From assembly GCF_020172665.1 (NCBI RefSeq), contig NZ_CP083985.1, positions 3,116,040 to 3,180,039 of the forward strand: DNA of 64,000 nucleotides, in the 5' to 3' direction. This stretch comes from [Mycobacterium] zoologicum. GTDB lineage: Bacteria > Actinomycetota > Actinomycetes > Mycobacteriales > Mycobacteriaceae. Positions 1 through 64,000 of this stretch are shown in pieces. The first letter of the stretch is position 1; each line of letters opens with the position of its first letter. A model generated the notes under the pieces. That model was given only the letters and a program-made list of their open reading frames with translations, searched no databases and was not told the origin of the DNA. Made by a program: the position numbers and the translations under genes.

Positions 1-19
1 AGATGTGTATAAGAGACAG
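1..19. other. Tn5/Nextera mosaic-end adapter (artefact)
   Basis: The first 19 bases are exactly the Tn5 mosaic-end sequence that Nextera tagmentation adds to library fragments. It is not host DNA; genomic sequence starts at base 20. An untrimmed read end must have been assembled into the contig edge, so the window begins at a contig terminus. Confidence 0.97.
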
Positions 20-422
20 GCGCGGGGCTCTGCTCGGGTTCGTCCGGCGGGCAGAACGGCGGGCAGAACGGGAATCCGGGCACGGGCGTCCGGATCGGCG
101 GTTCGCTGGTCGGTGAGGGCGTCTCGGTGGTGGTCGGCGTGGGGGTGACGGTCTCGGTGACGGTCGCCGGCGGCTGCTGCAGTCTGGTGCGCGGCACCCA
201 GGTGTAAGCCGGGTCGGGAATGAAGCCGGGCGGCACCACCTGCGGCGCGGCCGGCGGCGTCACGTCCTCTCGGTAGGTGTCATAAACCCACCAAACCCCG
301 GCGAACGCAATGATCAGCACCACGGTCGAGGTGCGGACCCGGCCGCCCAGCAGATACCCGGGCCAGCGGTGCCCGTCGCCGGCCGGGCGGGCCGTCTCCG
401 GTTTCGTCAGCTTGAGTTTCAC
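20..422 (-). CDS. Proline/threonine-rich single-pass membrane protein, 3' end truncated
   Basis: An open frame on the minus strand begins with GTG at 422, overlapping the mscS stop codon by 4 nt (GTGA), and stays open for about 134 codons until the adapter cuts it. Residues 33-47 form one hydrophobic segment (VVLIIAFAGVWWVY) after a basic, cytoplasmic-looking N-terminus. The rest is rich in Pro and Thr (TVTETVTPTPTTTE) and then holds two CPP motifs (CPPFCPP). From memory, M. tuberculosis Rv3103c, also downstream of an Rv3104c/prfB pair, is a proline-rich membrane protein, so synteny supports homology. Function is unknown. It is probably the last gene of a prfB-mscS operon. The C-terminus is missing because of the contig end, not because of a mutation. 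Confidence 0.75.
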
Positions 423-1321
423 GGCGTCTCCACCGGCTTCACCTCACCGGCGGTGGTCACACCGACCGAGGCCAGTGCGCGCACCACCTGGGTGCGCAGC
501 CGGCGTCCCACCTCGAACTGCTTGCCGGGCAGGGTGCGCGCGACCATCCGCAGATTGACCACGCCGACCTCCAGGCTCTCCACCCCCATGATCGAGGGCT
601 CGTCGAGCAGCAGGTCGCGCAGCGGGGCGTCGGCCTCGCGCGCGTTCACGCACACCTGGTGCAGCACCTCGTTGACCTGGTTCAGGTCGGCAGTGGTGGG
701 AACCGGGATGTCGACGACGGCACGCGCCCAGTCCTTGGACAGGTTCAGCGACCGAACGATGTTGCCGTTCGGGACGGTGAAGACCTCGCCGTTGGGAGTA
801 CGCAGCTTGGTCACCCGCAGAGTCACCTCCTCGACGGTGCCCAGCGCCTCGGTCAGCGCCCCGGTCATCGACAGCTGCACCAGATCGCCGAAACCGTACT
901 GCTTTTCGGTGATGATGAAGAAACCGCTCAGCAGGTCCTGCACCAGCTTCTGAGCACCGAAACCCAACGCACCGCCCAGCACCGCCGCCGGCCCTACCAG
1001 CGAACCGACCGGGATGTCGAGGATCCCGGTGATCTGCACGGCCACCACCACGCACAGCATCACCACCGACACCCAGGAGATCACCGAGGCCACCGCCTGG
1101 CGATGCTTGGAAGCCTCCGAGCGCACCAGCGCGTCGCTGGCCGCAAAGCCGTGTTCGAGGCGCCGCGTCACCCGCCGCGCCGCCCAGGTGATGAACCGCG
1201 ATGCCAGCGCCGCACCGATCAGCAGCAGGACGATCCGCAGGCCCTTGGTGATCACCCACTCGCCGATCGGACCACTCCACACGTCGTGCCAGCGCTGTCC
1301 GGGCGAGAAGGCCATCATCAT
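419..1321 (-). CDS. MscS-family small-conductance mechanosensitive channel
   Basis: 300 residues, inner membrane. Three hydrophobic stretches lie in the first ~130 residues. They end in the Gly/Ala-rich pore helix typical of MscS (GGALGFGAQKLVQDLLSGFF, about residues 115-134), followed by the beta domain (VEEVTLRVTKLRTPNGEVFTVPNG) and a C-terminal alpha/beta cage segment. In the family this is a tension-gated pore that releases solutes during osmotic downshock. The start lies 3 nt beyond the prfB stop with three ATG codons in a row, so the exact start is ambiguous by up to two residues. The gene shares an operon with prfB upstream and the proline-rich protein downstream. Rv3104c of M. tuberculosis occupies the same position. 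Confidence 0.9.
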   Translation of the reverse strand: MMMAFSPGQRWHDVWSGPIGEWVITKGLRIVLLLIGAALASRFITWAARRVTRRLEHGFAASDALVRSEASKHRQAVASVISWVSVVMLCVVVAVQITGILDIPVGSLVGPAAVLGGALGFGAQKLVQDLLSGFFIITEKQYGFGDLVQLSMTGALTEALGTVEEVTLRVTKLRTPNGEVFTVPNGNIVRSLNLSKDWARAVVDIPVPTTADLNQVNEVLHQVCVNAREADAPLRDLLLDEPSIMGVESLEVGVVNLRMVARTLPGKQFEVGRRLRTQVVRALASVGVTTAGEVKPVETP

Positions 1322-1324
1322 GGC

Positions 1325-2431
1325 TTAGTCGCCATCCGGGGAGTTGCGCCACCGGATTCCGGCTTCCAGGAATCCGTCGATGTCACCGTCGAGCACCGCC
1401 GACGGGTTGCCGACCTCGTATTCAGTGCGCAGGTCCTTGACCATCTGGTAGGGGTGCAGCACGTAGGACCGCATCTGGTTGCCCCACGAGCTGCCGCCGT
1501 CGCCCTTGAGCGCGTCCATCTCGGCGCGCTCCTCGGAGCGCTTGCGTTCCATCAGCTTCGCCTGCAGCACCCGCATCGCCGAAACCTTGTTCTGCAGCTG
1601 CGATTTCTCGTTCTGGCAGGTGACGACGATCCCGGTGGGGATGTGGGTGAGCCGCACCGCCGAGTCGGTGGTGTTCACCGACTGCCCGCCCGGCCCGCTG
1701 GAGCGATAGACGTCGACCCGGACGTCGCCCTCGGGGATCTCGATGTGGTCGGTGGTCTCCACCACCGGCAGCACCTCGACCTCGGCGAACGACGTCTGCC
1801 GACGGCCCTGGTTGTCGAACGGGCTGATTCGAACCAGCCGGTGGGTGCCCTGCTCCACCGACAGGGTGCCGTAGGCGAACGGCGCGTGCACCGCGAACGT
1901 CGCGCTCTTGATCCCGGCCTCTTCGGCGTAGGAGGTGTCGAACACCTCGACCCCGTACTTGTGCTGCTCGGCCCAGCGGATATACATCCGCATCAGCATC
2001 TCGGCCCAGTCGGCGGCGTCCACCCCGCCCGCACCCGAACGAATGGTGACCAGCGCCTCGCGCTCGTCGTACTCGCCGGAGAGCAGGGTGCGGACCTCCA
2101 TCGCGTCGACGTCCTCGCGTAGCTTGGCCAGCTCGGCGTCGGCCTCGGCGACCTCGTCCGCACCACCTTCTTCGGCGGCCAACTCATACAGAACCGGGAG
2201 GTCATCGACGCGTTGGCGCAGTTCCTCGACCCGGCGCAGCTCGGCCTGGGCGTGCGACAGCTCGCTGGTCACCTTCTGGGCGCGGGTCTGGTCGTCCCAC
2301 AGGTTCGGATCCGAGGCGTCGCGTTCCAGATCGCCGATACGACGGCGCAGTCCGTCGACGTCGAGCACCCGCTCCACCGTGGTCAAGGTGGCGTCGAGGG
2401 CGGCGATGTCGGACTGGCGGTCAGGTTCCAC
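1325..2431 (-). CDS. prfB: Peptide chain release factor 2 (RF2)
   Basis: Cytoplasmic factor that recognises UGA and UAA stop codons and triggers peptidyl-tRNA hydrolysis in the ribosome. The RF2-specific stop-codon reading tripeptide SPF is at residues 203-205 and the catalytic GGQ is at 248-250 ([10 protein letters not shown]), counted from a GTG start at 2431. A TTG nine bases further out (2440) is also possible; I prefer GTG because RF2 proteins of relatives, as I recall them, begin close to (M)EPDRQ. The frame is continuous: there is no in-frame UGA near codon 26, so the autoregulatory +1 frameshift of Escherichia coli prfB is absent here. It heads a minus-strand operon with mscS and is divergent from fprA. 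Confidence 0.96.
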
Positions 2432-2512
2432 GAACGCCAAGGTTACCGGCGCCGGTGAATCCGGTTGTCACGGACCGATGCCGACCTGTATCGCCCGGAC
2501 CCTGTGTGCGTT

Positions 2513-2518
2513 TAGCAT
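2513..2518 (+). promoter_or_regulatory. Candidate -10 element for fprA
   Basis: A TAGCAT hexamer sits about 35 nt before the fprA start codon in the prfB/fprA divergent gap, which would give a short leader of roughly 25-30 nt. No convincing -35 box was seen. This is a pattern match only. Confidence 0.35.
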
Positions 2519-2553
2519 CAGCGGGACAAGCCCCGAACAGAAAGCTGGTGCGG

Positions 2554-3918
2554 ATGCGTCCCTACCACGTCGCCATCGTCGGCTCCGGCCCGTCCGGGTT
2601 TTTCGCCGCGGCCTCCCTGCTCAAGCTCGCCGCCGGGGGTGACGTCGACGTGCGGGTCGACATGCTGGAGATGTTGCCGACGCCCTGGGGGCTGGTGCGC
2701 TCCGGTGTGGCGCCGGACCATCCCAAGATCAAGTCGATCAGCTCGCAGTTCGAGAAGACCGCTGCCGATCCCCGGTTCCGGTTCTTCGGCAACATCACCG
2801 TCGGCGAGCACGTCACGCCGGCCGAACTCGCCGAGCGCTACGACGCCGTGGTCTATGCCGTTGGGGCGCAGTCGGATCGACACCTGGGCATCCCGGGTGA
2901 GGAGCTGCCCGGCAGCGTCGCCGCGGTGGATTTCGTCGGCTGGTACAACGGCCATCCGCACTTCGCCGACCATGCCCCTGACCTGTCCGTCAAGCGTGCC
3001 GTCGTGATCGGCAACGGCAATGTGGCGCTCGATGTGGCCCGCATCCTGATCACCCAGCCGGATGAACTGCGCCGCACCGACATCGCCGACCACGCCCTGG
3101 AGCGGCTCGGCCCGCGCGACATCGAAGAGGTGGTGATCATCGGGCGTCGCGGCCCGCTGCAGGCCACCTTCACCAGCCCGGAACTCCGGGAACTCGGTGA
3201 GCTGGCCGGCCTCGACGACGTCGACGTGGTGATCGAGGCGGCCGAGTTCGCCGGCATCACCGACGAGGACGTCGAGACGGCAGCCAAGCATCCCAAGCAG
3301 AACGTGAAGGTGCTGCGCACCTACGTGGGACGCGAGCTCCACCCCGGGCACCGTCGGATCGTGTTCCGATTCGCCACCTCGCCGATCGAGATCCGCGGCG
3401 ACGGGCGGGTGCAGGAGATCGTGCTGGGCCACAACGAACTGGTCACCGACGACGAGGGCCGGGTCAGCGCCCGCGACACCGGTGAACGCGAGGTACTGGC
3501 GGCCCAGCTGGTGGTGCGCTCGGTGGGCTATCGGGGCGTGCCGACGCCGGGGCTGCCGTTCGACGAGCGCAACGCGACCATCCCGCACACCGACGGACGC
3601 ATCGACGGCACCGACAACCAGTACGTGGTCGGCTGGATCAAGCGCGGGCCGTCGGGGGTGATCGGCAGCAACAAGAGCGACTCCCAGGCGACCATCGACA
3701 CGCTGGCCGCCGACCTGGCAGCCCGGGACCTACCCGACGTCGGGTCCGACTACGAAGCGCAACTGCAGGCCTGGCTGCTGTCCCGGCAGCCGGAGCTGAT
3801 CACCGACGAGCACTGGCAGCGGATCGACGACCATGAGCGGTCCGCCGGCGAGCCGCACGGCCGGCCGCGGGTCAAACTGGCCAGCGTGGCGGAGATGCTG
3901 CGCATCGGGCGCAACTGA
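2554..3918 (+). CDS. fprA: NADPH-ferredoxin/adrenodoxin-type reductase FprA
   Basis: 454-residue flavoprotein that passes electrons from NADPH to ferredoxins, and so to cytochromes P450 and other acceptors. The N-terminal FAD dinucleotide fold has GSGPSG at residues 10-15. A second, NADP-binding Rossmann motif follows (IGNGNVALDVARIL), and the C-terminal GWIKRGPSGVIGSNKSDS is typical of adrenodoxin reductase homologues. I chose ATG 2554 because the conserved start (MRPYHVAIVG) matches the usual family length of about 455; the longer upstream reading has no conserved content. It is divergent from prfB, the same arrangement as Rv3105c/Rv3106 in M. tuberculosis. Confidence 0.95.
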   Translation: MRPYHVAIVGSGPSGFFAAASLLKLAAGGDVDVRVDMLEMLPTPWGLVRSGVAPDHPKIKSISSQFEKTAADPRFRFFGNITVGEHVTPAELAERYDAVVYAVGAQSDRHLGIPGEELPGSVAAVDFVGWYNGHPHFADHAPDLSVKRAVVIGNGNVALDVARILITQPDELRRTDIADHALERLGPRDIEEVVIIGRRGPLQATFTSPELRELGELAGLDDVDVVIEAAEFAGITDEDVETAAKHPKQNVKVLRTYVGRELHPGHRRIVFRFATSPIEIRGDGRVQEIVLGHNELVTDDEGRVSARDTGEREVLAAQLVVRSVGYRGVPTPGLPFDERNATIPHTDGRIDGTDNQYVVGWIKRGPSGVIGSNKSDSQATIDTLAADLAARDLPDVGSDYEAQLQAWLLSRQPELITDEHWQRIDDHERSAGEPHGRPRVKLASVAEMLRIGRN

Positions 3919-3921
3919 GAG

Positions 3922-4251
3922 TCAGGGTTGATGCGGCGGTCGGGCCACCAGGTTCCAGTTGTCGGGGTTGCGCGGCGAATACACCACCGGCAGCAGGTCA
4001 CCGATGCTCGGCCACCTGCTGACGTCGACGGCGAGGCGCTGGTAAACCTCGTGCTCGTCGAGGGTCGGGCCGTGCAGAATGCCGGCGATGGTGACGAACT
4101 GCTCTCCCTCGGCATCGGGCCGCGGGCTCACACCGGTGACTAGAAGGGTGCCCTCCTGCGCCGACCCGCCCGGGCCCGGCCGGAAGAATCGCGGTGCGAC
4201 GAACATCGCCAGGATCGCCAACAGCAGCAGCAGTGCCCCGATCTCCCACAT
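3922..4251 (-). CDS. Small membrane-anchored protein of unknown function
   Basis: 109 residues. The N-terminus is a single transmembrane helix ([20 protein letters not shown]) followed by a roughly 85-residue soluble domain ending in [10 protein letters not shown] do not recognise the family; the soluble part is mixed alpha/beta in composition, with no catalytic motif I can name. ATG 4251 places the hydrophobic helix right at the N-terminus; a GTG at 4272 would add seven residues. The gene converges on fprA with only 3 nt between stops, and its start is about 23 nt from hisN on the other strand, so the two probably share a divergent promoter region. Confidence 0.7.
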
Positions 4252-4274
4252 GGCGCCATGGTAGGACTGCACCC

Positions 4275-5075
4275 ATGGCGCACAGCAACACCAAGCTTGA
4301 CGATGACCTGGCCCTGGCCCTGACCCTGGCCGGCCGGGCGGACGAGATCACCCTGGATCGGTTCGGCGCACTCGATCTGCGGGTGGACACCAAACCGGAC
4401 CTGACGCCGGTCACCGATGCCGATCAGGCGGTCGAGACCGCGCTGCGCGAGGTGCTGGCGGCCGAGCGGCCCGACGACCAGATTCTCGGCGAAGAATTCG
4501 GCGGCACAGCGATTTTCAGCGGCCGGCAGTGGATCATCGACCCGATCGACGGCACCAAGAACTTTGTCCGCGGAGTCCCGGTCTGGGCCACCCTCATCGC
4601 GCTGCTGGAGGACGGCGTGCCGCAGATCGGGGTGGTCAGCGCCCCGGCTCTGCACCGGCGGTGGTGGGCCGCGCATGGCCAAGGCGCCTTCGCCCGCGTC
4701 GGCAACGGTCCGGCGAAGAAATTGTCGGTGTCCTCGGTGGCCGATCTGGATGCGGCCAGCCTGACGTTCGCCGGACTGACGACCTGGGTGCACCGCGGCC
4801 TGCGCGAGCAGTTCCTCGACTTGACCGAGGCGGTGTGGCGGGTGCGCGCCTACGGCGACTTCTGGGCGTACTGCCTACTGGCCGAGGGCGCGGTGGACGT
4901 CGTCGCCGAGCCGGCGGTGTCGGTGTGGGACCTCGCCGCGCTCGACGTGCTGGTGCGCGAAGCGGGCGGGCAATTCACTGACCTGACCGGTGCATCGGGG
5001 CCGCACGGCGGCAGCGCAGTGGCCACCAACGCGGTGCTGCACAAACAGGTGTTGGGGCGTCTGACCACGGGCTAG
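4275..5075 (+). CDS. hisN: Inositol-monophosphatase-family histidinol-phosphate phosphatase
   Basis: 266 residues. It carries the metal-dependent phosphatase signatures of the IMPase superfamily: a Glu pair in GEEFGG (E73-E74), the [12 protein letters not shown] block (D89, D92, G93, T94), and a C-terminal WDLAALD motif for the third metal ligand. The closest mycobacterial match I recall is Rv3137, assigned as HisN, which removes phosphate from L-histidinol phosphate in histidine biosynthesis. Other IMPase members act on inositol phosphate or 3'-phosphoadenosine phosphates, so the substrate is inferred. The start is ATG 4275 (MAHSNTKL), the first in-frame codon that keeps normal family length. 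It lies just upstream of fadE24, as in relatives. Confidence 0.82.
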
Positions 5076-5114
5076 GCTGCGCGCTGAGGGTTTCGTCACA
5101 TCTTACTACCGAGT

Positions 5115-5136
5115 CACCTTACTTCGGAGTAAGGTG
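5115..5136. promoter_or_regulatory. Perfect inverted repeat, candidate operator of fadE24-fadE23
   Basis: Two perfect 9-bp arms (CACCTTACT and AGTAAGGTG) flank a 4-nt centre (TCGG), 36 nt before the fadE24 start. The 22-bp dyad has the size of a TetR-family operator. A related half-site (TTACT, 5103-5107) lies just upstream. The regulator is not identifiable from this window. Confidence 0.7.
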
Positions 5137-5172
5137 GAGCCATCCACGCTTGCTGACCAGTGAGGCTCTGAC

Positions 5173-6582
5173 ATGACTGACACCGCACCGGCGACCACCG
5201 GATCCAAGGGCCGTACCCGGCGGACCGGCCCCTCAAGTGCGATCGGACTCGGCTCGCACAAGCGGTCCCCGATCGCCACCGCGCTCGCCATCGTCACACC
5301 GCTGGTGGGCCAGGAGTTCCTGGACCGCCACAACCTGCGCAGCCCGCTCAACCGCGCCCTGAACTACGGGGTCAAGACCGTGTTCTCGGTCGGCGCCACC
5401 GCCGGTCGCGAGTTCAAGCGTGTTCAGACGCTGGGCAAGTCCCCCACCCGACTCAAGGCCAGCGGTAAGGACTACTTCGACCTGACCCCCGACGACGACC
5501 AGCAGATGATCGTCGAGACCGTCGAGGAGTTCGCCGCCGAACTGCTGCGTCCGGCCGCCCACGACGCCGACGAGGCCGCCGACTATCCGGCAACGCTGCT
5601 GACTAAGGCCGCCGAGCTGGGCGTGACCGCGATCAACATCCCGGAAGACTTCGACGGGATCGCCGCACAGCGCTCGGCCGTCACCAATGTTCTGGTCGCC
5701 GAGGCACTGGCCTACGGCGACATGGGCTTGGCGCTGCCGATCCTGGCACCGGGTGGCTTCGCCTCGGCGCTGACGCACTGGGGCAGCGCCGACCAGCAGG
5801 CCACCTACCTGCCCTCCTTCGCCGGCGAGAACGTCCCACAGGCCTGCGTGGCGATCACCGAGCCGCACCCGCTGTTCGACCCGACCAACCTCAAGACCAC
5901 CGCGGTGCGCACCCCCAGCGGCTACCGCCTCGACGGGGTCAAATCGCTGGTCCCAGCGGCCACCAGCGCCGAGGTGTTCATCGTCGCCGCCCAGCTGAGC
6001 GGCAAGCCGGCCCTGTTCATCGTGGAGTCCTCGGCCAAGGGCCTGAGCATCAAGCCGGACCCCAGCATGGGAATCCGTGCCGCCGCCCTCGGCCAGATCG
6101 AGCTGAACCAGGTCTCGGTGCCCCTCAGTGCCCGCCTCGGCGAAGCCGACACGACCGAAGCCGATCACGCGACCAACTATTCGGAAGCCATTGCGCTGTC
6201 CCGATTGGGTTGGGGCGCACTGGCCGTCGGCACCAGCCACGCGGTACTCGACTACGTGATGCCCTACGTCAAGGAGCGCGAGGCGTTCGGTGAGCCGATC
6301 GCCCGCCGGCAGTCGGTGGCCTTCATGTGCGCCAACATCGCCATCGAGCTGGACGGGCTGCGCCTGGTGGTCTGGCGCGGAGCCTGCCGCGCCGAGCAGG
6401 GCCTGCCGTTCATCCGCGAGGCCGCCCTGGCCAAGCGGCTCGGCACCGACAAGGGCATGCAGATCGGCCTCGACGGCGTGCAGCTGCTCGGCGGCCACGG
6501 CTACACCAAGGAACACCCGGTCGAGCGCTGGTACCGCGACCTGCGGGCCATCGGCGTCGCCGAAGGCGTCCTGGTGATCTAA
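5173..6582 (+). CDS. fadE24: Acyl-CoA dehydrogenase FadE24
   Basis: 469 residues, an FAD-dependent acyl-CoA dehydrogenase of beta-oxidation. A basic N-terminal extension of about 90 residues precedes the dehydrogenase fold. The middle domain has AITEPHPLFDPTNL in the flavin/substrate region and the C-terminal domain ends with GGHGYTKEHPVERWYRDLRA. The usual catalytic Glu segment (FEGT or TEGT) is not evident: the protein ends shortly after AEGVLVI. In mycobacteria, adjacent FadE pairs such as FadE28-FadE29 form alpha2beta2 enzymes with one catalytic subunit, so FadE24 may be the partner of FadE23, 47 nt downstream; that is inference. It lies behind the dyad at 5115-5136. It corresponds to Rv3139. 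Confidence 0.9.
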   Translation: MTDTAPATTGSKGRTRRTGPSSAIGLGSHKRSPIATALAIVTPLVGQEFLDRHNLRSPLNRALNYGVKTVFSVGATAGREFKRVQTLGKSPTRLKASGKDYFDLTPDDDQQMIVETVEEFAAELLRPAAHDADEAADYPATLLTKAAELGVTAINIPEDFDGIAAQRSAVTNVLVAEALAYGDMGLALPILAPGGFASALTHWGSADQQATYLPSFAGENVPQACVAITEPHPLFDPTNLKTTAVRTPSGYRLDGVKSLVPAATSAEVFIVAAQLSGKPALFIVESSAKGLSIKPDPSMGIRAAALGQIELNQVSVPLSARLGEADTTEADHATNYSEAIALSRLGWGALAVGTSHAVLDYVMPYVKEREAFGEPIARRQSVAFMCANIAIELDGLRLVVWRGACRAEQGLPFIREAALAKRLGTDKGMQIGLDGVQLLGGHGYTKEHPVERWYRDLRAIGVAEGVLVI

Positions 6583-6629
6583 AAGCAGTTACCTGACCTC
6601 TCCCCGAATACCCAGACGAAAGATCTGTC

Positions 6630-7838
6630 ATGGCAATCAATCTGGAACTCCCCAAGAAGCTGCAGAGCGTCATCGAGATGACCCACGCCGGTGCCGCCGA
6701 GATCCTGCGCCCCATCTCACGCAAATACGACCAGCGCGAACACGCCTACCCGGTCGAACTGGACACGCTCGAGACCCTGTTCGACGGCGTCTCCAAGGCG
6801 GGCGGCAGCGACCTGGCCGGCGCGGAGGCATTCCGCGACACCGCCGCCGCGGCGGGCAACCGCAACGGCGCCAACATGGCGGCGATGCTGCAGGTGCTCG
6901 AAATGAGCTGGGGCGACGTCGCTTTGATGCTCTCGATCCCCTATCAGGGACTGGGCAACGCGGCCATCTCCGGCGTGGCCACCGACGAGCAGCTCGAGCG
7001 GCTGGGCAAGGTGTGGGCGGCAATGGCCATCACCGAGCCGAGCTTCGGCTCCGACTCGGCCGCCGTGACCACCACCGCCACCCTCGACGGCGACGAGTAC
7101 GTGATCAACGGCGAGAAGATCTTCGTCACCGCCGGATCGCGGTGCACCCATATCGTGGTGTGGGCCAGCCTGGACCGCTCACTGGGACGCGCGGCCATCA
7201 AGTCGTTCATCGTGCCGCGTGAGCACCCCGGCGTCATCGTCGAGCGCCTGGAGCACAAGCTCGGCATCAAGGCCTCCGATACCGCGGTGATCCGGTTCGA
7301 CAACGCCCGCATCCCCAAGGGCAACCTGCTGGGCAGCCCGGAGATCAACACCGAGAAGAGCTTCTCGGGGGTGATGGAGACCTTCGACAGCACCCGGCCG
7401 ATCGTCGCCGCCATGGCGGTCGGAATCGCCCGCGCCGCACTCGAAGAGCTGCGCAAGGTGCTCGTCGACGCCGGGATCGAGATCTCCTACGACAAGCCGG
7501 CACACGCCCAGAGCGCACCGGCCGCAGAGTTCCTGCGGATGGAGGCCGACTGGGAGTCGGCGAATCTGCTGACGCTGCGTTCGGCGTGGCAGGCCGACAA
7601 CTCCATCCCCAACTCCAAGGAAGCCTCGATGGGCAAGGCCAAGGCCGCCCGGATGGCCACCGACGTCACCCTCAAGACCGTCGAGTTGACCGGCACGCTG
7701 GGCTATTCCGAGCAGACCCTGCTGGAGAAGTGGGGCCGCGACTCGAAGATCCTGGACATCTTCGAGGGCACCCAGCAGATCCAGCTACTGGTGGTGGCCC
7801 GCCGGCTGCTGGGCCTGAGCTCCGCCGAGCTGAAGTAG
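6630..7838 (+). CDS. fadE23: Acyl-CoA dehydrogenase FadE23
   Basis: 402 residues. It is a standard-length acyl-CoA dehydrogenase with ITEPSFGSDS in the flavin-binding middle domain, a conserved TAGSRCTH loop, and the C-terminal LDIFEGTQQIQL segment carrying the Glu expected to act as catalytic base. It probably oxidises a fatty or branched acyl-CoA to the enoyl-CoA, either alone or as the catalytic partner of FadE24. The gap to fadE24 is 47 nt, so the pair is probably one transcript. The order fadE24-fadE23 matches Rv3139-Rv3140. The gene is followed by a long stem-loop at 7848-7906. Confidence 0.92.
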   Translation: MAINLELPKKLQSVIEMTHAGAAEILRPISRKYDQREHAYPVELDTLETLFDGVSKAGGSDLAGAEAFRDTAAAAGNRNGANMAAMLQVLEMSWGDVALMLSIPYQGLGNAAISGVATDEQLERLGKVWAAMAITEPSFGSDSAAVTTTATLDGDEYVINGEKIFVTAGSRCTHIVVWASLDRSLGRAAIKSFIVPREHPGVIVERLEHKLGIKASDTAVIRFDNARIPKGNLLGSPEINTEKSFSGVMETFDSTRPIVAAMAVGIARAALEELRKVLVDAGIEISYDKPAHAQSAPAAEFLRMEADWESANLLTLRSAWQADNSIPNSKEASMGKAKAARMATDVTLKTVELTGTLGYSEQTLLEKWGRDSKILDIFEGTQQIQLLVVARRLLGLSSAELK

Positions 7839-7847
7839 CCTTCCCCG

Positions 7848-7906
7848 CGAGCGTGCAGAAGGGTCCGGCAAACCCGCAGGTGGGCCCGGACCTTGGTGCA
7901 CGCTCG
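7848..7906. repeat. Long nested stem-loop after fadE23
   Basis: A perfect 10-bp outer stem (CGAGCGTGCA at 7848-7857 with TGCACGCTCG at 7897-7906) encloses a second stem (GGTCCGG with CCGGACC). It starts 9 nt after the fadE23 stop. No U-run follows, so it is not a classical intrinsic terminator; it could be a U-less mycobacterial terminator, an mRNA-stabilising hairpin or a dispersed intergenic repeat. Confidence 0.6.
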
Positions 7907-7934
7907 GCGCGAGTGAACCCTTGCGTCGGCCCGG

Positions 7935-7966
7935 CACAAAAAGTAAAATCAGTTTCACTTTTTGTG
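7935..7966. promoter_or_regulatory. 32-bp dyad operator in front of the dioxygenase cluster
   Basis: Perfect outer arms CACAAAAAGT (7935-7944) and ACTTTTTGTG (7957-7966) enclose a further partly symmetric core (AAAAT CA GTTTC). The site is AT-rich against a GC-rich background and ends 20 nt before the dioxygenase ATG. Its size and position suit a repressor of TetR type. The TetR encoded inside the same cluster (12368-13006) is the obvious candidate ligand, but that is inference. Confidence 0.75.
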
Positions 7967-7986
7967 TCGAGCCTTGGGAGTCGCCG

Positions 7987-9081
7987 ATGGAATCCTTCGT
8001 CCACCTGCGCAAAGGCACCACCCCTCGCCGCCTGCACGCCGACCTCGACGGCCTCAAGGACGACGAGCTGGGCCGCGGCGGCTTCACCGGACGCACCGCC
8101 AACCTGTACCGGCTGGGCGACCCGACCGCGTACCGGGCCGAGGGCCCGCTGCGGCCGATCGACGTGCTGTCGACTCAACTCGAGCCGGCCGACGCCACCG
8201 ACCCGGCGGGGCACCCGCTGCGGTTGTTCCACAACGACGACTGCCGCATCTCGCTGTCCCGGCGCTCGGCGGAGATGCCGTATCACGTGCGCTACGTCGA
8301 CGGTGATCTGTTGTTCTTCGTGCACACCGGATCCGGGCACTTGGAGACCGAGTTCGGGCCGCTGGACTACCGCGAGGGTGACTGGGTGTACCTGCCCAAG
8401 GCCACCACCTGGCGGCAGGTACCCGCGGCCGAGACGACGCTGCTGCTGATCGAGGCCACCGACGAGTTCCGGGTACCGCCACCGGGCCCGCTCGGGCGAC
8501 ACTTCCCATTCGATCCGTCGCAGGCGGTCATTCCCGAACCGGCCCCCATCGACGACGACGGTCGCGAGGAGTACGAGGTCCGGCTGATCCACGACGGTGG
8601 ACCGACAACGCTGTACTACCAACACAATCCGATCGACGTGGCGGGCTGGCGCGGCGACAACTTCGCGTTCAGCTTCAACATCGCCGACTACAACGTCGTC
8701 ACCTCCGACAGCGTGCACCTGCCCCCGACCGTGCACCTGTTCATGCAGGCCACCGGCGTGTATGTGATGAACTTCCTGCCCAAGCCCGCCGAAGGGGTGC
8801 CGGGCACCGAACGCACCCCCTGGTATCACCGCAACGTCGACTACGACGAGATCGCCTTCTTCCACGGCGGATCGCTCTATGGGATCCCGATGCCGCCGGG
8901 CCTGATCAGCCATGCACCCCAAGGTGTGCACCACGGCGCCCCGGAGGCCGCCCGCGAACGCGCCCGCCGCAAGTTCGACGACTATCCCCGAGTGGACTGG
9001 CAGGTGATCGCGATCGACACCCGCCGTCGCCTGGCTCCATCACCGGAAGTTCTCGCCAAAGACCTGGGACAGCACGCATGA
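7987..9081 (+). CDS. Homogentisate 1,2-dioxygenase-like cupin enzyme
   Basis: 364 residues with the bicupin layout of homogentisate 1,2-dioxygenases. The N-terminal half has LFFVHTGSGHLET and GDWVYLPKATTW cupin strands. The C-terminal half has WYHRNVDYDE (H281, E288) and APQGVHHGA (H315/H316), where the family places its Fe(II) His-Glu-His ligands. It is shorter than typical HmgA (about 380-440), and no maleylacetoacetate isomerase or fumarylacetoacetase gene is nearby, so the true substrate may be a different aromatic diol or ring acid. The start ATG 7987 follows the 7935-7966 dyad. It is the first gene of a run of eight in which six junctions overlap or nearly overlap. Confidence 0.8.
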   Translation: MESFVHLRKGTTPRRLHADLDGLKDDELGRGGFTGRTANLYRLGDPTAYRAEGPLRPIDVLSTQLEPADATDPAGHPLRLFHNDDCRISLSRRSAEMPYHVRYVDGDLLFFVHTGSGHLETEFGPLDYREGDWVYLPKATTWRQVPAAETTLLLIEATDEFRVPPPGPLGRHFPFDPSQAVIPEPAPIDDDGREEYEVRLIHDGGPTTLYYQHNPIDVAGWRGDNFAFSFNIADYNVVTSDSVHLPPTVHLFMQATGVYVMNFLPKPAEGVPGTERTPWYHRNVDYDEIAFFHGGSLYGIPMPPGLISHAPQGVHHGAPEAARERARRKFDDYPRVDWQVIAIDTRRRLAPSPEVLAKDLGQHA

Positions 9082-10256
9082 AACACGACTACGAACGCAT
9101 CCCCTATCTGATTGCCTACCAGAATGATTCGGGGGTCCGCGATGTCTACGGCGGGGTGGCCGAGCTGGTGGTGCTGGAGAGCTATCTGTTGCGCCCCAAG
9201 GACACCCCCAGCGACACCGTGCTGGTGTTCATGCACCCGATCGGCGGAGGCGCCTACCTGCCGATGGTCAATGCCCTGGCGCGCGCCGGACACCATGTCA
9301 TCTACTGCAACAGCCGCTTTCGGGGCACCGACTCCGCGCTGCTGATGGAGAAGGTGGTCCAAGACCTCGGCGAGTGCATCAAAGACGCCAAGAACCGGCT
9401 CGGCTATACCAAGGTGGTGCTGGCCGGCTGGAGCGGCGGCGGCTCACTGTCGCTGTTCTACCAGCAGCAGGCACAGCACCCGACCGTGACGGCCAGCCCG
9501 TCCGGCGACGGCCCCGACCTGACCAAGCTCGGGCTGATCCCCGCCGACGGGGTCATGCTGCTGGCCGCCCACATCAGCCGGCACGGCACCATGACCGAAT
9601 GGCTGGATGCCTCCATCCTCGACGAGACCGACCCGACCAAGCGTGACCCGGAGCTGGATCTCTACGACCCGGCCAACCCCAACCAGCCGCCCTATACCGC
9701 CGAGTTCCTGGACCGCTACCGGGACGCTCAGATCAACCGCAATCGACGGATCACCGAGTGGGTCAAAGAGAAACTGGCCGAGCTGAAGGCTGCCGGGCGT
9801 CCCGATGATGAGTTCGCGTTCGTGGTGCACGGCACCATGGCCGACCCGCGCTGGCTGGATCCGGCCGTCGACCCCAACGACCGCGTACCGGGTACCTGCT
9901 ATCTGGGCGATCCGCAGGTGGTGAACATGAGCCCGGTCGGCCTGGCCCGGTTCTGCACGTTGCGCAGCTGGCTGTCGCAGTGGAGTTACGACGACGCCAA
10001 CGGCGACGGGCTGGACTGCGGTGCCGACATCGCAGTGCCCACCCTGGTGATCGGCAACACGGCCGACGACGCCTGCACCCCCAGCCACACCCGGCGGCTC
10101 TTCGAGGCGATCGGCACCGGCGACAAGGAGATGCACGAAATCGCCGGGGCCAACCACTACTACGCCGGTGTCGACCAGCGCGGGGCGCTGCGACAGGCCG
10201 TCGGCACCGTCACCGATTGGCTGACCCGACATGACTTCGTAAGCTCAACCCTGTGA
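9078..10256 (+). CDS. Alpha/beta-hydrolase
   Basis: 392 residues with a nucleophile elbow GWSGGGS at 117-123 (Ser119), an early HPIGGG oxyanion segment at 53-58, and a late GANHYY histidine region. A D-rich strand (GNTADDACTPSHT) probably supplies the acid. The start ATG overlaps the dioxygenase stop by 4 nt (ATGA), implying translational coupling. After ring cleavage, a hydrolase could cut a C-C or thioester/ester bond of the product; which one cannot be told from sequence. It lacks the fumarylacetoacetase fold, so it does not simply replace that enzyme of the classical homogentisate route. Confidence 0.82.
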   Translation: MKHDYERIPYLIAYQNDSGVRDVYGGVAELVVLESYLLRPKDTPSDTVLVFMHPIGGGAYLPMVNALARAGHHVIYCNSRFRGTDSALLMEKVVQDLGECIKDAKNRLGYTKVVLAGWSGGGSLSLFYQQQAQHPTVTASPSGDGPDLTKLGLIPADGVMLLAAHISRHGTMTEWLDASILDETDPTKRDPELDLYDPANPNQPPYTAEFLDRYRDAQINRNRRITEWVKEKLAELKAAGRPDDEFAFVVHGTMADPRWLDPAVDPNDRVPGTCYLGDPQVVNMSPVGLARFCTLRSWLSQWSYDDANGDGLDCGADIAVPTLVIGNTADDACTPSHTRRLFEAIGTGDKEMHEIAGANHYYAGVDQRGALRQAVGTVTDWLTRHDFVSSTL

Positions 10257-11458
10257 CTGCGACGGGCGCACTGGACGGAATCCGGGTCGTCGAACTCGGC
10301 ACCCTGATCTCCGGGCCGTTCGCCGGGCGCCTGCTCGGCGACATGGGCGCCGAGGTCATCAAGATCGAGCTGCCCGGCAAGCCGGACCCGTTGCGTACCT
10401 GGGGGCAGGCCGAACTCGACGGACACCACTTCTTCTGGACCGTGCACGCCCGCAACAAAAAAGCCGTCACGCTGGATCTGCGCAGCGAGCAGGGCCGCGA
10501 GCTGTTCCTCGAGCTCGTCGAGCACTGCAACATCGTCATCGAGAACTTCCGCCCCGGCACCCTGGAGCGTTGGGGATTGGGCTTCGACGTGCTGCGCCAA
10601 CGCAACAAGGGCATCATCCTGGTGCGGGTCTCCGGCTACGGGCAGACCGGTCCGGACGCCGGCAAGGCGGGCTACGCCTCCGTCGCCGAGGCCGCCAGCG
10701 GACTGCGGCACATGAACGGCTTTCCCGGCGGGCCACCGCCGCGGCTGGCACTGTCACTCGGTGACAGCCTGGCCGGCATGTTCGCCGCGCAGGGCGCGCT
10801 GGCAGCGCTGTACCGCCGCACCGTCACCGGCGAGGGCCAAGTCGTCGACGTGGCGCTGACCGAATCGTGTTTGGCCATCCAGGAATCCACCGTCCCCGAC
10901 TACGACGTCGGCGGCGTGGTGCGCGGGCCGTCCGGCACCCGCCTGGAGGGCATCGCCCCGTCGAACATCTATCAGTCCGCCGACGGCAGTTGGGTGGTGA
11001 TCGCCGCCAATCAGGACAGCGTGTTCGCCCGGCTGTGCAACGCGATGGACTCCCCCGAGCTGGCAACCGACCCCCGGTTCGCCGATCACGGTGCGCGCGG
11101 CCGTAACCAGGACGTGCTGGACGACATCATCGGCGCGTGGGCCGCCCAGCGGGCGCCCGAGGACATCATCGCGACGCTCAGTGCGGCCGGGGTCATCTCC
11201 GGGCCGATCAACACCGTCGCCGACGTCGTCAAGGACCCGCAGCTGCGGGCCCGCGGCATGCTCGCCGAGCACTGGGACGAAGGCGCCGGGCGGAAAGTGT
11301 TGGGGCCGGGTGTCATTCCAGTGCTCTCCGAGACACCCGGCACCATCCGCAACGCTGGGTCGGCGCGGCCCGGTCAACACAACGCCGAGATCTACGGCGG
11401 GCTGCTGGGCAAGACCGACGCCGAACTCGAAGCCCTGCGTAGCGAGGGAGTGCTGTGA
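10253..11458 (+). CDS. CaiB/BaiF family (class III) CoA transferase
   Basis: 401 residues, starting GTG and overlapping the hydrolase by 4 nt. The N-terminal signature (GIRVVELGTLISGPFAGRLL, GAEVIKIELPGKPDPLR) and NKKAVTLDLRSEQGRELF are characteristic. The Asp expected to form the acyl-anhydride intermediate lies in the SLGDSLAGMFAAQGAL region. It would activate a carboxylic acid to its CoA thioester using another acyl-CoA as donor. In this operon it likely activates an acid formed from the dioxygenase/hydrolase step, handing a substrate to the lyase and acyl-CoA dehydrogenase genes downstream. The substrate is unknown. Confidence 0.9.
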   Translation: MTATGALDGIRVVELGTLISGPFAGRLLGDMGAEVIKIELPGKPDPLRTWGQAELDGHHFFWTVHARNKKAVTLDLRSEQGRELFLELVEHCNIVIENFRPGTLERWGLGFDVLRQRNKGIILVRVSGYGQTGPDAGKAGYASVAEAASGLRHMNGFPGGPPPRLALSLGDSLAGMFAAQGALAALYRRTVTGEGQVVDVALTESCLAIQESTVPDYDVGGVVRGPSGTRLEGIAPSNIYQSADGSWVVIAANQDSVFARLCNAMDSPELATDPRFADHGARGRNQDVLDDIIGAWAAQRAPEDIIATLSAAGVISGPINTVADVVKDPQLRARGMLAEHWDEGAGRKVLGPGVIPVLSETPGTIRNAGSARPGQHNAEIYGGLLGKTDAELEALRSEGVL

Positions 11459-12360
11459 TGACGCTGCCCGGCAAGGTCGCGATCCGCGAGGTCGCACTGC
11501 GCGACGGCCTGCAGATCGAGGAGCCGATCCCGTTGAGCGCCAAGCTGGAACTGCTGGCCGCGATAGCCGCCACCGGCGTCCGCGAGGTCGAGGTGACGTC
11601 CTTCGTGTCGCCGACCAAGGTTCCCGCACTCGCCGACGCCGCGGAGCTCGCCGCCGAACTGTGGCGCTACCCCGACACCGAGTTCTCCGCGCTGGTCGCC
11701 AGCCCGGGCGGGGCGGCTCGCGCGGTGGCCGCCGGGCTGACCTCGATCGAGTACGTGGTGTGCGCCTCGGATGCGTTCAGCACCGCCAACGTCGGCCGCT
11801 CGAGCGCGGAGGCCACCGCGGCGATCGCCGACATCGCCGGCATCGCCCACGACGCCGGCGCGACTGTCGAGGTGATCATCGCCACCGCGTGGGACTGCCC
11901 CTTCGACGGGCCGACTGCCCCGCGGCGTGTCAGCGACATCGCAGCCAAGGCAACAGAATTCGGAGTCGACCGGCTGGCCATCGCCGACACCATCGGCACC
12001 ACCACCCCGCGACGGGTCACCGAACTGATCGCGGCGGTCCGGCCGATCATCGGCGGGATACCGCTGGGCGCGCACTTCCACAACACCCGCGGCGCCGGGC
12101 TGGCCAGCGCGTACGCCGCGGTCAGCGCCGGCATCACGCGGCTGGACTCGTCTGCGGGCGGCCTCGGGGGCTGTCCGTTCGCACCCGGAGCCACCGGCAA
12201 CATCGCCACCGAGGATCTGGTCTACCTGCTGCACGATTGTGGTGTCGAGACCGGGATCGACCTGCAGGCCGCGATCGGGGCGGCACAGGTGGCCGGTTCC
12301 GTCGTCGGGCACGGCCTGCCCAGCGCGCTGCTGGCCGCCGGGGACCGGAAGCGGGACTGA
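11458..12360 (+). CDS. Hydroxymethylglutaryl-CoA lyase-like enzyme
   Basis: 300 residues from ATG 11458, whose first base is the last base of the upstream stop; GTG 11455 would add one residue. It belongs to the DRE-TIM metallolyase family: the N-terminal ALRDGLQIE metal/substrate motif (RDGxQ), GAHFHNTRG with two metal-binding His, and the flexible GGLGGCPFAPGATGN loop whose Cys is catalytic in HMG-CoA lyases. The reaction is retro-aldol cleavage of a 3-hydroxy-3-methylacyl-CoA, giving acetyl-CoA plus a ketoacid. In this operon it may cleave a branched hydroxyacyl-CoA made by the preceding CoA transferase step rather than serve leucine breakdown. Confidence 0.88.
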   Translation: MTLPGKVAIREVALRDGLQIEEPIPLSAKLELLAAIAATGVREVEVTSFVSPTKVPALADAAELAAELWRYPDTEFSALVASPGGAARAVAAGLTSIEYVVCASDAFSTANVGRSSAEATAAIADIAGIAHDAGATVEVIIATAWDCPFDGPTAPRRVSDIAAKATEFGVDRLAIADTIGTTTPRRVTELIAAVRPIIGGIPLGAHFHNTRGAGLASAYAAVSAGITRLDSSAGGLGGCPFAPGATGNIATEDLVYLLHDCGVETGIDLQAAIGAAQVAGSVVGHGLPSALLAAGDRKRD

Positions 12361-12367
12361 GCCGGAG

Positions 12368-13006
12368 ATGGCCGGCCAGCGGGAGCTCAGTACGAAGGGC
12401 CGCCAGACTCGCGGCGCGATCGAACAGGCTGCCCGGAAACTCTTCGCCGAGCGCGGCTTTCACGGCACCACCCTGGCCGACATCACCTCGGCGGCCGGCA
12501 AGTCGACGGCGGTGCTCTACCGATACTTCACCGACAAGGAGGACCTGCTGGCCGCGCTGGCCGAGTCGTTCCTGACCGACGTGGTGGAGCCGTCGGGCCT
12601 GAAGATGCGGCTACCGGACTCTCCCCCGCAAGCGGGAGGTACCCCCACGGGCGACACCGAGTTCTTCACCTCGGTGGTCAGCGCCTACTGGTCGATGTTC
12701 AAGCAGAACATCGGCGTCATGATCGCCGTGGCCCAACTGGCCTCCACCAACGCGCGATTCTCCGCGCTGCAGAACGAGTTCCGCCGCTTCGGCATGGACA
12801 TCGTCGCCGCCTCGGTGCGGCACGCCCAGCAGCAGGGCCACGGCCTCGACCTCGATCCCGACCACACCGCGGCGGCCATCGCCCTGCTGTTCGAGAACTT
12901 CACCGTCGTCTTCGTCGGCCCATCCGGTCCGGGATGGCGAATCAGCGACAGCGACGCAATAGCGACGCTGGCGACGATCTGGCGAAAAACCCTGTACGGC
13001 AACTGA
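12368..13006 (+). CDS. TetR-family transcriptional regulator of the cluster
   Basis: 212 residues from ATG 12368 (MAGQRELSTKGRQTRGAI). The helix-turn-helix is clear at about residues 30-55 (FHGTTLADITSAAGKSTAVLYRYF). The C-terminal ligand domain is about 140 residues. It sits inside the operon, 7 nt after the lyase, so it is probably co-expressed and may repress the cluster through the dyad at 7935-7966. An odd in-frame segment (SPPQAGGTPT) is encoded by a C-rich repeat at 12621-12648 that looks like a dispersed element inserted into the linker before the C-terminal domain. Confidence 0.9.
   Translation: MAGQRELSTKGRQTRGAIEQAARKLFAERGFHGTTLADITSAAGKSTAVLYRYFTDKEDLLAALAESFLTDVVEPSGLKMRLPDSPPQAGGTPTGDTEFFTSVVSAYWSMFKQNIGVMIAVAQLASTNARFSALQNEFRRFGMDIVAASVRHAQQQGHGLDLDPDHTAAAIALLFENFTVVFVGPSGPGWRISDSDAIATLATIWRKTLYGN
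12621..12648. repeat. C-rich hairpin repeat inserted in frame in the TetR gene
   Basis: The stretch contains a CCCGC-AA-GCGGG palindrome (12625-12636) followed by AGGTACCCCCAC and adds about ten residues in frame. A similar palindrome occurs in nuoN (30534-30545). I believe such elements recur in coding regions of some mycobacteria, but I could not search for copies. Confidence 0.55.
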
Positions 13007-13016
13007 AGGAGACGCA

Positions 13017-14258
13017 ATGGACTTCACCCTGCCCGCCCACCTGCCGGACGTGCTCGCCGAGATGGACGCCTTCATCGAACGCGAGATCGCTCCGCTGCAG
13101 GCCGAGAACATGCAGTACTTCGACCATCGCCGCGAATTCGCCCGTACCGACATCGAGCAGGACGGCATCCCGCGCCGGGAGTGGGAGGACCTGCTCGCCG
13201 AGATGCGCCGCCGGGCCGACGCCGCGGGATGGCTGCGCTACGGGCTGCCGTCGTCGCTGGGCGGCCGCGACGGCACCAACATCGACATGGCCGTGATCCG
13301 GGAACATCTGGCGCACAAGGGACTCGGCCTACACAACGACCTGCAGGACGAGTCGTCGATCGTCGGGAACTTTCCGCAGGTCATCATGATGGAGCGATTC
13401 GGCACCGACGAGCAGCGCCGCGAGTTCTCCCAGGCCATGATCACCGGCGAGCGGTCCATGGCGTTCGGCCTCACCGAGCCGGCGCACGGTTCGGACGCCA
13501 CCTGGCTGGAGACCCGCGCCGAGCCCGACGGTGACGGCTGGGTGATCAACGGCGCCAAGCGATTCAACACCGGAGTGCATCGGGCCACCCACGACCTGGT
13601 GTTCGCCCGCACCTCCGGAGAGGCCGGCGCCGCGACCGGCATCACCGCATTCCTGGTACCCACCGACACGCCCGGCTTCACCGTCCCGTTCTACTGGTGG
13701 ACGTTCAACATGCCCACCGATCACGGCGAGGTCGAGCTCGACGACGTCCGGGTACCGGCCGCGGCGGTGCTCGGCGAGGTCGACCACGGCCTGGAGGTCG
13801 CCCAGACCTTCTTGCACGAGAACCGCATTCGTCAGGCCGCTTCCAGCCTGGGTGCCGCGCAGTACTGCATCGACCGGGCGGCCGAATACGCCGTACAACG
13901 CCGGGTGTTCGGCAAGCCACTGTCGATCAACCAGGCCGTCCAATGGCCGCTGGCCGAGCTGCAGACCGAAGCACAGATGGTGCGACTGCTGGTGTACTAC
14001 GCAGCATGGCATCTGGACCGTGATCACCACCTGGAGGTCTCCGACAAGGTGTCGATGGCCAACTACCGCGCCAACCGGTTGGTGTGCAACGCCGCCGACC
14101 AGGCGATCCAGACCTTCGGCGGGCTCGGCTACACCCGGCACCAGCAGTTCGAGCACATCTATCGTCACCACCGCCGGTACCGGATCACCGAAGGAGCCGA
14201 GGAGATTCAGATCCGCCGGGTCGCGCAGCGGCTGTTCGGGTTCGACCGCCGACGATGA
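13017..14258 (+). CDS. Acyl-CoA dehydrogenase
   Basis: 413 residues. The FAD middle domain has GLTEPAHGSDATWLETRAE; the C-terminal domain has QTFGGLGYTRHQQFEHIYRH and then RITEGAEEIQIRRVAQRLFG, with Glu in the normal catalytic position. It is of the kind often paired with an APH-fold kinase in mycobacterial and other bacterial acyl-CoA degradation clusters. ATG 13017 follows the TetR stop by 10 nt with a GGAGA ribosome binding site (13007-13011). It should introduce a double bond into the CoA ester made by the CoA transferase in this cluster. Confidence 0.9.
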   Translation: MDFTLPAHLPDVLAEMDAFIEREIAPLQAENMQYFDHRREFARTDIEQDGIPRREWEDLLAEMRRRADAAGWLRYGLPSSLGGRDGTNIDMAVIREHLAHKGLGLHNDLQDESSIVGNFPQVIMMERFGTDEQRREFSQAMITGERSMAFGLTEPAHGSDATWLETRAEPDGDGWVINGAKRFNTGVHRATHDLVFARTSGEAGAATGITAFLVPTDTPGFTVPFYWWTFNMPTDHGEVELDDVRVPAAAVLGEVDHGLEVAQTFLHENRIRQAASSLGAAQYCIDRAAEYAVQRRVFGKPLSINQAVQWPLAELQTEAQMVRLLVYYAAWHLDRDHHLEVSDKVSMANYRANRLVCNAADQAIQTFGGLGYTRHQQFEHIYRHHRRYRITEGAEEIQIRRVAQRLFGFDRRR

Positions 14259-15235
14259 CTTCTGACGAGTTGGCCGACAAGCTGGCCACGGTACTGGCAC
14301 CGGAACTCGGCCCGGTCACCGTCGAGGGACTGCGCACCCTGACCGGCGGCGCCAGCAGAACCACCTGGGCCTTTGACGCCGTTGCCGCCGGCGATGCGCC
14401 GCAACGCCATGCGCTGATCCTACGCACCGGACCACCCGATGAGATCCACGCCGGCATGGAGCTCGAAGCGGATGCCCAACGCGCCGCGCAGCGGGCGGGA
14501 GCCCCGGTGCCGACAGTTCTCATCGCCGACGATTCCACGGCGGCGCTGGGCAATCCGTTCCTGATCTGCGACGAGATCGCCGGCGAGACGGTGGTCCGCC
14601 GTATCGAGCGCCAGCTCGACGACACCGGCCGCGCATATCTTCTGGATCAGTGCGCCCGGGCGCTGGCGGCCATTCATCGGGCCGACCCGGCTGGCGTCGC
14701 ACTGAGCTCTGAGGACCAGTTGTCGGCCTGCCGTGCGCAGCTGGATTCGATGCACGACACAACGGCCGTCTTCGAGTGGGCGTTTCGGTGGCTGGAGAGC
14801 AGACGACCTTCGCCTGCGCCCGCACAGCTGGTGCACGGTGACTTCCGGATGGGCAACCTGATCGTCAACGGGTCGAGGCTGGCCGCGGTGCTGGACTGGG
14901 AGCTGGTGCACCTCGGCGACTCGTGTGAGGACCTGGCCTGGTTCTGCCTTCGGGCTTGGCGGTTCGGCGCTCCGCCGGAACGCGCCGCAGGCGGTCTGGG
15001 CGACATCGGCGGTTTCCTGGCCGCCTACGCCGACGCCGCCGGAACCACCGTCGATGAGGACCGTTTCGCCTGGTGGCTGGTGTTGGGCACGCTTCGCTGG
15101 GGCATCATCTGCCGCTACCAGGCGGAACGACATCTGAGCGGGCAGAGCCGATCGGTGGAATTGGCGACCATCGGCCGTCGGGTCAGCGAAACCGAGTGGG
15201 ACCTGCTGCGACTGCTCGATCAGGTGCCGGCATGA
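14255..15235 (+). CDS. APH-fold phosphotransferase (acyl-CoA catabolism type)
   Basis: 326 residues from an ATG overlapping the dehydrogenase stop by 4 nt. The aminoglycoside-phosphotransferase/choline-kinase fold shows in the catalytic LVHGDFRMGNLIV loop (HGD with Asn) and the metal-binding AVLDWELVHLGD motif. The family is named after antibiotic kinases, but proteins fused or adjacent to acyl-CoA dehydrogenases (as in ACAD10/11-type enzymes) phosphorylate 4-hydroxyacyl-CoAs, which then lose phosphate. Adjacency here favours such a role over antibiotic resistance; this is inference from context. Confidence 0.85.
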   Translation: MTSDELADKLATVLAPELGPVTVEGLRTLTGGASRTTWAFDAVAAGDAPQRHALILRTGPPDEIHAGMELEADAQRAAQRAGAPVPTVLIADDSTAALGNPFLICDEIAGETVVRRIERQLDDTGRAYLLDQCARALAAIHRADPAGVALSSEDQLSACRAQLDSMHDTTAVFEWAFRWLESRRPSPAPAQLVHGDFRMGNLIVNGSRLAAVLDWELVHLGDSCEDLAWFCLRAWRFGAPPERAAGGLGDIGGFLAAYADAAGTTVDEDRFAWWLVLGTLRWGIICRYQAERHLSGQSRSVELATIGRRVSETEWDLLRLLDQVPA

Positions 15236-15564
15236 TCGGCCGTCGCCCCACCGCCGCCGAACTGGTTACCGCGGTCGCCGAGTTCCTCGACAGCGCATTT
15301 GCCGGCGGCGACGCCGGCACGCAGGGCCAGGTCAGGTTCCACGCCCGAGTGGCCGCCAACGCTTTGCGCATCGTCGAACGCGAACTGTCCGACACGTCCT
15401 CGGATGCGCCAGCACTGGCCGCACTGGGCTTCACCGACGAGGCCGCGCTGGCGGCGGCCATCCGGGCCGGTGACCTCGACGACCGTGCCGAGGCGCTCAC
15501 CGACTGCCTCTACACCCTGGTCCGGCACCGGTTGTCAATAGATCATCCGGGGTACGACCAATAA
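15232..15564 (+). CDS. Small partner protein of the phosphotransferase (DUF6285-like)
   Basis: 110 residues, ATG overlapping the kinase stop by 4 nt. It is predominantly helical, with an N-terminal RRPTAAELVTAVAEFLD and central VRFHARVAANALRIVEREL. Proteins like this are regularly encoded right after APH-fold kinase/acyl-CoA dehydrogenase pairs; the family name is from memory. Enzymatic function is unknown, and a structural or regulatory subunit of the kinase is likely. It is the last gene of the cluster; 136 nt without a gene follow before the pseudo-receiver gene, with no clear terminator seen. Confidence 0.75.
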   Translation: MIGRRPTAAELVTAVAEFLDSAFAGGDAGTQGQVRFHARVAANALRIVERELSDTSSDAPALAALGFTDEAALAAAIRAGDLDDRAEALTDCLYTLVRHRLSIDHPGYDQ

Positions 15565-15687
15565 GTGGCTGCGCGCCAATCACTTCGACGGCACTGTCCA
15601 AACCCGCTGATTTCCCTCGTCGCCGGATCTCTTGCTCGCGGAACTACACCGCTCGCCGAATCCGCCGAATCGCCACGACTCGCGCAG

Positions 15688-15693
15688 TAGCAT
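15688..15693 (+). promoter_or_regulatory. -10 element for a leaderless pseudo-receiver transcript
   Basis: TAGCAT ends 7 nt before the GTG start codon, so the transcription start would coincide with the start codon. No Shine-Dalgarno sequence is present. This is the common leaderless promoter layout in mycobacteria. Confidence 0.6.
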
Positions 15694-15700
15694 CGGCCCC

Positions 15701-16096
15701 GTGTCTGACTCCACCGCCAAGCTGCGGATTCTTGTCTACAGTGACGACGCTTCGACCCGCGCAAAGGTGACGGCCGCGCTGGGCAAACACCTGCACCCGG
15801 ACCTGCCGGAGCTCGACTACGTCGAGGTGGCGACCGAGCCGGTGGTGATCCGGCAGATGGATGCCGGCGGCATCGACCTGGCGGTGCTCGACGGCGAGGC
15901 CACCCCGGCCGGCGGCATGGGTGTGTGCAAACAGCTCAAGGACGAGATCACCCCCTGCCCGCCGATCGTGGTGCTCACCGGCCGCGCCGACGACGCCTGG
16001 CTGGCCCGGTGGTCGCATGCCGACGCCGCGGTGGCCCACCCGGTGGACCCCATGGCGCTCAGCCGCGCGGTCCTGGGTCTGCTGCGCACGGGTTAG
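15701..16096 (+). CDS. Atypical receiver-domain protein (Rv3143-like)
   Basis: 131 residues from GTG 15701 (MSDSTAKLRILVYSDD). It is a stand-alone CheY-like receiver with the acidic pair D15-D16, the phospho-acceptor position D64 (LAVLDGEATP) and T93 (VVLTGR). The invariant Lys is missing; the usual K-P dipeptide is H113-P114, so normal phosphorylation switching is doubtful. No output domain follows. Rv3143 occupies the same place directly before nuoA in M. tuberculosis. A pseudo-receiver kept next to complex I may modulate it or an unlinked partner. Expression is likely leaderless from TAGCAT at 15688-15693. Confidence 0.88.
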   Translation: MSDSTAKLRILVYSDDASTRAKVTAALGKHLHPDLPELDYVEVATEPVVIRQMDAGGIDLAVLDGEATPAGGMGVCKQLKDEITPCPPIVVLTGRADDAWLARWSHADAAVAHPVDPMALSRAVLGLLRTG

Positions 16097-16257
16097 GGCA
16101 CCCTCAGACGCGAAATCCCCTGTCGCCGTTGACCGGTGCGGGTGATGCCCGTCACAGTTGTCGGCAATTTCGGATTCTTCGCAACCGCCTGGTTGCCGCG
16201 GACTAGGCTGTGCGTGAACTCACATCGACGCCCCGGAAGGGAACAACGTCACAGCGC

Positions 16258-16635
16258 ATGAACCTGTACCTGCCGATCCTCGCGCTCGCGGCGCTCGCCG
16301 CCGGTTTTGCCGTATTTTCCGTGGTCGCAGGGGCGCTTGCCGGCCCGTCGCGCTACAACCGGTCGAAGCTGGAAGCCTACGAGTGCGGCATCGAGCCCAC
16401 CGACCAACCGGTAAGCGGTCCGCATGCACCGCCCGGGCAGCGTTTCCCGGTGAAGTACTACCTGACCGCGATGCTGTTCATCGTCTTCGATATCGAGATC
16501 GTCTTTCTCTACCCCTGGGCCGTCGCCTTCGACGGGCTCGGGGTGTTCGCCCTGATTGAAATGGTGCTGTTCGCCGCCGTCGTCTTCGTCGCGTACGCGT
16601 ACGTGTGGAGGCGCGGCGGCCTTAGTTGGGATTGA
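16258..16635 (+). CDS. nuoA: NADH-quinone oxidoreductase subunit A
   Basis: 125 residues, membrane arm of complex I. It has three transmembrane helices and the conserved YECGIEP motif on the loop after helix 1, then [22 protein letters not shown]. The start is ATG 16258 (MNLYLPIL), matching relatives; an in-frame GTG at 16210 would add a polar 16-residue leader without support. The 161-nt gap after the pseudo-receiver should hold the nuo promoter: a TAGGCT hexamer at 16204-16209 is a possible -10, and GGAAGGG (16235-16241) lies upstream of the ATG. First gene of the nuoA-N operon. Confidence 0.95.
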
Positions 16636-16652
16636 GTGGGCGGGGCTTTGCG

Positions 16653-17207
16653 ATGGGACTAGAAGAACAACTGCCGAGCGGGCTGCTGCTGTCCACGGTG
16701 GAGGACCTGGCCGGGTACTTCCGCAAGGGATCACTGTGGCCGGCGACGTTCGGCCTGGCGTGTTGCGCCATCGAGATGATGTCGTCGATGGCGCCCGACT
16801 ACGACATCTCCCGGTTCGGCATGGAGGTGTTCCGCGCCTCGCCGCGGCAGGCCGACCTGATGATCGTGGCCGGGCGGGTGAGCCAGAAGATGGCGCCGGT
16901 GCTGCGGCAGATCTACGACCAGATGGTGGAGCCCAAGTGGGTGCTGGCCATGGGCGTGTGCGCCTCCTCGGGCGGGATGTTCAACAACTACGCCATCGTG
17001 CAGGGGGTGGACCATGTCGTCCCGGTCGACATCTATCTGCCCGGGTGTCCGCCCCGGCCGGAGATGCTGATGTACGCAATCCTCAAGCTGCACGAGAAGA
17101 TTCGCCAGATGCCGCTGGGAGCCAACCGGGAACAGGTGATCACCGAGACCGAGCAGGCGGCATTGTCGGCACCGTCCACCTGGCAGATGAAGGGGTTGCT
17201 GCGGTGA
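16653..17207 (+). CDS. nuoB: NADH-quinone oxidoreductase subunit B
   Basis: 184 residues, peripheral arm. It binds the terminal [4Fe-4S] cluster N2 that reduces quinone: ligands are the tandem Cys in [11 protein letters not shown], Cys in [10 protein letters not shown] and Cys in [12 protein letters not shown] 16653 ([10 protein letters not shown]) gives the length usual in mycobacteria; a TTG at 16626 overlapping nuoA is less likely. It is separated from nuoA by 17 nt and overlaps nuoC by 4 nt. Confidence 0.97.
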
Positions 17208-17902
17208 GCGAGGACACCACCGGTGACGGTCCGGACACCTCTGCCGACGTGATCAAGGTTCGCCACGGCCTGTTCGGTGCGGCCGGCAGCGGTGACACCT
17301 CCGGCTACGGACGCCTGGTGACCGAGACCGCGCTGCCCGCCGAGACACCGCGCCCCTACGGTGGCTACTTCGACGAACTGGTCGACACCCTGGCCGCGCG
17401 ACTGCAGGCCGATGGTGTCGAATTCGCCGACGCCGTAGAGAAAGTCGTGGTTTATCGCGGTGAATTGACGCTCCACATCCACCGGGCGCAGCTGCCGACG
17501 GTGGCCCGACTGCTGCGCGACGACCCGGACCTGCGGTTCGAACTCAGCCTAGGGGTCAGCGGAGTGCACTACCCCGGTGACACCGACCGTGAGCTGCACG
17601 CGGTGTATCCGCTGCGGTCCATCACCCACAACCGCAAGGTGCGCCTGGAAGTCACTGCCCCGGATGCGGATCCGCACATTCCTTCGCTGTTCGGGATCTA
17701 TCCCACCTGCGACTGGCACGAACGGGAGACCTACGACTTCTTCGGGCTCGTCTTCGACGGCCATCCGTCGCTGACCCGCATCGAGATGCCCGACGACTGG
17801 CATGGCCACCCACAACGCAAGGACTACCCGCTGGGCGGTATCCCGGTCGAGTACAAGGGCGCGCAGATTCCGCCGCCGGACCAGCGGAGGGCCTACAAGT
17901 AA
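17204..17902 (+). CDS. nuoC: NADH-quinone oxidoreductase subunit C
   Basis: 232 residues from GTG 17204, which overlaps the nuoB stop (GTGA). It is the 30-kDa subunit of the Q module and binds no cofactor. The conserved block [22 protein letters not shown] and the C-terminal [16 protein letters not shown] are family signatures. The first 60 residues are a variable polar extension. nuoC and nuoD are separate here, not fused as in Escherichia coli. Confidence 0.96.
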
Positions 17903-19215
17903 TGAGCACCGATACGCCCCGCACCGTGCTGAACGTCGGCGGGCAGGAATGGGACCAGGTGGTCGAAGCGGCCAAGGCCGCCGACCCGGGTGAACGCATC
18001 GTGGTCAACATGGGGCCCCAGCACCCGTCAACGCACGGCGTGCTGCGCCTGATTCTCGAACTCGACGGCGAGACGGTGACCGAAGCCCGTTGCGGCATAG
18101 GCTATCTGCACACCGGCATCGAGAAGAATCTGGAGAGCCGGTACTGGACCCAGGGCGTCACGTTCGTGACCCGGATGGATTACCTGTCACCGTTCTTCAG
18201 CGAGGTCGCCTACTGCCTCGGGGTGGAGAAGCTCCTCGACATCACCGACGACATTCCGGAGCGGGTCAGCGTGATCCGGGTGCTGATGATGGAACTCAAC
18301 CGGATCTCCTCGCACCTGGTGGCACTGGCCACCGGCGGCATGGAACTCGGTGCGCTGTCGGTGATGTTGTTCGGCTTCCGGGAACGCGAGCTGGTACTCG
18401 ACATCTTCGAGGCGATCACCGGGCTGCGGATGAACCATCAGTACATCCGGCCCGGCGGGGTGTCGGTGGATCTGCCCGACGAGGCGATCCCCATGATTCG
18501 CGACTTCCTCAAGCTGATGCCCAAGCGGCTCAAGGACATCGAGGACCTACTCACCGAGAACTACATCTGGAAGTCCCGCACCAAGGGCGTGGGCTATCTG
18601 GATCTGACCGGGTGCATGGCGCTGGGCATCACCGGTCCGGTGCTGCGGTCCACCGGCCTGCCCTATGACGTGCGCCGCGCGGAACCGTACTGCGGCTACC
18701 AGGACTACGAATTCGATGTGATCACCGATGATGGCTGTGATGCCTACGGCCGCTATCTGATTCGCATCGCAGAGATCAAGGAGTCCCTGAAAATCGTCGA
18801 GCAATGTGTAGAGAGGTTGGTCAAGTTGCACGGCCAGCCGGTCATGGTCGCCGACCGCAAGATCGCCTGGCCGGCCGACCTGACTATCGGCCCGGACGGG
18901 CAGGGTAACTCCAAGGAGCACATCGGCTGGATCATGGGCCACTCGATGGAAGGCCTGATCCACCACTTCAAGCGGGTCACCGAGGATCTGTGGGTACCGC
19001 CGGGGCAGGTGTTCGTCTCGGTCGAGTCGCCCCGCGGCGAGCTGGGGGTGCACATGGTCTCAGACGGCGGAACCCGGCCCTACCGGGTGCACTACCGGGA
19101 TCCGTCGTTCACCAACCTGCAGGCGGTCGCTGCGATGAGCGAAGGCGGGCTGGTCGCCGACGTGATCGCCGCGGTCGCCAGTCTCGACCCGGTGATGGGC
19201 GGGGTGGACCGGTGA
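17902..19215 (+). CDS. nuoD: NADH-quinone oxidoreductase subunit D
   Basis: 437 residues, the 49-kDa subunit that with NuoB forms the quinone pocket. The N-terminal [15 protein letters not shown] motif contains the quinone-proximal His; the later [10 protein letters not shown] and [10 protein letters not shown] are conserved. Its ATG overlaps the nuoC stop by one base (TAATG), which suggests coupled translation and one-to-one synthesis of C and D. Confidence 0.97.
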
Positions 19216-20027
19216 GCGAGACGGGCGGACAGGTCAGCAAGACCGGGCGGGGGCGGCTCATGCCGCCCACCGCCGGTACCGACGGCAACCGGGTGTTCCT
19301 GCAGCTGGGCCGGCCGCCGGAGGAACCCAATCAGTTCAACCACCCCGACGCGCCCCGGGCCTACTCCGATGAGGTGCGTGCCCGGCTGGAGGCCGATGCC
19401 AAGGAGATCATCGCCCGCTACCCGCAGCCGCGCTCGGCGATCATTCCGCTGCTGCATCTGGTGCAGGCCGAGGACTCCTACATCACGCCCGCCGGCATGT
19501 CTTTCATCGCCGAGGTGCTCGGAATGACCGGCGCCGACGTAGCCGGGGTCGCCTCGTTCTACTCGATGTACCGGCGCAAGCCCACCGGCGAATACCTGGT
19601 GGGGGTGTGCACCAACACGCTGTGCGCGGTGATGGGCGGCGACGCCATCTACGACGCTCTCAAGGAGTACCTGGACGTCAACGATGAGCAGACCACCGCC
19701 GACGGCAAGGTCACGCTGGAGCGCATCGAGTGCAACGCGGCCTGTGACTGTGCGCCGGTGATGATGGTCAACTGGGAGTTCTTCGACCAGCAGACACCTG
19801 AGTCCGCGCGCGACCTCACCGACGCGCTGCGTTCGGGTGCCGAGGTTCGGCCCAGCCGCGGCCTGCCGCTGACCAGTTTCCGCGAAACCGCCCGGGTGCT
19901 GGCCGGTTTCGCTGACGGCCGTCCCGACGACGGCCAAGGCGGCCCGGCCGGGCCGACACTGGCGGGGCTGCGGTTCGCCCAGGAGCACGGCATGTCAGCG
20001 CCGGATTCCGACGGGAGCGCACAGTGA
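19212..20027 (+). CDS. nuoE: NADH-quinone oxidoreductase subunit E
   Basis: 271 residues from GTG 19212, overlapping nuoD by 4 nt. It is the thioredoxin-fold 24-kDa subunit of the N module, holding [2Fe-2S] cluster N1a with Cys ligands in GVCTNTLC and ECNAACD. A roughly 35-residue N-terminal and a Pro/Gly-rich C-terminal extension make it longer than many bacterial NuoE proteins; the in-frame ATG in RLMPPTAG is an alternative start that would remove the first 16 residues. It probably works with NuoF in NADH oxidation. Confidence 0.95.
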
Positions 20028-21376
20028 GTCCCTCACCGACCTCCCCGACTGCGGCCACCGCACTGACGCCGGTTCTGAGCAGCTACTGGGACGACCCCGA
20101 GTCCTGGACGCTTCAGACCTACCGCCGGCACGGCGGCTACCTGGGCATGCAGCGGGCGCTGGCCATGACACCCGACGACGTCATCGAGCTGGTCAAGGAA
20201 TCCGGGCTGCGCGGGCGCGGCGGTGCCGGCTTCTCCACCGGAACCAAGTGGTCCTTTGTCCCGCAGGGCAACGACGGAGCGGGCGCCAAACCCCACTACC
20301 TACTGGTCAACGCCGACGAGTCCGAGCCGGGCACCTGTAAGGACATGCCGCTGCTGCTGGCGACACCGCACGTGCTCATCGAGGGCATGATCATCTGCTG
20401 CCACGCGATCCGGGCCCGGCACGCCTTCATCTACGTGCGCGGCGAGGTGCTGCCGATCCTGCGGCGGCTGCAGAACGCGGTGGCCGAGGCGTATGCGGCA
20501 GGTCTGCTGGGCACCGACATCGGCGGCACGGGCTTCGACCTGGACATCACTGTGCACGCCGGTGCCGGCGCCTACATCTGCGGTGAGGAGACCGCGCTGA
20601 TCGACTCGCTGGAGGGCTACCGGGGCCAGCCGCGGCTGCGCCCGCCGTTCCCCGCGGTCGCCGGTCTGTATGCCTCCCCCACGGTGGTCAACAACGTCGA
20701 ATCCATCGCCAGCGTGCCGTCGATCCTGCGCAACGGGCCGGAGTGGTTCCGGTCTATGGGCACCGAGAAGTCCCGCGGCTACACGCTGTATTCGCTGTCG
20801 GGGCATGTGAATCGGCCCGGCCAGTACGAGGCACCGCTTGGTATCACGCTGCGGGAGCTGCTGGACTACGCCGGCGGGATCCGCAACGGCCACCGGTTGA
20901 AGTTCTGGACGCCGGGCGGATCGTCCACGCCGCTGCTGACCGAGGAACACCTCGACATCCCGCTGGACTACGAGGGCATGGCCTCGGCCGGTTCGATGTT
21001 GGGCACCAAGGCCCTGCAGATCTTCGACGAGACCACCTGCGTGGTGCGCGCGGCCCGGCGCTGGTCAGAGTTCTACAAACACGAGTCCTGCGGCAAGTGC
21101 ACCCCGTGCCGCGAGGGCACCTACTGGCTGGTGCCGATCTACGAACGGCTCGAGACCGGCCGCGGCACACCCGAAGACCTCGACACACTGCTGGATATCG
21201 CCGATGTGCTGTTCGGGAAGTCGTTCTGCGCCTTGGGCGATGGTGCGGCTATGCCGGTGAAGTCATCGATCGAGTACTTCCGTGACGAGTACATCGCCCA
21301 CCTCGACGGGGGCTGCCCGTTCGACCCGAAAGCGAGCATGTTCGTGCCAAACGGAACGCAAGGCGGTGCGGCATGA
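20024..21376 (+). CDS. nuoF: NADH-quinone oxidoreductase subunit F
   Basis: 450 residues from GTG 20024, overlapping nuoE. It binds NADH, FMN and [4Fe-4S] cluster N3. Visible motifs are [14 protein letters not shown] (NADH glycine-rich), [31 protein letters not shown] (FMN), and [12 protein letters not shown] with a later Cys in FCALGDGA (N3 ligands). This is the entry site of electrons into complex I. Confidence 0.97.
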
Positions 21377-23766
21377 CCGGGCAGCCGGAGAACCCGGAGT
21401 CGGTGACGTTCACCATCGACGACCGGCAGATCACCGTTCCCAAGGGCACCTTGATCATTCGGGCCGCCGAGCAACTGGGCATCGAGATCCCCCGGTTCTG
21501 CGACCACCCGCTGCTGGACCCGGTGGCCTGGTGCCGTCAGTGCATGGTCGAGGTCGAAGGTCAGCGCAAGCCGCAGCCGTCCTGCGCGGTGGCCGCCGCC
21601 GAGGGCATGGTGGTGCGCACCCAGCACACCTCCGCCGAAGCCGACCGGGCTCAGCATCTGGTCATGGAGCTGCTGCTGATCAACCACCCGCTGGACTGTC
21701 CGACCTGTGACAAGGGCGGCGAGTGCCCGCTGCAGAACCAGGCGATGACCCACGGCCGCACCGAGACTCGCTTCGAAGAGGCCAAGCGGACCTATCCCAA
21801 GCCGATCAACATCTCCTCGCAGGTGCTGCTGGACCGGGACCGTTGCATCCTGTGCGCGCGCTGCACCCGGTTCTCCGACGAGATCGCCGGCGACAAGTTC
21901 ATCGAGATGATGGAACGCGGCGCCCTGCAGCAGGTCGGCATCTACACCGACACCCCGTTCGACTCGTACTTCTCCGGCAACACCGTGCAGATCTGCCCGG
22001 TCGGGGCGCTCACCGGCGCCTCCTACCGGTTCCGGGCGCGGCCGTTCGACCTGGTGTCCACCCCGAGCGTGTGTGAGCACTGCGCGTCGGGCTGCGCCCA
22101 GCGCACCGACCACCGTCGCGGCAAGGTGATGCGCCGGATGGCCGGCGAGGACCCGGACGTCAACGAGGAATGGAACTGCGACAAGGGCCGCTGGGCATTC
22201 ACCTACGCCACCCAGCGCGACCGGATCACCACCCCGCTGGTCCGCGACGCCAGCGGGACCCTGGTGCCCACCTCCTGGCCGCACGCGCTGGCGGTGGCGG
22301 CGCGCGGCCTGGCCGCGGCCCAGGGCCGCACCGGCGTGCTGGTCGGCGGACGGGTGACCGCCGAGGACGCCTACGGTTACGCGAAATTCACTCGGGTGGC
22401 GCTGGGCAGCGACGACATCGACTTCCGGGCCCGCCCGCAGTCCGCCGAGGAAGCCGCATTCCTGGCGGCCCGGGTGGCCGGCCGCGGAATCGAGGTGAGC
22501 TACGCCGATCTGGAATCCGCACCGGCGGTGCTGCTGGCCGGCTTCGAGCCCGAGGAAGAGTCACCGATGGTCTTCCTGCGGCTGCGGAAGGCGGCCCGCA
22601 AGAAGGACACCAAAGTGTTCAGCGTGGCGCCCTTCGCCGATCGCGCGCTGACCAAGATGTTCGGCACCCTGCTGCCGACGGTGCCGGGCAGTGAGGCCGC
22701 GGTGCTGGACGGACTGCATGACGGCGAGGTCGGGCAGCTGCTGCGCCGGCCTGGCGCGGTGGTGCTGGTCGGCGAGCGGTTGGCCAGTTCACCGGGGGCG
22801 TTGTCGGCGGCGGCACGGCTGGCCGAGGCGACCGGCGCCCGGCTGGCCTGGGTGCCGCGGCGCGCCGGAGAGCGCGGCGCGTTGGACTGCGGTGCACTGG
22901 CCGGTCTGCTGCCCGGTGGCCGTCCGCTGGGTGATGAGTCCGCGCGGGCCGAGATCGCACGGACGTGGGGTCTCGACGGCCCCGGCGATCTGCCGGCGCA
23001 GACCGGCCGCGACACCGACGCCATCCTGGCGGCCGCCGCGGACGGCACGTTGGGGGCACTGCTGGTCGGCGGGGTCGAACCGGCCGATCTGGCCGACCCG
23101 GAGGCGGCGTTGATCGCGCTGGACACGGTGGATTTCCTGGTCAGCCTCGAGATGCGCCCCGGTGAGGTCACCGAGCGAGCCGATGTGGTGCTGCCGATCG
23201 CAGCGGCAGTCGAGAAGACCGGCACGTATCTCAACTGGGAAGGCCGGCCGCGCCGTTTCGGTGTCGCGTTGGGTGAGCGCGGTACCTTGTCCGACGTCCG
23301 GGTGCTTGACGCCATCGCCGAGGAAATGGGTGTGGCACTGGGGCTTTCAACAGTGGAGGCGGCTCGCGACGAACTCACCGGCCTGGGCACCTGGGACGGT
23401 GCGCGGGCGGACGGGCCTGATGTAGCCGCCGGCACCGCGCTGCAGCCCGCCGCGGGTGCGGCCGTACTGGCCGGCTGGCGCATGCTGCTGGACAACGGAT
23501 CGATGCAAGACGGCGAACCGAACCTTGCCGGCACCGCCCGTAAGCCGGTGGCCCGGCTGTCGGCGGCGACCGCGGAAGAGATCGGGGCGGCACCAGGGGA
23601 TCCGGTCACCGTGAGCACCGAGCGCGGCCACGTCACCCTGCCACTGGTGGTCACCGAGATGCCGGACCGGGTGGTGTGGCTGCCGTTGAACTCGGCGGAA
23701 TCGGCGGTGCATCGAGAACTGGGGGTCACCCCAGGCGCGGTGGTACAGATTGGACGCAGACCATGA
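21373..23766 (+). CDS. nuoG: NADH-quinone oxidoreductase subunit G
   Basis: 797 residues, the 75-kDa subunit. The N-terminal ferredoxin domain ([20 protein letters not shown]) carries N1b; [15 protein letters not shown] carries the His/Cys cluster N5; [10 protein letters not shown] and ICPVGALT carry N4. The extra cluster N7 appears to be present: CEHCASGC with a fourth Cys in [10 protein letters not shown], as in some bacterial but not mitochondrial enzymes. The C-terminal two thirds is the molybdopterin-oxidoreductase fold without its cofactor. It overlaps nuoF by 4 nt. Confidence 0.97.
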
Positions 23767-24989
23767 TCGATCCCCTGTGGTTGATGCTGGCAAAAGTGCT
23801 GTGCGTCTTCGTCTTCCTGGTGCTGACGGTGTTGTTCGCCATCGTCATCGAACGAAAGGTGCTGGGGCGCATGCAGATGCGTCCGGGCCCCAACCGGGTC
23901 GGACCCAAGGGCTGGCTGCAGAGCCTCGCCGACGGCATCAAGTTGGCACTCAAGGAGGACATCACCCCCGTCGGCGCCGACAAGGTGATCTACGTGCTGG
24001 CGCCGATCATCTCGACGGTGCCGGCGGTCACGGCGTTCGCGGTCATGCCGTTCGGCCCCGAGGTGAGCGTCTTCGGTCACCACACCACGCTGCAACTGGC
24101 CGACCTGCCGATCTCGGTGCTGTTCATCCTGGCGATGTCCTCGATCGGGGTGTACGGGATCATCCTGGGCGGCTGGTCGTCGGGTTCGGCCTACCCGCTG
24201 CTGGGTGGGATCCGTTCGACAGCGCAGGTGATCTCCTACGAGGTCGCGATGGGTCTGGCGTTCGCGTCGGTGTTCCTCTATGCCGGGACCATGTCGACGG
24301 CGGGCATCGTGGCCGCCCAGGACCGAGTGTGGTTCGCGTTCCTGCTGATGCCGGCCTTCCTGGTGTACCTGACCGCGATGGTCGGTGAGACCAACCGGGC
24401 CCCCTTCGACCTTCCCGAGGCTGAGGGCGAGCTGGTCGGCGGGTTCCACACCGAGTACTCGTCGCTGAAGTTCGCGTTGTTCTTCCTCGCCGAATACATC
24501 AACATCACCACGGTGTCGGCGCTGGCCGTCACCCTGTTCTTCGGCGGCTGGCACGCACCGCTGCCGCTGAGCCTCCTGCCCGGCGCCAACCAGGGCTGGC
24601 TGCCGCTGCTGTGGTTCACCGCCAAGGTGTGGGGATTCATCTTCATCTACATCTGGCTGCGGGCCACCCTTCCCCGGCTGCGCTACGACCACTTCATGGC
24701 CCTGGGCTGGAAGATCCTCATCCCGTCGGCGCTGATCTGGGTGCTGTTCGCCGCAGCGATGCGCAGCCTGGGCAACCACGGCTACCCGCACTGGGAAGCG
24801 ATACTCGCCGCCGTCAGCACGCTGGCCACCGTGGTGGCAGTGGTGTTGCTGCATCGCCAATTCAGTGCGGTGCGCGGCGACAACTACGAACCGCTGCCGC
24901 CACCTGTCGCCACCTACGAGGGTTCATTCCCGACACCACCACTACCGCAGCGCAATTCGCCGCGGCTCAAGGAGGACGTCAATGGCTAG
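23763..24989 (+). CDS. nuoH: NADH-quinone oxidoreductase subunit H
   Basis: 408 residues from ATG 23763, overlapping nuoG by 4 nt. It has about eight transmembrane helices joining the membrane and peripheral arms and shaping the quinone channel. Conserved loops include [22 protein letters not shown] and the acidic [20 protein letters not shown]. The C-terminal 40 residues are a Pro-rich tail typical of actinobacterial NuoH. Confidence 0.96.
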
Positions 24990-25551
24990 CCTGCGCGACG
25001 CCCTGGCCGGGTTCGGCGTCACCCTCAAGACGATGTTCAAAAAGCCGATCAACGACGGCTACCCCGAACACAAGAAGCCGACGGCCAAGCGCTACCACGG
25101 CCGCCACCAGCTCAACCGGCACCCGGACGGGCTGGAGAAGTGCATCGGCTGTGAGCTGTGCGCCTGGGCCTGTCCGGCCGACGCCATCTACGTCGAAGCC
25201 GCCGACAACACAGACGAGCAGCGTTTCTCCCCCGGCGAACGCTACGGCCGCGTCTACCAGATCAACTATCTGCGGTGCATCGGTTGCGGCCTGTGCATCG
25301 AGGCCTGCCCGACCCGCGCGCTGACGATGACCAACGAGTACGAGATGGCCGCCGACAACCGGGCCGATCTGATCTGGGAGCGCGACCAATTGCTGGCGCC
25401 ACTGGAACCGGGAATGACCGCTCCGCCGCACGCGATGCCGCCGGGCGCGACCGACAAGGACTACTACCTGGGTCGGGTCAGCCCCGACGGGCTCGATGAG
25501 AACCCGGACCTGTTCGTGATGCTGGACCGCAAGAAACAGGGCAAGGCCTGA
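24982..25551 (+). CDS. nuoI: NADH-quinone oxidoreductase subunit I
   Basis: 189 residues, from an ATG inside the end of nuoH, preceded by a strong AAGGAGG ribosome binding site (24969-24975). Two 8-Fe ferredoxin motifs, [12 protein letters not shown] and [12 protein letters not shown], bind clusters N6a and N6b, which relay electrons from NuoG to NuoB. Its C-terminus ([15 protein letters not shown]) is typical for actinobacteria. Confidence 0.96.
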
Positions 25552-26354
25552 TGAACACCGTGCAACTCGCCTCCGACGTCGTCATCCGCACCTCCACCGG
25601 TGAGGCGGTGGCGTTCTGGGTGCTGGGCACGCTGGCCGTCGTCGGCGCGCTCGGCGTCGTCACCGCCGCCAAGGCGGTGTATTCCGCACTGTTCCTGGCG
25701 ATGACGATGCTCATCCTGGCGGTGTTCTACTTCGCCCAGGACGCGATGTTCCTGGGCGTGGTGCAGGTCATCGTCTACACCGGCGCGGTGATGATGCTGT
25801 TCCTGTTCGTGATGATGCTGATCGGCGTCGACTCCCCCGAATCACTGCGGGAGACGCTGCGGGGCCAGCGAGTCGCGGGAACGCTGGCCGGCACCGCCTT
25901 CGGAATCCTGCTGATCGCCGGGATCGGCGGCGCCACCATGCATCTGCGCCAGGTCGGTGCTCCGGGCGCAGCGGTCGACAGTGGCCAGGAATTGAATCAG
26001 AACAACGTGGAGGGCCTGGCGGCGCTGATCTTCACCCGCTACCTCTGGGCGTTCGAGCTCACCAGCGCGCTGCTGATCACCGCGGTGGTCGCAGCCATGG
26101 TGCTCACCCACCGCGAGCGGCTCCAACCGCGGATGACGCAGCGGGAGTTGTCGATCCGGCGATTCCAGGCCGGTCACCACCCGACCCCGCTGCCGACGCC
26201 CGGCGTGTACGCGCGCCACAACGCCGTGGACATCGCCGCGAGACTGCCTGACGGCTCGTTCTCGGCGCTGTCGGTGTCGGACACCTTGACGCACCGCTGG
26301 GTCGGCGCCAGCGGGAATGCCGCGCACGCCGACGGGGAGGGTTCGAACCAGTGA
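25551..26354 (+). CDS. nuoJ: NADH-quinone oxidoreductase subunit J
   Basis: 267 residues, membrane arm. Five hydrophobic helices include the conserved third helix [22 protein letters not shown] hydrophilic C-terminal tail of about 75 residues is longer than in Escherichia coli. ATG 25551 shares one base with the nuoI stop (TGATG). Confidence 0.95.
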
Positions 26355-26650
26355 ATCCGGAGAACTATCTGTACCTGTCGGTGATGCTGTTCACCATCGG
26401 CGCCACCGGAGTGTTGTTCCGGCGCAACGCGTTGGTGATGTTCATGTGCGTCGAGCTCATGCTCAACGCCGCGAACCTGGCGTTCGTCACCTTCGCCCGG
26501 CTGCACTCCGAGCTCGACGGCCAGATGGTGGCGTTCTTCACCATGGTCGTCGCCGCCTGCGAGGTGGTGATCGGGCTGGCCATCATCATGACGATCTACC
26601 GGGCCCGGCGTTCGATGTCGGTCGACGACGCGAACCTTTTGCGCGGCTAG
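26351..26650 (+). CDS. nuoK: NADH-quinone oxidoreductase subunit K
   Basis: 99 residues from GTG 26351, overlapping nuoJ by 4 nt. Three transmembrane helices carry the conserved membrane glutamates in [13 protein letters not shown] and [11 protein letters not shown], which are needed for proton transfer. Normal length for the family. Confidence 0.96.
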
Positions 26651-26666
26651 GGATTTGGGGAGCTCT

Positions 26667-28607
26667 ATGACGAATCTGGGCCAGCTGAGCTGGCTTCTGG
26701 TGGCGCTGCCCGCGGTAGGTGCGCTGGTCCTGCTGGTCGGAGGACGGCGAACCGACCGGTGGGGCCATCTGCTGGGAACCGCCACCGTGCTCGGGTCATT
26801 CACGATCGGGCTGGGGCTGCTGGTCGACATGCTGGGCCGAGCGGGCGACGACCGGGCGATTCACACCCACCTGTTCAACTGGGTTCCGGTCGGTGCACTG
26901 CAGGTCGACTTCGGGTTGCTGATCGACCAGCTGTCGATCTGCTTCGTGCTGCTGATCAGCGGGGTGGGCGCGCTGATCCACATCTACTCGATCGGCTACA
27001 TGGAGCACGATCCCGACCGCAGACGCTTCTTCGCCTACCTGAACCTGTTCGTCGCGTCGATGATGCTGCTGGTGGTCGCCGACAACTACCTCGGCCTCTA
27101 CGTCGGCTGGGAAGGCGTCGGCCTGGCGTCCTACCTGCTGATCGGCTTCTGGTACGCCCGGCCGTCCGCCGCGACGGCCGGTAAGAAGGCGTTCGTGTCC
27201 AACCGGGTCGGCGACTTCGGGCTGTCGCTGGCCATGTTCGTGATGTTCGCCGGGTTCGGCACGCTGTCCTACGACGGCCTGTTCAGTGCTGTCCAGGCCG
27301 ACGGCCCGAGCGGTCTGACCACCGCCATCGGACTGTTGCTGCTGCTCGGCGCCTGCGCCAAGTCCGCGCAGGTTCCGTTGCAGGCCTGGTTGTTCGACGC
27401 GATGGAGGGCCCGACCCCGGTGTCGGCGCTGATCCACGCCGCCACCATGGTGACCGCCGGGGTGTACCTGATCGTGCGGTCCGGACCGGTCTATGACCTG
27501 TCCGCCGACGCCCGGCTGGCGGTCATCGTCGTCGGCGCGGTCACCCTGTTGTTCGGTGCGATCATCGGCTGCGCCAAGGACGACATCAAACGGGCTTTGG
27601 CGGCGTCCACGGTCAGCCAGATCGGCTACATGGTGCTGGCGGCGGGTCTGGGCCCGGCCGGCTACGCGGTCGCGATCCTGCACCTGCTCACCCACGGCTT
27701 CTTCAAGGCCGGCCTGTTCCTGGGCTCCGGCGCGGTGATGCACGGCATGAACGACGAGCAGGACATGCGGCGCTACGGCGCGCTGCGGACGTTCATGCCG
27801 GTGACGTTCGTGACGTTCGGAATCTGCTACCTGGCGATCATCGGGGTGCCGCCGTTCGCCGGGTTCTATTCCAAGGACGCCATCATCGAGGCCGCACTGG
27901 CCTCGGGCGGGACACGTGGCTGGGTGCTGGGCGCGGTCACCATCGCAGGTGCGGGCATCACCGCGTTCTACATGACCCGGGTGATGTTGATGACGTTCGG
28001 CGGCGAGCGGCGGTGGGCGGCGAACGAGAGCGAAGTGAGCGCCGAGCGGGCACTGCAACATCCGCATGAGGCGCCGCGGGTCATGACCTGGCCGATCATC
28101 GTGCTGGCCGCCGGCGCGGTACTCTCCGGCGGCGTGCTGGCGATCGGAGGGCGCCTCGAGCACTGGCTGGGTCCGGTAGTGACCCCGATCGCCGAGTTGG
28201 CCGAACATGAGGCGGCCCATGCTATCCCGGCCTGGCTCACCGGCGCCGTCACCCTGGGCGTCGTACTGCTCGGGTGCGCGGTGGCCTACCGGATGTACGG
28301 CCGAAAGCCGATACCCATCACCGCGCCCACCGATGTGTCCGTCCTGACGGTGGCCGCCCGCGAGTATCTCTACGGCGATGCCGTCAACGAGGAGGTTTTC
28401 ATGCGTCCGGGTAACCGACTGGCGCAAGTCCTGGTCGACGTCGACGACCGCGCGGTGGACGGCTCGGTCAACACCCTGGCCGGTCTGGTCGCCGTCGGGT
28501 CGATCCTGGTGCGGCGCCTGCAAACCGGCTTCGTGCGCTCGTACGCGCTGACCATGCTCGCCGGAGCGGTGCTGGTCACCGCCGTAGTGCTGGCGGTGCA
28601 CCTGTGA
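26667..28607 (+). CDS. nuoL: NADH-quinone oxidoreductase subunit L
   Basis: 646 residues, antiporter-like proton channel at the tip of the membrane arm. Conserved [16 protein letters not shown] (with the key Glu) and helix-7/12 lysine regions ([35 protein letters not shown] in part) are visible. The C-terminus contains the long lateral helix. ATG 26667 has a GGGGAG site 5 nt upstream. An unusual charged insert (NESEVSAER) near residue 455 is encoded by a GAGCGAAGTGAGCG-like repeat at about 28021-28050. Confidence 0.95.
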
Positions 28608-30166
28608 ACGCAAACCTGCCCTGGCTGAGTCTGCTGTGGCTGGTGCCGCTGGTCGGTGCCGGACTGGTGATCGTGCTGCCCGGCGGCGCGACCCGGCTGG
28701 CGAAGTTCACCGGACTGCTGGTGAGTCTGGCGACGCTGGCGGTGGCGGTCGTGATCACCGTCGGCTTCGACACCACCCCGGTGGCGGCACCGTATCAATT
28801 CGTCGAATCCCATTCCTGGATACCGGCGTTCGGGGCCAGCTACACCCTGGGCGTGGACGGTATCGCGGTGATTCTGGCGCTGCTGACCGCCGGACTGATT
28901 CCACTTCTGATGCTGGCCGCCTGGAACGACGGAGGTGAGCGAAGTCGCGGCCCGCACGCCTACGTCGCTCTGACCCTGACCGTCGAATCCATGGTGCTGA
29001 TCTCGCTGGTCTCGCTGGACGTGCTGCTGTTCTACGTGTTCTTCGAGGCGATGCTGATCCCGATGTACTTCATGATCGGCGGCTTCGGCAACGGCGCCAA
29101 ACGATCGCAGGCCGCGTTGAAGTTCCTGCTGTACAACCTGTTCGGTGGCCTCATCATGTTGGCCGCGGTCATCGGGGTGTACGTGGTGAGCGCCCAGGAG
29201 GGCACTTCCGGCGGCACCTTCGACTTCCGCGAACTGGTCTCGGCGTTCTCGCCGGGAACCACCACCGTCGACCCGGGTGTGCTCAAACTGTTGTTCGCCG
29301 GCTTCATGTTCGCCTTCGCGGTCAAGGCCCCGTTGTGGCCGGCGCACCGCTGGCTGCCCGATGCCGCGGTGGAATCCACCCCGGCGACCGCGGTGCTGAT
29401 GATGGCGATCATGGACAAGGTCGGCACCTTCGGCATGCTGCGCTACTGCCTGCAGCTCTTCCCCGACGCCTCAATCTATTTCCGGCCGGCGATCATCACG
29501 CTGGCGGTGATCGGGGTGGTCTACGGGGCGATGGTGGCGATCGGCCAACGCGACATCATGCGCTTGATCGCCTACACCTCGATCTCGCACTTCGGCTTCA
29601 TCATCCTGGGCATCTTCGTGATGACCAGTCAGGGCCAGAGCGGCTCGACGCTGTACATGCTCAACCACGGGCTGTCGACCGCGGCGGTGTTCCTGATCGC
29701 TGGATTCCTGATCTCGCGGCGCGGCGGCGCCCGCAAGATCGCCGACTACGGCGGCGTGCAGAAGGTGGCCCCGGTGCTGGCCGGCACCTTCCTGGTCGCG
29801 GCGATGGCCACCCTGTCGCTGCCCGGCCTGGCGCCGTTCATCAGTGAATTCCTGGTGCTGATAGGCACATTCAACCGGTACTGGGTGGCTGCGACAGTCG
29901 GCACCACCGCCCTGGTGTTGTCGTCGATCTACATGTTGTGGCTCTACCAGCGGGTGATGACCGGCCCGATGACTGCGGGCAACGAACGCATCCGCGACCT
30001 GGTGCCCCGCGAGCTCGTCGTCGTCGCACCGTTGATCGCGCTGCTGCTGTTCCTGGGCTTCTACCCGAAGCCCGCGCTGGACATCATCAATCCGGGCGTC
30101 GACCACACCTTGACCACGATCGGTCAGACCGACCCGGCACTGCTGACCGCCGAGGGAGCGCATTGA
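28604..30166 (+). CDS. nuoM: NADH-quinone oxidoreductase subunit M
   Basis: 520 residues from GTG 28604, overlapping nuoL by 4 nt. Antiporter-like proton-pumping subunit: [17 protein letters not shown] holds the essential Glu and [20 protein letters not shown] the Lys/His relay. A short polar insert (GGERSRG) after the third helix is encoded by a GGTGAGCGAAGTCGCGGC stretch at 28934-28951, similar in style to the insert in nuoL. Confidence 0.95.
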
Positions 30167-30168
30167 TC

Positions 30169-31767
30169 ATGTCGAGCATGCCCACCCCATCCATCGAATA
30201 CGCGCTGGTGCTACCGCTGTTGATCGTGTTCGGCACCGCGGTGCTCGGCGTGCTCGCCGAAGCGTTCGTCGGGCGCCGGGGGCGCTACCTGACGCAGGTG
30301 CTGCTGGCCGTCGCCGGATTGGCCGCCGCGTTCGCCGCAGTCGTCATGGTGGGCCGTGAGACACCCGCCGCAGGCCGCCTCGTGGTGCTGGGTGCGGTGG
30401 CAATCGACCGCCCGGCATTGGTGTTGCAGGGCGTCATCCTGCTGGTCGGGATCATGGCCGTCATCTTCATCGCCGAACGCAGTATCGGTACCGGTCTGCC
30501 GGAGGGGCCCGGTGCGGCGATCGCTCCGGTTCGCCCGCAAGCGGGTCTGGATTCGTTCACCCCGCAGGCCTCGGCCGTCCCGGGCAGTGTCAACGAGCTG
30601 GACGCGGCGCGTACCGGGGTCACCCAGACCGAGGTCTTCCCGCTGACCATCCTGGCGGTCGGCGGCATGCTGGTGTTCGTGGCCGCCAACGACCTGGTGA
30701 CCCTGTTCGTCGCCCTGGAAGTGCTCTCGCTGCCGCTGTATCTGCTGTGCGGGCTGGCCCGCCACCGTCGCCTGCTGTCACAGGAAGCGGCGCTGAAGTA
30801 CTTCCTGCTCGGGGCGTTCTCCTCCGCGCTGTTCCTGTTCGGGATCGCGCTGATCTACGGCGCGACCGGGGCGCTGGCCCTGCCGGAGATCGGCGATCAA
30901 CTGTTCTCCCACAGCGCTGATCCGTTGGCACTGATCGGCGCGGCACTGGTATTGGTGGGACTGTTCTTCAAGGTCGGCGCGGTGCCGTTCCACTCCTGGG
31001 TTCCCGACGTCTATGTCGGTGCGCCGACCCCGATCACCGGATTCATGGCGGCCGCAACCAAGGTCGCCGCGTTCGGGGCGATGCTGCGTATCGTCTACGT
31101 CGGATTGCCTGCGCTGCACGATCAGTGGCGTCCGCTGCTGTGGGTGATCTCGATCTTGACCATGCTGGTCGCCACCCTCGCGGCCATCACCCAGACCGAC
31201 GTCAAGCGGATGCTGGCCTACTCCTCGGTCGCCCATGTGGGTTTCGTGCTGACCGGCGTGCTCTCGGCGATCCCGGCGGGAATCTCCTCGACGCTGTTCT
31301 ACCTGGTCGCCTACAGTTTCTCGACGGTGGGTGCGTTCGCCGTGGTGAACCTGGTCCGCCGCTCCGGCGGTGCCGAGGAACTCGACATGTCGCAGTGGGC
31401 CGGCTTCGGCCGTCGTTATCCGATTGTGGGCCTGCTGTTTTCGATGTTCCTGCTGGCATTCGCGGGTATTCCGCTGACCAGTGGGTTCGTCAGCAAGTTC
31501 GCCGTGTTCTCCGCCGCCGCGCAGGGCGGCGCCGCCCCGCTGGTGGTGATCGGTGTGATCACCAGCGGTGTGGCCGCCTACTTCTACGTCCGGGTGATCG
31601 TGCTGATGTTCTTCACCGACAGCCCCGACGATCCGCCGCAGCTGGTGCCGCCCAGTGTGTGGAGCAAGGCAGCCATTGCGCTGTGCGCGGCGATCACCGT
31701 GACGTTGGGCGTGCTGCCGCAGCCGCTGCTCGAACTGGCCGACGCCGCGACACAATTCGCGCGCTGA
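30169..31767 (+). CDS. nuoN: NADH-quinone oxidoreductase subunit N
   Basis: 532 residues, third antiporter-like subunit and last gene of the operon. ALEVLSLPLYLLCGL (Glu) and FFKVGAVPFHSWVPDVYVGAPTP (in part; Lys) are the proton-path motifs. ATG 30169 lies 2 nt past the nuoM stop; a TTG at 30163 is possible. The loop after helix 3 is long and variable (about residues 104-147) and contains a CCCGC-AA-GCGGG palindrome at 30534-30545. It converges with the oxidoreductase gene 5 nt away, with no clear terminator. Confidence 0.94.
   Translation: MSSMPTPSIEYALVLPLLIVFGTAVLGVLAEAFVGRRGRYLTQVLLAVAGLAAAFAAVVMVGRETPAAGRLVVLGAVAIDRPALVLQGVILLVGIMAVIFIAERSIGTGLPEGPGAAIAPVRPQAGLDSFTPQASAVPGSVNELDAARTGVTQTEVFPLTILAVGGMLVFVAANDLVTLFVALEVLSLPLYLLCGLARHRRLLSQEAALKYFLLGAFSSALFLFGIALIYGATGALALPEIGDQLFSHSADPLALIGAALVLVGLFFKVGAVPFHSWVPDVYVGAPTPITGFMAAATKVAAFGAMLRIVYVGLPALHDQWRPLLWVISILTMLVATLAAITQTDVKRMLAYSSVAHVGFVLTGVLSAIPAGISSTLFYLVAYSFSTVGAFAVVNLVRRSGGAEELDMSQWAGFGRRYPIVGLLFSMFLLAFAGIPLTSGFVSKFAVFSAAAQGGAAPLVVIGVITSGVAAYFYVRVIVLMFFTDSPDDPPQLVPPSVWSKAAIALCAAITVTLGVLPQPLLELADAATQFAR
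30534..30545. repeat. CCCGCAAGCGGG palindrome in the nuoN loop
   Basis: The 5-bp arms with an AA centre match the core of the element at 12625-12636 in the TetR gene. It falls in a variable cytoplasmic or periplasmic loop where an in-frame insertion would be tolerated. Chance occurrence in GC-rich DNA is possible. Confidence 0.4.
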
Positions 31768-31771
31768 CAGC

Positions 31772-32770
31772 TCAGCTCGGCTGGCGCAACGGCAGACCGA
31801 CGACGCGGTAGATCGCATCGATGACGGTCATGTTCTCGATCGCATCCGCAGGTGTCGTCCGCACCGGCGCTCCACGCAGTACACTGTCGGCGAAAGCGTC
31901 GAGTTGGTAGGCGTAGGACGCCTTGTGGTCGAATCGCTCGACGCGCTTGCCCTGCTGCGACTGGACCTTCAGCCGATGGAAGTACTGCGGCATCAGCGGG
32001 TTGAACGCCCGCAGTTCGCCGCGATCACCGATCACCCGGGCACTGACCTTCAGCAGGCTCGACGACCACAGCGAACAGCTGATGGCGCCGGTGTGCCCCG
32101 CCGGGAAGCGCAACTGCGCGGTCATGGCCCGATCGATCGACGGGCCACGCAGTTTCGCCTGGGCGGCAACGACTTCCGGGGTGCCCCCACCGAAGGTTCG
32201 GAGCATGTGAATCGGATAGCAGCCGGCGTCCATCAACGCGCCGCCGGCGAGCGGGTACTGAAAGCGGATGTCAGAGGACTTGGGCACCGGGAAGCTCAGC
32301 GCGGCCTCGACCCGCTGCAGTGTGCCCAACTCCCCCGAGGCGATGATCTCCTCGATGCGCAGGGTCATCGGGTGGTAGCGGTAGTGAAACGCCTCCATCA
32401 CCACCCGGTCGCTGCGCGCCGTCACCGCGGCGACCTCCCGGGCTTGGTCGGCGTTGGCGGTGAACGGCTTCTCGCAGAGCACATGTTTGCCGGCGGCCAC
32501 CGCGGCCAGGGTCCACCGCCCGTGCAGGTTATTCGGCAGCGGGATGTAGACGGCGTCGATGTCCGGGTCGGCGATCAGCGCGTCGTAGCTGTCATGCACC
32601 CGGGCGATGCCGTGCTTGGCGGCGAAGGCTCGCGCCCGGTCGGGGTCGCGTGCCGCCACCGCGCTCACGACCACCTCGGCATTGGCGGCCGCGGGCTTGA
32701 TCAGCGAGTCGGGCGTGATCCGCGCGGCACCGATCACGCCGATACGCAGTTGCCGGTCGGGTCCGCTCAT
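31772..32770 (-). CDS. Gfo/Idh/MocA-family NAD(P)-dependent oxidoreductase
   Basis: 332 residues from ATG 32770. The Rossmann motif IGVIGAARI starts the protein, and VYIPLPNNLH and VLCEKPFTANADQA (the E-K-P motif with the conserved Lys) define the family; GGALMDAGCYPIHMLRTFGG is in the catalytic domain. Members oxidise or reduce sugars, inositols or related polyols; the substrate here is unknown. Its start overlaps the PIG-L deacetylase stop by 4 nt, so the two are probably translated together and may act on a common sugar derivative. Confidence 0.9.
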   Translation of the reverse strand: MSGPDRQLRIGVIGAARITPDSLIKPAAANAEVVVSAVAARDPDRARAFAAKHGIARVHDSYDALIADPDIDAVYIPLPNNLHGRWTLAAVAAGKHVLCEKPFTANADQAREVAAVTARSDRVVMEAFHYRYHPMTLRIEEIIASGELGTLQRVEAALSFPVPKSSDIRFQYPLAGGALMDAGCYPIHMLRTFGGGTPEVVAAQAKLRGPSIDRAMTAQLRFPAGHTGAISCSLWSSSLLKVSARVIGDRGELRAFNPLMPQYFHRLKVQSQQGKRVERFDHKASYAYQLDAFADSVLRGAPVRTTPADAIENMTVIDAIYRVVGLPLRQPS

Positions 32771-33462
32771 CGCTGGGTGCTCCGCTGCAGGATGAATCCG
32801 GCCGCCGGCCCGCGCGCGTGACCCGACGTCGTCATCGCGACCACGGCGCCGGCCTGTTCGCGCACCGGGGTGGACGGGTCGAGTACCGACAGGTAGACCT
32901 CGTGCGCGGCCAGCGAATCGACTGCCGTGTCGAGGTAGTCGCCGACCATCTCGGCATGAGTGGGTTCCGGCCCGTTCTGGAACAACCACGGCGGCGGGTC
33001 CGACAGCGAGTCCCAGGCGTCGGTGACCGCGGCCGCGAACTCGATGTGATCGCGTTGGTTGGGCGCTCCCGGCCTAAACTCCGCGCCGCCGTATATCGTC
33101 ACCACCACGTCGGGCCGGACCTCGCTGATCACCGAAGCGATCTTGCCACGCAGCGCCGCCGTGTTGTGGATCTTGCTGTCCGGAAATCCCCAGAAGTCGA
33201 CGTCTCCTACCCCCACGATCGCGGCGGCCCGCCGTTGCTCGTCCTCCCGCAGCGGCCCGGCCTGCTCAGGGGCCATACCGGCGATGCCCACTTCCCCGCT
33301 GCTGGCCAGGGCGTAACGCACGGTCTTGCCGGCGGCGGTCCATTTCGCAACCGCGGCGGCCGTGCCGTATTCGGGATCGTCGGGGTGCGGGACCAACACC
33401 AGCAGCGAGTCCCAGTCGGCCGGAAAGGGCAGTGGTGCGGCGGGCGCGACAGGCGTCGACAT
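32767..33462 (-). CDS. PIG-L/LmbE-family N-acetylglucosamine deacetylase
   Basis: 231 residues from ATG 33462 (MSTPVAPA). The zinc-site motif VPHPDDPEYG (H-P-D-D) and the later NQRDHIEFA His are those of LmbE-like deacetylases, the family of MshB and Mca in mycothiol biosynthesis. It is shorter than MshB (about 300), so it is probably not MshB itself; the acetylated substrate is unknown. It is placed between the TetR gene (4 nt gap) and the Gfo/Idh oxidoreductase on the same strand. Confidence 0.88.
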   Translation of the reverse strand: MSTPVAPAAPLPFPADWDSLLVLVPHPDDPEYGTAAAVAKWTAAGKTVRYALASSGEVGIAGMAPEQAGPLREDEQRRAAAIVGVGDVDFWGFPDSKIHNTAALRGKIASVISEVRPDVVVTIYGGAEFRPGAPNQRDHIEFAAAVTDAWDSLSDPPPWLFQNGPEPTHAEMVGDYLDTAVDSLAAHEVYLSVLDPSTPVREQAGAVVAMTTSGHARGPAAGFILQRSTQR

Positions 33463-33466
33463 GGCC

Positions 33467-34069
33467 CTAGACCGCGACGCCGTGGGTGATGATGGCGGCG
33501 GTGCGCTCCACCCAGTCACCGTCCAGATCCTCACCGGGGCGCAGCATCATTCCCAGCAGTGTTGCGCCACCGATCAATTCGACCAGTCGATCGGGGTCCA
33601 CGTCTGCGCGTGCGTCACCGCGGCCGATCGAGTCGGCCACCCAGTAGCGCATCACCTCGAACAGGCCCGCGAAGCGCTCCATGATGCGCGCGGTCAGCTC
33701 GGCGTTGCCGGCCATGTCCGCGATCAGACCGGGCAGGGCGGCCCGGACGACCGGGTTGGTGAACGAATCGCGCGCGCCTGCCATCATCGCCCGCAGGTCG
33801 CCGGCCACGTCGCCGGGCGGCGCGGTCACCGCACTCGGCGGCACCGCGAATGCGGCCTCGTGCACCAGTTCGGCCTTGCTCGGCCACCGGCGGTACAACG
33901 CGGTCTTGGTGGTCCCGGCCCGTTCGGCGACGGCCGCCAGGCTCAGATTCGAATATCCGACTTCGACAACCAGTTCCGCAGCGGCCCGCAATATGGCAGC
34001 GTCGATACGAGGGTCCCGAGGCCTGCCCGCCCCGGGTCCCTTGTCAACCGATGAAGCTTCTGGTTTCAT
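33467..34069 (-). CDS. TetR-family regulator (Rv3167c-like)
   Basis: 200 residues with an N-terminal helix-turn-helix (YSNLSLAAVAERAGTTKTALYRRW). It diverges from the kinase gene at 34114 with a 44-nt gap that contains an inverted repeat at 34071-34089, so it likely represses both itself and the divergent genes. In M. tuberculosis, Rv3167c diverges from Rv3168 in the same way, which supports orthology. The downstream deacetylase and oxidoreductase genes follow on the same strand, 4 nt and then overlapping, and may be under the same control. Confidence 0.88.
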   Translation of the reverse strand: MKPEASSVDKGPGAGRPRDPRIDAAILRAAAELVVEVGYSNLSLAAVAERAGTTKTALYRRWPSKAELVHEAAFAVPPSAVTAPPGDVAGDLRAMMAGARDSFTNPVVRAALPGLIADMAGNAELTARIMERFAGLFEVMRYWVADSIGRGDARADVDPDRLVELIGGATLLGMMLRPGEDLDGDWVERTAAIITHGVAV

Positions 34070-34070
34070 A

Positions 34071-34089
34071 ACGCTACCTGTCGTATCGT
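34071..34089. promoter_or_regulatory. Inverted-repeat operator between divergent TetR and kinase genes
   Basis: ACGCTAC (34071-34077) and GTATCGT (34083-34089) form a dyad with one mismatch and a 5-nt spacer, right at the start codon of the TetR gene. TATCGT may also be the -10 box for the rightward transcript. Location and size suit autoregulation by the adjacent TetR protein. Confidence 0.6.
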
Positions 34090-34095
34090 AATTAA

Positions 34096-35255
<1,160 letters not shown>

Positions 35256-35256
<1 letters not shown>

Positions 35257-36371
35257 TGCTGGGCCCCCTCGACGAATACCCCGTTCACCAACTGCCGCAA
35301 CCGATCGCCTGGCCGGGTTCATCGGACCGCAACTTCTACGACCGCTGCTACCTCAACGCCCACGACCGCACCGGCGACATCTTCTTGATCACCGGCTGCG
35401 GCTACTACCCCAACCTCGGCGTCAAGGACGCCTACGTGCTGGTTCGCCGCGGCGACACCCAGACCGCGGTGCACCTGTCCGACGCCATCGATCAAGACCG
35501 GCTCAACCAGCGCATCGGCAACTACCGCATCGAGGTCACCGACCCGCTGCGCTGCCTGCGGGTGGTCATGGACGAGACCGAGGGCATCGCACTGGATCTG
35601 CGCTGGGAAGGCCTGTTCGACCCGGTGCAGGAGCAGCGGCACATCCTGCGGACCGGCACCCGGGTGACCCTGGACGCGCAGCGCTTCGCCCAATTGGGCG
35701 CCTGGAGCGGGCAGATCGTGATCGACGGTGAGGAGATCGCCGTAGACCCCGCCGTCTGGATCGGCTCCCGGGACCGGTCCTGGGGTATTCGTCCGGTCGG
35801 CGAACGCGAACCCGCGGGCCGGCCCGCCGACCCGCCGTTCGACGGCATGTGGTGGCTGTACGTGCCGATGGCGTTCGAGGACTTCGCGGTGGTGATGATC
35901 ATCCAGGAGGAGCCCGACGGCTTCCGCTCACTCAACGACTGCACCCGGGTCTGGCGCGACGGCCGCGTCGAGCAACTGGGCTGGCCGCGGATCTCCACCC
36001 GTTACCGCTCGGGCACCCGCATCGCCACCGGTGCCACCATCGAGGCCACCCGGCCGGACGGCACGCCGGTCCTCTTCGAGGTGGAATCCAAACTGCCGGT
36101 GCCCATTCACGTCGGCGGCGGGTACGGCGGCGACGCCGACTGGCTGCACGGCGAGTGGAAGGGCGAGAAGTTCACCGAACGACTCACCTACGACATGACC
36201 GATCCCGGCATCATCGGGCGCACCAGCTTCGGGATGATCGACCACGTAGGGCGCGCGGTGTGCCGCGACGGCGACGCCGCCCCGGTGGAGGGCTGGGGGC
36301 TCTACGAGCACGGTGTGCTGGGCCGCCACGACCCGACGGGATTCCCCGACTGGGTCACCATGGCGCCCTGA
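35256..36371 (+). CDS. Conserved protein of unknown function (Rv3169-like)
   Basis: 371 residues from ATG 35256, whose first base is the last base of the kinase stop. It is rich in beta-strand-like segments and Trp/Gly (SGQIVIDGEEIAVDPAVWIG, WWLYVPMAFEDFAVVMI) with no transmembrane segment or signal peptide. The composition resembles the lipocalin-like/AttH hydroxyneurosporene-type beta-barrel proteins, but I cannot assign a fold with certainty. The strict linkage to the APH-fold kinase, also seen as Rv3168-Rv3169, suggests they act on the same small hydrophobic or acyl substrate. Confidence 0.78.
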
Positions 36372-36378
36372 CGCAGCC

Positions 36379-37377
36379 CTAACCGAGGTTGTCGACGATC
36401 TCGCCGATCACGGCCGGGGCGACCGGCGCGGCCTGGTAGACGCAGACGGTGTCGGAGATGCCTTCGACCCGGTCACGGATGTGGGCGGCCACCTGCGCGG
36501 GGGTGCCGCACGCGGCGATGGTGTGCAGCACGTCGTCGTCGATCAGCTCGCCCATCTGCGCCCAACGGCCCTGCTTGGACAACGCGTTGAGCTCGGGCTG
36601 CAGGTCTTCCCAGCCGTGCGCGGCGAGCACCGGTGCGTAGGCGGGGGTGGAGGCGTAGAAGCCGAGCAGCTTTCGGGTGGCGGCTTCGGCGGCTCGCAGT
36701 TCGGCGTCGGTGGCCCCGGTGGCCACGATGATCTCCGGGATCACCGCAAAGTCGTGCGGCCTGCGGCCGGCCCGGGTCAGCCCGGCATTCACCGCTGACA
36801 TCGTCGAGTCTCGCAGGAATCGCTTGCTGGAGAACGGCATCACCAACAGCCCGTCGGCGTGCGCGGCGGCGGCACGGGTCAGGCGCGGGCCCAGCGCGCC
36901 GACGTAGATCGGCGGCGCACCAAAGGGGTTCGGCCCAGGACTGAAGGTCGGGGTCATCAGGGTGTGCCGGTAGTAGTCGCCGCGAAAGTCCAAGCGGGCA
37001 CCGGTGTTCCACGATTCGAAGATCGCCCGCAGCGCCGCGACCAGTTCGACCATGCGATCCACCGGGTGGTCGAAGGCGGCACCGAAACGCTTCTCGATCT
37101 GGGCGCGAATCTGGGTGCCCAGCCCCAGCGCGAATCGCCCGCCGCTGAGCAACTGGTGGTCGTTGGCCTGGTGCGCCAGGTGAATCGGGTTGCGCGGGAA
37201 GCCGATCGCGACGTTGGTCATCAGGTCCAGGCCACCCACAGCGGCGGCCAGGGTCAGCGGCGCGAACACGTCATGCGGGCCTTCGAAGGTGAAGACGCCG
37301 CTGACGCCGGCATCGCGCAACTGGGTCGCCTGCTCGACGACACCGGTCAGTCCGCTCAGCGCGGTGAGAACCCTCAA
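36379..37377 (-). CDS. LLM-class F420-dependent oxidoreductase
   Basis: 332 residues, luciferase-like TIM barrel. Family features: ALGLGTQIRAQIEKRFG (cofactor-phosphate loop), PIYVGALGPRLTRAAAAHADGLLVMPF, and a C-terminal HIRDRVEGISDTVCVYQ strand. In mycobacteria this family mostly uses coenzyme F420 rather than FMN. It starts with TTG 37377 (no better codon nearby) 5 nt after the hydrolase gene, implying a short two-gene operon. The substrate is unknown. Confidence 0.87.
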   Translation of the reverse strand: MRVLTALSGLTGVVEQATQLRDAGVSGVFTFEGPHDVFAPLTLAAAVGGLDLMTNVAIGFPRNPIHLAHQANDHQLLSGGRFALGLGTQIRAQIEKRFGAAFDHPVDRMVELVAALRAIFESWNTGARLDFRGDYYRHTLMTPTFSPGPNPFGAPPIYVGALGPRLTRAAAAHADGLLVMPFSSKRFLRDSTMSAVNAGLTRAGRRPHDFAVIPEIIVATGATDAELRAAEAATRKLLGFYASTPAYAPVLAAHGWEDLQPELNALSKQGRWAQMGELIDDDVLHTIAACGTPAQVAAHIRDRVEGISDTVCVYQAAPVAPAVIGEIVDNLG

Positions 37378-37382
37378 CGCCG

Positions 37383-38366
37383 CTACGAGCCGACTTCGCG
37401 CTCGTCGGCCAGGCCGTCGGCGAATCCGGTGGCCAGCTCAACGAGGCCGCGAAGTTCCTTATTGACCGCCCCCGGGTGTTCGAGGATCGAGCAGTGTCCT
37501 CCGCTCATCTCGACGAACTTGGTGAGATTCGGTGCGGCCGAGGCGATTCGCCGCGATGCGGCGATCGGCAGCAGCCTGTCGCGGGTGCTGCCGATGACCA
37601 GGGTGGGCACTGTGAGTCCCGCCAGGCTGATGTGCGACGGTCCGAGCGCGTCGACCAGCACCCGCACCCAGTGGCCGCGGCTGGCGGCCGGGGTCTTGGC
37701 GAACAGGTCGCAGATCAACGCCGACACTGTCGGGTCCGCCTCGCCACCGACGGCGAGCATGTGCACGAATTGCCGGACCGCGAGGTTGGCCGGCCCGACG
37801 ATCGGGACGCTGCCGAAAGCGAGCAGCGCTCGGCGCGCCGCCTGAACCCGGGTCTGCTGCAGTGGTGGCGGCACCGGGAACAGCTTGACCTGCTCGAGCA
37901 GCTCGCCGGTGGTGGTGTTGATCAGCGCGACCGCGTCGGCGCGCTCGGAAACCCGGTGCCGGTAGCGGTCCGACCAGGCGCTGATGGCGATACCGCCCAT
38001 CGAGTGTCCGGCGATGACGGCGCGCTCCCCCGGCGCCAACGTGGCTTCGAGCACCGAGTCGAGGTCCGATGCCAGGTGGGTCAGGCTGTAGCCACCGCTC
38101 TTGGGCACCCCACTGCCGCCATGGCCACGGTGGTCGTAGGCGATCACCCGGAAATCGGAGCTCAGATCGGCGATCTGATGCCCCCAGACCCGGATGGCGC
38201 AGGTGATGCCGTGTGCCAGAACAATCGGATACCCGTCGGAGGGCCCGAAGACCTGGGTATGCAGTTTGGTTCCGTCGGCGGCGCGAACCGCAATGGTGCG
38301 ACCGGGCGGCAACGCCGCCGAGGTCTTCTCATCACGGACCCGCCGACGGGATTTCGGAGAACTCAT
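37383..38366 (-). CDS. Alpha/beta-hydrolase (Hpx/non-haem haloperoxidase-like)
   Basis: 327 residues from ATG 38366; a GTG six bases earlier is possible. HGITCAIRVWGHQ forms the oxyanion region, GHSMGG the nucleophile elbow, STRDRLLP the acid and GGHCSILEHP the catalytic His. The layout fits Rv3171c-type proteins called non-haem haloperoxidases; most such proteins are esterases in vivo. It is divergent from the quinone oxidoreductase gene. Confidence 0.82.
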   Translation of the reverse strand: MSSPKSRRRVRDEKTSAALPPGRTIAVRAADGTKLHTQVFGPSDGYPIVLAHGITCAIRVWGHQIADLSSDFRVIAYDHRGHGGSGVPKSGGYSLTHLASDLDSVLEATLAPGERAVIAGHSMGGIAISAWSDRYRHRVSERADAVALINTTTGELLEQVKLFPVPPPLQQTRVQAARRALLAFGSVPIVGPANLAVRQFVHMLAVGGEADPTVSALICDLFAKTPAASRGHWVRVLVDALGPSHISLAGLTVPTLVIGSTRDRLLPIAASRRIASAAPNLTKFVEMSGGHCSILEHPGAVNKELRGLVELATGFADGLADEREVGS

Positions 38367-38470
38367 TGCCACCTCATCAGAGCTGCGGCCACACTGCCGC
38401 CTCGTGAGTCTACGCCCGGTGGTCTAGGTTTTTCGGTAGCCACTGCTGTCCGGCCGACGAAGGGACCCCG

Positions 38471-39454
38471 ATGCGCGCGGTACAGATTTCCCAGCTCGAT
38501 GGACCGTCGGCCGCCCGGGTGGTCGATCTCGATGAACCCGCCGACAACGGGGCCAGTGACGTCGTGGTCGTAGAAGTCCACGCCGCAGGGGTGGCGTTCC
38601 CCGACGTGCTGCAGTCCCGCGGGCTGTACCAGCACAAGCCCCCACTGCCCTTCGTTCCCGGCGGGGAGGCAGCCGGAGTGGTCCGCAGCGCTCCGCCGGG
38701 CGCCCATGTCCAAGCCGGTGACCGGGTGGCGGCGCTGACCATGCTCAACGGAGCGATGGCGCAGGTGATCGCGCTGCCCGCCGAGCAGGTGTTCAAGCTG
38801 CCCGACACGGTGTCGTTCGAAGCCGGAGCGGGTCTGCTGTTCAACGACCTCACGGTGTTGTTCGCGCTGACCACGCGCGCCGGGCTGACCGAGGGCCAGA
38901 CGCTGCTGGTACACGGCGCCGCCGGGGGCATCGGCACGTCGACATTGCGACTGGCCGGGCCGCTCGGCGCGTCGCGGGTGATCGCAGTGGTGTCCACCGC
39001 GGCCAAGGCCGAGACCGCCCTGGCCGCCGGCGCCACCGACACGGTGCTGGCCGACGGGTTCCGCGAGGCGGTGTCCGGGCTGACCGGTGGGCGGGGCGTG
39101 GATCTGGTGCTCGACCCGGTCGGCGGCGACCGGTTCACCGACTCGCTGCGTTCGCTGGCCCCGGGCGGGAAGCTGCTGGTGGTGGGCTTCACCGGCGGCG
39201 AGATCCCGACGGTCAAGGTGAACCGGCTGCTGCTCAACAACATCGACGTCGTCGGCGTCGGCTGGGGCGCCTGGGTGATGTCTCATCCGGGCGAGCTGCA
39301 GCGGCAGTGGTCGACGCTGGAGACGTTGTTGGCATCGGGGAAGGTGCCCGCTCCCCAGCCGGACGTATTCGGCCTGGAGCAGGCCGCAGATGCCTTGGCG
39401 GCGTTGGAGAACCGCACGGCGGCCGGCAAGGTCGTGCTGCGGATGCGCGACTGA
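38471..39454 (+). CDS. Zinc-free quinone oxidoreductase / enoyl reductase (FadB4-like)
   Basis: 327 residues, medium-chain dehydrogenase/reductase fold. VVEVHAAGVAFPDVLQSRG and PGGEAAGVV at the N-terminus, HGAAGGIGTSTLRLA for NADPH binding, and GGRGVDLVLDPVGGD. The zinc-binding Cys/His pattern of alcohol dehydrogenases is absent, so it should be an NADPH-dependent quinone or enone reductase. It resembles M. tuberculosis FadB4 (Rv3141), which lies next to fadE23 there but about 30 kb away here. An AAGGGA site (38459-38464) precedes ATG 38471. Confidence 0.87.
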   Translation: MRAVQISQLDGPSAARVVDLDEPADNGASDVVVVEVHAAGVAFPDVLQSRGLYQHKPPLPFVPGGEAAGVVRSAPPGAHVQAGDRVAALTMLNGAMAQVIALPAEQVFKLPDTVSFEAGAGLLFNDLTVLFALTTRAGLTEGQTLLVHGAAGGIGTSTLRLAGPLGASRVIAVVSTAAKAETALAAGATDTVLADGFREAVSGLTGGRGVDLVLDPVGGDRFTDSLRSLAPGGKLLVVGFTGGEIPTVKVNRLLLNNIDVVGVGWGAWVMSHPGELQRQWSTLETLLASGKVPAPQPDVFGLEQAADALAALENRTAAGKVVLRMRD

Positions 39455-39473
39455 CCCCCATCCCGCACACGAG

Positions 39474-39515
39474 TTGACCAACAATATTGACCAACCTTGG
39501 TCAACCACCTAGCAT
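39474..39515 (+). promoter_or_regulatory. vapB1 promoter with overlapping operator half-sites
   Basis: The -35 TTGACC (39487-39492) and -10 TAGCAT (39510-39515) are 17 nt apart, and the ATG follows after 7 nt: a leaderless promoter. TTGACCA occurs at 39474-39480 and 39487-39493, and its inverse TGGTCAA at 39498-39504, so three half-sites overlap the promoter. This suits autorepression by the antitoxin or toxin-antitoxin complex. Confidence 0.75.
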
Positions 39516-39522
39516 CGGTGTC

Positions 39523-39744
39523 ATGAAGCAGGTCAAGGTCCAGTATGCGAAGACACACCTGTCCGCGATGATCGCCGCCGTCGAGGGCGGCGAAGAATTC
39601 GTCATCGCCCGCGGCGACCACCCGGCCGCCCGACTGATCCCGCTCGCCAGCCCAGGCGACCGCGAACTCGGCTTCGTCGCTTATGTGGTTCCCGAGGCGT
39701 TCTTCGACCCACTGCCCGAAGAAGAACTCACCGCATGGCAGTGA
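39523..39744 (+). CDS. Phd/YefM-type antitoxin of a VapBC pair
   Basis: 73 residues from ATG 39523 (MKQVKVQYAKTHLSAMI). The N-terminal KTHLSAMIAAVEGGEEFVIARG is the DNA-binding Phd fold; the acidic C-terminus (FFDPLPEEELTAWQ) would fold over the toxin. It overlaps the toxin gene by 10 nt and is likely leaderless. The antitoxin should neutralise the PIN toxin and repress its own promoter at the half-sites 39474-39504. Confidence 0.9.
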   Translation: MKQVKVQYAKTHLSAMIAAVEGGEEFVIARGDHPAARLIPLASPGDRELGFVAYVVPEAFFDPLPEEELTAWQ

Positions 39745-40130
39745 CGTACCTGCTGGACACCCATGCTGTGCTGTGGGCGCTCACGGCCCCGGCCCGCCTG
39801 GGACGCGAGGCTCGCGAAGTCCTCACCGACCGATCCGTCCCCATCGTTGTGTCGACGGTGTCAGCCTGGGAACTGTCCACCAAGCAGCGGCTGGGCAAGC
39901 TTCCTCAAGCAGACGCAATCCTTGGCGCCTATTCCAGGCATCTTGACCGCTTAGGCGCCACCAGATTGCCGATCACCGAGGAGCACGCACTCCTGGCCGG
40001 ACGACTCGACTGGGACCATCGGGACCCGTTCGATCGCATGCTCGCGGCCCAGGCAATCATCGGATCCATGACCCTGATCACCGGTGATGCCGCATTCGCC
40101 GGCCTTGCCGGCGTTCCGGTGTTGTGGTGA
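39735..40130 (+). CDS. VapC-type PIN-domain ribonuclease toxin
   Basis: 131 residues. The PIN acidic residues are D8 (LLDTHAVLWAL), E46 (SAWELSTK), D97/D100 (HRDPFDRML) and D118 (ITGDAAF). Such toxins are Mg-dependent RNases that cut tRNA or rRNA. It overlaps the antitoxin by 10 nt. The H-R-D-P-F-D motif is typical for the subgroup paired with Phd-type antitoxins. Confidence 0.92.
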   Translation: MAVTYLLDTHAVLWALTAPARLGREAREVLTDRSVPIVVSTVSAWELSTKQRLGKLPQADAILGAYSRHLDRLGATRLPITEEHALLAGRLDWDHRDPFDRMLAAQAIIGSMTLITGDAAFAGLAGVPVLW

Positions 40131-40183
40131 GATCACGGGCCCGCCGGACCAGTACCTAGATCTTCGAAACGAGAGGAACCGCG

Positions 40184-41006
40184 ATGCCGGACAGTAAGTT
40201 TTCCGCATAGCTCCAGTGCGTTGCTCGACGCCGTCGAACAGTCGCCGAAGGCAGTTGCAGTACACGATAAATCGGCCTGGGTCGGGCTCTTCGCCGCCGA
40301 CGGGCAGGTGAACGACCCCGTCGGGTCGACTCCCCATGTCGGCCCGGAAGCCATCGGGCGTTTCTTCGACACCTTCATCGCACCGAACACCATCGAGTTC
40401 GACGTCGCCAACGATGTGGTCGCGGGGATGTCGGTGTTTCGAGACCTCACGGTGCGTACCACGATGTCCACGGGTGTGACCATGCACATCCCGATGCACC
40501 TGCGCTATGACCTTGTCTCCGAAGGGCCGGACAACGCGCCGAAGATCCAGCGGCTGTTCGCTCATTGGGAACTGCAGAAGATGATCGGGCAGCTGCTGAC
40601 CTCAGGTGGTCGTGGACTGTTGGCGTCGGTCATCCTGGGCCCGCAACTGCTTCGTCATCAGGGGCTCTCCGGCTGCGCCGGCTTCCTCCGCGGCCTGTCC
40701 GGGGTTCGCAAGCGTGGCAAGCGCCGGGTCGAGGATCTGGTCGCGGCACTGGGCCGCACCGATGTGCCAACGGTTTCCGCCCTGCTGGCACCGAACGCCA
40801 CGCTGAGCACCGACGGCGTCACCAAGGCCACGGTTGCCGAGTTCGTCTCAACTGCACAGCATCTCGCGGTCGACAAGCTGCTTGCCGCCGGACACACCGT
40901 GACTGCCACGGTGCGGCTGAACGGCAGGCGCGGGGTGGGGTTGTTCGAGTTCGCTCGCGACTCCGCTGACCGGGGCGCGATTTCGGCTGTGCGCCTTTAT
41001 ATCTAG
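40184..41006 (+). pseudogene. NTF2/SnoaL-like (ketosteroid-isomerase fold) protein, probable frameshift near the start
   Basis: A good start (ATG 40184, with GAGAGG at 40171-40176 as ribosome binding site) reads only eight codons before TAG at 40208. The conserved protein continues in the +1 frame to 41006, with no ATG or GTG of its own near that point (first usable codon TTG 40221). Removing one T from the TTTT run at 40199-40202 would join MPDSKF to the body. The first ~120 residues (SAWVGLFAADGQVNDPVGS, IGRFFDTFI, MHLRYDLVSEG) are a SnoaL-like NTF2 fold; the C-terminal ~130 residues add a second such domain of weaker similarity. The defect may be a sequencing error or a real mutation. If intact, length is about 273 residues. 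Confidence 0.7.
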
Positions 41007-41758
41007 AGCAGGCCCGGGATGAGTGCCTTGCGGTTGGGCGGGTAGTCGGGGAACTGCTGCCGGTACCACTTGTGGGTCGCCATCGCCCGTGGGCCCAGGT
41101 TGGCGATGGAGAAGAGCACGAAGATCAGGCCGGGAACGGTCCAGGCCATGATCGCCCAGCCCGCCCACAAGATGAGCTCACCGAAATAGTTGCCCGAGGA
41201 CACCCAGCGATACACCCCGCCGTACGGGATGCTGTACCCGCTGCTGCCGTCGGCGCGCAGCCCGATCAGGATGCGGTCGGCCTGGAAATTGATCACCCAG
41301 CCGATCACCGCGACAGCGAGGCCCAGGATGAAGCGGGGGTCGACGAACCAGCGCTCCTGCTGCAGGTGCGGGGCCAGTGCCACCGCATAGCCGTTGGCGA
41401 ACCCGTTGACGGCGTTGAAGATGAAGCCGAAGGCGATTCCCGAGATAGGGAACCGCTTGTCATCGCCCTTGCGGCTGAGCGGATAGAGCAGCCCGCGGTA
41501 GAGGTAGTGGCACTGCCACAGCGCGTACAACACGACCGCCGGCGCTCCATGCCGGTGCGCCACGAGCCAGAACGTCACGGTGAACGCCCACCACTGCGGG
41601 CATTCGAACATCAGCCAGCTGATCTTGCCGGGCAGCGTGAAGCGCTGATCCGGGCCGGCGAACCGGCCGTAGGGATTGGTGAACCAGAAGCTGCCGGCGA
41701 AGGTGACGATCGTCAGGACGATCAGGAAGATGAGCGCGGCGTGGTAGAGACCGGCCAT
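41003..41758 (-). CDS. 3-oxo-5-alpha-steroid 4-dehydrogenase-like membrane protein
   Basis: 251 residues, about six hydrophobic helices. The C-terminal half matches steroid 5-alpha-reductases: GYSIPYGGVYRWVSSGNYFGE, ANLGPRAMATHKWY and FPDYPPNRKALIPGLL, the NADPH-binding region of that family. It would reduce the C4-C5 double bond of a 3-oxo-steroid or a similar enone lipid in the membrane. It converges with the NTF2-like gene, the stops overlapping by 4 nt. The pairing of a ketosteroid-isomerase-fold protein with a 5-alpha-reductase homologue hints at steroid chemistry, but substrates are not shown. Confidence 0.85.
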   Translation of the reverse strand: MAGLYHAALIFLIVLTIVTFAGSFWFTNPYGRFAGPDQRFTLPGKISWLMFECPQWWAFTVTFWLVAHRHGAPAVVLYALWQCHYLYRGLLYPLSRKGDDKRFPISGIAFGFIFNAVNGFANGYAVALAPHLQQERWFVDPRFILGLAVAVIGWVINFQADRILIGLRADGSSGYSIPYGGVYRWVSSGNYFGELILWAGWAIMAWTVPGLIFVLFSIANLGPRAMATHKWYRQQFPDYPPNRKALIPGLL

Positions 41759-41781
41759 GGTGGAACCTTTCGTCCGGGGCG

Positions 41782-42315
41782 CTAGGCAGCGGGGTCTTGG
41801 CGCCTGCCCGGCGCGAAATGGTCGAAGGCGGCGCGCATGTCGGCGATGTTCCCATCGGTGTTCTGCAGCGTGACCGAAACGTCACCAAAGGTTTTCGTCC
41901 CCAGTCCCCGGGTTGCCCGTCGGATCCAGCCCGCGACGCCGTCGGGCGGGTAGTTTTCCGGGTCGTTGAGGTACAGGTCGGCGATCTGGATCCGGCCCAT
42001 GTCGACGGTGGCTATGCGCTCGATCGCGCTCCACGGAATCACCCGTTTGCAGTAGCGCCGCCCGTAGACACCTTCGGCGTCGACGCGAACCTCGACGCCG
42101 GACTGGAAGAGCTGCGGAACCATCATCACCAGACCGAGACCGAAGAACACGATCCCGATCCAGCCGATCACGTGCAGGGTTTCGGGTGGAACCCCACGCA
42201 CCGCGTCGATCGGCCCGAAGCCTCCCGCGAGCCGCACCCCGCCCAGCAGCAACGCCACCGCGAGGGCGACCAGGCGCGCGACCCGCCAACGATTCAGATG
42301 TGCCTCGAACGGCAT
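41782..42315 (-). CDS. Two-helix membrane protein with a PH-like domain, unknown function
   Basis: 177 residues. Two hydrophobic segments (residues 14-33 and 46-70) precede a soluble domain with a PH-like pattern (VEVRVDAEGVYGRRYCKRVIPWSAI in part, IERIATVDMG). Such domains occur in small bacterial membrane proteins of unknown role (STM3941-like). It lies 23 nt upstream of the 5-alpha-reductase-like gene on the same strand, so it is probably co-transcribed with it. Confidence 0.72.
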   Translation of the reverse strand: MPFEAHLNRWRVARLVALAVALLLGGVRLAGGFGPIDAVRGVPPETLHVIGWIGIVFFGLGLVMMVPQLFQSGVEVRVDAEGVYGRRYCKRVIPWSAIERIATVDMGRIQIADLYLNDPENYPPDGVAGWIRRATRGLGTKTFGDVSVTLQNTDGNIADMRAAFDHFAPGRRQDPAA

Positions 42316-42371
42316 GCGCCCTCCCGATGTGTCGATGGGAGAACCCTAGTGGACGTGCAACTGTGAGGTGA

Positions 42372-42764
42372 CTATGAGTCACCGTCGGTATCGGCGATGC
42401 GCGCCTTGAACTCTGGGCACTCCACCAGCGGCGTGTGGGTACAGGTGACGGCGTGGGTGAGGCTGTCGCGCATCCGGGTGAGACGCGCGATCTCCTCGTC
42501 GAGCTGACTGGCTTTCTCGGCCATTCGGACCCGCAGTTCGGTGTCGCTGGGTGTGGCCGACAGGAATCGCTCGATCTGGGCCAGGGTGAACCCGGCCGAC
42601 TTGGCGCAGCCGATCAGCGCGAGCCGGTCGAGCACCGCCGGCTCGTAGGTGCGGCGCAGACCGTTGCGCTCCCCCGAGGTGATCAATCCACGCCGCTCGT
42701 AGAACCTCAGGGCCGATGACGCCAGGCCCGATCGCTTGGTCACCTCGGCGATGTCCAGCAGCAT
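42372..42764 (-). CDS. MerR-family transcriptional regulator
   Basis: 130 residues. The winged helix is at 2-70 (DIAEVTKRSGLASSALRFYERRGL), then a dimerisation coiled coil (81-105). Two Cys, C108 and C116, are spaced C-x7-C like the metal loop of CueR, followed by PEF. This could bind a metal or act as a redox switch, but related MerR proteins with an ECPxF ending have no proven effector. It diverges from the lipase-like gene; the 79-nt gap holds a perfect dyad between a 19-nt-spaced -35 and -10, the typical MerR target. Confidence 0.88.
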   Translation of the reverse strand: MLLDIAEVTKRSGLASSALRFYERRGLITSGERNGLRRTYEPAVLDRLALIGCAKSAGFTLAQIERFLSATPSDTELRVRMAEKASQLDEEIARLTRMRDSLTHAVTCTHTPLVECPEFKARIADTDGDS

Positions 42765-42774
42765 TGTCCGTTCC

Positions 42775-42805
42775 TTGACTTGAAGTGTGGTTCAAGTCAG
42801 ATACT
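42775..42805 (+). promoter_or_regulatory. MerR-type promoter: dyad inside a 19-nt spacer
   Basis: -35 TTGACT (42775-42780) and -10 GATACT (42800-42805) are separated by 19 nt, too long for ordinary sigma-70-type promoters but standard for MerR-controlled ones. The perfect dyad TGACTTGAA (42776-42784) / TTCAAGTCA (42791-42799) fills the spacer. The promoter points toward the hydrolase at 42844. Confidence 0.85.
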
Positions 42806-42843
42806 AGCGACACCCCCGCCCCCAGCGAAAGGAAACCTCCATC

Positions 42844-43779
42844 ATGACGCTACATCCGCAGGTCAAAGCACATCTCGATCGACTGGCCGGCAGCAACTTC
42901 GCCGACCTGCACGACTTCACCCCGGAGCAGGTTCGCCAGGGTATGCGACTCATGACCCAAGCCCTGGGCCCCGGCGAAGCCGTTGCCGCCGTGCAGGATC
43001 ACGTCATTGCCACCCCATCCGGTGAGTTGGCGATCCGGATCTATCACCCGCAGCCGGACCGGGCGCTGCCTGTCCTCGTCTTCTTCCACGGCGGTGGCTA
43101 CGTACTCGGCGACCTGAACACCCACGACAGCCTGGCCCGAGCACTGGCCAACCGCACCAGTCGCGTCGTCGTCTCCGTGGACTATCCGCTGTCCCCGGAG
43201 CAAAAATATCCGGCCGCGATCAATGCCGGTTTCGCCGCCACGCGCTGGGTGGCCGCGCACGCGGCGGACTTCGGCGGCGACGGTACGAACCTCGCGGTCG
43301 CCGGCGACAGTGCCGGAGGCAATCTCGCGGCGGTGGTCGCACTGCTCGCCCGCGACGCCGGTGGCCCCGAGATCGCAGCCCAAGTGCTGATCTATCCCGA
43401 CGTGGATTTCCGGCGCAGCAACGTCTCCATCCGGGAGTTCGCCGGCAAATACGGCAACATCAGCCGACCGACGCAGCAGTGGTTCATGAACCACTACCTC
43501 AACGCCGAGCATGAAAAGCTGGACGGACACGTCTCGCCGCTGCTGGCCACGGCACTCGACGGACTGCCACCGGCGCTGATCATCACCGCCGAATACGACG
43601 CATTGCGCGACGAAGGCGAGGAATACGGCACCCGGCTTCGGGCTGCTGGAGTTCTCACCACCGTCATCCGCTACCCGGGCATGATCCACGAGTTCATCCG
43701 CTGGCCCTTCGACGACGCCGCCCGCGCACTCGACGACATCGCTGCCGCGCTGCGGACGGCTGCAGTGTCTCCGCGTTGA
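42844..43779 (+). CDS. Hormone-sensitive-lipase-family alpha/beta-hydrolase
   Basis: 311 residues. HGGGY at 82-86 (oxyanion hole), GDSAGG at 154-159 (nucleophile Ser156), a late EYDALRDEGEEYG acid region and MIHEF for the His. This is the LipN/LipH-type esterase family that acts on short acyl esters. GAAAGGA (42827-42833) is the ribosome binding site. The upstream MerR-type promoter predicts induction by the MerR effector. The fatty acid permease gene follows after 37 nt. Confidence 0.92.
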   Translation: MTLHPQVKAHLDRLAGSNFADLHDFTPEQVRQGMRLMTQALGPGEAVAAVQDHVIATPSGELAIRIYHPQPDRALPVLVFFHGGGYVLGDLNTHDSLARALANRTSRVVVSVDYPLSPEQKYPAAINAGFAATRWVAAHAADFGGDGTNLAVAGDSAGGNLAAVVALLARDAGGPEIAAQVLIYPDVDFRRSNVSIREFAGKYGNISRPTQQWFMNHYLNAEHEKLDGHVSPLLATALDGLPPALIITAEYDALRDEGEEYGTRLRAAGVLTTVIRYPGMIHEFIRWPFDDAARALDDIAAALRTAAVSPR

Positions 43780-43803
43780 CCCGCCCCGGGCAGCCGCGGC
43801 ATC

Positions 43804-43809
43804 TATCGT
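43804..43809 (+). promoter_or_regulatory. Possible -10 for leaderless expression of the permease gene
   Basis: TATCGT ends 7 nt before ATG 43817. No ribosome binding site is seen in front of the ATG, which supports a leaderless start additional to read-through from the lipase gene. No -35 at proper spacing. Confidence 0.4.
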
Positions 43810-43816
43810 TGGCGCG

Positions 43817-45211
43817 ATGACCGAGCTGCGAACCCGACGTCGGGGCGTCATGCAATCGCTCACCGGGCTCAGCGTCCGCTACGTCGAGCGCCTGATGCCC
43901 GACCCGTATCTGTTCGCGGTGATCCTGACGCTCATCGTCGCCGGGCTGGTCGCCGCGCTGGTGCCCGGAGCATCCGCCCACGGCATGCTGACGGCGTGGT
44001 ACTCCGGCGTCTGGGGGCAGGCGAATATCTTCACCTTCGCCTTCCAGATGGTGCTGATCCTGGTGACGGGATACACGCTGGCCGAGGCACCGGTTCTCAA
44101 GCGAGCCATCGTTCGCGCCGCCGCGCTGCCGCGCACTCAGGCGCAGGGCGCGCTGCTGTGCTTCACCGTGAGTGCCGTTGCCTCCCTGCTGAACTGGGGC
44201 CTCGGACTGGTTGCCGGAGCGCTGGTGGCCCGGCAGCTGGCGCGGCGTTTCCCCGACTCGCATTTCGGCTACCTGATCGCCGCGGCGTTCATGGGTTTCA
44301 TCGTCTGGACGCAGGGGCTCTCGTCGTCGATCGCGCTGGCGAACACCGATTCGGGCAGCCCCATCAACGTGATCCACAAGATCGCCGGCTTCACCGTGCC
44401 GTTGAGCCAGACCATCTTCCAGCCGTACAGCTGGTTGTCGGTGATCCTCGTGCTGGCGATACTCGGGCTCGCGGTGTGGCGAATGGAACCCTCCGAGAGC
44501 CTGGCCCCCGATCCCGCGGTGTTCGAAGACGAAGCAGCCGTTGATGTATCGGCCGGCACGACGTTCGCCGAATGGCTGGAGAACCAGTGGATCCTCAACG
44601 TGCTGCTGTTCGCCGCGGGCATCAGCTACTTCGTGGCCAGTGGTTTCGCGCTGAACATCTCGTCGATGATCATGCTGTTCACCATCACCAGCGCCCTGCT
44701 GCACCACACCCCGATCCGGTTCATCCGGGCGTTCACCGGCGCCGCGAAGGTATCGGGCCCGCTGCTGCTGCAGTATCCGCTGTACGGCGGCCTGGTCGGC
44801 CTGCTCGCCTATCAGGGCTCCGAGGGCTCAAAGCCGTTGCAAACACTGCTGGCCCAGATGCTCGTGACCGGCGCGACGCAGTACACGCTGCCGTTCTTGA
44901 CGTTCCTGGGCTCGGTGATCATCAGCCTGTTCGTGCCGTCCGGCGGAGGGCACTGGGCGGTGCAGGGCCCGATCGCGGTCGACTCCGCGCTGGCGATCGG
45001 GCAGCAGTCGCCGGCCTATCTGGGATTGATCTCCATGGCTGTGGCCGTCGGCGAGGGCGTGGCGAACATGATCCAGCCGTTCTGGCTGCTCCCGCTACTG
45101 GCGATCGCGAAGCTCAATGTCCGCCAGGTGATGGGGTTTACGGTGGTGGCTTTCGTCATCGGGCTGGCGGTGTTGGGGGCGATGACATTGATTGCGCCGT
45201 GGGTGATTTGA
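43817..45211 (+). CDS. AtoE-type short-chain fatty acid permease
   Basis: 464 residues with about 11 hydrophobic helices. Conserved features: ERLMPDPYLFAVILT at the N-terminus, LNWGLGLVAGALVARQLAR, FVPSGGGHWAVQGPI, and MIQPFWLLPLLAI near the end. The family imports acetoacetate and short-chain fatty acids at the cytoplasmic membrane. It lies after the esterase, so a plausible unit is ester cleavage followed by acid uptake under MerR control. Confidence 0.9.
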   Translation: MTELRTRRRGVMQSLTGLSVRYVERLMPDPYLFAVILTLIVAGLVAALVPGASAHGMLTAWYSGVWGQANIFTFAFQMVLILVTGYTLAEAPVLKRAIVRAAALPRTQAQGALLCFTVSAVASLLNWGLGLVAGALVARQLARRFPDSHFGYLIAAAFMGFIVWTQGLSSSIALANTDSGSPINVIHKIAGFTVPLSQTIFQPYSWLSVILVLAILGLAVWRMEPSESLAPDPAVFEDEAAVDVSAGTTFAEWLENQWILNVLLFAAGISYFVASGFALNISSMIMLFTITSALLHHTPIRFIRAFTGAAKVSGPLLLQYPLYGGLVGLLAYQGSEGSKPLQTLLAQMLVTGATQYTLPFLTFLGSVIISLFVPSGGGHWAVQGPIAVDSALAIGQQSPAYLGLISMAVAVGEGVANMIQPFWLLPLLAIAKLNVRQVMGFTVVAFVIGLAVLGAMTLIAPWVI

Positions 45212-45251
45212 GTGAGGTGGTTTCCACACCCCGCGCAACGATATCGACTGC

Positions 45252-45257
45252 TATCAT
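45252..45257 (+). promoter_or_regulatory. -10 element for vapB2
   Basis: TATCAT ends 6 nt before ATG 45264, again a leaderless layout. ACGATA at 45239-45244 forms an imperfect dyad with TATCAT, so the antitoxin could bind over its own promoter. Confidence 0.5.
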
Positions 45258-45263
45258 CGTGAG

Positions 45264-45488
45264 ATGAGCGATCTCCTGATCCGTGACGTTCCCGACGACG
45301 TGATCGCCCGCCTCGATGCACAGGCCGAGCGACTGGGCCTCTCCCGCGTCGAGTACGTGCGCCGCCAATTGGCGGCCACACCGGCCGCCCCGCGGCGGTC
45401 GATCACATCCGAGGACATGGAGCGATTCGCGCAGAACTGCGCCGCCCTCGCTGACGAGGAGCTGATGCGTAAAGCGTGGGGCTGGTGA
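45264..45488 (+). CDS. Ribbon-helix-helix antitoxin of a VapBC pair
   Basis: 74 residues. The N-terminus ([25 protein letters not shown] in part) is the ribbon-helix-helix DNA-binding fold of VapB antitoxins; the C-terminal [17 protein letters not shown] would wrap the toxin. The stop overlaps the toxin GTG by 4 nt. It is a different antitoxin family from the first pair at 39523. Confidence 0.92.
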
Positions 45489-45898
45489 CCGAGCAGCAGT
45501 GGCTGATCGACAAGTCGGCCCTGGTCCGACTGTCGGCCTGCGCCGACCCCCGACTCTGGCACAACCGCATCGGACGAGGCCTCGTCCGAATCAGCACCGT
45601 CACCAGACTGGAAGTGGGCTTCTCCTGCCAGACCGGCGACATCGCCCGCCGCGAACTGCGTGAGCCACCGGTGTCTTTGATGCCGGTGGAGTATCTGCAG
45701 CCGCGAATCGAGGACCGCGCCCTCGAAGTACAGACCTTGCTGGCTGACCGCGGTCAGCACCGTGCTCCGTCGATCCCCGACCTTCTCCTCGCCGCGACTG
45801 CCGAACTCGCCGGGCTGACTATCCTGCACGTCGACAAAGACTTCGATCTGATCACCGCGATTACCGGGCAACCCACGGAGCGATTGCAGCTGGCCTGA
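45485..45898 (+). CDS. VapC-type PIN-domain toxin
   Basis: 137 residues from GTG 45485. Acidic PIN residues: D9 ([11 protein letters not shown]), E43 (VTRLEVGFS), D99 ([11 protein letters not shown]) and D117 ([10 protein letters not shown]). A Mg-dependent RNase of the VapC family. Its stop is about 10 nt from the jetD stop on the other strand, so the pair abuts the Wadjet operon. Confidence 0.93.
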
Positions 45899-45907
45899 GC
45901 TCGCCGC

Positions 45908-47047
45908 TCAACATCGAAGCCGCTGCTGCACCCACCCCCAGTCGATGCGCTCCTGCTCCAGCCTCACACGCTCCCCCAGCACGTCGGAGACCAGGTCGGC
46001 ATACAGCTCTTGCTCGTCCGTCGCCAGCCGGGTGAGAGCCGAGTGGGCCGGCCGGTCCTCGGTCACCCACCGATCACAGTGCGCCAGCAGTGTCTCCCGG
46101 TCCATTAGCACCGAACGCGCCAAAGGCAACCAAGCCCGTAGCCGGTCGAGGATGGCGAACCCGTGCGTGTCGATATCGCCCCAGTACACGACGTCGGCCT
46201 CGGCCAGCCACGGCAATCGGCCCACGGCGTCTACCTCGAAACCCTTGCCCCAGATCACCACCCCGTCGTCGGGAACCTCAAGGCTCAGGTAGCTGATCTC
46301 GTTCTCCACGATGATCACGATCCCCGGTTGCACGTCCAGCCGCGCCAGCTCCTCGGAACGCAGCGCCAGCTCAGTCAACGATGTCGGGAACCCCAGTGAC
46401 GGTGCGGGCCGCAGCCGCACCAACCCGGGTTTAGCCCGAAGTCCAAGCCCGGAAAGGAATCCCGACGCCGACGAAGGGACGCCCAGCATCGCCGCCAGAG
46501 CCGAGCGGTGCCGCTCGGCGAACTTGGTGTCCACACCGGGTGCGCTGATCTCTCGCAGATAGCGCTGCGAGCCCCGGTTCGTGTCCAGCCACTCGTAGGC
46601 GGCGATCAGCTGCGGCAGCTGCGACCCCAGGTCGAGGGCACGATGCGGATTGTCGACGATCCAGTGCCGCACCAGCGGATACCCTTGCGCGAGAGCCAAA
46701 AGCCCGTCGAACCGGCGCACCGATGCCGCCACCCCCAGCAGCACCCAGGCCTGCTCAATACCTGACACCACCGCACGAAGCGGCAGACGGTTGCGACCGA
46801 CCGCCCTGCCGCCGATCGACTGCCAGACCAGCGTGTACCTTGTGTCGTCGCGCCGACCGGCATCCAGGGCCGCCACCCAGGCGCGGGCGGCGGAGATGTC
46901 GTCGCCGATCTGCGAGGGTTTCGGGCCGCGCAGCGGCACCTCGATCGGCGCGAAGGGCTCGCCGTCGGCGTAGCCGCGCAGTAGCGATCCGTCTGCCCAG
47001 CGGCGTCGGACCTTAGCGGCGATGTCCTCTGGCGTGGTCCACCCCAT
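45908..47047 (-). CDS. jetD: Wadjet nuclease subunit JetD (DUF3322/DUF2220)
   Basis: 379 residues. The N-terminal half is a DUF3322-like helical domain; the C-terminal half is a TOPRIM nuclease domain with VIIVENEISY (E248, E250) and WGDIDTHG (D291, D293), the metal-binding acids of JetD/EptD-type nucleases. In Wadjet systems JetD cuts circular plasmid DNA after the JetABC condensin has extruded it. The ATG overlaps the jetC stop (TAATG in the gene direction). Last gene of the operon. Confidence 0.93.
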   Translation of the reverse strand: MGWTTPEDIAAKVRRRWADGSLLRGYADGEPFAPIEVPLRGPKPSQIGDDISAARAWVAALDAGRRDDTRYTLVWQSIGGRAVGRNRLPLRAVVSGIEQAWVLLGVAASVRRFDGLLALAQGYPLVRHWIVDNPHRALDLGSQLPQLIAAYEWLDTNRGSQRYLREISAPGVDTKFAERHRSALAAMLGVPSSASGFLSGLGLRAKPGLVRLRPAPSLGFPTSLTELALRSEELARLDVQPGIVIIVENEISYLSLEVPDDGVVIWGKGFEVDAVGRLPWLAEADVVYWGDIDTHGFAILDRLRAWLPLARSVLMDRETLLAHCDRWVTEDRPAHSALTRLATDEQELYADLVSDVLGERVRLEQERIDWGWVQQRLRC

Positions 47048-50000
47048 TAATGCCGTCCGTCGCGGCGGGTCCGGTACTCCTCGATCGTCATCGTTTGCAG
47101 CCGCGAGAACGTACCGCTCGGGTTGTCGACGAAACCGATAGCCTTCACGTACGGCTCGATGACGTGCACCTTCTGCAACGGGGTGACGATCAACAGCTGC
47201 AAGCCCAGCGTCGCGAAGAGATCAAGCGCGTAGCGGGTCGAGACGTCCGAGCCGCGCCCGAACGCCTCGTCGATGACCGCGAACCGGAAGTCGCGTGATC
47301 GTTCGACACCCCATTCCAGACCGAACTGGTACGCCAGCGATGCGGCGAGGATGGTGTAGGCGAGCTTCTCCTTCTGGCCGCCGGACTTGCCGTCGGAGTC
47401 GCTGTAGTGCTCCCACTCGATATCGGTGTCGGCGTCGCGTTCGGAGGCGGAGAATGCGAACCAATTGCGTACATCGGTGACGCGCCGAGTCCAGTTCTTG
47501 TCGGATTCGGCGTAGCCGTCTCGGCCGCGGAATCGCTCGATGATCCGTTTGACATCGAGGAAGCGCTGCTCGGAGTACTGGTCCCCGTCGACGGCGAGGC
47601 TGTCGTTGGTCAGGTTGCGCAGCTCCGAACGGAACTGCGCAACATCGCTGTTGGTGGTGGGCTCTTTCTCCAGCTTGATGTAGCGGCCCGGGTTGTAGGG
47701 CACCGCACCGAGCGCTTCGTTGATGCGGTTGACCCGCTCGTCGATGGCCGCGGCCTGCCGACCCAGCCAGTTGTTGAACCCGGCCAGCTCCTGGATGGCG
47801 TTCTTATTGAGCTGCTCTTTGAACTCGGCTTCGAATCGCGGCAGATCGTCGTTGGCGACGCGGTCACGCAGCGCCAGGAAATCGGCGCGGGCCTCGACGG
47901 TGGCGTCCATGTCCGCACGGAACTCGGGCCAGCGGCGCAGGACGTCGCTCATGTACTGCCCCAGGTTCAGGGCGTGACCGTTGAGTTGGCCGGTGCGACG
48001 CTCGATCCGGCGGTGCAGATCCGCTGAGAGCGCGACCTCGGTGTCCGCGCAGTCGACCGCACGCACCGGACGGTTTTTCCCGAGCCGCTCACCAAGGGCC
48101 GGATACGACGCCTGGGCGGCGATCAGTTCCTCTTCGGGCCGGCCGGCCACGAAGTCGTCGTCACGCTTTTTGCCTTGCTCGGCTTGGATTTTCGTAGCCT
48201 GCGCGGTGGCCAGTTGTCCGGTGATCTTGTCGATCAACTCCCCCACCACGCGGGCCTGCTCGGCGTTATCGACGAGAGCTCGAGTGATTTCCGCCAGTCG
48301 TGATGACCCCTGCTGTAGTCGGACCCGTTCGGCGTCATGGTCTTTCGCACGCAACTCGGCTTCGTCGGCATCCAGGTCGGTCCAGGAGCCGAAGGTCTCC
48401 AGCCGGGCCAGCGCTTCCAAACCCGCTTGCAGCCCGTCACGCCGCGACATGAGCTGCGCGAGTCCGGCGGCCACACCGGCAAGCTCATCCTCGGCCTCGG
48501 TGCGTTCGGCGTACAGCGCGGCGATCTTTCGTTCGTTGGCCCAGCCCAGCACCCACCGGCGCGGGTCGTCGTGGCGGTGCCGGTCGTCCTTTTCGTGGCG
48601 CTCACCGGAGCGCACCTGGCCCTCGCGGGTAACGGCACGCTTGCAACTGCGGAACTCCGCCAGGTCAGCCGCGCAGCGGTGGTCGGCGCGCTTGGTCAGT
48701 TCATCGACCAGGTAATCCCGGAACGGTCCGTCCTTGACGTCGAGGCAGTCGGCGAGTATCAGCCTGTCGCTGACCGGTCGTTGCAGCCGAACTCGTTGCC
48801 GGGGAACCCGTTCGTAGACCAGCTTGGCGCCGGTCACCTGTCCGCCGCGGCCTCGGAAGGTGAGCCGTCGGCCGTTCACCCAGCCGGTGACGGCGTCGTA
48901 GTGTTGTTGCGGCACCAGCAGCGACAGCGCGAACCCGCGCAGCACCCGTTCGGCGGCGCCCCGCCATGGCGCGTGTTCATCGGCGACGTCGATGAGCTCA
49001 CCGGCGTAGGGCAGATCTTCCGGTGTCAGTCCGAGGTCGGCGCAGAGTTCCGCGCGCACGTCGACCTGTTCGACAGGCAGGTTGCTGGTGCGGTTCTCCA
49101 AGCTGGTCAGTTCGGCGGCGAGCAGGTCACATCTCCGCTGCAGGTCCTGCTCGCGGCCGATCTGCTCGGAGGTGGCGGTGTCGAGGGCACGCTTGTCGTC
49201 GAGTCGATGCGTGCGTTCGGTGGGCAGCGCAGCGGTCAGCGCCGCGAATTCCGCACTGCCGGTGACGGGTTTCAGCCCCGCGGCGTCGACGGCCGCGTCG
49301 AACAGGGTGCGGGCACCGCGACGTTTGTCGGCTTGGGTTTGCGCCTCGCGGGCCAGCCGCTCCAACTCGCCGATACGGTCCCCGCCAGCCTTGGCACGTT
49401 CTTCGATGAGCGATTCGCGTTCGTCGGTCATCACCTGTTGCCGGGCTTTGGCGGTGTCCTGCTCGGCCAACAGCGCCGCGCCTTTGACCTCTAGATCCGC
49501 AATCTCGTCGGCGAACAGACCGGCGCGAAGTTCGGCGATGAACAGTGCGACCGCGGATCGTTCGCGATCGAGTGCGTCGCGTTCAGCAAGCGCGGCATCG
49601 TATTTCGCGGCGGTCGCCGCGATGGGCTCCAGAGCTTCCAACTGCTCGCGGGCGCGCTTCACGGCGTCGTGGGCCTTGGTCAGGTCGTCGAAGTGGGCGA
49701 TGATGTCCGCGACACGCGCACTGGCGTCGCTGGGTTCGAGCATGTGGTCACGCACGAAGTCGTTGAGGTTGCCGACCGATTTCATCGAGACCGTCTGGTG
49801 GAACAGCTCCAGCGCCTGCTCCGAGCGCACTCCCAGTAGGCGACGCAACGACGTTGCGTATTTGGGGAATTCGTCGAAGATCTCGGTCCCCGACGCTCGC
49901 AACCTTTTGCGAAGATCCCGCAAGTCGGTGCCGAAGTCGGCGAAGTCCGTGGCGACCGAGAGTTCCTTGGTCGCAGTGACGTAGAAACGGTAGGGCTGGC

Positions 50001-50442
50001 CGGTGGGCTCCCGCTGTTGAAAGACCTGCGCCAAGGTCACTGTCTCGTTGTGTCCGTGGTTGATGAATACGCCGAGAATCACCGAGTAAGTGCGGCGGTT
50101 CTCCCGCAGTCCCTTGGGACGCGACTTGCTGGTGGCCTCGACCCGTTCCGACTTGTAGTGGCCTTCGACGTAGGAGCGCAGGGTGCGTTCCTTGGCGTCA
50201 GCGCCGGCGGCCTTGTTGTAGGCGGCCTTGTGGGCCGGCACCAGCAGTGTGGTGAGCGCGTCGACGACCGTCGACTTGCCTGAGCCGATATCGCCGGTGA
50301 GCAGGGAGGTTTCGGTGCCGGGGGTGAACCGCCAGATCTGATTGTCGAAGGTGCCCCAGTTGTAAACCTCCGCGTAGGCCAGGCGGTAGCCGGCCCGCGG
50401 GGCGGGGCCGAGCTCGACCGCGGAGAACAGTCCATCACTCAT
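47047..50442 (-). CDS. jetC: Wadjet SMC-like ATPase JetC (MksB/EptC-like)
   Basis: 1131 residues. Walker A GDIGSGKS at 50-57, long coiled coils about 260-470 and 650-950 around a central hinge, and a C-terminal ATPase half with SGGQKEKLAYTILAASLAYQ (signature) and FRFAVIDEAFGRGSDV (Walker B). This is the MukB/MksB-type condensin motor that extrudes DNA loops in plasmid defence. Mycobacterium smegmatis EptC, which restricts plasmids, is the known mycobacterial relative. It overlaps jetB by 8 nt. All key ATPase residues are present, so the system is likely functional. Confidence 0.95.
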   Translation of the reverse strand: MSDGLFSAVELGPAPRAGYRLAYAEVYNWGTFDNQIWRFTPGTETSLLTGDIGSGKSTVVDALTTLLVPAHKAAYNKAAGADAKERTLRSYVEGHYKSERVEATSKSRPKGLRENRRTYSVILGVFINHGHNETVTLAQVFQQREPTGQPYRFYVTATKELSVATDFADFGTDLRDLRKRLRASGTEIFDEFPKYATSLRRLLGVRSEQALELFHQTVSMKSVGNLNDFVRDHMLEPSDASARVADIIAHFDDLTKAHDAVKRAREQLEALEPIAATAAKYDAALAERDALDRERSAVALFIAELRAGLFADEIADLEVKGAALLAEQDTAKARQQVMTDERESLIEERAKAGGDRIGELERLAREAQTQADKRRGARTLFDAAVDAAGLKPVTGSAEFAALTAALPTERTHRLDDKRALDTATSEQIGREQDLQRRCDLLAAELTSLENRTSNLPVEQVDVRAELCADLGLTPEDLPYAGELIDVADEHAPWRGAAERVLRGFALSLLVPQQHYDAVTGWVNGRRLTFRGRGGQVTGAKLVYERVPRQRVRLQRPVSDRLILADCLDVKDGPFRDYLVDELTKRADHRCAADLAEFRSCKRAVTREGQVRSGERHEKDDRHRHDDPRRWVLGWANERKIAALYAERTEAEDELAGVAAGLAQLMSRRDGLQAGLEALARLETFGSWTDLDADEAELRAKDHDAERVRLQQGSSRLAEITRALVDNAEQARVVGELIDKITGQLATAQATKIQAEQGKKRDDDFVAGRPEEELIAAQASYPALGERLGKNRPVRAVDCADTEVALSADLHRRIERRTGQLNGHALNLGQYMSDVLRRWPEFRADMDATVEARADFLALRDRVANDDLPRFEAEFKEQLNKNAIQELAGFNNWLGRQAAAIDERVNRINEALGAVPYNPGRYIKLEKEPTTNSDVAQFRSELRNLTNDSLAVDGDQYSEQRFLDVKRIIERFRGRDGYAESDKNWTRRVTDVRNWFAFSASERDADTDIEWEHYSDSDGKSGGQKEKLAYTILAASLAYQFGLEWGVERSRDFRFAVIDEAFGRGSDVSTRYALDLFATLGLQLLIVTPLQKVHVIEPYVKAIGFVDNPSGTFSRLQTMTIEEYRTRRDGRH

Positions 50443-51013
50443 CGTCTACTCCCGCCCCGGCGTATTCCTCCAGTTTCGCCGCGAAGTTCGACAGCGTCGC
50501 AGCGTCGACATACGCCTTAAGGATTCGCCGTACCTCCCAGTGGTCACGCTGCCCGCGCATTTGCCGCAGAAAGCCCAACTCGGCCGTCTTCTTGATGGTG
50601 GTCTCCGCCTGGTCGACGACGCGGGCGTCGTTGGTGGACTCGGCCTGGAACAGCCGCAGCATCTCCACGATCTGCTCGGTGGTCAGCACCAGCCTGCCTT
50701 CGGCGCCGATGGTCTCGAATTCGACGAGCCGCTTGCGCAGCAACACCAGCAGCAGGCTGACGTTGTAGGTCAGTGCGCGCCGCCGGACCAGCCGAGGCAG
50801 CACGTCGTCGCCGTCATCCTGCGATCGGGACCGCAAATAGGCATAGCCTTCGGCGTCGTCAATGACCACGTCGACGCCGATGGTGGCGAAATGATCGCGG
50901 ACACTGGCGCCGAGCCGTTCCAGCGTCACCCAGGTGTCCTCGTCGGACTCGCGGTAGACGACACCTTGCATCAGCCGGATGATCGCGCTGGCAACCGCGT
51001 GTTCATTGCTCAT
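50435..51013 (-). CDS. jetB: Wadjet kleisin-associated subunit JetB (DUF4194)
   Basis: 192 residues, a DUF4194/MksE-like winged-helix protein (GYAYLRSRSQDDGDD, LTYNVSLLLVLLRKRLVEFE). It would bind the JetA kleisin and DNA. Its ATG overlaps the jetA stop by 4 nt and its end overlaps jetC by 8 nt, which is the compact organisation expected for a stoichiometric complex. Confidence 0.93.
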   Translation of the reverse strand: MSNEHAVASAIIRLMQGVVYRESDEDTWVTLERLGASVRDHFATIGVDVVIDDAEGYAYLRSRSQDDGDDVLPRLVRRRALTYNVSLLLVLLRKRLVEFETIGAEGRLVLTTEQIVEMLRLFQAESTNDARVVDQAETTIKKTAELGFLRQMRGQRDHWEVRRILKAYVDAATLSNFAAKLEEYAGAGVDDE

Positions 51014-52446
51014 CGGCGTCGCACCGTCACTTTCGGCAGCCGCGCCCGCTTGATTACTTCTGGATCGGCGGGGTCGACGTAGTCCAGCAGCGTCTCGTCG
51101 TCCGCATCCATCTCGACCGCCACGTCGTCGTCGGCCAGCGCAAGGTAGCCGACGATCTCGGCCGCACCCTTCTCGATCGGATGGATCGCAACCACATCCG
51201 ACAGTAGCGCCGAGGAACCCTCAGGCAGGACGTCGCGGATGATCTCGGTCAGGCGGGCCTGGTCGATGAAGGTCTGAGAGAACAGCAGATCGGCGTCCAC
51301 TTCCTCGGTCCCCTGCTGGATCTTGCTCTCGACCGCTACGGCGACGGGGGGCTGATACAGCGGGCGCTCGAAAGGCAGTGCGATCTCGATGCCCGGCTGG
51401 TCGACTTCGAGGCCGAAGGGCGGAGGGTTGCCGCGAAGGTCAAGGGCGACAACCTCGACAGCCCGGACCAATTCCAGGACGCGCCGGTTCTCCAGCCAGA
51501 CCTGGTCATCGAGGAAGCGGCGCAACTGTTCGGAGATCTGCCGGACGGTGCGCTGCGCGCGATCGGCGGCTTCCGACCAGTCGTGGTGAATGCCGCGGAT
51601 CCGGTCATCGGCAGCGATCGCGTCCAGGGCTGACACCTTGGCGAGCAGCTCGGTGAGCTCGATCTGACGCGACTCCGACAGCAGGAATTCATAGAACGAT
51701 CCGAAGCTGCGGCCCTGATCGGAGCCAGCGATCTGGGAGCGGCTGCCGACCAGCTCGGCCAACAATTCGCCCTTGGAGCCGTCCCAGGCGGCAATCTTCT
51801 CCCGTGCCGCGCGGTCGAGCAGCCGGAAGTTCTCCTCCACCTCACGGAAATCGGACAGCAGCTCGCGCGCGGTGGCCGACAGTTGCTGGTAGCGGTCGCG
51901 CACCGCCGTCGCATCCAGCAAGGTCAGCACGCCGGATTCCACCGCCGCGATCTGCGCATCGATCTCCTCGCGGCGACGGCGCAGCTCGGCTAGGCGCACA
52001 TCGGCCTGCTCCTCGGTGCCGTGCACGATCTGCCGCAACAGTTCGACCACGGTGTGCAGCCGCGATTCGGTGCCCACGAAGGACCGTCCCTGTAGTGAGG
52101 TAACCCATGCGTAAGCCTTCTCGAACGCGGGCGTGACCTCGTAATGCACGTCGTCATCGCCGGGCGGGTAGTAGCGCCTCAGATAGCCGGCGTCGGTGGC
52201 CGCCCAATCCTCCAGGTAGGACCGCGGCTCTTTCGGAAAGCGCTGCTCGACATCATCACTCGCGGTGTTCAAGGCGTATAGGTGATCCCCCAGCGCCGCC
52301 GCGACCTCACCAGCCGGGCAGCCGCCCCGGTTGCTCTCGACGAAGAACGCGCCGAGGAAAGACAAGATCAGCGTGGCGTTGCCGGCGCGCAGCAGCCGCC
52401 ACGCGGGGTGCCGCTCTCGCAGCGCGTCGATCGCCGGGTAGTCCAC
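51010..52446 (-). CDS. jetA: Wadjet kleisin-like subunit JetA (DUF3375)
   Basis: 478 residues from GTG 52446 (MDYPAIDALRERHPAW). DUF3375-type: N-terminal helical domain with LSFLGAFFVESNRG, a middle coiled-coil region (VEENFRLLDRAAREKIAAWDGSKGE in part, about 200-260), and an acidic C-terminus. It is the MksF/kleisin that links the two JetC heads. The promoter is probably leaderless: TACGCT ends 6 nt before GTG. First gene of jetABCD. Confidence 0.93.
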   Translation of the reverse strand: MDYPAIDALRERHPAWRLLRAGNATLILSFLGAFFVESNRGGCPAGEVAAALGDHLYALNTASDDVEQRFPKEPRSYLEDWAATDAGYLRRYYPPGDDDVHYEVTPAFEKAYAWVTSLQGRSFVGTESRLHTVVELLRQIVHGTEEQADVRLAELRRRREEIDAQIAAVESGVLTLLDATAVRDRYQQLSATARELLSDFREVEENFRLLDRAAREKIAAWDGSKGELLAELVGSRSQIAGSDQGRSFGSFYEFLLSESRQIELTELLAKVSALDAIAADDRIRGIHHDWSEAADRAQRTVRQISEQLRRFLDDQVWLENRRVLELVRAVEVVALDLRGNPPPFGLEVDQPGIEIALPFERPLYQPPVAVAVESKIQQGTEEVDADLLFSQTFIDQARLTEIIRDVLPEGSSALLSDVVAIHPIEKGAAEIVGYLALADDDVAVEMDADDETLLDYVDPADPEVIKRARLPKVTVRRR

Positions 52447-52452
52447 GTCCCC

Positions 52453-52458
52453 AGCGTA
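52453..52458 (-). promoter_or_regulatory. -10 element of the jetABCD operon
   Basis: On the minus strand TACGCT ends 6 nt before the jetA GTG, with no ribosome binding site, so jetA mRNA is probably leaderless. No -35 consensus was seen. The 132-nt intergenic region also serves the divergent dehydratase-like gene. Confidence 0.5.
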
Positions 52459-52564
52459 GGGAATGGCACCGACATTTAGCGTGTGAGTGGGTCCGTGGGC
52501 GGAAACGTTGTCGATGGCGGCAGTTCGTCGGCGTCGAACCTGCGTAGAGCCGTACCTGGGGCGC

Positions 52565-52570
52565 TACGCT
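52565..52570 (+). promoter_or_regulatory. -10 element of the dehydratase-like gene
   Basis: TACGCT lies 8 nt before GTG 52579, mirroring the jetA promoter on the other strand. No clear -35 or ribosome binding site. Confidence 0.45.
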
Positions 52571-52578
52571 GCTGTCTC

Positions 52579-53547
52579 GTGCAGCGGACACGCCTGGACA
52601 CTGCCCGGATCCGAGCGGCCCGCGGGGTCATCGATCCGGCTTTTCTCGATACCCCGCTGTACCGCTGCGACGGGCTGGAAGCCGAACTCGGGTGCGCGGT
52701 GAGCATCAAACTCGAAACACTGAACCCGGTCCGCAGTTTCAAAGCCCGCGGTGCCGAGGTCGTCGCGAGCCGCCTCGTCGAGGACGGCGCGCAGGCGGTG
52801 GTGTGCGCCAGCGCAGGCAATCTCGGCCATGCCCTCGCCTGGTCCGGTCGACGCCGGGGACTCACCGTCACCGTCGTGGCATCGCATGCTGCGCCGGCCG
52901 CCAAGCTTGATCGCATCCGCGAATTGGGCGCCCGGCTGGAGTTGGTGGACGGTGACTTCGATGTGGCACGCGAACGGGCGCAGACCATCGCGCGCCACGA
53001 GGGCATCCGACTGGTCCAAGACACCGTGGACATCGAGACCTGCGAAGGCGCGGCGACCATCGGGCTGGAATTGGTGGACGCCGCAACGTCATTCGACGCG
53101 GTCTTGATCGCACTCGGCGGAGGGGCACTGACCATCGGTGTCGGTCATGTGATGAAGGAGCTGGCGCCCGGCGTCGAGGTGATCGGTGTTCAGCCGTTGG
53201 GCGCGCCTGCGATGACGTACTCGTGGCAGCAACGGCGCGTCGTCACCACGGACTCGACCACCACTATCGCCGACGGCGTTGCCAGCCGCAGCCCTATCCC
53301 GGCCGCATTGGACGATCTCCTGCAAGTCGCCGACGACGCCGTCCTGGTCCGGGAGAGCTCGATCATCGCCGGTATGCGACTGCTTCTCGATCATGCGGGT
53401 CTGGTCGTCGAACCCTCGGCCGCACTCGGTGTCGCCGCGATCCTGGAGGATCGCTCCCGCTTCGCCGGTCGGCACGTCGTCACCATCGTGTGCGGCAGCA
53501 ACGTCGATGTGGCGACGTACCGTCGCTGGGTCGGCGTCGGGCCGTAG
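52579..53547 (+). CDS. PLP-dependent threonine/serine dehydratase-like enzyme
   Basis: 322 residues from GTG 52579, chosen because the dehydratase fold begins here (LDTARIRAARGVIDPAFL) and a -10 box lies just upstream. Fold-type II PLP motifs: VRSFKARGAE with the Schiff-base Lys, ASAGNLGHALAW, the phosphate-binding GGGALTIG, and VCGSNVD near the C-terminus. Members deaminate threonine or serine to ketoacids, or act as amino acid racemases. No C-terminal ACT regulatory domain, so it is unlikely to be biosynthetic IlvA. Divergent from jetA. Confidence 0.87.
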   Translation: MQRTRLDTARIRAARGVIDPAFLDTPLYRCDGLEAELGCAVSIKLETLNPVRSFKARGAEVVASRLVEDGAQAVVCASAGNLGHALAWSGRRRGLTVTVVASHAAPAAKLDRIRELGARLELVDGDFDVARERAQTIARHEGIRLVQDTVDIETCEGAATIGLELVDAATSFDAVLIALGGGALTIGVGHVMKELAPGVEVIGVQPLGAPAMTYSWQQRRVVTTDSTTTIADGVASRSPIPAALDDLLQVADDAVLVRESSIIAGMRLLLDHAGLVVEPSAALGVAAILEDRSRFAGRHVVTIVCGSNVDVATYRRWVGVGP

Positions 53548-53554
53548 GAAGCTG

Positions 53555-53589
53555 AAAAAGTGGCCCCCGGAAACTTCTCCGGGGGCCAC
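53555..53589 (-). terminator. Intrinsic terminator of the initiator tRNA gene
   Basis: A perfect 11-bp stem (GTGGCCCCCGG 53560-53570 with CCGGGGGCCAC 53579-53589) and 8-nt loop, followed on the minus strand by five U residues (AAAAA at 53555-53559 on the plus strand). It begins about 11 nt after the tRNA 3' end. It may also stop the converging dehydratase transcript, though without a U-run in that direction. Confidence 0.9.
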
Positions 53590-53599
53590 CTTCCACTAG

Positions 53600-53673
53600 T
53601 AGCGGGGACAGGATTCGAACCTGCGACCTCTGGGTTATGAGCCCAGCGAGCTACCGAGCTGCTCCACCCCGCG
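53600..53673 (-). tRNA. Initiator tRNA-fMet (anticodon CAU)
   Basis: A 74-nt cloverleaf without encoded CCA. The anticodon loop is CTCATAA on a stem with three consecutive G-C pairs (GGG/CCC), the initiator hallmark. C1 faces U72, leaving the first acceptor pair unformed, as needed for formylation and exclusion from EF-Tu. The T arm GGTTCGAATCC is normal. It is followed by its own terminator at 53555-53589. Confidence 0.96.
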
Positions 53674-53977
53674 TCGGTAGGTACGAGGTTACCGAATAGG
53701 CGGCGACCGCGCCAAATCGCCTGCTGTCGAAGCCCTCGCCAGCCCGTCGTGGGAACGCAGCGGCTCAAATCGGCCTGTAATCAAAATTAACTAATCTGGG
53801 GCCCGCATCCACTTCTACCCAGCACGTCCTGCGACTATCGAGGGCAAAATCGGGAATGCAAAATTAACTTTCCTCTTGCAGCGCGGCCTCGGCCGTGGCA
53901 TGCTTCTCGCACAAGCCAATTGAGTCCTGCATCACATCCCGCTGCGGCGGGACCAGAAGAGTCGGGAGAACTTTCAG
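53674..53977 (+). promoter_or_regulatory. 304-nt non-coding region upstream of the mce operon
   Basis: No gene is supported here. The left part should hold the tRNA promoter (minus strand). CAAAATTAACT occurs twice exactly (53782-53792 and 53859-53869), 77 nt apart, AT-rich against the background and possibly a regulator site for the mce operon. TTGCAG (53876-53881) and CATGCT (53899-53904), 17 nt apart, are a possible promoter. GGGAGA (53964-53969) is the ribosome binding site of the first gene. Confidence 0.5.
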
Positions 53978-54211
53978 ATGCCAGGCATTGTCGACGGCAT
54001 TGGCCGTCTACTCAGCTATCGGATGAGCGTCGGTGAACTGATCGGCATGGGCCTGATCATCGGCACGCCCTACCTGATCATCGGGTTGGTCTGGTCGTTG
54101 ACCCACACCGCGCACCTGCACGAGATGCAAGGACTTGACCTGATCGTGTCCTTCCTAGGGTCGATCGTGTCGTGGCCGGTGCTGCTGGTCTCCAACGTGT
54201 GCATGCAGTGA
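53978..54211 (+). CDS. Small two-helix membrane protein heading the mce operon
   Basis: 77 residues, ATG 53978 with GGGAGA 8 nt upstream. Two predicted transmembrane helices (about 19-43 and 55-75) with a short His-rich loop between (THTAHLHEMQ). It ends 4 nt before yrbEA, so it is co-transcribed with the importer. I do not recognise a named family. Position suggests a small subunit or assembly factor of the YrbE/Mce complex, but nothing in the sequence shows what it does. Confidence 0.75.
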   Translation: MPGIVDGIGRLLSYRMSVGELIGMGLIIGTPYLIIGLVWSLTHTAHLHEMQGLDLIVSFLGSIVSWPVLLVSNVCMQ

Positions 54212-54215
54212 CCCG

Positions 54216-55103
54216 ATGGCCACACCGGATTCCGCGCGTCGGCTGATCCAACTCGCCGACCGACAACTGGCCGGCCGAGCAGGCCTGCGCGCCGTCGTCG
54301 ACTGGCTCGTGCAGTACCTGCAGAACCATCCGATCCAGTCGCTGGGCACCGGCGGCAGCCAAGTGGTACTGGGGGTGCGAGCCGTCCAGTACCTGTTCGT
54401 CGACCTGTTCACCGGCCGGCTGCTGCTCGGCGAGTTCATCGACCAGACGGCGTTCGTGGCCGGCGCCGCTTTCCTGCCAACGGTTTTCGTCACCATCCCG
54501 GTGGGAGTGACACTCTCGATCCAGTTCAGTGTGCTAGCCGGCCAAGTCGGCGCCTCATCACTGGCCGGCGCGGCCACCGGGCTGGTCATCATCCGCCAGG
54601 CGGCTCCCCTGGTCGCCGCGATGCTGCTCGCGGTGGCCGTCGGTTCCGCGGTCTGCGCCGACCTGGGCTCACGGGCCATGCGCGAAGAGATCCAGGCCAT
54701 GGAGGTCATGGGCGTCTCACCGGTGCGGCGTCTGGTGGTTCCGCGACTGGCCGCCCTGATGACCGTCGGCGTACTGCTCACCGGCATCACCTTTTTCGTC
54801 GGCTACGTCGCCGGCTACATCTTCAACGTTTTCCTGCAGAACGGGACCGCCGGCTCGTTCATCGCCACCTTCTCGTCGTTCTCCGACGTCGGAGACATGT
54901 GGCTGGCATTCGCCAAATCGATCGTCTTCGGGATGATCGTCGCGATCGTCAGCTGCCAGAAGGGCCTCGACAGCCACGGCGGACCCGCCGGCGTCGCCAA
55001 CTCGGTGAACGCCGCCGTCGTCGAGTCCATCCTGCTTCTGATGTTCGTCAACGTCTTGATGAGCCAGCTCTACGTGATCCTGTTCCCCAGGCAGGCGCTG
55101 TAG
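54216..55103 (+). CDS. YrbEA/MlaE-type ABC permease of the Mce importer
   Basis: 295 residues with five to six hydrophobic helices. The cytoplasmic coupling motif REEIQAMEVMGVSPVRRLVVPR corresponds to the conserved EExxAxxxMGxxP segment of MlaE/YrbE permeases that contacts the ATPase. The ATPase (MceG in mycobacteria) is encoded elsewhere. Works as a heterodimer with YrbEB to move lipids delivered by Mce proteins. Confidence 0.93.
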   Translation: MATPDSARRLIQLADRQLAGRAGLRAVVDWLVQYLQNHPIQSLGTGGSQVVLGVRAVQYLFVDLFTGRLLLGEFIDQTAFVAGAAFLPTVFVTIPVGVTLSIQFSVLAGQVGASSLAGAATGLVIIRQAAPLVAAMLLAVAVGSAVCADLGSRAMREEIQAMEVMGVSPVRRLVVPRLAALMTVGVLLTGITFFVGYVAGYIFNVFLQNGTAGSFIATFSSFSDVGDMWLAFAKSIVFGMIVAIVSCQKGLDSHGGPAGVANSVNAAVVESILLLMFVNVLMSQLYVILFPRQAL

Positions 55104-55106
55104 ACA

Positions 55107-55967
55107 ATGGTCATTCCCAGCGCTTTTGAGATACCCGGGCTGCGGTCGGTCACCGGTCTGTTCAGTGGCGTGTTCTTGGCGGTGGCCCGCGCCGGCCATC
55201 TGGTGCATTTCTTCGGCCGAACCCTCGCCTCGATACCGACCATGCTGCGTCACTATCGGCGCGAGATGCTGCGACTGCTCTCCGACATCGCCTGGGGCAA
55301 CGGGTCGATCGTGGTGGGCGGTGGCACCATCGCCGTCGCACTGGCACTCGGGGCGATCGCCGGTGCGCTGGTCGCCGTCGAGGGCTACAACGTGCTGGAC
55401 CTGCTCGGCCTGGGACCCGCCACCGGCCTGATCTCCTCGTTCGCCACCACCCGCGAACTCGCCCCGATCATGGTGGGGATGGCGTTCATCGCCCAGGCCG
55501 GCTGCCGCTTCACCGCCCAGCTCGGCGCCATGCGCATCAACGAGGAGATCGACTCGCTCGAAGCGATGGCGATCAACCCCATCCCGTTCCTGGTCACGAC
55601 CCGGGCCGTCGCATCGGTGATCGCGGTGGTCCCACTGTTCCTGGTGGCGCTGGGCATCGCCTACGTGTCCTGCCAGTTCTCCGTCATCCTGATCTCCGGG
55701 CAGTCCAACGGGTCCTACCTGCACTACTTCTCACTGTTCGTCAACGGCCGCGACGTGCTGTACGCGACGTTCAAAGCCACCGTGTTCGTGTTCGTGTCCT
55801 CGACCATTCAGAGCTACTACGGGTTCGTCGCATCGGGCGGCCCGGCAGGGGTCGGGGTGGCCGCCGGACGGGCGATGCGCACCAGCGTGACCGCGGTGGT
55901 TGTGGTCAACATGTTCATGACCATGGCGCTGTGGGGCGTCGAATCCGGCGCCAGGTTCGGGGGTTAG
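55107..55967 (+). CDS. YrbEB/MlaE-type ABC permease of the Mce importer
   Basis: 286 residues, ATG 3 nt after the yrbEA stop. Same fold as YrbEA with the coupling motif NEEIDSLEAMAINPIPFLV. The long periplasmic/membrane segment GGTIAVALALGAIAGALVAVEG is typical of YrbEB. It should pair with YrbEA in the inner membrane. Confidence 0.93.
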   Translation: MVIPSAFEIPGLRSVTGLFSGVFLAVARAGHLVHFFGRTLASIPTMLRHYRREMLRLLSDIAWGNGSIVVGGGTIAVALALGAIAGALVAVEGYNVLDLLGLGPATGLISSFATTRELAPIMVGMAFIAQAGCRFTAQLGAMRINEEIDSLEAMAINPIPFLVTTRAVASVIAVVPLFLVALGIAYVSCQFSVILISGQSNGSYLHYFSLFVNGRDVLYATFKATVFVFVSSTIQSYYGFVASGGPAGVGVAAGRAMRTSVTAVVVVNMFMTMALWGVESGARFGG

Positions 55968-55970
55968 GCG

Positions 55971-57410
55971 ATGCCCAACTCATTCGACACCGATCCGCGC
56001 GGGCCCTCCAACCTTCGGGTGTTCGTGCTGGGCGTGGTGTTCATCATCGTCGCCGTCGCCATCGCGACGCTCATGGTCGCCAAATCCCAGGGCCGCCTGG
56101 ACAACCTGGTGCGAGTCAACGTGCGGCTGACCAACATCGGCGACGGCCTGCCGCCTCGCTCCGATGTGAAGTACCACGAACTGCTGGTCGGCTCGGTCTC
56201 CGACATCACCCCGTCCACGCACGGGCTGCCCAACGAAGTTCACATCGTGCTCAAACCCGAACATGCGGTCAACATCCCCGACACCGTTACCGCCCGGGTC
56301 GTACCGGCCAACCTGTTCGCCGTGTCGGCGATCCAGCTGGTGGACAATGGCATTGCCCGCGACCACCTCCGCTCGGGTGCCGTGGTCCTCGAAGACGAGT
56401 CACTACCCACCGTGCTGTTCCAGAACGTACTGAACAAACTCCGGCAGTTGATCAGCCCTCTGGGCCGCAAACCCGACGACACCACCGTCGGCGTGATCGC
56501 GGCCCTGGGCACCGCCACCCACGGGCGCGGCCAGGAACTCACCGACACCGGACACAACCTGAACGAGATTCTGGCGCAGCTGAACTCCGTTGTCGCCGAG
56601 GATGACGCCGGGCCGACCACCTTGTCCGCACTCACGGCGGCAGCCGAAGGCCTGCAGCAGGCGTCGCCCGAACTGTTCGATGCACTCGACCGGTCGATCC
56701 GGCCGATGGCCACCATCGCCGAGAAGGGACCGCAGCTGTCCAGTCTGCTGGCTGGCGGAACCGACACCGCGACCACGCTGGCCGGCGCCCTGGAGAATCA
56801 GTCCGAGCGGATGATCACGATCACCAGTCAATTCACCCCCGCTCTCGGGGTGATCGCGGATCACGCCGATGAATTCCACGGCGTGTCAACCAAGTTGCAG
56901 ACTCTTGCCGATCGGATCTACGACATAATCTGGGATCCGAACGAGAATCTGCTCCAGGTCAAGGCGGCGATCGCACTGACGCCGAGCCGCACCTACGTCC
57001 GCGCGGACTGCCCACGTTACGGCGAGCTGGCCGGGCCGAGCTGCGCGACCGCACCGAAGGTGCCCACCGCGCCGGACCTGTTCCCAGCGCTGGAATCTCA
57101 GGGCGTATCACCCACCCCGGGCATGACCGAGAATCGCCCAAACGTCACCCCACCGCGGCACTCCATGCCGGGCGATCCGCAGGGGCCACCGATCCCCCCG
57201 CCGCCGGGACCCCCGGCCGAGGTCCCGGCCGCCGAGCCGCAGGGGGCGGTCGCAGGCGGCAACGTCGGACTGGTCGGAAGTCCGCAGGAGAAGCAGCAGA
57301 TCAGCCTGATCGCCGGCAGCGCCGATACCCCCACCGTGCTGCTGCTCGCCCCGTTGCTGCGCGGTAGCACGGTGCACCTGTCCCAGACCGCGAAAGAAGG
57401 TGGCCGGTGA
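55971..57410 (+). CDS. mceA: Mce-family protein A
   Basis: 479 residues. One N-terminal transmembrane helix (about 18-38), an MlaD/Mce domain (40-115: RVNVRLTNIGDGLPPRSDV), a long helical region, and a Pro-rich C-terminal tail (PIPPPPGPPAEVP). Mce A-F subunits form a hetero-hexameric tube that carries lipids across the periplasm. No Cys lipobox. It follows yrbEB by 3 nt and overlaps mceB by 4 nt. Confidence 0.92.
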   Translation: MPNSFDTDPRGPSNLRVFVLGVVFIIVAVAIATLMVAKSQGRLDNLVRVNVRLTNIGDGLPPRSDVKYHELLVGSVSDITPSTHGLPNEVHIVLKPEHAVNIPDTVTARVVPANLFAVSAIQLVDNGIARDHLRSGAVVLEDESLPTVLFQNVLNKLRQLISPLGRKPDDTTVGVIAALGTATHGRGQELTDTGHNLNEILAQLNSVVAEDDAGPTTLSALTAAAEGLQQASPELFDALDRSIRPMATIAEKGPQLSSLLAGGTDTATTLAGALENQSERMITITSQFTPALGVIADHADEFHGVSTKLQTLADRIYDIIWDPNENLLQVKAAIALTPSRTYVRADCPRYGELAGPSCATAPKVPTAPDLFPALESQGVSPTPGMTENRPNVTPPRHSMPGDPQGPPIPPPPGPPAEVPAAEPQGAVAGGNVGLVGSPQEKQQISLIAGSADTPTVLLLAPLLRGSTVHLSQTAKEGGR

Positions 57411-58456
57411 GGCAACGCAGCAGATCGGTGATCGGCATGGCCATCTTCACCACCTTCGCCCTGACCGTCACCTGGATGGTCTACAACACGTTGCGCCGCG
57501 ACATCGCCGGGCCCACCTACACCTATTCGGCGATCTTCAGCGACGCCTCCGGCATGGGCCCCGGCGACGACGTCCGTGTCGCCGGTGTGCGGGTCGGGCG
57601 CGTCGACCGGGTCAGCCTGCAGGGCACCACCGCCAAAGTGCAGTTCCGGGTGCAACGCGACCAGCGGCTCTATCGGAACACGGTCGCCTCGGTGACGTAT
57701 CAGAGCATCATCGGGCAGCGCTACCTCGGTCTGGCCCAGGGGCCCGGTGACAACCACGACACCCTGCCCGACCACGGCCAGATACCGATCGAACACACCA
57801 ATCCGTCGTTGGACGTCTCCTACATGCTCAATGGATTCGAGCCGCTGTTCGCCGAGCTCGACCCCGAGCAGATCGACAACATCAGCAATGCGACAGTCCT
57901 TGCGCTACAGGGCAACAAGTCATCGATGCTGACGCTGATCACCCAGGCCTCGCAGATGGCCGAGACCTTCGCCGGACCCGACGAGGTGCTCAGCACGCTC
58001 ATCGTCAACCTGGACCGGCTGATGGCAGACCTGGCCGGCCAGAGCACCAACCTGGAGAGGATGATCCGTCAGTCCCGCGACACCATGGTCACCCTGGCCA
58101 ACCAGCGCGAGCCGCTGATCGACTCGGTGGGCTCGATCAATGCCACCATGGCACGACTGTCGACCATCGTCGACAACATCTCACCCGATCTCGAAGAGTT
58201 CATCGGGCGCCAGCCCGGGCTGCTCAACTACGGGGTGAACGACGGCCGTGAACGGTTCGCCTACATGGCGGCGAACCTGCCGTATGTCCTGCAGGGGCTT
58301 GCCCGGGTCACCCAGAGCGGCACCTACAGCGACGTCTATGCCTGCGAGCTCGACTTCGGCCTGTGGCGCGGGTTGTTCAACTGGTTCCGGGCGTTCGTCG
58401 GCGCGGCCACCGCGAGCGAAGGCCTCGCCCACCAGCACTCGGCGGCGTGCCGATGA
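57407..58456 (+). CDS. mceB: Mce-family protein B
   Basis: 349 residues from GTG 57407, overlapping mceA. N-terminal membrane helix (8-28), Mce domain (SDASGMGPGDDVRVAGVRVGRV) and helical C-terminal part ending in a Cys-containing segment (DVYACELDF). Part of the same hexamer. Confidence 0.92.
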   Translation: MRQRSRSVIGMAIFTTFALTVTWMVYNTLRRDIAGPTYTYSAIFSDASGMGPGDDVRVAGVRVGRVDRVSLQGTTAKVQFRVQRDQRLYRNTVASVTYQSIIGQRYLGLAQGPGDNHDTLPDHGQIPIEHTNPSLDVSYMLNGFEPLFAELDPEQIDNISNATVLALQGNKSSMLTLITQASQMAETFAGPDEVLSTLIVNLDRLMADLAGQSTNLERMIRQSRDTMVTLANQREPLIDSVGSINATMARLSTIVDNISPDLEEFIGRQPGLLNYGVNDGRERFAYMAANLPYVLQGLARVTQSGTYSDVYACELDFGLWRGLFNWFRAFVGAATASEGLAHQHSAACR

Positions 58457-59487
58457 GCCCCTTTCCGGCCGCGCTCAAACGCCCCATCGAGTCCTTCAGC
58501 AGGCCGTGGCTGGGCGTGGTCTCGATCATCGTCATCGCCACGGTGCTGCTCGCCACCGTCGTCTACTCCGGCCTGGGCGTTGGAAGGACCCGCTACCAAG
58601 GCGAATTCGCCCAGGCGGCTCAGATCCGTTCCGGTGCGGTGGTGACCATCGCCGGCGTCAAGGTCGGCACCGTGGAACGCGTCAAGCTGGCCGGCGACCA
58701 CGTGGTGGTCGGATTCAACGTCGAGCGCGGCATCCCCCTGGGCGCCGATACCCGCGCCGCGATCAAACTCACGACCATCCTGGGATCGCGCTACCTGGAA
58801 CTGTCACCGGCGGGCACCGGAGCACTGACGAATCGCCGCATCACCCTGGCGCACACCGAGGTTCCCTACGACTTGCAGCGAACCCTGGCAGGGGCGACCC
58901 GCACCTTGGGACCGGTTGACGCCGACCGATTCGTCGACTCGCTGAACACGCTCAACGCCAACCTCGGCGGGGTCGCGCAGGAACTGCCGCAGAGTTTGAA
59001 GAACCTGCAGGCGATGGCCGACATCATCGCCGACCGCCGCGACCAACTCGGCACCCTGTTGACCAACACCGAGACGTTGACCACGATGCTGCGCACTCAG
59101 CGGGCCAACCTCGGTGCGCTGGTGCTGCAAGGCCGGGATGTGCTGCGCGAGATCGCTACCCGGCGTGCGGCCGTGCAGCAGCTGTTCGCCAGCGCCACGC
59201 TGCTCATCGACCGCGCCCACGGGATCTTGGGCGACGAGGCGGGCGTCAATCAGATGATCGGTGACTTCGGTGAGTTCATGAAGATGACCGCCGACCACGA
59301 CGCATTGCTGCGCAGCTTCCTGCAGTCCACCCCGGTGGCGCTGCGCAACTTCACCAACGCCACCGGCAGCGGCAACGCGGTCGACGTCTTCCTGCCGGCC
59401 GGTGTCTTCGTCGACTCCTGGATGTGTGCCCTCAGTGGACGCGCCCGGCAGTTCAACCTCGTCGAGTACTTCAAGGACTGCGAATGA
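58453..59487 (+). CDS. mceC: Mce-family protein C
   Basis: 344 residues from ATG 58453, overlapping mceB by 4 nt. One membrane helix at about 20-42, Mce domain (RSGAVVTIAGVKVGTVERVKL), helical rod, and a C-terminal DSWMCALSGRARQFN segment. The start was set at the conserved N-terminus rather than the longer upstream reading. Confidence 0.92.
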   Translation: MSPFPAALKRPIESFSRPWLGVVSIIVIATVLLATVVYSGLGVGRTRYQGEFAQAAQIRSGAVVTIAGVKVGTVERVKLAGDHVVVGFNVERGIPLGADTRAAIKLTTILGSRYLELSPAGTGALTNRRITLAHTEVPYDLQRTLAGATRTLGPVDADRFVDSLNTLNANLGGVAQELPQSLKNLQAMADIIADRRDQLGTLLTNTETLTTMLRTQRANLGALVLQGRDVLREIATRRAAVQQLFASATLLIDRAHGILGDEAGVNQMIGDFGEFMKMTADHDALLRSFLQSTPVALRNFTNATGSGNAVDVFLPAGVFVDSWMCALSGRARQFNLVEYFKDCE

Positions 59488-60620
59488 GCCGGGCCCTCAA
59501 GCTCTACACACTCGCCGGCGCGGCGGCGATGGTCCTGGCCGTGACCGGCGCCGCGGTGGTCCCCCAGCTGATCCCCGACCTGCCCCGGATAGCCCTGCAC
59601 AAGACCCGGGTGACCGCCCAGTTCTCCGACGCCGTCGGCCTTTACATCGGCAACGGAGTATCGGTGCTGGGAATGGACGTCGGCAAGGTCACCGGCATCA
59701 CCCCCAGGGGCGGCTACGTCGAGGTCGAGCTCGCGATCGACGCCGGGGTGGACATCCCCGCCGACGCACAGGCCGTCACCGTCTCCTCCTCAGTGCTCAC
59801 CGACCGCCACGTCGAACTCACCCCGGCATACACCGGCGGCCCCAAATTGCGTAACGGCGATGTGCTCAGCACCGACCGCACCCGCACACCGGTCGAGTTC
59901 GAACGCACCCTGGCGATGATGCACAAGCTGGGCAGCGCACTGCGCGGGGACGACAAGAACTCGGGACCGCTCGGTGAGTTCGTGGCGCTGGGATCACAGA
60001 TCACCGTCGGCAACGGGCCGGATATCAAGGCGACGTTGGGTCGGCTCTCGCAAGCCCTGCAGGTCGGATCGGACAAGGGCGAACATAGCAAGAAGACCAT
60101 CCAGACGATCATCACCGGCGTTTCCGAACTCAGCGAGGCCGCGTCCCGAAATGACGCCGCGCTACGCGAATTCGGCTCCTACGTACATCAACTCAGCGGG
60201 ATACTGGCCGCGGAGAACCTCGGCTCCGGCAAGACCGGTGCCAAGATCAACCGGCTGCTCGCCGAGACCTCGCGGCTGCTCGAAGGCAACCAGGACCGAC
60301 TGCGCGACGCGTTCTCCGATGTCCGCACGGTGGCCACCACGCTGACCGACAACGAACGCGACCTGCGCGAAATCCTCGACGTAGGACCACTGTTCGTCGA
60401 CAACTTCTACAACATCATCGACGACCACGCGGGCAGCCTGCGATCCCACCTGCTGCTGGGCAAGACACTGTTCAACAGCCAGTTCGGCAAGGAGATCTGC
60501 AACCTGATGGGGCTGAAGCAGCTGGCGTGCGCGACCGGAACGCTGGCCGACTACGGGCCGGACTTCGGGCTGGGCAGCATGCTCGACCTGATGCAGGACG
60601 GGATCGGTGACCAACCGTGA
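59484..60620 (+). CDS. mceD: Mce-family protein D
   Basis: 378 residues from ATG 59484, overlapping mceC by 4 nt. Signal-anchor helix at 7-27 (LAGAAAMVLAVTGAAVV), Mce domain with GNGVSVLGMDVGKVTGI, and long helices ending near a conserved EICNLMGLKQLACA Cys pair. Overlaps mceE by 4 nt. Confidence 0.92.
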   Translation: MSRALKLYTLAGAAAMVLAVTGAAVVPQLIPDLPRIALHKTRVTAQFSDAVGLYIGNGVSVLGMDVGKVTGITPRGGYVEVELAIDAGVDIPADAQAVTVSSSVLTDRHVELTPAYTGGPKLRNGDVLSTDRTRTPVEFERTLAMMHKLGSALRGDDKNSGPLGEFVALGSQITVGNGPDIKATLGRLSQALQVGSDKGEHSKKTIQTIITGVSELSEAASRNDAALREFGSYVHQLSGILAAENLGSGKTGAKINRLLAETSRLLEGNQDRLRDAFSDVRTVATTLTDNERDLREILDVGPLFVDNFYNIIDDHAGSLRSHLLLGKTLFNSQFGKEICNLMGLKQLACATGTLADYGPDFGLGSMLDLMQDGIGDQP

Positions 60621-61726
60621 CGCGGCGTGTGATGCGCGCGCTTCGCGCCACGCTGGCGTTCGCAACGGCGTTGCTGACGGTCGGATGCGGCCTGGACCTG
60701 CAGAGCGTGGCCCTGCCCGCACCCGGTGGCGGCGGGCCCTACTACACCATCACCGCGGTGTTCTCCGATGCCCTGAACCTGCCGGAGAAGGCCAAGGTCC
60801 GGTTGTACGGCGCGCAGATCGGTGAGGTCGAATCGATTCGGGCGCAGGACTTCAACGCCTACATCACCATGCGGATCAAATCCGATGTGCCGCTGTATGC
60901 CGGCAGCACCGCCGAACTGCGCTCGGCCACCCCGCTGGGCGACATCTTCGTCCAGATCTGGCCGGACAAGAACCGGCCCGCCGACGCTGCGCTGCTGCGC
61001 AACGGAGCCACGCTTGCGCTGGACGCGACCGCCAACGCACCGACCGTCGAGGAACTGATCAGCTCGATGGCGATGCTGGTCAACGGCGGCACGGTGCGCC
61101 ATCTGGTGTCCATGCTCAACGGTGCGGGCAAAGCAGTCGGCGGGCGCGGCGAGAAGCTCGGCCTGCTGCTGGACCAGACGGCGACGCTGCTGTCGCGGAT
61201 GAGCGCCCGGTCGACGCAGTTGGACCTGACGCTGCGCAAGTCCTCGGATCTGGCCGCGACCATGTCGGAGCGTCAGGCCACCTTCGACGACGCACTGACC
61301 CACCTGGCACCGGCGCTCAACGTCATCTCCGACAACACCTCCGGCTTGATCGATCTGGTCGACACCGGCGCGCGGATCACCCGGCAACTGTCCCGTTTTC
61401 CGTCGTTGCAGGGCACCGACACCCGCAGCCTCACCGCCGACATCAACAAGATGGCCGGTGTATTCAACGACATCGCCACGGACCCGGAATTGTCTTTGGT
61501 GTCGTTCAACCGGTTCTTGGGGATCTTGATGAAGACCTTCAACGGCCCCGCCGCCCACGTCAAAGGAGAGATCGACAAGATCACGCTGGTGCCCTGGCCC
61601 GACAAGAACTACCCGGGCGACCCCGAATTCCATTGGTCAGACGGCACCGACTGGCATCTGATGATCGGCGACCTGCGCTACGAGTGGAACATCCTGCTCT
61701 CCCGAATCTACGGAGCGCAGCGGTGA
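60617..61726 (+). CDS. mceE: Mce-family lipoprotein E
   Basis: 369 residues from GTG 60617. The N-terminal signal ends in LLTVGC, a lipobox-like site (Cys24), matching MceE/Lpr lipoproteins, although Thr at -3 is not the usual Leu. Mce domain (FSDALNLPEKAKVRLYGAQIGEVESI in part), helical region, and a C-terminal DLRYEWNILLSRIYG. It should anchor to the membrane by its lipid in the Mce hexamer. Confidence 0.92.
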   Translation: MTRRVMRALRATLAFATALLTVGCGLDLQSVALPAPGGGGPYYTITAVFSDALNLPEKAKVRLYGAQIGEVESIRAQDFNAYITMRIKSDVPLYAGSTAELRSATPLGDIFVQIWPDKNRPADAALLRNGATLALDATANAPTVEELISSMAMLVNGGTVRHLVSMLNGAGKAVGGRGEKLGLLLDQTATLLSRMSARSTQLDLTLRKSSDLAATMSERQATFDDALTHLAPALNVISDNTSGLIDLVDTGARITRQLSRFPSLQGTDTRSLTADINKMAGVFNDIATDPELSLVSFNRFLGILMKTFNGPAAHVKGEIDKITLVPWPDKNYPGDPEFHWSDGTDWHLMIGDLRYEWNILLSRIYGAQR

Positions 61727-62994
61727 GACCGTTCCTCGACCTCCTCGACCTATTCGCCAGGCTGGGCGTCTGGCTGGTTCAGGTCGGCCATCGGCAACGC
61801 ATCCTGTTGTCCGGCATAGGTTTGGCGCTCACCACGGTGGTTGCCGCGGCCTACGTGACGATCGTCGGCGTCGGGATCAATCCGGCGCAGAAGACGATCT
61901 CGGTGCGGGTGCTGCTTCCGCAGTCGGGCGGTCTGCTGGTCAATCAGGACGTCACCGTGCGCGGCATCCCGATCGGCCGGGTCACCGACGTACACCTGAC
62001 CGCAGCGGGAGCCGAAGCGGTGGTGTCGGTGCGCGCCGACCGCCCGATTCCCCGCGACACCGCCGTGCGGGTATCGGGCCTGTCGGTCGCCGGTGAGCAG
62101 TACCTCGACTTTCGCCCCGAGCACGAGAACGGGCCCTACCTGACCGACGGCTCACTGATCGGTCAGGAACAGACAGGCGTGCCGGTGTCGCTGCCCCAGA
62201 TCATCGACGACAGCCGTGGCGCGCTGGGCCAGGTGGATGCCGAGAAGCTCACCGCGGTCTTCAACGAACTGCGGGTCAGCCCGGAAGGCGGCAAGAAGCT
62301 GTCCGCGCTGTTGGACGGCACTGTGTTGCTGGCCTCGACACTCGACGGCGTACTGCCCGAGACCGTCAGCATGCTGCGCAACACCCGGATCACGTTCACC
62401 ACCTTCGGCGACGTCGCCCCGGGACTGCGTGGAACCAGCAAAGACCTGCAGCAGATCCTCGAGGGCGTCAACACGATGGACGGCGGATTCCGCACCCTGG
62501 TCGACCTCGGCAGCACCGAACTCGGGCAGGTCGACGGCTTCATCGGCGACAACCGCGAGAACGTCTACGCCCTGCTGGGCAACCTCACCACCCTGTCGCA
62601 GATCTTCTACCTGCGGGTGCCTGCCCTGCAGGACCTGTGGCGCCCCGACCACCAGTCCCTGGTGGATCGCCTGGCCGGCACCGTGCACGACGGCGGGGTC
62701 TGGGTGATCGCCGACATCTACCCGCGGCATCGCTGCGACTACGGCCTGCCGCGCAAGTCGCCGTCGGCGGTGAATTTCCCTGCCCCCTACCGCAATACCT
62801 ATTGTCCCGATGACGACCCGTCCTTGTTGGTCCGCGGTGCCCGCAATGCGCCGCGCCCCCCGGGGGATGACACCGCCGGCCCGGTGCCCGGAAGTGATCC
62901 GCTGGCGACTCTGGATCCGCCACCGGTCTACCCGCCCTACACCCTGCCCACTCCCGACGGCGGTCCCGCGCTGCCCGCATGGATCCCCAACTGA
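61723..62994 (+). CDS. mceF: Mce-family protein F
   Basis: 423 residues from GTG 61723, overlapping mceE by 4 nt. Signal-anchor helix about 28-50, Mce domain (NQDVTVRGIPIGRVTDV), helices, and a Pro-rich C-terminus (DPPPVYPPYTLPTPDGG). Last of the six Mce proteins. Confidence 0.92.
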   Translation: MRPFLDLLDLFARLGVWLVQVGHRQRILLSGIGLALTTVVAAAYVTIVGVGINPAQKTISVRVLLPQSGGLLVNQDVTVRGIPIGRVTDVHLTAAGAEAVVSVRADRPIPRDTAVRVSGLSVAGEQYLDFRPEHENGPYLTDGSLIGQEQTGVPVSLPQIIDDSRGALGQVDAEKLTAVFNELRVSPEGGKKLSALLDGTVLLASTLDGVLPETVSMLRNTRITFTTFGDVAPGLRGTSKDLQQILEGVNTMDGGFRTLVDLGSTELGQVDGFIGDNRENVYALLGNLTTLSQIFYLRVPALQDLWRPDHQSLVDRLAGTVHDGGVWVIADIYPRHRCDYGLPRKSPSAVNFPAPYRNTYCPDDDPSLLVRGARNAPRPPGDDTAGPVPGSDPLATLDPPPVYPPYTLPTPDGGPALPAWIPN

Positions 62995-63608
62995 TGAGAA
63001 AGCCGAGCCCCATGGGAAATACCCGCGAGCGCGACGTCTTCGACGAACTCCTCGGAGACTACGAGCCCGATGCCGCACCGACCGAGGCCGAGACGGCCAC
63101 GCCCGATCCCGTGGAATCCAGCGCGCCGTCGACGCGGAGAACCCGGGCGGCGGCGCTGCTGGCCGCGCTGGTCATCGCGGCACTGGCCTATTCGGGGTAC
63201 GCGGGTTGGCGCCTGCACCAGGTCGATGCGAGTGCAGCGGCCGCGCAGTCCGCGTTGGCGGCCGCCAAGGACTACGCCATCGCCCTGACCACCCTGGACA
63301 CCGCCGACATCGACGGAAACTACGCCCGCGCACTCGACGGAGCGACCGGAGGGTTCAAGGAGGCCTACAGCCTGGGCGCCAAGCAATTACGCCAGATCCT
63401 GATCGACAACAAGGCCTCCGGAAAGGGCGTCGTCATCGACGCGGCGGTCAAGTCGGCCACCACAAAACGGGTCGAGGTGTTGCTGTTCGTCGACCAATCC
63501 ATCACCAACGCGGTCCGCTCCCAACCACGTATCGACCGCAACCGGATCCAGATGACCATGGAACGCGTCGACGGCCAATGGCTGGCCAGCCAAGTCGACC
63601 TGATCTGA
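62994..63608 (+). CDS. Mce-associated membrane protein
   Basis: 204 residues from ATG 62994, whose first base is the last base of the mceF stop; an in-frame ATG at 62979 would add five residues. A disordered acidic N-terminus (1-45), one membrane helix (about 50-72) and an NTF2-like outer domain (DYAIALTTLDTADIDGNYARALDG in part, VDGQWLASQVDLI at the end). Such Mam proteins are encoded after mce genes and stabilise the importer. Confidence 0.88.
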   Translation: MRKPSPMGNTRERDVFDELLGDYEPDAAPTEAETATPDPVESSAPSTRRTRAAALLAALVIAALAYSGYAGWRLHQVDASAAAAQSALAAAKDYAIALTTLDTADIDGNYARALDGATGGFKEAYSLGAKQLRQILIDNKASGKGVVIDAAVKSATTKRVEVLLFVDQSITNAVRSQPRIDRNRIQMTMERVDGQWLASQVDLI

Positions 63609-63626
63609 CCAGTGAAGAGAGCACCC

Positions 63627-64000
63627 ATGACCACCCGACTGCGGCGCATCGTGAAACCGGCAGCCGTGCTCACCGCGATTGCCGTGATCACCGGCACCGG
63701 ATATCAGAGCTGGCTGCTCTACCAACACCATCGCTGCGGTGTCGCCGCCCACGAAGCGCTCGACGCCGCAGCGCAATACGCGGCGATCCTGACCACCGCG
63801 AGCCCCGGCACCATCGACGGGCAGATCACCAGAATCCTTGACGGGTCCACCGGTGGGTTCCACGATCGCTACGCCAAGCAGAGTTCGGATCTTCGGGCGC
63901 TGCTGCTCGCCAACCAGGTGACCACCCGCGGCAGCGTGGTCAACTCGGCGGTGAAGTCGGCTGATGCCCGCAGCGCCACCGTGTTGTTGTTCGTTCAGCA
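63627..64000 (+). CDS. Mce-associated membrane protein, cut by window end
   Basis: ATG 63627 with GAAGAGA upstream, 18 nt after the previous gene. The frame is open to the last base (124 codons). A basic N-terminus and one membrane helix (about 10-27), then an outer domain of the same type as its neighbour (ALDAAAQYAAILTTASPG, STGGFHDRYAKQ). A second Mam paralogue, probably from tandem duplication. Confidence 0.85.
   Translation, partial: MTTRLRRIVKPAAVLTAIAVITGTGYQSWLLYQHHRCGVAAHEALDAAAQYAAILTTASPGTIDGQITRILDGSTGGFHDRYAKQSSDLRALLLANQVTTRGSVVNSAVKSADARSATVLLFVQ

What the first reader, a model, noticed from the sequence alone, without database searches (positions are those of the whole stretch)
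7987..15564. Possible undescribed degradation pathway: dioxygenase, hydrolase, CoA transferase, lyase, dehydrogenase, kinase
Eight genes, several with ATGA overlaps, combine a homogentisate-dioxygenase-like cupin with class III CoA transferase, HMG-CoA-lyase-like enzyme, acyl-CoA dehydrogenase and an APH-fold kinase plus partner. The classical homogentisate genes (isomerase, fumarylacetoacetase) are absent, so the ring-cleavage product would have to be activated to a CoA ester and cleaved retro-aldol. I do not know a pathway with this set. The kinase/dehydrogenase pair suggests a hydroxyacyl-CoA intermediate. The cluster lies between fadE23 and the Rv3143 homologue, where M. tuberculosis has Rv3141-Rv3142c.
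Basis: partly seen in the sequence, partly recalled or inferred. Interest (0 to 1): 0.75.

Follow-up and report, generated by a model that had tools for sequence, protein, structure and literature searches.

The report
Mycobacterial operon for hydroquinone breakdown
A conserved set of eight mycobacterial genes looks like a dedicated, undescribed route for opening a substituted hydroquinone ring and feeding the pieces into central metabolism; its real substrate is unknown, and vitamin-E-like molecules are only the best guess.

Summary
Eight co-directional genes (7987-15564) encode an HGD-like dioxygenase, an alpha/beta hydrolase (ABH), a class III CoA-transferase, an HMG-CoA-lyase-like enzyme, TetR, an acyl-CoA dehydrogenase (ACAD), an APH-fold kinase and DUF6285. 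All eight are colinear in 75 of 80 named loci chosen by their dioxygenase; the other 5 end early. A palindromic operator overlaps the promoter and was found nowhere else in 8 of 8 genomes.

Best reading: ring cleavage of an alkylated hydroquinone, hydrolysis by ABH, CoA transfer and lyase cleavage of a substituted malate-type acid; the kinase treats a hydroxyacyl-CoA. The ACAD lacks the LvaC/ACAD11 signature, and the modules can survive apart. Substrate unproven. Ten literature searches showed no matching pathway. New variant of a known kind.

The parts
7921..7966 (+). Promoter-like hexamers (TTGCGT 7921-7926, TAAAAT 7944-7949, 17-nt spacer) with an overlapping palindromic operator, 7935-7966
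   Evidence: Read (hexamers picked by eye). The palindrome is seen by eye upstream of the dioxygenase in 21 of 21 mycobacterial operon loci, window included. The motif search (up to 2 mismatches) hits only this promoter in 8 of 8 genomes, counting overlapping reverse matches as the same site; the reversed-pattern control hit once, in one of the 8. In L078 a second copy precedes TetR where an insertion splits the operon.
7987..9081 (+). HGD-like cupin ring-cleavage dioxygenase, 364 aa
9078..10256 (+). alpha/beta hydrolase, next to the dioxygenase throughout its clade; proposed to hydrolyse the ring-cleavage product
10253..11458 (+). class III (CaiB/BaiF) CoA-transferase
   Evidence: PF02515 398.8 bits; best NCBIfam match succinate--glutarate CoA-transferase, 245.6 bits, far below its cut-off of 750.
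11458..12360 (+). HMG-CoA-lyase-like retro-Claisen/retro-aldol lyase
   Evidence: PRK05692 282 bits over cut-off 246; solved HMG-CoA lyases at E down to 2.3e-57.
12368..13006 (+). TetR-family regulator, presumed to bind the operator at 7935-7966
   Evidence: TetR_N 59.7 bits; in place in 79 of 80 named loci, the 80th (L148) ending before it.
13017..14258 (+). acyl-CoA dehydrogenase with a conventional Glu-type active site (ITEGAEEIQ)
   Evidence: lacks R626/H634/R637 and D753 of ACAD11.
14255..15235 (+). APH-fold small-molecule kinase
   Evidence: APH 101.9 bits; similar to ACAD11 kinase part, 8v3v, E=2.4e-8; HGDFRMGN and LDWE kinase motifs present (read; motif names recalled).
15232..15564 (+). 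DUF6285 protein, presumed kinase partner
   Evidence: PF19802 85.2 bits; the only DUF6285 match in the genome.

Best explanation
The cluster is one TetR-controlled catabolic operon for an alkyl-substituted hydroquinone. Shown: operon structure and conservation, a conserved operator at this promoter only, HGD fold and iron-ligand positions, a changed pocket position, genome-wide co-occurrence with DUF6285. Inferred: (1) the HGD-like enzyme opens a hydroquinone ring between the hydroxyl-bearing carbon and the neighbouring side-chain carbon, giving a 1,3-diketo-enoic acid; (2) ABH hydrolyses the 1,3-diketone, taking the place of maleylacetoacetate isomerase and fumarylacetoacetase, and releases a (methyl)maleate-type C4 acid plus a 3-oxo acid or ketone; (3) after hydration, perhaps by housekeeping LeuCD, the CoA-transferase makes the CoA ester of a citramalate-like acid and the HMGL-like enzyme cleaves it to an acyl-CoA and a 2-oxo acid; (4) the kinase with DUF6285 phosphorylates a hydroxyacyl-CoA (4-hydroxy by analogy with LvaA and ACAD10/11) so that beta-oxidation can continue. 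A dedicated CoA-transferase and lyase make most sense if the C4 acid is alkylated, since plain malate would enter the TCA cycle directly; this points to a methylated ring.
For: Colinearity in 75 of 80 named loci, 5 truncated, and 20 of 20 others. Operator at this promoter only, 8 of 8 genomes. HGD fold; ligand positions kept and His changed to Ala/Thr in 31 of 31 of the ABH-linked clade. No HPPD over cut-off in the window's genome or in 22 of 26 carriers of the HGD-ABH pair searched. DUF6285 in 44 of 44 genomes with the dioxygenase against 24 of 254 without, Fisher p about 1.5e-35, related genomes not being independent; in the same family outside the genus 5 of 5 against 0 of 15, the two loci unlinked. 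G126 holds CoA-transferase, HGD-ABH, thiolase, ACADs, APH-DUF6285 and an HMGL (plus hydratase- and SDR-like genes, by eye) within about 18 kb in another order. On two Sphingobium plasmids ABH lies near CoA-transferase, HMGL and LeuCD; in R. opacus PD630 an HGD-like cupin lies beside ABH with a 3-oxoacid CoA-transferase and LeuD nearby. F420H2-quinone reductase, HsaA-like monooxygenase and MDR oxidoreductase genes lie upstream in part of the mycobacteria.
Against: No substrate or activity is known. The modules are separable: CoA-transferase-HMGL survives without the rest in G002, at another place in G050 and G092, and with a YceI gene in G063; CoA-transferase-HMGL-ACAD-APH-DUF6285 survives without dioxygenase, ABH and TetR in G064 and G023; G029 keeps DUF6285 without the dioxygenase. 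The ABH fold matches do not point to a C-C hydrolase rather than an esterase or lactonase, and of nine plasmid ABH loci read that lack an adjacent HGD only the two Sphingobium ones have HMGL and LeuCD. The ACAD is not LvaC-like. No dedicated hydratase is in the operon; one LeuC copy is in the genome. The dioxygenase model is weak around the active site. DUF6285 hits in the four g2 genomes are partial and barely over cut-off (29-31 bits against 28.1).
Confidence: 0.5

Rival explanations
1. It is a homogentisate pathway after all: the dioxygenase cleaves plain homogentisate and ABH hydrolyses maleylacetoacetate to maleate and acetoacetate, with the other genes serving the products.
For: HGD fold; more distant homologues (about 36-45% id) sit near HPPD-like and FAH-like genes; R. 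oxybenzonivorans and R. opacus pair an HGD that keeps the pocket His with ABH.
Against: TIGR01015 48 bits against a cut-off of 511, though an HPPD-adjacent homologue fails too; pocket His lost; no HPPD over cut-off in 22 of 26 carriers searched; G087 and G126, which have HPPD, carry a second HGD beside it; plain malate would need no CoA-transferase or lyase.
Confidence: 0.15
2. Two or three unrelated modules (HGD-ABH; CoA-transferase-HMGL; ACAD-APH-DUF6285) share a promoter but act on different compounds, for example citramalate or itaconate and 4-hydroxy fatty acids.
For: Separate survival of the modules; in four g2 genomes and G174 DUF6285 is unlinked to the dioxygenase (neighbours read for G376 and G174 only); DUF6285 without the dioxygenase in 24 of 254 genomes.
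Against: DUF6285 in 44 of 44 genomes with the dioxygenase even when unlinked; strict operon with one operator; the functions re-assembled in a different order in G126.
Confidence: 0.2
3. ABH is a lactonase or esterase that acts before the dioxygenase (for example opening a gamma-lactone to the 4-hydroxy acid), not a C-C hydrolase after it.
For: Closest folds are esterases and lipases, with a dienelactone hydrolase among the rows; weak similarity to PcaD and lactonase UilS, far below cut-offs.
Against: Direct gene coupling to the dioxygenase in 31 of 31 clade members and in two Rhodococcus plasmids whose dioxygenase is a distant one; ABH near LeuCD and CoA-transferase-HMGL on two Sphingobium plasmids.
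Confidence: 0.15

Closest known systems
Homogentisate pathway (HPPD - HGD - maleylacetoacetate isomerase - fumarylacetoacetase; pathway recalled)
   Same: Dioxygenase fold, iron-ligand positions and the proposed ring-opening chemistry
   Different: No HPPD over cut-off in the genome; hydrolase beside the dioxygenase instead of an FAH gene; changed pocket position; extra CoA and kinase genes. Isomerase and FAH were not searched genome-wide
Levulinate (lva) operon and mammalian ACAD10/ACAD11 4-hydroxy-acid catabolism (PMC12440821, PMC11342911: listing, start of abstract and passages seen)
   Same: APH-fold kinase next to an acyl-CoA dehydrogenase; in G126 and the f12 genomes the dehydrogenase beside the dioxygenase genes does carry the ACAD11 signature
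   Different: The window's dehydrogenase lacks R626/H634/R637 and the catalytic Asp; no acyl-CoA ligase (LvaE) or short-chain dehydrogenase (LvaD) in the operon
Gentisate-type hydrolytic routes ending in citraconate/citramalate (recalled: maleylpyruvate hydrolase; citramalyl-CoA lyase)
   Same: Hydrolytic splitting to a maleate-type acid, then CoA activation and lyase cleavage, as proposed here
   Different: HGD-family rather than gentisate-family dioxygenase, HMGL-type rather than CitE-type lyase
Sphingobium TKS pTK2 and MI1205 pMI1 clusters (CoA-transferase - HMGL - LeuC - LeuD - VOC - LuxR - ABH - thiolase)
   Same: In TKS, ABH 49%, CoA-transferase 45%, HMGL 39% identical to the window's
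   Different: No HGD-like gene in the stretches read; a VOC protein lies near ABH; dedicated LeuCD present
Rhodococcus opacus PD630 plasmid cluster (cupin - ABH - cysteine hydrolase - FAD monooxygenase - 3-oxoacid CoA-transferase - ... - LeuD)
   Same: HGD-like cupin directly followed by ABH (40% id), CoA-transferase and an LeuD-type protein nearby
   Different: HGD at 31% identity that keeps the pocket His; another class of CoA-transferase; no kinase or DUF6285 annotated in the stretch

Membership tests
Homogentisate 1,2-dioxygenase (TIGR01015) | Equivalog score over the curated cut-off | tested here: not met
   48.3 bits against 510.75. An HPPD-adjacent homologue (L094) also fails, with 79.8, so this test alone does not separate them.
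Homogentisate 1,2-dioxygenase (TIGR01015) | HGD fold | tested here: met
Homogentisate 1,2-dioxygenase (TIGR01015) | 2-His-1-carboxylate iron ligands and the conserved His base | tested here: met
   H281 and H244 positions are His in 64 of 64 sequences, H316 in 63 of 64 (one gap); the carboxylate falls on D287 or E288, offset by one in the alignment (residue roles recalled).
Homogentisate 1,2-dioxygenase (TIGR01015) | His361 (3zds numbering; pocket role recalled) | tested here: not met
   Ala here; His in 17 of 17 HPPD/FAH-linked and 1 of 1 canonical sequences.
LvaA / ACAD10-11 kinase domain | APH-type kinase with catalytic HGD motif, with a DUF6285 partner | tested here: met
   That LvaB is a DUF6285 protein is recalled; Rand 2017 is not held. 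4-hydroxyacyl-CoA activity not testable here.
LvaC / ACAD10-11 dehydrogenase | R626, H634, R637 and catalytic D753 (mouse ACAD11) | tested here: not met
   Window has F, Q, S and E at these positions; the six c32-type enzymes of G126 (two) and the f12 genomes (four) have all four residues.
HMG-CoA lyase (PRK05692) | Subfamily score over cut-off | tested here: met
   282 against 246.
HMG-CoA lyase (PRK05692) | Cleavage of HMG-CoA itself | not testable with these tools
   Needs an enzyme assay.
Class III CoA-transferase | PF02515 over cut-off | tested here: met
   398.8 against 23.3 bits; substrate not predicted, the NCBIfam cut-offs listed are all missed.
C-C bond (1,3-diketone) alpha/beta hydrolases | Fold or activity match to a C-C hydrolase | tested here: inconclusive
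   The 50 rows shown are mostly esterases and lipases; activity not testable here.

The most novel reading that the evidence does not exclude
The operon is the ring-opening and salvage part of a bacterial route for chromanols and prenylquinones such as tocopherol (vitamin E). Opening the chromanol gives a hydroquinone whose side chain carries a hydroxyl that becomes a 4-hydroxy-4-methyl acid; the kinase and dehydrogenase remove it. The methylated hydroquinone ring, bearing either the full chain or a shortened acetic acid, is cleaved by the HGD-like enzyme and ABH to a (di)methylmaleate-type acid, which CoA-transferase and lyase turn into propionyl-CoA or acetyl-CoA and pyruvate. YceI (a family I recall as isoprenoid-binding), F420H2-quinone reductase and HsaA-like monooxygenase genes beside the operon in some species would fit. 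The chemistry is recalled or reasoned; no call tests it.
Probability: 0.2. Interest if true: 0.8.

Novelty: new variant of a known kind. Interest (0 to 1): 0.55.

Why it matters
The dioxygenase gives a match in 85 of 98 genomes of the (broad) genus; leaving out G060 (a 49-residue remnant) and G063 (only a 26%-identical HGD of the canonical kind) it is 83 of 98, or 77 of the 90 good-quality ones. Yet, as far as the searches here reach, these genes carry no described pathway. If right, it adds a ring-cleavage route for alkylated hydroquinones that by-passes the isomerase and fumarylacetoacetase of the homogentisate pathway, couples it to phosphorylation-assisted beta-oxidation, and gives DUF6285 a testable role. 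Many of these proteins are database-named homogentisate 1,2-dioxygenase, which is probably misleading. The loss in some lineages also makes it a marker of the metabolic history of mycobacteria.

Tried and rejected
Considered and rejected or left open: (a) an HGD for tyrosine breakdown: rejected for the window because no HPPD passes the cut-off in G000 and the pocket position differs. (b) A plain LvaABC set: rejected for the dehydrogenase after the residue test, kept for the kinase. (c) An HpaB-family gene in G174 and G126 as a 4-hydroxybutyryl-CoA dehydratase: its best matches are HpaB models, below their cut-offs, and HpaB Pfam domains; by eye I saw no AbfD iron-sulphur cysteine motif (recalled), so I treat it as a likely flavin monooxygenase. 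(d) Other operator sites: none found in the 8 genomes searched, so no wider regulon seen. (e) Reading the substrate from the AF2 dioxygenase model: several segments around the active site have pLDDT under 50. (f) ABH fold search for a C-C hydrolase: none noticed in the 50 rows shown, which proves nothing. (g) LvaC-type dehydrogenases elsewhere in the genomes: present with or without the operon; the best G000 locus fetched (L261) showed no signature, and the next G000 places were not read.

None listed a paper that I recognised as describing this cluster. Only titles and starts of abstracts were seen, except passages of PMC12440821, PMC11342911 and PMC5705681. The library holds open-licence papers only. 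The lactone search found 80 papers; ten were listed and none read.

Rows dropped: tblastn hits under 30-35% coverage; hits under 30% coverage or 45% identity; in the co-occurrence count a dioxygenase counted as present only with over 500 bits (44 of 298), weaker matches being other HGD-family members. In one search a stricter filter missed ABH in 5 and DUF6285 in 1 of 71 loci; I read these as split alignments, since one search finds both.

Full report
What is there. The window lies in a one-contig 4.4 Mb genome, very close to Mycolicibacter sp. MYC017 (100% match of the dioxygenase). Eight genes run in one direction from 7987 to 15564 with gaps of at most 10 nt and several overlaps. Profiles name them HGD-like cupin, alpha/beta hydrolase (ABH), class III CoA-transferase, HMG-CoA-lyase-like, TetR, acyl-CoA dehydrogenase (ACAD), APH-fold kinase and DUF6285. 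The fadE24/fadE23 pair (names recalled) lies upstream; a short gene that I read as the Rv3143 homologue, and nuo genes, lie downstream.

Conservation. The dioxygenase gives a match in 85 of 98 genomes of the same (broad) genus, 79 of 90 of good quality; without G060 (49-residue remnant) and G063 (only a canonical-type HGD at 26% id) this is 83 of 98 and 77 of 90, a few of them split or partial. In 20 of 20 chosen mycobacterial loci the eight genes are in the same order (L078 has an insertion between HMGL and TetR). Of 80 named loci, the best of 306 relatives, 75 have all eight in order and 5 end before the last gene. These sets were picked by the dioxygenase, so they show linkage, not frequency.

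Regulation. A palindrome overlaps the -10-like hexamer just before the dioxygenase, seen by eye in 21 of 21 mycobacterial operon loci. Searched with up to two mismatches, it is found only at this promoter in 8 of 8 genomes; the reversed control pattern gave one hit in one of the 8. In L078, where extra genes separate TetR from HMGL, a second copy stands before TetR. I take this as a pathway-specific TetR site.

Partners across lineages. ABH is next to the dioxygenase in 31 of 31 of the clade. In two Rhodococcus plasmids a more distant HGD is also paired with ABH: near styrene genes in R. oxybenzonivorans, and with a 3-oxoacid CoA-transferase and LeuD nearby in R. opacus PD630. On two Sphingobium plasmids with like gene order ABH lies near CoA-transferase, HMGL and LeuCD (in TKS 49, 45 and 39% identical to the window's). 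The seven other plasmid ABH loci without an adjacent HGD that I read have neither HMGL nor LeuCD in the stretch, and a CoA-transferase only in Diaphorobacter, so the family has wider uses; a thiolase is near in three of the seven. In G126 CoA-transferase, HGD, ABH, thiolase, dehydrogenases, APH-DUF6285 and an HMGL lie within about 18 kb in another order, with hydratase- and SDR-like genes (by eye) between. A paralogous dioxygenase (49%), with a CoA-transferase two genes on (29%) and ABH (53%) about 40 kb away, sits in a P450-rich stretch of an M. avium plasmid.

The kinase module. DUF6285 occurs once in most mycobacterial genomes searched, in this operon (G077 and G251 show a second match). 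Over 298 genomes of the order, 44 of 44 with the dioxygenase (over 500 bits) have DUF6285 and 24 of 254 without it do (Fisher; relatedness not corrected). In the same family outside the genus it is 5 of 5 against 0 of 15, although the two loci are far apart (for example G376, contigs C23 and C24); the four g2 hits are partial (29-31 bits against a cut-off of 28.1). PMC12440821 (passages seen) gives R626, H634, R637 and D753 as the residues that let ACAD11 handle a 4-phosphoacyl-CoA. The window's ACAD has F, Q, S and E there; the c32-type dehydrogenases of G126 and the f12 genomes, beside the same kinase genes, have the full signature. ACAD11-type enzymes also exist elsewhere in many of these genomes, with or without the operon. 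So the kinase step is likely; the use of this ACAD as an LvaC is not.

Results against one pathway. G002 keeps only CoA-transferase and HMGL at this place, G050 and G092 have these two at another place, G063 keeps them with a YceI gene, and G064 and G023 keep CoA-transferase, HMGL, ACAD, APH and DUF6285; G089 looks decayed, and G060 has lost most of the dioxygenase. G029 lacks the dioxygenase and keeps DUF6285. The modules can live apart.

Mechanism. I propose ring cleavage, hydrolysis of the diketone, hydration of the maleate-type half, CoA transfer and lyase cleavage, with phosphorylation-assisted beta-oxidation of a hydroxylated half or side chain. The maleate-type product is inferred from LeuCD, CoA-transferase and HMGL near ABH on the Sphingobium plasmids and LeuD in R. 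opacus. A dedicated CoA-transferase and lyase argue for an alkylated acid, hence a methylated ring. One LeuC copy is in the genome, so the hydratase would be shared or is missing. Neighbouring genes in part of the mycobacteria (F420H2-quinone reductase in 7, HsaA-like monooxygenase, below its model's cut-off, in 6, MDR oxidoreductases c25 in 43 and c20 on the same strand in 38 of 68 loci; downstream SnoaL-like in 51 and YceI in 43 of 71) suit a quinone substrate. Chromanols such as tocopherol would use every module, but no result here tests that.

Verdict. A real, conserved and, within the searches made, undescribed operon; a new combination of known enzyme kinds. Substrate open.

Noticed in passing
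L217 (NZ_CP076857.1 232000-281500), L115, L116: A P450-rich cluster on an M. avium plasmid, with related loci on two unnamed mycobacterial chromosomes, carries a paralogous dioxygenase (about 50% id) with a CoA-transferase nearby and acyl-CoA ligase genes; F420-dependent LLM genes are annotated in L217. Perhaps a second hydroquinone-type pathway.
   Followed up: partly
L276:7761-16576 (R. opacus PD630 plasmid): HGD-like cupin - ABH - cysteine hydrolase - FAD monooxygenase - 3-oxoacid CoA-transferase, with LeuD further on: looks like a hydrolytic variant of the homogentisate or gentisate route.
   Followed up: partly
L094, L096, L100, L103 and similar: In several distant Actinomycetota, short HGD-like proteins (the one tested, L094, fails the TIGR01015 cut-off) sit beside HPPD-like or FAH-like genes; they are probably real homogentisate dioxygenases missed by the equivalog model.
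   Followed up: partly
L219:3987-11134 and the matching part of L279: Two Sphingobium plasmids carry CoA-transferase - HMGL - LeuC - LeuD near ABH and P450 genes: a possible alkylmaleate salvage set.
   Followed up: partly
L117 (G060), L230 (G063), L232 (G089): Reduced or partly decayed copies of the operon in mycobacteria, with the dioxygenase and hydrolase lost or broken.
   Followed up: partly
PMC5705681, table passage: MSMEG_2071, a 203-aa TetR regulator that may be this operon's regulator in M. smegmatis, is listed as a yeast two-hybrid partner of phage Giles LysinA; the identity with the operon's TetR was not checked.
   Followed up: no
window 6630-7987; L064-L067; L068-L083: In the window and the loci most like it (L064-L067) the operon follows fadE23 directly, while in most of the other mycobacterial loci read about 2-7 kb of other genes (quinone-reductase-like, monooxygenase, an Ag85-like protein by eye) lie in between.
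   Followed up: partly
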